Origin: Nitrospirota bacterium
GTDB lineage: Bacteria > Nitrospirota_A > Leptospirillia > Leptospirillales > Leptospirillaceae
Assembly (NCBI GenBank): GCA_021844645.1
Contig: JAKBTA010000019.1
Location: forward strand, 1 to 19,723
Direction: 5' to 3'
Length of the DNA stretch: 19,723 nucleotides
The notes under the pieces were generated by a model that saw nothing but the letters and a program-made list of their open reading frames with translations, made no database searches and was not told where the DNA came from. Below are positions 1 through 19,723 of the stretch, piece after piece. Within the stretch, counting starts at the first letter, position 1, and every line of letters begins with the position of its first letter. The position numbers and the translations under genes are program-made.

Positions 1-387
1 GCGAAGATTCATGAACGGATCGCTTTTAAGCGATCCGACTTCGCCTATCAGGAAGCCCGAAAGATCGTCAATGCGTATGGACGGATCTTTGTTGAGGATA
101 TTACGGTCAACGAAATGAACTCCCACCGATGCCTGAACCGAAGCATCCGTGACGTGGCGTGGTCGCAATTCTTCCTCTTTCTCTCGTACAAAGCTGAAAA
201 TGCTGGTCGGGAGTTCAGGAAGGTGAATCCGGCCTATACAAGCCAGACCTGTTCCTCCTGTGGCCATCGGCAGAAGATGCCGCTGTCCTGCCGGACGTAT
301 GTCTGTCCGTGTTGTGGAATGGAAAAGGATCGGGACCACAACGCCTCCCTGAATATTTTGAGACTCGGGCTTTCGTCTCGGGGTTAG
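1..387 (+). CDS. tnpB: TnpB (IS200/IS605 OrfB) RNA-guided nuclease, C-terminal part, cut by window start
   Basis: The frame is open from base 1, so the N-terminus lies outside the window; the visible part is 128 codons ending in TAG. Seen: a RuvC-II-like stretch FVEDITVNEMN with its acidic residue, a four-cysteine zinc ribbon (TCSSCGH ... YVCPCCGM), and the RuvC-III motif DRDHNAS with its aspartate. This order (E, zinc ribbon, D..N) is the standard C-terminus of TnpB proteins. Known for the family: TnpB is an RNA-guided DNA nuclease of IS200/IS605 elements, guided by an RNA made from the 3' end of the gene and the element's right end. All catalytic residues visible here are intact, so whether the gene is functional depends on the part not shown. 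Followed directly by a right-end hairpin. Confidence 0.93.
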   Translation, partial: AKIHERIAFKRSDFAYQEARKIVNAYGRIFVEDITVNEMNSHRCLNRSIRDVAWSQFFLFLSYKAENAGREFRKVNPAYTSQTCSSCGHRQKMPLSCRTYVCPCCGMEKDRDHNASLNILRLGLSSRG

Positions 388-441
388 CCCCAAAAAGCCC
401 CCACGACAACCATTTCATGGTTTAGTGGCGGGAGCAGTCAC
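388..441 (+). mobile_element. IS200/IS605 right end with subterminal hairpin; likely 3' part of the TnpB guide RNA
   Basis: Just after the tnpB stop, bases 401-404 (CCAC) pair with 425-428 (GTGG) and 408-413 (AACCAT) pair with 417-422 (ATGGTT), giving a 10-bp interrupted stem with a TTC loop. IS200/IS605 ends carry such subterminal imperfect hairpins, recognised by TnpA, and the region from the tnpB 3' end through the right end is transcribed as the guide-RNA scaffold. The sequence GGCGGGAGCAGTCAC after the hairpin is probably at or near the element end; the exact cleavage point cannot be fixed from one copy. Confidence 0.6.
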
Positions 442-501
442 CCATCCTTATCCTCAGGGAAGAAAACAGAAGGCTTGCAAGCGGGCGGTCTTTGTTTCTG
501 T

Positions 502-656
502 CCTCACATTGAGGTATTCTCGTTCCCATGCAGACCGGCAAGCGCTTTCGAGCCTATTCCAACCCCGCACAGGAACAGCTCCTTCTCCAGAGGAACGTTC
601 GGTCGTGAGACCGGAACCCCCTTCAAGAGGGCTGCCCTAATGGCGGGAGAATTCAT
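502..656 (+). mobile_element. internally deleted IS200/IS605 element (candidate): left-end hairpin, tnpB head, right-end-like sequence
   Basis: Bases 502-506 (CCTCA) pair with 510-514 (TGAGG) across a 3-nt loop, just upstream of a TnpB start at 528, the position expected for a left-end hairpin. Only 26 TnpB codons follow. At 638-656 the sequence resembles the right-end sequence at 423-441, with 15 of 19 positions identical around GGCGGGAG. The simplest reading is an element that lost nearly all of tnpB but kept both ends, resembling the small non-autonomous derivatives known for this family. The hairpin and tnpB head are seen; the shared right end is inference. Confidence 0.5.
528..608 (+). 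pseudogene. tnpB: TnpB N-terminal remnant (26 codons)
   Basis: ATG at 528 opens MQTGKRFRAYSNPAQEQL, the typical TnpB start (short basic head, aromatic-rich strand, then P..Q). The frame continues only to R-N-V-R-S before TGA at 606-608, where a full TnpB would run for about 350-400 residues. The recognisable similarity ends near codon 22, so a deletion junction probably lies around base 593. It is a different copy from the C-terminal piece at the window start, because it lies downstream of that copy's right end. No function is expected. Confidence 0.72.
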
Positions 657-1119
657 GATCTGGGTTGATGCAGATGCCTGTCCCCGCGCTATAAAAGAAA
701 TTCTTTACCGCTCCTCCGTGAGGACAAAAACCCCCCTGACACTGGTTGCCAACGCCCCCCTCTCCACTCCGCGATCTCCTTTGATCAACACTATCACCGT
801 CCCCAAAGGATCCGACATGGCCGACAAGACCATTGTCGAAAAAGTTCAGTCCGGAGACCTGGTCATCAGCGGGGATATCATTCTTGCAGACCTTGTCATT
901 TCAAGGGGAGGGACGGTCCTTTCTCCACGGGGAGATGAGTTCACATCAGACAACATTGGAGAATATCTCTCCACAAGGACCTTCATGAGCGAACTCAGAA
1001 GCGCAGGACTCGCTTCCGGCGGACCTCCCGCCATGACCAATGCAGACAAGGAGCGTTTCGCCAATCGCCTGGAAACGGTTCTCAGACGATTAGCCCTCCG
1101 GCACAAAAACCTCCCATAG
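655..1119 (+). CDS. YaiI/YqxD (UPF0178, DUF188) family protein
   Basis: 154 residues, full length for this family. Seen: start MIWVDADACP, then IKEILYR, LTLVAN, a GSDMAD segment, GDLVISGDIILA, a PRG triplet near residue 91 and SGGPP near 121-125; all match the pattern of E. coli YaiI in order. The family has a PIN-like fold and is very widespread, but its biochemical role is not established. ATG at 655 is chosen because it gives the family's exact N-terminus and has GGGAG at 645-649, 5 nt upstream. Longer in-frame starts run back through the transposon remnant and are unlikely. The ribosome binding site itself falls within sequence resembling an IS right end, so an insertion may have replaced the native leader. 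Confidence 0.9.
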   Translation: MIWVDADACPRAIKEILYRSSVRTKTPLTLVANAPLSTPRSPLINTITVPKGSDMADKTIVEKVQSGDLVISGDIILADLVISRGGTVLSPRGDEFTSDNIGEYLSTRTFMSELRSAGLASGGPPAMTNADKERFANRLETVLRRLALRHKNLP

Positions 1120-1235
1120 ATTGCCTCCCGGATATACGCTCGGGTAGAATGGCAGGATTGTTTCAGATTTTTTGTTGGCCAAAGCAGTCCCACAGTCAAG
1201 AATGCCCCTCTAACATAGGAAAAACAGGCAAAACC

Positions 1236-1949
1236 ATGCTCGAGATGATCAGAAAGTTTGCCATTGAAAAGCCAAAGATCCTGGGAGGACTCATCCTCTT
1301 CATCGCCATCATCTTTACGGTCTCGATGGGCTGGTGGGGATTTGCCAACTCCCGCTCTTCCCAGGGGGACATCGTGGCCAGGATCAATGGAACTCCGATA
1401 AAAAGTACGGAGTTCGCCAGGGACTTTTCAATCATGAAGAACAACTACCAGCAGATGCTCAATGGGCCCATGGGATTAAAAATCCTGAAGCAGCTGAACT
1501 TTCCGGGGCTGGTTCTGAGAAACATGATCTACCGTCAGCTTTGGGCCGACGAGGGGAAAAAACTTGGGCTTGTTGTTTCAGACGAAACAATTATCAGGGA
1601 GATCTCCCAGATTCCTTTTTTCATGGAGGGAACACCACCAAGGTTTTCAAAACAGATCTACACACGATTTCTGACCGGAACGCATCAAACAGCAAAACAG
1701 TTTGAAGAGTCCATCAGAAAAGACCTTCTTGTTCAAAGAGCCCAGGTCATTGTCCGCGCAACTGCCGGATCACCCATCCCCGCACCCGTTTCTCCAGGTG
1801 CCCCGCCGGCAACAATGGTTGACCAGCAAAAAAATGCGCTTAAACTCGAGGAAGAGACCGTTCAATCCTTTCAGACACAGCTTGAAAACAGCGCAAGCAT
1901 CAAGATTGACCAGGACGTCCTTAAAAAAGTTTCCCAGTCCCTGCTTTGA
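1236..1949 (+). CDS. membrane-anchored SurA/PpiD N-terminal-domain protein without a PPIase domain
   Basis: 237 residues. Seen: basic head, one transmembrane segment at about residues 14-36 (ILGGLILFIAIIFTVSMGWW), then a periplasmic part beginning with VARINGTPIKSTEFAR, the entry signature of the SurA/PpiD chaperone N-domain (VNG..I...F), followed by helices and a proline/alanine-rich linker at 180-195. PpiD and related folding helpers usually carry a parvulin domain (about 90 residues) inserted in or after this region; none is visible and the length leaves no room. Inference: a periplasmic, inner-membrane-tethered chaperone for exported proteins. ATG 1236 is preferred because the anchor follows normally; its ribosome site is weak (AGG about 15 nt upstream). 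A longer in-frame start at 1149 would add an unlikely Cys/Trp-rich head. Confidence 0.72.
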   Translation: MLEMIRKFAIEKPKILGGLILFIAIIFTVSMGWWGFANSRSSQGDIVARINGTPIKSTEFARDFSIMKNNYQQMLNGPMGLKILKQLNFPGLVLRNMIYRQLWADEGKKLGLVVSDETIIREISQIPFFMEGTPPRFSKQIYTRFLTGTHQTAKQFEESIRKDLLVQRAQVIVRATAGSPIPAPVSPGAPPATMVDQQKNALKLEEETVQSFQTQLENSASIKIDQDVLKKVSQSLL

Positions 1950-1982
1950 CTCACCCCCTCCTCTCCGGAGGGGAATGAGTCA
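1947..1982. terminator. large stem-loop between convergent genes
   Basis: Bases 1955-1961 (CCCCTCC) pair with 1967-1973 (GGAGGGG) over a 5-nt loop, and outside this 1947-1953 (TGACTCA) pairs with 1976-1982 (TGAGTCA). It starts in the stop codon of the plus-strand gene and ends 6 nt from the 3' end of the minus-strand gene. There is no T-run on either side, so it may act as a bidirectional terminator only weakly, or mainly protect mRNA 3' ends. Confidence 0.6.
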
Positions 1983-1988
1983 GGACGG

Positions 1989-2537
1989 CTAGAAGAAATT
2001 CACCCCGACACCTGCTGTGATGAACTCCCACGGTTGTGCCATCGTTCCAACCCCGACCTCCCTGTACCGGACATCAAGGAAAAACTGTCTGGCAGATGAC
2101 AATGGGGCATTCAGCATCACTCCCGCATCAAAATAAGTATTCGCAACACCGGAAAGCAGCGCCTGCCCAAAATCTCCCTCAAGATCAAGGGACATGTAGG
2201 ATGTTGCAAAAAGATTGACCAGAAGTCCGCTGTAGAACGGAAAGATATTGCTCGGAAGGATCGTGCTCGTTTTTGACTGGTTCAGGTAATCGATTCCAGC
2301 CCTGACGCCCACATCTTTTGTAAACCAGTACTGAAGATCGACGCCAGCACCATAATAGAGATCCCCATTTGCTCCGGGAACATTGACCGGATCTGCACCC
2401 TCAACCTCAATCCCGACACCGAAGGCATTGGAGGAGCCAGGTGATGCATGAACTGTCCCCGGAAACTCGAAAAACATGACAAGGGAGATTATCAGAAAAG
2501 ATCCGATAACTGAAAAGCCTTTTCGCAGCGAAATCAT
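1989..2537 (-). CDS. small outer-membrane beta-barrel protein
   Basis: 182 residues. Seen: signal peptide (basic MISLRKGF, hydrophobic core to about residue 25, cleavage near VHA-S at about 31), then alternating strands rich in Gly and aromatics (FGVGIEVEG, GAGVDLQYWF, VGVRAGIDYL, FLDVRYREVG, FITAGVGVNFF). It ends in Phe-Phe, the C-terminal aromatic signature used by the BAM machinery. The size fits an eight-stranded OmpA/OmpW-like barrel; the specific family and ligand are not recognised. The start at 2537 is supported by AGGAG seven bases upstream and by the signal peptide; a longer upstream start has no ribosome site. Divergent from the rhodanese gene. Confidence 0.8.
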   Translation of the reverse strand: MISLRKGFSVIGSFLIISLVMFFEFPGTVHASPGSSNAFGVGIEVEGADPVNVPGANGDLYYGAGVDLQYWFTKDVGVRAGIDYLNQSKTSTILPSNIFPFYSGLLVNLFATSYMSLDLEGDFGQALLSGVANTYFDAGVMLNAPLSSARQFFLDVRYREVGVGTMAQPWEFITAGVGVNFF

Positions 2538-2795
2538 TTGAAACTCCTTTTTCGTTTGGAACCAGCAATGTTTTTGGCAGAAAAGATCCAACTTCTCTTC
2601 GGCAAAAATTCTCCGGAACAATAATCCGCCAGGCGCTCCATCCCAAACAGCGCTGCATCCCCCTTAAACCAATGGTTGTCCCGAGCCTGCTTCACCGTTA
2701 CAATGAAAAGAGCCGGTTAGTCCTCAGCAGACAGCAAGGGTTGAAGCGCACAGTCAGCAATATCAAAATAAAAAACACGAAAAAGGAGGGATGGA

Positions 2796-3140
2796 ATGTT
2801 CGGACTATTCGGAGGCGGCAACGATATACAGCTTGATCCCAAAGAGCTTAAGGAAAGAATCGATGCAGGGGAAGACCTGATTCTTCTGGACGTCAGGGAA
2901 GACTGGGAACACTCGAAAGTCAAGATCCCCGGAGCCAAACACATCCCGCTCGGACAGCTTAACCGGGTGCTTGACGATATCCACAAAGAAGCAACGGTAG
3001 TGGTCTACTGCCACCATGGCGCCAGAAGCCTTCAGGCTTGCATGGCAATGAAGAAAGCGGGGTATGCAAAAGTCCAGAATCTCAAGGGCGGGATTGATGC
3101 ATACGCTATCCATGTGGATCCGTCGCTTCCCCGGTACTAG
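2796..3140 (+). CDS. rhodanese-like sulfurtransferase, single domain
   Basis: 114 residues, one rhodanese domain. Seen: ILLDVREDWEHSKVKIPGAKHIPL (entry motif, residues about 29-52, here split by positions), the active-site loop YCHHGARS with catalytic Cys72, and the closing LKGGIDAYA. Such proteins move sulfur from persulfide carriers to acceptors through a Cys persulfide; the physiological partner is not visible. Cytosolic: no signal peptide, although the glycine-rich head MFGLFGGG is unusual. Ribosome site AAAGGAGGG lies 5 nt before ATG. Monocistronic, closed by the strong hairpin that follows. Confidence 0.93.
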   Translation: MFGLFGGGNDIQLDPKELKERIDAGEDLILLDVREDWEHSKVKIPGAKHIPLGQLNRVLDDIHKEATVVVYCHHGARSLQACMAMKKAGYAKVQNLKGGIDAYAIHVDPSLPRY

Positions 3141-3141
3141 G

Positions 3142-3181
3142 AAACTCCTCAGGATCTGATCCTCAAGATCCTGAGGAGTTT
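3142..3181. terminator. bidirectional rho-independent terminator
   Basis: Bases 3142-3157 pair perfectly with 3166-3181 (16 bp, starting AAACTCCTCAGG), loop of 8 nt, with the 3' arm ending in TTT and followed by ATTTC. The A-rich 5' arm gives the mirrored T-run on the other strand. It lies between the rhodanese stop and the 3' end of the convergent small gene. Confidence 0.9.
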
Positions 3182-3197
3182 ATTTCATGGGCTGGAA

Positions 3198-3485
3198 TCA
3201 GGACTTTTTGGGCGGCAGGGTATGGGCTGGCGGTCGACCGTAAACAGGAACCTCAACAATACCCGCCAGGCTTTCAAGATGCGTGATCCACTGCTCCCTC
3301 GGAACCTTTTCCAGGTTTTCCTCGCGGACACGCATTCTTCCGTTTCCAGGGGGGATAATCACATCGTATTCGTTCGCCTTCCAGTACCCCCTTGTTCGGC
3401 TCTCAACGATCCCCAACTGATTGGTAACCTTTATCAAAACAGTTTCTCCTGCCTGAAAATGATAGGCAATTGGTCGGTATTCCAA
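3198..3485 (-). CDS. hypothetical small protein, beta-rich (SH3/KOW-like?)
   Basis: 95 residues, family not recognised. Seen: a compact beta-rich core, FQAGETVLIKVTNQLGIVESR then YDVIIPPGNGRMRVREENLEKVP, with the look of a KOW/SH3-type barrel in which G-E-T-V and G-I-V mark the first strands; then a helical segment and a Pro/Lys tail. The start is TTG at 3485, with AGAGGTG four bases upstream; no ATG fits. No signal or membrane segment. It lies 77 nt downstream of the methyltransferase gene in the same orientation, so co-transcription is plausible. A nucleic-acid or ribosome-associated role would be a guess from the fold alone. Confidence 0.72.
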   Translation of the reverse strand: MEYRPIAYHFQAGETVLIKVTNQLGIVESRTRGYWKANEYDVIIPPGNGRMRVREENLEKVPREQWITHLESLAGIVEVPVYGRPPAHTLPPKKS

Positions 3486-3562
3486 TGGGCACCTCTTTGA
3501 TTGACAGATTCATGAATGGTCAAAACCAGGTTGGACATCCTAGCATATCCTGCGGGAGAGCT

Positions 3563-4228
3563 TCAAAATCCTTTTCCACGCACCCAATCCGCGCGTCCGA
3601 AAATTCCCAGCCGGTAATGATGAATCTCACCACCGGCAGTCTCTTCAGAAGCATGAAGAAGCTGCCATTTCTCTCCCATGATCCGCGAAAAGTCGTCCTG
3701 ATTGAAAAACACATCGTAATGACCTCTATGGGATACCCAGTTCCGGCTTCTCTTTTCACCAGGGTAGTGCTGAAAGCGTTCCGAAAAAACACCCAGAAGA
3801 AAAACCCCCGACGGAGAAAGCATCTCATCAATCCATTTCGGATATATTCTTCGTTCGGGAGCCCTCATATGATGCAAGACTCCGAAATCCAGGACCACAT
3901 CAAAGCTGCCCCGGCGAAAAGGAAGATTAAAGAGATCCCCGTTGACAAGTGATGCCTCTGAAAAAACAGGATTGCCCCGAATTTCAAGAAGAGGAGAAAG
4001 GACCGAGTCGATTCCTACAGTATGGCACTCCGAGAAAAGGGGGGGAAGAAGGTTGCGACCCTGGCCGCAACCTATTTCGAGGAACCTCGCGCCCTTCCTA
4101 AAAAAACCCATCGTTCCTGCTGCATCAACGATCCCGGATGCACCTGTCTTGGGCCATCCGGTCTGGCCGGAATCGTACGCCTGTTGAAAAAAATGCCGTT
4201 GTCTGCCGTATTGATCATTTTTTTTCAC
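3563..4228 (-). CDS. class I SAM-dependent methyltransferase
   Basis: 221 residues from the chosen start. Seen: an N-terminal FFQQAYDSGQTGWP stretch typical of small Rossmann methyltransferases, motif I FLEIGCGQGRNL (about 49-60) for SAM binding, acidic motif II VGID (D74), NGDLFNLPF, and motif IV/V FDVVLDFGVLHHM. The substrate is not predictable; relatives include thiol, tellurite and small-molecule methyltransferases. GTG at 4228 is preferred over ATG at 4276: GGGGGATGG sits just upstream of GTG, while the ATG has no ribosome site and would add a hydrophobic head unusual for this cytosolic fold. With the upstream start it would have an N-terminal anchor, which cannot be fully excluded. Confidence 0.85.
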   Translation of the reverse strand: MKKNDQYGRQRHFFQQAYDSGQTGWPKTGASGIVDAAGTMGFFRKGARFLEIGCGQGRNLLPPLFSECHTVGIDSVLSPLLEIRGNPVFSEASLVNGDLFNLPFRRGSFDVVLDFGVLHHMRAPERRIYPKWIDEMLSPSGVFLLGVFSERFQHYPGEKRSRNWVSHRGHYDVFFNQDDFSRIMGEKWQLLHASEETAGGEIHHYRLGIFGRADWVRGKGF

Positions 4229-4282
4229 AATCCATCCCCCGGTTAACGCTCCAAGGACCAAAACAACTTTCATCAATGTGAT

Positions 4283-4288
4283 ACAATG
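4283..4288 (+). promoter_or_regulatory. possible extended -10 promoter element for the GGDEF-like gene
   Basis: TACAAT is preceded by TGA (extended -10 form TGnTACAAT), 49 nt before the ATG at 4338. No good -35 is seen at 16-18 nt upstream, so this is a weak call. Confidence 0.3.
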
Positions 4289-4337
4289 GCTCCATCAGGC
4301 TCGCCAATGGAACAACTGTGACTGACCGGGAGAAGAC

Positions 4338-5684
4338 ATGTCGATTTTGCTGGGCCATTCATCTATCCGTCCCCTGACAAACATCCTCCAAAAAGTCAAC
4401 CTGATTTGCGAAAAAGAAATGATCGGATTCGCACTCCTCTCAAGAAAAGGCTTTTTACGTGCCGCTGACAGCTTTTTTCTTTCTTTTCTGGATAGAAAAA
4501 TTATTTCGGTCGGGACACTCCCCCAAGCTGAAATCGAAAAAACATTCCTTTCAAAAACTCTCCCGGAACACGCAGCAACCATCAACCTGTGGATCAGGGG
4601 CAATGCAGCTCCCGCTTCAGGACTTTGGCATGCTACCGTCCCTTTTGGTCAAACGTCACTGGAGCTTTTTCGTGCCTCGGTCACAAACTCCGATGAAGAA
4701 GCGGCCCTTTTTTTCAGGGTAACAGGAGAGCAGGCATTTCAAAAAAATACCCTTCCCCGGATTTACACAGAATTGTCGGATGAAATCACGGAAATCCTTC
4801 TCGACTCCATGGACCATGAAAAAATACTGGAAGTCCTCTCGGATCCGTTCTGGGAAAATCCTGAACTTCCGGATCTTCCGAAGGTTTTCCTCTGGAATAC
4901 CGCAAGATGGCAGAAAAATTCGTTTCTGATCCAGCTCTCACCGAGGACATCCATCGAGAATCATGTCCCGATAACAACAGCCATCACCTCGATCATACCC
5001 AAAAAGGTGATCCAGTCGGTCTCTGTTCCTGTAACCCGCTCCTTTTTCATCAGAGAGCCGGACCAGGAAAACATTCACATGATCATTCCCCTGCTCAGGG
5101 GGACATCCCACCTTGGCTGGGTCATCCAGAAACTGACCACTGAAGGACAAAACAAAACAGATATCACTCACCATATCCAGCAAAAGACCAATGACCTGAC
5201 CCGAAAAATCTTCAGGAACAGGGAGGAGGTACGATTGATCAGTCCCCTCAACCTGGATCCCGACTCCGCCCTGTTATCCAGAAGAGGCTTGATAGACGGA
5301 CTGACTGACCTTCTTGAAATGGCATCATTAAAAAAACAGGGCGTCGGAGTGATAGGAATCACCCTTTCTGAATCCCGGGGAATATTCCCACTCGTTGAAC
5401 ATCTGGAGATATTCACCAGAAGCTCCGATCTGCTTGGACGGATTTCTCCCCTGGAATTTCTGGCCTTGCTGCCCGACACGTCACGCTCCGGAACAGAAAA
5501 AGCGCTGATCCGCATGAAATCGGCACTCCTGGCCGAGGTCGCCAAAAATGCCAGTTTGCTGGCAAGGTTTACTTTCTGTCATGCTCCTGAAGACGGAGTA
5601 TCACCATTGAAGCTTCTGAGAGCAGCCTTCCAGGAAGGCCCCCATACCAATTTCGACAGCCGTGGGCAAAATCCCTTTGGGTAG
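4338..5684 (+). CDS. degenerate GGDEF-domain protein
   Basis: 448 residues, soluble. The C-terminal part (about 312-432) follows the GGDEF fold: SRRGLIDGLTDLLEMA, GVGVIGITL, then RSSDLLGR-ISPLEF-LALLPDT at 361-381, which lines up with the usual R..D..aR-YGGDEF-a.lLP.t. The signature itself is changed to ISPLEF, losing the glycines and first acidic residue needed for GTP binding and catalysis, so diguanylate cyclase activity is not expected. Residues 1-300 have no firm assignment; 130-280 could be a GAF/PAS-like sensory part. Inference: an enzymatically dead signalling or scaffold protein. ATG is supported by GGGAG seven bases upstream. A small membrane protein gene follows after 42 nt and is probably co-transcribed. 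Confidence 0.75.
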   Translation: MSILLGHSSIRPLTNILQKVNLICEKEMIGFALLSRKGFLRAADSFFLSFLDRKIISVGTLPQAEIEKTFLSKTLPEHAATINLWIRGNAAPASGLWHATVPFGQTSLELFRASVTNSDEEAALFFRVTGEQAFQKNTLPRIYTELSDEITEILLDSMDHEKILEVLSDPFWENPELPDLPKVFLWNTARWQKNSFLIQLSPRTSIENHVPITTAITSIIPKKVIQSVSVPVTRSFFIREPDQENIHMIIPLLRGTSHLGWVIQKLTTEGQNKTDITHHIQQKTNDLTRKIFRNREEVRLISPLNLDPDSALLSRRGLIDGLTDLLEMASLKKQGVGVIGITLSESRGIFPLVEHLEIFTRSSDLLGRISPLEFLALLPDTSRSGTEKALIRMKSALLAEVAKNASLLARFTFCHAPEDGVSPLKLLRAAFQEGPHTNFDSRGQNPFG

Positions 5685-5726
5685 TCCGGCTGAACCACTG
5701 TGTCCAACAGGAACAAGAGGAAAACC

Positions 5727-5912
5727 ATGATCGATTTCGACCCTAGAGATCCAAACCAGACAAACAAAAAAGATCGGTCCCTCTTCTGGATGCTCCTGCC
5801 TGTTGCAGTCATTTTTCTCCTGATCATGGGAACCAATCTTTGGCACCTTGCCCATCAGGACTTTGTCGGATTTGCAACCCGACACAAAGCCGTTCCGGAA
5901 AAAAGCAAATAA
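5727..5912 (+). CDS. small single-pass membrane protein
   Basis: 61 residues, family not recognised. Seen: a charged, Asn/Asp/Lys-rich head, one hydrophobic helix (LFWMLLPVAVIFLLIMG, about 19-35), and a basic C-terminal tail. ATG at 5727 is preceded by AAGAGG with 6 nt spacing; an in-frame GTG at 5700 lacks a ribosome site. It lies 42 nt after the degenerate GGDEF gene in the same direction, so the two may work together, for example as a membrane partner; that is inference from position only. It converges with dapF, the stops being 5 nt apart, with no obvious terminator between. Confidence 0.65.
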   Translation: MIDFDPRDPNQTNKKDRSLFWMLLPVAVIFLLIMGTNLWHLAHQDFVGFATRHKAVPEKSK

Positions 5913-5917
5913 TGGGA

Positions 5918-6802
5918 TCAAGGCTGCGCGGAGCACTTTTGCAATTCTTTCAGAAACTCTGAAGAGAATCGGCCACTCATCACAGAAGAAACAGGTCCTT
6001 CCATCCGGACATCCCCGGACTTTGACACATCAATCGTGAGCTCCCCGCCCGGCATTGTAACCCGTACAGGGCTTTTAACCTTTCCCAGGTGCACAGAAAC
6101 AGATGCCGCCGCACAAGAAGATGATCCGGAAGCCAGCGTATATCCTGCTCCTCTTTCCCAGATCCGGATTTCAATTTGATCCTCTCCTGTCACCTTGACC
6201 ATCTGTGTATTGATTCGCCGGGGAAAAAGAGGATTGTTTTCAATGGCCGAACCCCACTTTCTGATCCAGTCTTCATCAATTTGATCAACAAAGAAAACAA
6301 AATGAGGATTCCCCACCGAAACAGCTGTTCCGCTGATCCGGACTCCCTGCCCCAGGTCAATCTCTTTTTCAATATGGGGAGCCAGGGCTCCCTTGACCCC
6401 AACCTTTTCCGGATCCATGGTATAGCTTCCCATATCAACAAGGACCCTTTTCACCAGACGGTCATCGCCCAGAGTCACCCGCGCCGAAACCATTCCTCCC
6501 AGAGTTTCGATCTGAAAAGATTCGCCTTTTGCATAACCGTATTCGTAAAGGAACTTTGCAAATATCCGGAGCCCGTTTCCGCTCTTCTCCGCCTCGCTGC
6601 CATCAGGATTGAAGATACGAAGTCCAAAGGGCTCCCGGTCACGTGTCAAAAGAAGGATTCCGTCCGACCCAACGCCATAATTCCTGTCACAGATCAGCTG
6701 GATCATTTCGGGTGACCATGAAAGACCGGAAGGAGGAGCCGTCATAACAATATAATCATTTCCTAATCCATGAGACTTGATAAAATCCTGATCCAAAGCC
6801 AT
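5918..6802 (-). CDS. dapF: DapF-family protein (diaminopimelate epimerase-like) with both catalytic cysteines replaced by serine
   Basis: 294 residues, near the usual length (about 275). Seen: HGLGNDYIVM, RNYGVGSDGILL (36-51 region), NPDGSEAEKSGNGLRIFAKF (65-84), VSVGNPHFVFF and WERGAGYTLASGSSSCAAA (215-233). DapF converts LL- to meso-diaminopimelate for peptidoglycan and lysine with two cysteines, in MCGNG and ACGtgaC. Here those positions are Ser74 (codon AGC) and Ser225 (codon TCC), both checked in the DNA. Fold and substrate-loop motifs are otherwise kept. Homologues annotated DapF with this SGNG/ASGSSSC pattern exist as far as I recall; their activity is uncertain to me. Ribosome site AAAGGAA precedes ATG. 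It follows the TPR lipoprotein gene upstream in the same direction? No: that gene's stop lies 38 nt upstream, so they probably form one operon with the lipoprotein gene first. Confidence 0.9.
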   Translation of the reverse strand: MALDQDFIKSHGLGNDYIVMTAPPSGLSWSPEMIQLICDRNYGVGSDGILLLTRDREPFGLRIFNPDGSEAEKSGNGLRIFAKFLYEYGYAKGESFQIETLGGMVSARVTLGDDRLVKRVLVDMGSYTMDPEKVGVKGALAPHIEKEIDLGQGVRISGTAVSVGNPHFVFFVDQIDEDWIRKWGSAIENNPLFPRRINTQMVKVTGEDQIEIRIWERGAGYTLASGSSSCAAASVSVHLGKVKSPVRVTMPGGELTIDVSKSGDVRMEGPVSSVMSGRFSSEFLKELQKCSAQP

Positions 6803-6840
6803 TTAAATTCCTTTCGATATTGAGATTGTTGTATTTCCTC

Positions 6841-7734
6841 CTAAATCCCGGGTGCCGCTGTCGGAGAGACATCGGAGTGTTCGCGAGGCCCTCTCCCAAG
6901 TGCCTGGGCCTCAAGCGCCATCTCCAGATCCCGGCGGGCCTTCGGGTCGGACGGACGAATCTGCAGTGCCCTCCGGAATGACTCGATGGCCTTTCCAATC
7001 CGGTTCTTCCTGAAGTAAGACTCCCCATTGCGTGTATGGAGGGCAACCTCTTCCAGTATCCGTTTTTTTAACTCCAGGGAATCGGTATCCGAAGGATCCA
7101 GCAACAGGGCTTTTTTAACAGACCGGTATGCACCAGCCGGATGGTTGGAAGAAAAGCGACTCTGTGCAAGATGCCGGTAGGACCAGGCCAGTGTCCGGTC
7201 AAGCTCCGGGTTTGCCGGCCCCTCCTTCCGGAGGAGAAGAAGACGGTTTGACAATGCTTCCCATTGCCTTCCCATCTGATTCTGGACTTCTATCAAAATC
7301 AGCAGATGCCGCCGGGCCCTTTGGGGGATATTCCAGCCGGGATCGAGCCGGCTCGCCTGCGAAACCTTTGAAAGCGCCTCGTTCAGATGGCCGACCCGCT
7401 CCAGCTGGCGAGCCTCCCCCATCCTGTAGATAGCCATTTCTCTGTTGATCTGGTGTTCAAGCCCGGAGAGCAGACGCTGATTTTTTGTGTTGAGAGAAGG
7501 GTATTTTCTCCATGCCAGGGCAATGGCTTCTGCCTTTGAGAATTCATTGCGGGCAAGATCAGCGCGGGCATCATTGTATGCATGAACAAAGCGGCTATTA
7601 TTACGGGCGACAAGCGCATCATTTTGCTGAGGATGGGAGAGGATACACCCGGATAGAAACATTGTTCCGGAAACAAGAAGTATCTTGGCCCGATTGGCAA
7701 GGCAACAACCTTTTTCCATTTTCCAAAGAACCAT
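6841..7734 (-). CDS. TPR-repeat outer-membrane-type lipoprotein
   Basis: 297 residues. Seen: a lipoprotein signal peptide with lipobox L27-S-G-C30 after a hydrophobic stretch (ILLVSGTMF), then an almost all-helical protein with tetratricopeptide-like repeats, clearest near the C-terminus (GAYRSVKKALLLDPSDTDSLELKKRIL and AIESFRRALQIRPSDPKARRDLE, given here by their key residues A/G..Y...A..l.P.D). Such proteins scaffold envelope complexes; the partner is unknown. ATG at 7734 is chosen because GGGAGAGG lies 4 nt upstream and the signal peptide then has normal length; another in-frame ATG at 7785 has only a poor site. It ends 38 nt before dapF, suggesting co-transcription. Confidence 0.8.
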   Translation of the reverse strand: MVLWKMEKGCCLANRAKILLVSGTMFLSGCILSHPQQNDALVARNNSRFVHAYNDARADLARNEFSKAEAIALAWRKYPSLNTKNQRLLSGLEHQINREMAIYRMGEARQLERVGHLNEALSKVSQASRLDPGWNIPQRARRHLLILIEVQNQMGRQWEALSNRLLLLRKEGPANPELDRTLAWSYRHLAQSRFSSNHPAGAYRSVKKALLLDPSDTDSLELKKRILEEVALHTRNGESYFRKNRIGKAIESFRRALQIRPSDPKARRDLEMALEAQALGRGPREHSDVSPTAAPGI

Positions 7735-8079
7735 ACAGCCTCTCCCGGAGATTAAATCTTGAAGGCATGACAGAGAGCCCAACATGATCGCTCACGAAAT
7801 CATCGGACATGCCACCGGCAACAAAACTTTGTACCCCGATGCATCCTCTGGGAGGGCACGGACATCGGCCACCTGGCGGAAATTGGAATCTCCAGCCTGA
7901 AGCACGGCCTTGAACCGGCAGAAGACATCCCCGATTTTCCCCGACAGATTCATGATCGATGGCTCGCCGGAAGCTTCCCGATGACAGCGCCCAACATCAG
8001 GTTCGCGCAATAATCCATCAGAAAGACTGGCCGCGGACTGAGGAAAGATCGCTCTCCACCAAACACCTGAATCAGCAGA
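7735..8079. other. 345-bp gap without a confident gene
   Basis: Two overlapping antisense reading frames are open. On minus, a TTG-initiated 72-codon frame runs 8010-7792 without a good ribosome site. On plus, a segment ending TAA at 8011-8013 is open from about 7786 and uses common codons (for example HLAEIGISSLKHGL), but has no start codon in frame; an ATG at 7784 is one frame off. This may be a frameshifted relic or chance. No terminator or promoter is clear. Confidence 0.35.
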
Positions 8080-8499
8080 CTAAGACAGGCGCTTTGCGTT
8101 TTCCTGAATTTCCTGAAGCGTCTTGCAGTCAATGCACAAAGTCGTAACCGGTCTGGCCATCAGGCGCTTTTCTTCGATCGCCTCACCACATCCTTCGCAA
8201 ATGCCAAAGTCACCTTCCTTGATCCGCTCTATAGCGAGATCGATTTTCCGAAGAAGGTTCTTTTCCCTTTCCTTCAGACGGAGAGAAAAGGCTTCATGCT
8301 CTTCCCTGGTGGCCATATCTGTAGGGTCGGGGGTCAACCCCGCAACATTGGCGACACCGATACCGACAACTCTTCCCGCCTCTTTCAGGATCTGATCCCG
8401 TTGATCGTGCAGAAGCCTTTCAATCTGGGAAAAGTCCCGCCCATCCTTTGCTTGTGGCGGTGAGTCCTGCCCTGAACTACCCGAGGAAAACTCTCCCAT
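8080..8499 (-). CDS. DksA/TraR-family zinc-finger transcription regulator
   Basis: 139 residues. Seen: a coiled-coil region (about 22-95) whose tip carries D58-P-T-D61-M-A63, matching the DxxDxA tip motif by which DksA acts in the RNA polymerase secondary channel, then ERIKEGDFGICEGCGEAI and a C4 zinc finger, C101-x2-C104-x17-C122-x2-C125. Known: DksA works with ppGpp to reset transcription initiation during starvation; shorter relatives do part of this. The intact tip and zinc finger favour true DksA-like activity. ATG 8499 has AAGGGAG nine bases upstream; a longer in-frame start at 8622 would add a Cys/Trp-rich stretch unlike the family. Divergent from the dioxygenase gene with 161 nt between. 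Confidence 0.9.
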   Translation of the reverse strand: MGEFSSGSSGQDSPPQAKDGRDFSQIERLLHDQRDQILKEAGRVVGIGVANVAGLTPDPTDMATREEHEAFSLRLKEREKNLLRKIDLAIERIKEGDFGICEGCGEAIEEKRLMARPVTTLCIDCKTLQEIQENAKRLS

Positions 8500-8660
8500 C
8501 GAATGATTCTCCCTTGTAGACACCGAAAAAACGCCTTCCCTCCCGGCAAGACAAACTTGCCAGGCAACATGCAACCATTCCATCATATCGACTATACACA
8601 GCAAAGAATCATCGATCAACAAGATTAAGAGGACGACAAAACTGGGGGGAGGGACTTTTC

Positions 8661-9476
8661 TTGAATAACACGGCCGGATTCATCAGCCACGGTGCACCTG
8701 ATATCATTCTTGGAAACGACGGTGCCCTGGCCTCCTGGAAAAGCTACCTGGGCTCCGGAACCCATTTCAGGGGAATCGTTGTCATATCTGCCCACTGGAT
8801 GGAAAAAGAAATAACCCTGTCAGCGAACCCCCACCCTGCAACCATTCACGACTTTGGAGGGTTTCCCGAAGAGCTCTATCGGATGAAATACCCTGCATCC
8901 GGGTCTCAATCGATGGCGACGGACCTGAATGACAGGATTTTCAAAGCCGGATGGCGTTCGAAAATCGATCTCCACAGAGGACTTGACCACGGGGTCTGGA
9001 TCCCTCTCATGGCAATGCTCCCCGATTGCTCTCTTCCGGTTGTTCCCATTTCACTATCCCGGGAAATGGGAGCCGAAAGCATGTTTCAGTTCGGAAGGGA
9101 TCTCCATGACATCATGGGAGATGATCTCTTTTTTCTCGCAAGCGGAGGAGTCACCCACAACCTGTCTGAGGCAAGGTTCTCAGAAGGAAAAGGGGCTCCC
9201 TGGGCGGAAGAGTTTGATCGCTGGACGGTGGAAACAGTGCTGTCAGAAAACTGGACTGATCTGATTAACTACAGAAAGGTGGCCCCCTACGGAAACAGGA
9301 ACCACCCCACTGAAGAGCACTTTCTTCCGCTTTTGTCCTTTGCCGGATGGGCAAGCCGGTCCAGGGAAAAATCACCCGGCATATCTTTGTCCGTTCCCCA
9401 CAGGACTATGTCCTACTACTGCATTTCAATGACTGGATTCTTGTTGACAGAAAAGAGCTCCGCTCAAGCTCCCTGA
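8661..9476 (+). CDS. LigB/YgiD-type extradiol ring-cleavage dioxygenase (4,5-DOPA dioxygenase family)
   Basis: 271 residues, typical length. Seen: FISHGAPDI (H10), VVISAHWM (H45), the family stretch LDHGVWIPLMAM (H110), LASGGVTHNL (H166) and NHPTEEHFLPL (H215, H220). These conserved histidines match the metal and active-site set of YgiD and plant DODA, class III extradiol dioxygenases that open catechol rings with a non-haem metal. The true substrate in bacteria is usually unknown. Start is TTG at 8661 with GGGGGGAGGG upstream; no ATG gives the conserved N-terminus. Convergent with czcA: its TGA ends at 9476 and the czcA stop starts at 9477. Confidence 0.88.
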   Translation: MNNTAGFISHGAPDIILGNDGALASWKSYLGSGTHFRGIVVISAHWMEKEITLSANPHPATIHDFGGFPEELYRMKYPASGSQSMATDLNDRIFKAGWRSKIDLHRGLDHGVWIPLMAMLPDCSLPVVPISLSREMGAESMFQFGRDLHDIMGDDLFFLASGGVTHNLSEARFSEGKGAPWAEEFDRWTVETVLSENWTDLINYRKVAPYGNRNHPTEEHFLPLLSFAGWASRSREKSPGISLSVPHRTMSYYCISMTGFLLTEKSSAQAP

Positions 9477-12400
9477 TCAGGAAATCTCATCTCCCGCAAA
9501 CCCCTTTGGCGATTGGGGAAGTTTTCCGGTGAGCGAATAGACCACGGGCAGCACCAGAAGAGTGAAGAGAATCGCAGTCACAACTCCTCCCACGATAACG
9601 ATTGCCAGAGGCTTCTGGGCCTGATTGCCTATTCCTGTTGAAAGAGCCGCAGGCAGAAGACCAAGTCCGGCAAGAAGTGCGGTCATCAGCACAGGACGCA
9701 CCCGGAGCTCTCCGCCTTTTGTGATCGCTTCGGCCATCCCCATTCCTTCCTGCCTCAACCTTGTTACAAAATTGATCAGGATCATTCCGTCCTGGATCGC
9801 GATGCCAAACAGGGACAAGAATCCTATTGCCGCGGAAATAGACAGATGATGTCCTGTCAGGTAAAGAGCCCAGACCCCACCCGTAAGAGCAAACGGTACG
9901 GAAAGAAGCTGGACAAAGGCATAACCAACCGACTGGTAGGACCAGTACAGGAGCAAAAACATGATTCCAACGGCAATTGGTGCCAGGATCAGAAGCCTCG
10001 ACTGGGCTTCCTTCATTTCCCTGTACTCCCCGTACCACTGGATCCTGTAACCTGCCGGCATCGGAACATTCTTTGAAATGAGGCTTTTGGCCTCATCAAC
10101 CGCGCTTCCTATATCCCTGTGGCGAACGGAAAACTTTACAGGAATATAGCGGGAGTTTTGCTCGCGAAAGATGTAGGAGTTCCCGTTCTTGACCTCAATG
10201 GTCGACAGCTGGGAGAGAGGAATGTGCGATCCGTCAGGAGTGTCGACCAGAATAGACCTGATCGCCTTGATATCCTTCCGGTATTTTGCGGCAAGCCGGA
10301 TCGTCACGTCGAAACGCTCCTCCTGCTTTAAAATCTGGGTAACAGCCACTCCACCAACAGCGGTCTGGATGACATTCTCAACATCCTGGGCATGGACACC
10401 ATAACGGGCACAGGCTGACGGGTCAACGCGAATGAGAAGCTCCTGGCCTCCACGAATCCTGAAAATACCAAGATCGGCCATTCCCTTTACAGAAGACAGA
10501 AGGGAAACGGTCCTTTGCGCAAGTCGCTCAAGCTCTTTTGGATCCGGACCAAAGATCTTGAGGCTGTTCTGGCCTTTCACCCCTGATACCGCCTCTTCCA
10601 CATTGTCCTCAATATACTGTGACACATTAAACGTCACACCTGGGATCCCATGGAGCTTTTTCAGGATTTCGGCCTGGATCATTGCTTTTGTCACACCAGG
10701 ACGCCATTGTTTCTCGGGTTTGAAAAACACTGCAAATTCGGCATTCCAGAACCCTCCGACATCATAGGCGTCATCCGGTCGACCCTCCTCCGATGTCACA
10801 ACCTTGATTTCCGGGGTTTCAAGAATCATTCTCCTGATGCCATCAGTCATCTTTGCCCCATAGGGAAGGCTGACAGAAACAGGATAGGTCGCCCGTATGT
10901 AAAGGTTGTTTTCTTCAAGCTTGGGAAGAAACTCTGTCCCAAGTCTCGGAAGAATGATCAAAGAGGTTAAGATGAGAAAACCTCCTGCCAGAGTCAGCGT
11001 TACAACCTTGTTGGCAAGAACCCACGAGAGAAGAAACCGGTAAGACCGCTTCACCAGGCGCATCAGGAATGTATCTTCATGGGGGGAAACATTTGAGAGT
11101 GCTGCAGAAGAAATAGCCGGAGACAAGGTCATCGACAGGATCACCGCCGCCAGAAGACCTCCACCCATCGTATAGGCCATCGGGGTGAAAATCTTGCCTT
11201 CAACCCCCTTCATGAACAAAAGGGGGACATAGGCTGCAAAAACAATCATCGTTGAAAAGACAGTGGCTCCCTGCACCTCTGTTACCGCGGAAAAGACAAT
11301 CAACCGCGTGTCCGTCTTGTCGCCAGAAGGCCTTTCCATAAGATGCCGGTAGATATTTTCCACAACAATGACCGAAGCATCCACAAGAATTCCGAAATCG
11401 ATCGCGCCAAGTGACAGAAGGTTCGCCGAGATTCCCTTCAGCTTCATCAGGGAAAATGCGGCAAGCAGGGCAACAGGAATCGTTACGGCCACAATCAGGG
11501 CTGAGCGCAGATTTCCCAGAAACACATATAGCGTCAAAAGGACCAGCGTGATTCCAAGAGACAGGTTCTCAAGAACGGTATGAAGCGTCCAGCCCATCAA
11601 TTCCGTTCTGTCGTAGAAGGTATTGATCTTGACCCCTTTGGGCAGATCGTGGGCCCGGATTTCCTCCACTTTCTTGTGGACACGCTCAAGAACATGCCGG
11701 GTGTTGGCCCCTCGCAATAAAAGGACAACTCCTTCGACCGTGTCATTGTTCAGATTCCGTCCAACCCGGCCAAGCCGGGGCTGGGGGCCAATCTGCACGG
11801 TAGCGATATCCCGGATCAGAACAGGTGTTCCCTTGACCTCGGCAACCATGATCTTGCCGATATCCTCCCGGTTCCTCAAGAGCCCTATCCCCCTGACCAC
11901 CTGGGCGGTCTCCCCGAAATTCAGGACATAGGCTCCCACATTGTTATTGGCTGCCGAGACAGCTGCCATCACCTGGGCAAGGGTCAGGTTGTAGTCTCTA
12001 AGACGGCTCATGTCGACCAGAATCTGGTACTGTCTGATCCATCCGCCCATTCCGGATTCATCAGCAACCCCCGGGATCTCCTTGAATCTTCGCTCAAGAA
12101 CCCAGTCATCCAGTGTCTTTAGCTCATCAAGCGGGGCACCTGAAAGCGTATATCGATAAATCTCACCCGTTGCCGGCGTATTGATATCCAGAACCGGCAC
12201 GATTCCTGCTGGAAGGTTGGCCTGAGCGGTCCGGTTGTAAATGCGGTGTCTGGCCTCAAAATCATTGACATTGCCGGAAAAAATAGCCATCACCACAGAC
12301 AGGCCGTACATGGAGATCGATCGCTGGGCTTTCATTCCCGGAGTTCCGTTGATCGCAATCTCAATGGGGAGGGTGATCTGGCGTTCAACCTCTTCAGCCC

Positions 12401-12566
12401 CTCTGCCTGGCCACTGGGTCAGGACTCTCACCATAAGGGGCGATACGTCCGGATAGGGCTCAATTTGCAGGTTCTGGTAAGAAACAACTCCAAGAACAAC
12501 CACGACAACGCTCAGCAGATAGACAAAAACTCTTTCCCTGAGGGCCAGCTTAAGAAGGGTCCTCAT
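9477..12566 (-). CDS. czcA: CzcA-type heavy-metal efflux RND permease
   Basis: 1029 residues, full length for HME-RND pumps. Seen: first membrane helix at 11-30, then IEPYPDVSPLMVRVLTQWPG, the first periplasmic lobe, helices from about 333, the proton-relay motif AIDFGILVDASVIVVEN (D390, D396, E404), a second half with the same architecture, and the last helices near 870-1010. The DFG..VD form is typical of divalent-cation (Zn/Co/Cd/Ni) exporters rather than the CusA copper/silver type, though the exact metal is not predictable. It drives proton-coupled export across the envelope with the CzcB adaptor and CzcC channel. Its ATG overlaps the czcB stop (TAATG), so translation is coupled. Last gene of the operon. 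Confidence 0.95.
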   Translation of the reverse strand: MRTLLKLALRERVFVYLLSVVVVVLGVVSYQNLQIEPYPDVSPLMVRVLTQWPGRGAEEVERQITLPIEIAINGTPGMKAQRSISMYGLSVVMAIFSGNVNDFEARHRIYNRTAQANLPAGIVPVLDINTPATGEIYRYTLSGAPLDELKTLDDWVLERRFKEIPGVADESGMGGWIRQYQILVDMSRLRDYNLTLAQVMAAVSAANNNVGAYVLNFGETAQVVRGIGLLRNREDIGKIMVAEVKGTPVLIRDIATVQIGPQPRLGRVGRNLNNDTVEGVVLLLRGANTRHVLERVHKKVEEIRAHDLPKGVKINTFYDRTELMGWTLHTVLENLSLGITLVLLTLYVFLGNLRSALIVAVTIPVALLAAFSLMKLKGISANLLSLGAIDFGILVDASVIVVENIYRHLMERPSGDKTDTRLIVFSAVTEVQGATVFSTMIVFAAYVPLLFMKGVEGKIFTPMAYTMGGGLLAAVILSMTLSPAISSAALSNVSPHEDTFLMRLVKRSYRFLLSWVLANKVVTLTLAGGFLILTSLIILPRLGTEFLPKLEENNLYIRATYPVSVSLPYGAKMTDGIRRMILETPEIKVVTSEEGRPDDAYDVGGFWNAEFAVFFKPEKQWRPGVTKAMIQAEILKKLHGIPGVTFNVSQYIEDNVEEAVSGVKGQNSLKIFGPDPKELERLAQRTVSLLSSVKGMADLGIFRIRGGQELLIRVDPSACARYGVHAQDVENVIQTAVGGVAVTQILKQEERFDVTIRLAAKYRKDIKAIRSILVDTPDGSHIPLSQLSTIEVKNGNSYIFREQNSRYIPVKFSVRHRDIGSAVDEAKSLISKNVPMPAGYRIQWYGEYREMKEAQSRLLILAPIAVGIMFLLLYWSYQSVGYAFVQLLSVPFALTGGVWALYLTGHHLSISAAIGFLSLFGIAIQDGMILINFVTRLRQEGMGMAEAITKGGELRVRPVLMTALLAGLGLLPAALSTGIGNQAQKPLAIVIVGGVVTAILFTLLVLPVVYSLTGKLPQSPKGFAGDEIS

Positions 12567-13678
12567 TAACGGACCTGTCTCTTTCGAGGTGTTGGCAACA
12601 CTCCCCGGTTCAGAAGGTCCTGTCTCATGTTTTCAAGAAGGATCGCCCCGGAAACAGCAATCGTCTCTCCGGACGAGACTCCTGAGAAAACAGTCATTTC
12701 TCCGTCCGACTCGTCACCGGCAGAAACTTCCCTCGTCACAAAAGATCCAGGTGCCGTTTCAACAAAAACATGATACCCCTGGTCATCCCTGATAAAGGCA
12801 GCATCAGGAAGAGCGATTTCTCCCGTTGGCCGGTCAAGGCTGATGATGACAGAGGCAAACATTCCCGGTTTCAACAAGTTATCTATATTCGAGATTTCCC
12901 CTCTTACATGAAATGTACGCGTTGCCGGATCGACCATCCCCCCCAGATAAATGATCTTTCCACCAAAACTCATCTCGGGATAGGCAACGGTATGAACCAT
13001 GATTTTCTGTCCCTGTCGAACCAGGGGGAGATCTCCTTCAAAAATATCCATATAAACCCAGAGTTTCGAGAGATCCGCAATTGTCAGTAGCTGGTCTCCC
13101 GGATTCATGAAGAGTCCTTCCCTCAGCTGGGAGTTCAGGATCGTCCCTGCCCTGGGAGAGTGGATCGTGAGATAAGGATCAATTTTTCCCGTTCTGGAAA
13201 GTCTTGAAAGGTCTTTTTCCGAAGCACCCATCAATAGCAGTTTCTTTGCCACCGCCTGGATATAGGATTTGGCTTCCGATGCGTCCTGGGACGTCTTCGC
13301 TACCCTGAATGCATTCAGATACTCAACTTCTGCAGTCACATAATCGGGACTGTAGACCTTGGCCAGGTCATCGTTTTTGGAAACCCTCTGTCCCTCAAAG
13401 GCCAGGATCTTGACCTCCCTGGCAGCAACTCTTGCCGAAATAACCGAAACTCTGCCCTCGTCAAAATTGATCGTTCCGGTTCTACGAATCGTCCGTGAAA
13501 TTCTCCTGGGAACAGCGACCTCTGTCTTGACCCAATGTGCCTTGATCTGCTCAGGAGTCAAAGTCAGAACGGTCTGATCCAAAGGTAGCGCAAGAAGGAA
13601 GGAAGGAGAACAAAAACCTCCAAGAAGCAGGGTCAAAAACAGGATCAGAGCAAATGACAAATATCTTCCAGATCTCAT
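12566..13678 (-). CDS. czcB: CzcB-type periplasmic adaptor (membrane fusion protein)
   Basis: 370 residues. Seen: signal peptide or anchor (basic MRSGRY then hydrophobic core to about 30), a barrel-sandwich first half with V-I-S-A-R-V...VKILAFEGQRVSKND, a helical hairpin (about 110-160), the returning half IHSPRAGTILNSQLREG, then beta-barrel and membrane-proximal domains (LWVYMDIFEGDL, GGMVDPATRTFHVRGE, LLKPGMFASVIISL). This is the order in CusB/CzcB adaptors, which bridge permease and outer-membrane channel. There is no His- or Met-rich N-terminal metal-binding segment, unlike CzcB of Cupriavidus. Both ends overlap the neighbours by one base (TAATG), a tight operon. Confidence 0.93.
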   Translation of the reverse strand: MRSGRYLSFALILFLTLLLGGFCSPSFLLALPLDQTVLTLTPEQIKAHWVKTEVAVPRRISRTIRRTGTINFDEGRVSVISARVAAREVKILAFEGQRVSKNDDLAKVYSPDYVTAEVEYLNAFRVAKTSQDASEAKSYIQAVAKKLLLMGASEKDLSRLSRTGKIDPYLTIHSPRAGTILNSQLREGLFMNPGDQLLTIADLSKLWVYMDIFEGDLPLVRQGQKIMVHTVAYPEMSFGGKIIYLGGMVDPATRTFHVRGEISNIDNLLKPGMFASVIISLDRPTGEIALPDAAFIRDDQGYHVFVETAPGSFVTREVSAGDESDGEMTVFSGVSSGETIAVSGAILLENMRQDLLNRGVLPTPRKRQVR

Positions 13679-15087
13679 TACTTCACCTCTTCCCGGGATT
13701 TCATCCCCGAATTTTCCCCGCTAAGCTCAGGAAGGGATTCCCCAACTGCCGCCTCGAGATTTGAAAGGGCCTGGTAATACCCGATCAGGTTTTGGTAACC
13801 CGCATACCTGGCTTGCCTGTACGCCTGTATCGCACTGATCAGATACAAAAAATCGTTTTTCTGATTCTCATAACCCGTAAGAGCCAGATCAAAGGCCAGG
13901 CGAGTCTGTGGAACAATCTCCCGGTCACTGATCTCATACTGACGGTAACCCAGAACAACCTGGGAGTATGAGTTGTCCACGTTCAGGCGAACCTGTACCG
14001 CCTGCCACTGATACTGAAAATCCGCAGACCTGACCTGATCAGCCGCCGAATCGACCTGGGGTTTTTGTTTCATCATGGCAAAAATGGGAACATTGACCTG
14101 AAGCCCCGCGTAATAACAGTTCAGGCCCGAGAACCCGTAGCAGGATTCCCCTCCCATCGATCCTTCAAACTGGAAATCAGGCAGATACCCCATCTTTGTC
14201 AGAGTCAGCTGATGACGGTTCAATTCGAGATTGGTCTCGCTCGACAGGAGGTCCGGCCGGTTTTTCAAGGCCAGCGCCTCAAGCCCTGAAAGCGGTCTGG
14301 AAAAAGAAACGGGAGCTGAAGGAGAATCGATCTCGACAGGGGTGTCTGGAGGGTAGGCCAAAAGGGCATTAAGCTGGCGTCTTGCGATCATCTCAGACAT
14401 TTCCGCAGTGAGCTGGTCGAGCTTGGCCTGGGACAGCTGAACCTTTGCATTGACCACGTCGAGTATCTGGGCCGACCCAACCGAAAGCTTCGTTCTTGTG
14501 ATATCCAGAACCCTTGCCAGCCAGTTCTGCATTTCAAGATTCAGGGAGAGAGATTTCTGGGCCAAAAGCAACTGGAAACAAGCCATTTCAGTCTGGTTTC
14601 GCAAAGATACCTTCTGGGCCTGATAAGCAAGATATGCGCTTTTTGTATTATCCCTGTTGATCTGGTATCCAATCTCCGACTTTCCCGGAAAAAGGACACT
14701 TTGGGTAATGGCCCAGTTGTTGCCAGACTGGTAGGGAAGGCCTTGGCCATTGGGACCATTCCCCTGCTCACCCGCTCCGAAGAGATACTGAATCTGCGGA
14801 TCGGCTGGAGCCAGAGCCGTCACTTCGAGTTTTTTCGTGGACTTCCACGAAGCCTTATAGGCCAGGATATCAGGATTTTTCCGCAGTGCGATGTCTACGG
14901 CCTGCGAAACAGTAAGCCTCCTCGGCACCGGAGACTCATCCGCCCCCGCAGCTGAACTTTTGAGGGACTGATTCTGCCCCGTCTCCGCCATTTCAGTCGC
15001 AGCAAAGGATTCGCCGGAGCCAAATCCCATCAGGATCAGTAAAAACAGAATATCTATAAACCGAAGGCATTTAGAAAATGTCAACAT
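13678..15087 (-). CDS. czcC: CzcC-type outer-membrane efflux channel (TolC/OEP family)
   Basis: 469 residues. Seen: signal peptide with cleavage near SFA-A (residues 28-30), then two OEP repeats starting LTVSQAVDIALRKNPDILAYKASW and LSGLEALALKNRPDLLSSETNL, each with long helices and barrel strands (QVNVPIF). OEP channels form trimeric barrel-tunnel conduits for RND pumps. ATG at 15087 is chosen: GGAGAT precedes it closely and gives a normal signal peptide; an in-frame start at 15183 has no such signal. First gene of czcCBA. No metal-responsive regulator gene (CzcRS, MerR or ArsR type) is adjacent. Confidence 0.92.
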   Translation of the reverse strand: MLTFSKCLRFIDILFLLILMGFGSGESFAATEMAETGQNQSLKSSAAGADESPVPRRLTVSQAVDIALRKNPDILAYKASWKSTKKLEVTALAPADPQIQYLFGAGEQGNGPNGQGLPYQSGNNWAITQSVLFPGKSEIGYQINRDNTKSAYLAYQAQKVSLRNQTEMACFQLLLAQKSLSLNLEMQNWLARVLDITRTKLSVGSAQILDVVNAKVQLSQAKLDQLTAEMSEMIARRQLNALLAYPPDTPVEIDSPSAPVSFSRPLSGLEALALKNRPDLLSSETNLELNRHQLTLTKMGYLPDFQFEGSMGGESCYGFSGLNCYYAGLQVNVPIFAMMKQKPQVDSAADQVRSADFQYQWQAVQVRLNVDNSYSQVVLGYRQYEISDREIVPQTRLAFDLALTGYENQKNDFLYLISAIQAYRQARYAGYQNLIGYYQALSNLEAAVGESLPELSGENSGMKSREEVK

Positions 15088-15935
15088 ATTATCTCCATTA
15101 GAATTGATATCCTCCCGCCACGAAACCGGAAAATGGTTGTAGAGGGGGATTCCCAGGATCGCACCCGGGATTTTCTGGCTCACCGATCCCTTTTATTGAC
15201 GGGTATCTCCCCAGATCGAGACCTCCGGTGCCCCGGATGAATTCTGTTTCACAAAAACGAAACGCTTGACATTGTTTGCCGCCAGGATCCCCCGGTTATG
15301 GATTGTCTGGCAGACGGGAGAATTTCACGTCCTCTCCGGCATGGGAACAGAACCTGGTTTTCGCTCTCGACCAAAATGGATCCGAAAGGTGTCCCGGCCA
15401 CGTCTTTAAGGATCGTGACCGGCCAGACAACTCCCCCGAATATCCGGAAAAACCGGGCCCTGATACGCCTGATCTTCGGGAAACTGAAAGGATTGAAAGG
15501 TAATCTTCGATAGTCAGCCGTTCCTTCCCAGGAAGAGCCACGAGCCACTGATCCGAGCCACCATGCCGAGCAAACGAGATCTCCATATCTGGGCGTTTTA
15601 TTCTGATGTGAGCTCTCCCGTCTCACATTCATCATAAGGACCCGCCTCGACACTGTGAATCAAGAGCACAAAAAATACAAGGGGGGAGTATACAGATTCA
15701 TGAGATCAGTTACCCAAATTTTTGACCATAGCAGGCGCGGCAACCCCCAAGATCCCAAAATCATTCAGAATTCCAAAAATGAGGAGGCCTCTTTGATCCA
15801 GCGAAGGTCATGCCAGAAACACTGACCATCTCCCCACGCTCTCCTGGCGAGCACCCCGTAGCATACAACAGAAATAACATCTGTTAAGAAATTATTAACA
15901 AATGTTAATCGAGGAGCAAAAAACAGTCAACACGA
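15088..15935. other. long gene-poor region upstream of czcC
   Basis: No recognisable gene. Overlapping frames on minus (15296-15586 and 15249-15653) and plus (15276-15513) show no family signature, poor ribosome sites and mutually exclusive phases. A 42-codon plus frame at 15700-15828 has GGGGGGAG upstream but with 11-nt spacing and an uninformative product. The region must hold the czcCBA promoter, but no convincing -35/-10 pair was found near the start; TTGACA at 15264-15269 region points the other way. The only clear structure is the paired palindromes near 15876-15908. Confidence 0.5.
15876..15908. promoter_or_regulatory. two operator-like palindromes, 21 bp apart
   Basis: AACATCTGTTAA (15876-15887) and AACAAATGTTAA (15897-15908) share the form AACAnnTGTTAA and start 21 bp apart, two helical turns, so dimers would bind the same DNA face. 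The second extends to a 7-bp-arm palindrome (15894-15909). This is the usual look of a tandem repressor or activator site. The target gene is unclear: czcC starts about 790 bp away. Confidence 0.45.
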
Positions 15936-15970
15936 CTTGATCCTGCTTCATTCCGAGGAACAGGATCAAG
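15936..15970 (-). terminator. terminator hairpin after the outer-membrane protein gene
   Basis: CTTGATCCTG (15936-15945) and CAGGATCAAG (15961-15970) form a perfect 10-bp stem with a 15-nt loop, beginning immediately at the stop codon of the minus-strand gene. On the minus strand a T6 run (complement of 15919-15924 region) follows about 11 nt later, so termination is likely although the T-run is displaced. Confidence 0.6.
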
Positions 15971-17068
15971 CTAATAAGGAGTTGCGTGGTATCCCATTTT
16001 TCTTAGAAGCCAACCATAAAAAAACGTTGTATAAAAAACATACCGTTGTCCCTCGAAAGAGGCATCCTGTCCATATGGACTTTGGTAGGCAAGACTCAGC
16101 TGATACCAGTCCGCCTGATAATTCATCTCGTAGGAGAGGTACCCCTCTGTCCTTCCGTAGTATCCATTATTGGAGAGATTGATCAGTGTTCTCGACTCGA
16201 CCGCCGGAGTGAGATGGGCCAGAAAAGCAGGCACATTGACGCCGATGATATCGTGAAGGTACAGGAGGCTGTACTCGATCGCCCCGTCAAAACGGATCGA
16301 ATCCCCGAAGTCATATGTTCCCATGAAGTCCGACAGGGCCATGGGACCATTTCCGAAGGGAACAATTCCTGCCATGTCGGTCTGAAACGCAAACGGACGA
16401 ATCCATGAAACAGGAACATCGCCAAGCCCCTTGTTGAAGACAAGATAAGAGTAGAGCGTAAAAGGGTTACCCTGCCCAACCGGAGTTCCTCCGACAGGAA
16501 CAATGCCTCTCATGATGAATGTCGTGAATATTTCATGGGGATCATTTTCGTACATCAGGTACTTTCCCTGAATTCCGGCATACTGGAAACCTGAATAGGT
16601 ATGGTTCGGCGTCCAGAGATCGATATAGTGGGTATCAAGACGCAAGCTGAAGTGGTGGGTCATGCGTTTTTCCAACATGACCGGCGTTGTGAACGCACTG
16701 CTTTTTCCCGGCATTCCACCGTAGGTGGGCATTAGAGTCAACTGGTTGTCGATATCCCCGTCCTTGACAATCAGAGGCTCAATAAAAATTCGGTTTCCAG
16801 CATGGGCAATTCCGCTTGAAAGCATGTTTGTCGTCGTTGTCACAGGAACCGATGGCACAACACCCGGATGATCGCTCATGCCACCGGAAACGGGATCTGA
16901 TGCATTCGCTGCCAGAGATCCGTATCCCCACGGGATTTCAAGACCGGGAAATGGAATGGGCACTCCGGAGATATCCAAAGCACTGTCTGCATAGGCAGGA
17001 AAAATCCCCACAACAAGAAAAAGCAAAAGAACAGGGCAAGAAACGTTAAGACGGAAGAAAAAAGACAT
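15971..17068 (-). CDS. outer-membrane porin/transporter-like protein
   Basis: 365 residues, family not firmly recognised. Seen: signal peptide (hydrophobic core PVLLLFLVVGIFP, cleavage near AYA-D at about 27), a Pro/Ser/Thr-rich stretch to about residue 80, then many alternating amphipathic strands with aromatic ends (FSLRLDTHYIDLW, GIQGKYLMYE, FTTFIMRGIVPVGG, YVFYTTFFYGWLL). This pattern resembles barrel transport proteins such as the MetA-pathway/phenol-degradation type, but no diagnostic motif was found. GGAGAGAG lies just upstream of the ATG. It is a monocistronic unit with a near-consensus promoter 78-106 nt upstream and a terminator directly after, so it is probably well expressed and separately regulated from czcCBA. 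Confidence 0.75.
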   Translation of the reverse strand: MSFFFRLNVSCPVLLLFLVVGIFPAYADSALDISGVPIPFPGLEIPWGYGSLAANASDPVSGGMSDHPGVVPSVPVTTTTNMLSSGIAHAGNRIFIEPLIVKDGDIDNQLTLMPTYGGMPGKSSAFTTPVMLEKRMTHHFSLRLDTHYIDLWTPNHTYSGFQYAGIQGKYLMYENDPHEIFTTFIMRGIVPVGGTPVGQGNPFTLYSYLVFNKGLGDVPVSWIRPFAFQTDMAGIVPFGNGPMALSDFMGTYDFGDSIRFDGAIEYSLLYLHDIIGVNVPAFLAHLTPAVESRTLINLSNNGYYGRTEGYLSYEMNYQADWYQLSLAYQSPYGQDASFEGQRYVFYTTFFYGWLLRKMGYHATPY

Positions 17069-17121
17069 GCTCTCTCCGGATACTCAGGGAAATTCATCCA
17101 TTTTTCAGGGGGGACCAAAAT

Positions 17122-17136
17122 TGATACGTAGTATCA
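17122..17136. promoter_or_regulatory. palindromic operator candidate at transcription start
   Basis: TGATAC and GTATCA flank GTA (6-bp arms, 3-nt spacer). It begins about 10 nt downstream of the -10 box, so it overlaps the expected +1 to +17 region of the outer-membrane protein transcript. A repressor bound here would block initiation or early elongation. Confidence 0.45.
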
Positions 17137-17145
17137 TGTTTCAGG

Positions 17146-17174
17146 ATATTAGCCCGGAATGCTCTATCTGTCAA
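17146..17174 (-). promoter_or_regulatory. strong sigma70-type promoter of the outer-membrane protein gene
   Basis: On the minus strand TTGACA (17174-17169) is followed after exactly 17 nt by TAATAT (17151-17146). The -35 is perfect and the -10 has four of six consensus positions. Predicted start near 17139, leader about 70 nt. Confidence 0.8.
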
Positions 17175-17257
17175 CAAAGACTCCCTCCGACGAACCACAA
17201 AAGAGACAATTCCAAGGATGGAGAGTCTAATATAGCATTGGTGAAGCTCTTTCGTGA

Positions 17258-17750
17258 GAGAAAATCGGATACAGGAAACCCCGGTTCGACAATCGGACCA
17301 GACCGGAAGGGTGGCTGGCTCCGTCCCTCCAGCACCGGGTCGATACGACCATGGCCTGGGTGAATCGATTCCGGAAGCCTCCCCGGTTTCTGACATCAGT
17401 CAGGAACTGGTTCGATTCGATCTGCAACAGATACTCGATTCCTTCGGTTTTCCGAGAGGGTTCCTCACCAGAACGAAAGACCACTTCGGGTTTGTCACCT
17501 GAGACCTGGTGAGGGCGGTCGTCACAAACGGCAAGAAGATCGGGGCTTACCTTGGCAGGGTCGCAGTCCGGTCCTCCGGAAGCTTCAATATCCAGGAACC
17601 GGAGCGGTCGTTCAGGGTATTTCTCACAAAGTCTGCCGATGTCGGAAGCGGGGAGACGGACACGGGTATGCGGTCGAAACCATTAAACGAAAGGAAAGCG
17701 CACTCTTTCCCGGCGTTAACGCCGAGGTTTCCGGTGCGCGCAGAGGATGA
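17258..17750 (+). pseudogene. iscB: decayed iscB (OMEGA nuclease, Cas9 ancestor family), HNH and RuvC-III deleted
   Basis: IscB signatures appear in order but in three frames. Frame 2 (17258-17377): KIGYRKPRFDNRTRPEGWL and APSLQHRVDTTMAWVNRFRK. A one-base loss at 17378-17382 moves to frame 1: SPVSDISQELVRFDLQQ (RuvC-II Glu present), then directly DSFGFPRGF...HFGFVT, TGA at 17500-17502 where family members have T-G-D, then DLVRAVVTNGKKIGAYLGR and VAVRSSGSFNIQ. Another shift after 17595 moves to frame 3: TGAVVQGISHKVC...RGDGHGYAV. Between FDLQQ and FGFPRG the whole HNH domain and RuvC-III (HWLDA) are missing, as is the N-terminus with PLMP and RuvC-I. IscB proteins are RNA-guided nucleases carried by IS200/IS605-like elements. 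Cannot be functional. Confidence 0.88.
17711..17724. repeat. 14-bp perfect palindrome in the iscB 3' end
   Basis: CGGCGTTAACGCCG lies between the last recognisable IscB motif and its stop. Its position suits the subterminal right-end hairpin of an IS605-like element, so the element probably ended shortly after it, near 17750. Confidence 0.5.
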
Positions 17751-17834
17751 AGAAGATTGCAAAAAAGCTGATGGAGATGTGCAGGATTACCGTTTCCAGG
17801 GAGATTGATCAGACGGAGCCGGAAGAAAAAGCCA

Positions 17835-17930
17835 TCAATGAGAGCGTTTTTTATAAATAGCAAAGCCGGAGAAAACAAAAGCTCCCGCCACAAGCCATGA
17901 AGCTAAAGATTCATTGGGCGTCAGAACCAT
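17835..17930 (-). CDS. 31-residue single-TM protein downstream of fic
   Basis: ATG at 17930 is preceded by GGAGGG (complement of 17938-17943) with ideal 7-nt spacing, and lies 17 nt after the fic stop, so translation could be coupled to fic. The product begins MVLTPNESLASWLV, has one hydrophobic helix (WLVAGAFVFSGFAIY, about 12-26) and ends KKRSH, a positive-inside orientation with N-out. No family is recognised. It could be a genuine small membrane protein in a fic operon, possibly an accessory or antitoxin-like factor, or the C-terminal membrane tail of a broken gene. It overlaps a weaker 37-codon plus-strand frame at 17747-17860. Evidence is the ribosome site, spacing and TM pattern only. 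Confidence 0.5.
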   Translation of the reverse strand: MVLTPNESLASWLVAGAFVFSGFAIYKKRSH

Positions 17931-17947
17931 TGTCGTTCCCTCCTATG

Positions 17948-19414
17948 TTAAAAGGTTATGGAGACGACATTCTCCAAGCTAGAGACCTCTTCATCCGAAA
18001 GCATCGGAAAAAACTTTTTTCGCTTGACAACACTCAAAACACCATTATTTTGACGGCATACATCAATAAACAGGTCAATCTTGCTGTCAGGCATATCGAC
18101 AATCGCCTGGATCTCTTTTTTGGCCTTTTCGTATCGGAGCAGAAAATCAAGCTCGGCAGGAATGTCAACATTGATCGTCTCTTCGATCACCTTGAACAGA
18201 TATTCGGACATCGCTGTCGCATCGAAATATTTGTAGATGAAATCCGTATCGTTCTTTTTCGTCAGGATTCCTTCGGAATCGATCTCATACCGACTGATCT
18301 CCATAACCTTTCTCGAAAAGGATTCAAGGCACCTGTCATAGTCGTCCATGTTGTTGAGAATATGGGCCGATACAGGGAATATGGCATCGTCCGGGGTAAA
18401 GTTTCCTTTGGCAAGAATGTCATGGATAAGAAATCGATGAATTCTGCCGTTACCGTCATCGAACGGATGGATGAAAACAAATCCGAAGGAAAGACAGGCG
18501 GCCCGAATGACGGGGTGAACCTCCTGGCGGGTTCTTGTCATCGTGGCAATCAGTCCATCCATCATTCCCCCAACCGAATCGGGAGAGGGCGATATATAAT
18601 GAACGATCTCCGTCCCGTTTCCGATGCGCTCCCCGACATAATTCTGATCCGTCCGGTAGTCCTTTGAAGAGAACCGGGGATCGACAATCATGTTCTGAAT
18701 CCGGATAAAGTCCTCCTTCGTCATGCCGGGAAAAGCGTTTCTCCGATGGAGGAGCTGAACGAATCGCTGGATCCTGTCTCCCTTCGGCTCCTCCCTTTCG
18801 ATCATGAATGAGGACTTCGTTTCCTTGAGATAAAGATACTGATTGGCCCTCAATATCACGCTCAAAGGATAGGAAGACAACAGATCCTTCACTTTTTTAT
18901 CAAGGTTTTTGTCGATAAATTCCATAAGAACGGGTGTTTTTCTGACTATCGGACAGAATTCCGGAGTTCCGATAAGGTTGTTGTTGACCCGCCATTTCTG
19001 GCTCTTATCCGGAGGAGCCGTGAAATATTCGGAGGGATCAAGAAGATCGATGTAATTTCCTGTCGTCATTTTGGGAACATCCAGATCATTCCCAATCAGA
19101 AATTCATAGTAGAATCCAATTTTTCGTTCGTATTTTCCAAGTGACTCGTTTAAACGCTTCTCAAGCGTCTTCCTGTCGATGACTCGCAAGGTTCGATCGA
19201 TGATCGAAAGATCGATGCTCTCATGTTTCAGGGCGAAGCACAAGTGAGAGATCGGATCGTCAGAAACCTGATATTCCTTTCGAAAGGTTCTTATCCGATC
19301 CTTCGGATAAGATTCCGAATTATCCGGCTCTCCAATCATGGAAATCTGCGCCGGAGAAGGCACATCAAGATCGAGATTTTTAATAAGCCATTGATATCCG
19401 ATCAGGGTTGCCAT
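17948..19414 (-). CDS. Fic-domain protein (probable AMPylase) with N-terminal inhibitory-type motif
   Basis: 488 residues. Seen: the Fic active site HPFDDGNGRIHR (316-327) with catalytic His316, a flap segment YISPSPDSVGGMMDGL (273-288), and upstream SFMIER (202-207), fitting the (S/T)xxxE part of the class II inhibitory motif, with Arg where Gly/Asn is usual. The C-terminus (about 440-488, DSKIDLFIDVCRQNNGVLSVV then KRKKFF) looks like a winged helix. Fic enzymes transfer AMP or other groups from nucleotides to protein hydroxyls; the glutamate blocks productive ATP binding. Target unknown. ATG 19414 has GGAG 5 nt upstream. A 31-codon small frame follows. Repeats cover its promoter, so autoregulation through the winged helix is possible. 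Confidence 0.92.
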   Translation of the reverse strand: MATLIGYQWLIKNLDLDVPSPAQISMIGEPDNSESYPKDRIRTFRKEYQVSDDPISHLCFALKHESIDLSIIDRTLRVIDRKTLEKRLNESLGKYERKIGFYYEFLIGNDLDVPKMTTGNYIDLLDPSEYFTAPPDKSQKWRVNNNLIGTPEFCPIVRKTPVLMEFIDKNLDKKVKDLLSSYPLSVILRANQYLYLKETKSSFMIEREEPKGDRIQRFVQLLHRRNAFPGMTKEDFIRIQNMIVDPRFSSKDYRTDQNYVGERIGNGTEIVHYISPSPDSVGGMMDGLIATMTRTRQEVHPVIRAACLSFGFVFIHPFDDGNGRIHRFLIHDILAKGNFTPDDAIFPVSAHILNNMDDYDRCLESFSRKVMEISRYEIDSEGILTKKNDTDFIYKYFDATAMSEYLFKVIEETINVDIPAELDFLLRYEKAKKEIQAIVDMPDSKIDLFIDVCRQNNGVLSVVKRKKFFPMLSDEEVSSLENVVSITF

Positions 19415-19433
19415 ATTTTCTCCAAAGTAACCG

Positions 19434-19499
19434 ATGCAGAATTTATTATCTGAATGCAGAATTTATTATATACCTAATACTGGATGCAGTTTTTGTTAC
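19434..19499 (-). repeat. three direct repeats over the fic promoter
   Basis: ATGCAGAATTTATTAT occurs exactly twice (19434-19449 and 19454-19469) and a third copy, 12 of 16 matching, at 19484-19499. Starts are 20 and 30 bp apart, multiples of the helical repeat. In fic orientation each ends in CTGCAT. The middle copy overlaps a TATAAT box, the third the -35 position and the first the 5' leader. Confidence 0.7.
19465..19470 (-). promoter_or_regulatory. probable -10 box of fic
   Basis: Perfect TATAAT on the minus strand, 50 nt upstream of the fic ATG. The hexamer 17 nt further up is AAAACT, far from TTGACA, so the promoter may be weak or need an activator. Confidence 0.5.
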
Positions 19500-19579
19500 G
19501 AAATATTACGGACTAAACTCATTGACAGCTTTGAACATTTTGTTTTCCTTTGTAAGATAATCCGTTCCTCCATACCTAC

Positions 19580-19605
19580 GCAAAGCTAAGCATAGATCGC
19601 TTTGC
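19580..19605 (-). mobile_element. hairpin at tnpB 3' end (guide-RNA/right-end region)
   Basis: GCAAAGC (19580-19586) pairs with GCTTTGC (19599-19605) around a 12-nt loop containing the tnpB stop. The stretch from here leftwards to about 19500, including TATGGAGGAACGG on the minus strand, probably forms the element's right end and the 3' part of its guide RNA; the end is not mapped. Confidence 0.45.
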
Positions 19606-19723
19606 TGCTGGATTCCTGCTTCACCGAGGCTGGTTTCGTCTTGAGCTTGCGCCCAAGGCCAGAGCCTTCCTCTCCACAGGCTGAGACGGTGGAACTCGCC
19701 GCCAGATTCTTCAAGTTGATTGC
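19586..19723 (-). CDS. tnpB: TnpB (IS200/IS605 OrfB) C-terminal tail, cut by window end
   Basis: The minus-strand frame is open from the window edge for 45 codons and ends in TAG (complement of 19586-19588). Seen: AINLKNLAASSTVSACGEEG then SGLGRKLKTKPASVKQES. A.NL after the RuvC-III aspartate, then an S/T-V-S-A-C-G-E-E segment and K-x-x-S-V-K-Q-E, is the standard TnpB tail. It differs from the tail at the window start, which ends right after NASLNILRLG, so it is another element. It lies directly upstream of fic in the same direction, so the element sits in or next to the fic promoter region. Confidence 0.82.
   Translation of the reverse strand, partial: AINLKNLAASSTVSACGEEGSGLGRKLKTKPASVKQESSSKAIYA

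Follow-up and report, generated by a model that had tools for sequence, protein, structure and literature searches.

IscB is an RNA-guided DNA cutter and the presumed ancestor of Cas9. Insertion of HEARO RNAs in front of ATGA or GTGA is on record. The IscB proteins (NCBIfam NF040563) are OMEGA nucleases linked to IS200/IS605 elements, and IsrB is an HNH-less OMEGA nickase which, in the available excerpts of PMC9581776, keeps a RuvC domain with bridge helix and, in the case of DtIsrB, has an NTGA TAM preference. The locus described here lies in a stretch of 19,723 nucleotides (hereafter the window; contig JAKBTA010000019.1) from a Nitrospirota bacterium, and consists of two iscB blocks at 17265–17750 on the forward strand. 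It shares its block order and type of right-end hairpin with the IscB of a same-genus genome (L003, at G001:C16; intact, 459 residues) and with that of a 'Nitrospirae bacterium' MAG (L027, JAJYYA010000041.1); the right end of L027 lies on ATGA, as that of the remnant does, and the right end of L003 on TTGA. In contrast to these relatives, the remnant has no start, PLMP, RuvC-I, bridge helix, HNH, RuvC-III or omegaRNA, and it carries one internal TGA and two frameshifts.

The first-pass annotation, made from the letters of the DNA, had described a fossil iscB with IscB blocks readable in order across several frames. Indeed, a tblastn comparison of the window with the L003 IscB returned four pieces, all on the forward strand and in order: YRKPRFDNR..HRVDTTMAWVNRFRK at 17270–17377 (77.8% over 36 aa), SPVSDISQELVRFDLQQI at 17380–17433 (88.9% over 18 aa), LDSFGFPRGF..FNIQ at 17434–17595 (81.5% over 54 aa) and TGAVVQGISHK..ARRG at 17598–17747 (68% over 50 aa). 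In L003 numbering, the remnant covers residues 121–175 and 355–459. Block 1a (17265–17377, residues 121–156) is the RKPRFDNR linker after the bridge helix and forms the 5' edge of the remnant, block 1b (17380–17433) corresponds to residues 158–175, block 2a (17434–17595) to residues 355–408 of the C-terminal domain, and block 2b (17598–17750) to residues 410–459 with the natural stop TGA at 17748–17750. The top segment scored 94.4 bits; among 500 mononucleotide shuffles of 17258–17751, 238 gave any match, with a maximum of 24.3 bits. The frame 2 translation of the first piece matched Pfam RRXRR (1.3e-14) and the NCBIfam IscB model NF040563 (4.8e-15), the frame-1 piece matched the same models weakly (0.17 and 0.19, respectively), and both C-terminal pieces had no family match in Pfam or NCBIfam. 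At the DNA level (blastn), identity to L003 was 86% over 17271–17432 and 82% over 17434–17755, and identity to L027 was 84% over the first block from 17265 and 82% over the second; the matches of the nearest relatives split at the same junction (433/435 in the numbering of that comparison). The remnant had been placed from 17258 onwards, but recognisable homology begins at 17265 (DNA) or 17270 (protein). Sequence homology over the retained parts thus assigns the remnant to IscB, and the other hallmarks of the family, namely PLMP/RuvC-I/bridge helix, HNH, RuvC-III, omegaRNA and an open reading frame, were not found in it.

Residues 176–354 are absent as one 537-bp (179-codon) deletion, in frame, with its junction at 17433/17434 in both the DNA and the protein alignment. 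The deleted block contains HNH (residues 207–250, as placed by Pfam in the L003 IscB) and the RuvC-III motif THSLDAACVG (residues 318–327), so these two are missing as one block at FDLQQ/DSFGFP, exactly as had been read from the letters. Residues 1–120 are absent as well, and with them PLMP, RuvC-I (IKIDPGS, 55–61) and the arginine-rich bridge helix (112–121), the last residue of which alone falls outside the missing part. The positions of PLMP, the three RuvC motifs and the bridge helix were assigned from their motifs, on the basis of general knowledge and the excerpts of PMC9581776. Since L003 and L027 have all of these N-terminal parts (the RRXRR model was matched nearly whole), their absence from the remnant is to be read as derived by loss. 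RuvC-II (QELVRFDLQQ, within 17380–17433) and the C-terminal domain were kept. The description of a nuclease core that had been cut out is therefore right for HNH and RuvC-III and incomplete otherwise, as RuvC-I, the bridge helix and the omegaRNA were also lost and RuvC-II and the C-terminal domain remained. A check for a short direct repeat as the cause of the deletion had been suggested; we rejected a repeat-mediated event, since the two junction sides share 0–1 bp in seven relatives in which the region is retained (L003, L027, L063, L028, L040, L031 and L006, not all of them intact elsewhere).

The reading frame is broken at three places. The TGA expected at 17500 is present at 17500–17502 inside block 2a, at a position that is a sense codon in seven aligned relatives. 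The two anticipated frameshifts are 1-bp losses: one at 17378–17379, where there is an alignment gap and the tblastn segments skip one residue with two bases between them, and one at 17596–17597, seen in the alignment and by tblastn. Searches with Rfam found no HEARO omegaRNA (RF02033) in the window at the gathering score and none in 16800–18000 at E values up to 5, where two chance snoRNA matches were the only hits; an omegaRNA remnant upstream of the fossil was accordingly rejected.

The substitution pattern is one of relaxed constraint. Parsimony counts over 478 sites in three sequences gave 13, 9 and 15 private changes at codon positions 1, 2 and 3 in the fossil, and 13, 9 and 48 in the intact L003 and L027 together (6+7, 7+2 and 19+29). 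The ratio of positions 1 and 2 to position 3 was 22:15 in the fossil versus 22:48 in the intact branches (Fisher p=0.007). The change at 17440, counted among the 22 at positions 1 and 2 in the fossil, is not shared by a second assembly (G000) and is thus a recent polymorphism. Since the preference for third codon positions is gone from its private changes, we regard the remnant, on this comparison of sequences, as a pseudogene under relaxed constraint. In the second assembly the fossil recurs with an identical junction, TGA, frameshifts and ATGA; this assembly differs from the window by 1 base within 17265–17750, 3 bases within 17100–17900 and 4 in 3801 bases. Since a slightly differing assembly shares all the lesions, they are not read errors of a single one.

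We conclude with a probability of about 95% that the remnant is what a now dead OMEGA (IscB/HEARO) element left behind; its decay is ordinary, and the element is of a known kind. To judge from the relatives, an intact element comprising left end, omegaRNA, iscB and right-end hairpin would once have inserted directly 5' of the ATGA at 17747–17750. It would later have lost the left end, the omegaRNA and the first 120 iscB codons, a separate 537-bp deletion would have taken HNH and RuvC-III, and the nonsense change and the two 1-bp losses would also have arisen; the once-intact state and the order of the losses are our reconstruction. As the omegaRNA, start, RuvC-I, bridge helix, HNH and RuvC-III are missing, the locus encodes no nuclease: it yields neither a working protein nor a guide RNA and now only marks a former insertion. 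Without a left end, the Y1 transposase of IS200/IS605 elements has nothing to excise. The left end needed for movement is absent at the fossil and the right-end hairpin is thus without its partner, so the fossil should not be mobilisable despite the Y1 transposases elsewhere in the genome.

Some points weigh against the dead-relic reading. The 537-bp deletion is in frame, which has a chance of 1 in 3 and would fit a shortened protein that survived for a time; no empty site of the insertion was found among the family genomes; and the codon-position counts come from three sequences, with one of the 22 changes being polymorphic. Nuclease-dead relatives of TnpB act as binders or repressors, and the deletion of exactly 179 codons, together with the conserved sequence of RuvC-II and the C-terminal domain, could likewise have given a short nuclease-dead IscB, a binder or repressor with RuvC-II and a TAM-reading C-terminal domain, which decayed later. 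However, RuvC-III completes the RuvC fold and the product would probably not fold without it; the locus has no start, PLMP, RuvC-I, bridge helix or omegaRNA, the codon pattern is relaxed, and no second copy with this deletion was noticed among the iscB matches of 41 genomes, in a search not aimed at such forms. We consider this course of events very unlikely.

Descent from a natural HNH-less IsrB, which the first-pass annotation had already set aside on account of the additional loss of RuvC-III, would explain the missing HNH, and the NTGA TAM of DtIsrB matches the border motif of the remnant (PMC9581776). Yet IsrB combines the lack of HNH with a complete RuvC I–III and bridge helix, whereas the remnant is without RuvC-I, bridge helix and the RuvC-III motif; moreover, its close relatives are HNH-bearing, and the closest at the DNA level (L003, 82–86% identity) is a full IscB with HNH (Pfam HNH 2e-14; NCBIfam IscB 465.6 bits). 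We hold this origin to be extremely improbable. An assembly artefact that fused two iscB pieces might be suspected, as the other iscB pieces of this genome lie at contig ends, but two assemblies that differ by single bases have an identical junction and identical lesions, and decay flanks the junction (one frameshift precedes it, the TGA and the other frameshift follow it), which makes such a fusion highly improbable. The dead relic of an OMEGA element remains our reading in what follows.

IscB was found above the cut-off in 7 of 41 genomes searched, all seven among the 21 genomes of the same family; G001, with its intact iscB, was the one same-genus genome among them. The suggested look for intact copies and their guide RNA in relatives gave full-length iscB genes with HEARO upstream. 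HEARO scored above the gathering threshold at 11 of the 16 loci scanned, two pairs of which are the same place under two ids (L005/L031 and L002/L103), and was below it or absent at L001, L004, L008, L010 and L040, where L001 and L010 belong to the window's own contig. The genome G008 had the most IscB matches of the 41 genomes and the most HEARO matches of 22 genomes searched (14). Y1 transposase matches numbered 13 in G000 and none in G008, the assembly of which may miss Y1.

The left end plus iscB DNA of L003 had six matches in G000, two of which are the fossil. Another, C82:32901-33230, contains an omegaRNA (HEARO, 102.3 bits) and the first iscB codons, reaches the contig end at 33251 and carries an early TGA of its own; it is the only left-end match and has the only HEARO in this genome. 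The end of C51 and the start of C88 lie within the same iscB 3' end and share a stretch of exactly 127 identical bases, which at its far end runs slightly past the element, and different host genes then follow. C15 has a 29-base scrap resembling the right end. A 127-mer shared by two contig ends would be the trace of a k=127 assembler at a repeat, and for this reason the genome, with a completeness of 80.54%, probably has unassembled iscB copies. A second, intact iscB was found in this assembly neither by the IscB search nor by the search with L003 DNA.

At the window start (1–387) lies the C-terminal part of a TnpB (Pfam Cas12f1-like_TNB, 5.4e-26), cut by the window border; together with the intact iscB of the same genus and the probable unassembled copies of this genome, this bears out the earlier view that the lineage carried IscB as well as TnpB. 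A Fic/DOC-family protein (Pfam 3.6e-15) is encoded on the reverse strand at 17948–19414. In the search of 21 family genomes, G015 and G016 were the only others with a good match to its DNA, so this gene beside the fossil is probably mobile or patchy. Counting the window's own genome, 14 of the 21 family genomes matched the left flank of the fossil and 5 matched the right flank; in the others, the left match never reached past 17081 and the right one never began before 17970. Because the flanks are not adjacent in any other family genome, no empty site of the fossil's own insertion was found among the 21.

The last iscB codons form the right-end hairpin of the transposon, with the palindromic core GGCGTTAACGCC at 17710–17727, and comparable hairpins are present in the right ends of the family. 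Similarity between copies ends at or near GG/ATGA. The border of the fossil shows a hairpin and a fixed target motif of the IS200/IS605 type. The ATGA at 17747–17750 contains the iscB stop, is the probable target/TAM and also provides a start codon; that it was the insertion site of the fossil is what we infer from the relatives. From this ATG runs an ORF of 37 codons (17747–17860, MKKIAKKL...), possibly a small or shortened target gene, for which neither a counterpart in the other 20 genomes of the family nor a Pfam family was found. One empty site could be compared to the base: in the occupied G003 (L007), the element sits directly before an ATGA that pre-exists in the homologous empty site of G007 (L163), where it starts a host gene (MMKATTWNVNSLKVR...) which we take to be exonuclease-III-like.

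Right-end matches numbered 67, in 13 of the 21 family genomes, one of them being the fossil. We analysed 59 of the other 66, omitting seven short or partial ones, and also included the C82 stretch, where a right end is lacking. NTGA ends 56 of the 60 right-end sequences (the 59 and the window), 55 times as ATGA and once as TTGA; the exceptions are L255, L270, L273 and L276, of which L276 matches poorly. Removal of one too-short flank and of near-duplicates left 53 distinct flanks, the fossil's included, in which start codons were judged by ORF length alone. The border NTG opened an ORF of at least 100 codons in 32 flanks, a number that rose to 35 with a minimum of 75 codons and to 38 with a minimum of 50. 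Control NTGA sites in the same flanks gave 170/712 (24%), 255/800 and 384/877 at these three thresholds, and the +2 frame at the junction gave 13, 19 and 24 of the 53. The excess over controls, clear for ORFs of 100 codons, is reduced at 50, and 15 of the 53 flanks, among them that of the fossil, have no ORF of at least 50 codons. The stop of the family's iscB is thus supplied by the target, and this target often has the look of a host start codon.

Translation can be coupled through ATGA overlaps, according to the available part of PMC6728339. With slightly better than even odds, we propose that in this family iscB has no stop of its own and the element lands before an NTGA, the NTG of which opens a long ORF in about six of ten cases, so that one ATGA would both end iscB and start the host gene. 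Stop-start coupling would keep the host gene translated, and if so, the insertion would be nearly harmless. The fossil would be a worn-out case, the target of which would be, or would have shrunk to, the 37-codon ORF.

Three mini-elements in G008 consist of a left end, a HEARO above the cut-off and a right end, with no iscB: C4:18517-18964 (reverse strand), C59:65646-66093 (forward) and C73:103476-103908 (forward). All end on ATGA and are followed by ORFs of 3, at least 353 and 156 codons, respectively, the one of 156 codons being presumably AccB-like. Outside the family, a full ORF was found by an ORF filter at 35 of 73 iscB loci; 11 of these 35 end on ATGA, TTGA or GTGA and most on other stops, and of the 10 NTGA-ending iscB genes with enough sequence only 3 have a downstream ORF of at least 75 codons. 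Judging by these counts, the borrowed stop codon would at best characterise certain clades rather than IscB as a whole. At four loci from Sulfobacillus, Streptosporangium and a Bacillota MAG (L037, L055, L074 and L080), iscB ends on ATGA or TTGA and ORFs of 52 to 458 codons follow. We claim no novelty for the NTGA/start-codon pattern, since HEARO insertion before ATGA or GTGA has been described. Among the matches listed, no paper linked an NTGA TAM with ATGA translation coupling, and the available part of PMC9755519 contains nothing on start codons.

Taken alone, the fossil adds another decayed copy to those of a common mobile nuclease gene and alters nothing. Its right end pointed to a pattern that may matter, namely that the OMEGA elements of this family often lie on start codons and borrow their stop from the target. 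If true, this would be a simple reason why OMEGA elements pile up, as with the 14 HEARO matches in G008, without gene breakage. The borrowed stop and the landing on start codons are of more interest than the fossil itself, and a specialist might follow them up.
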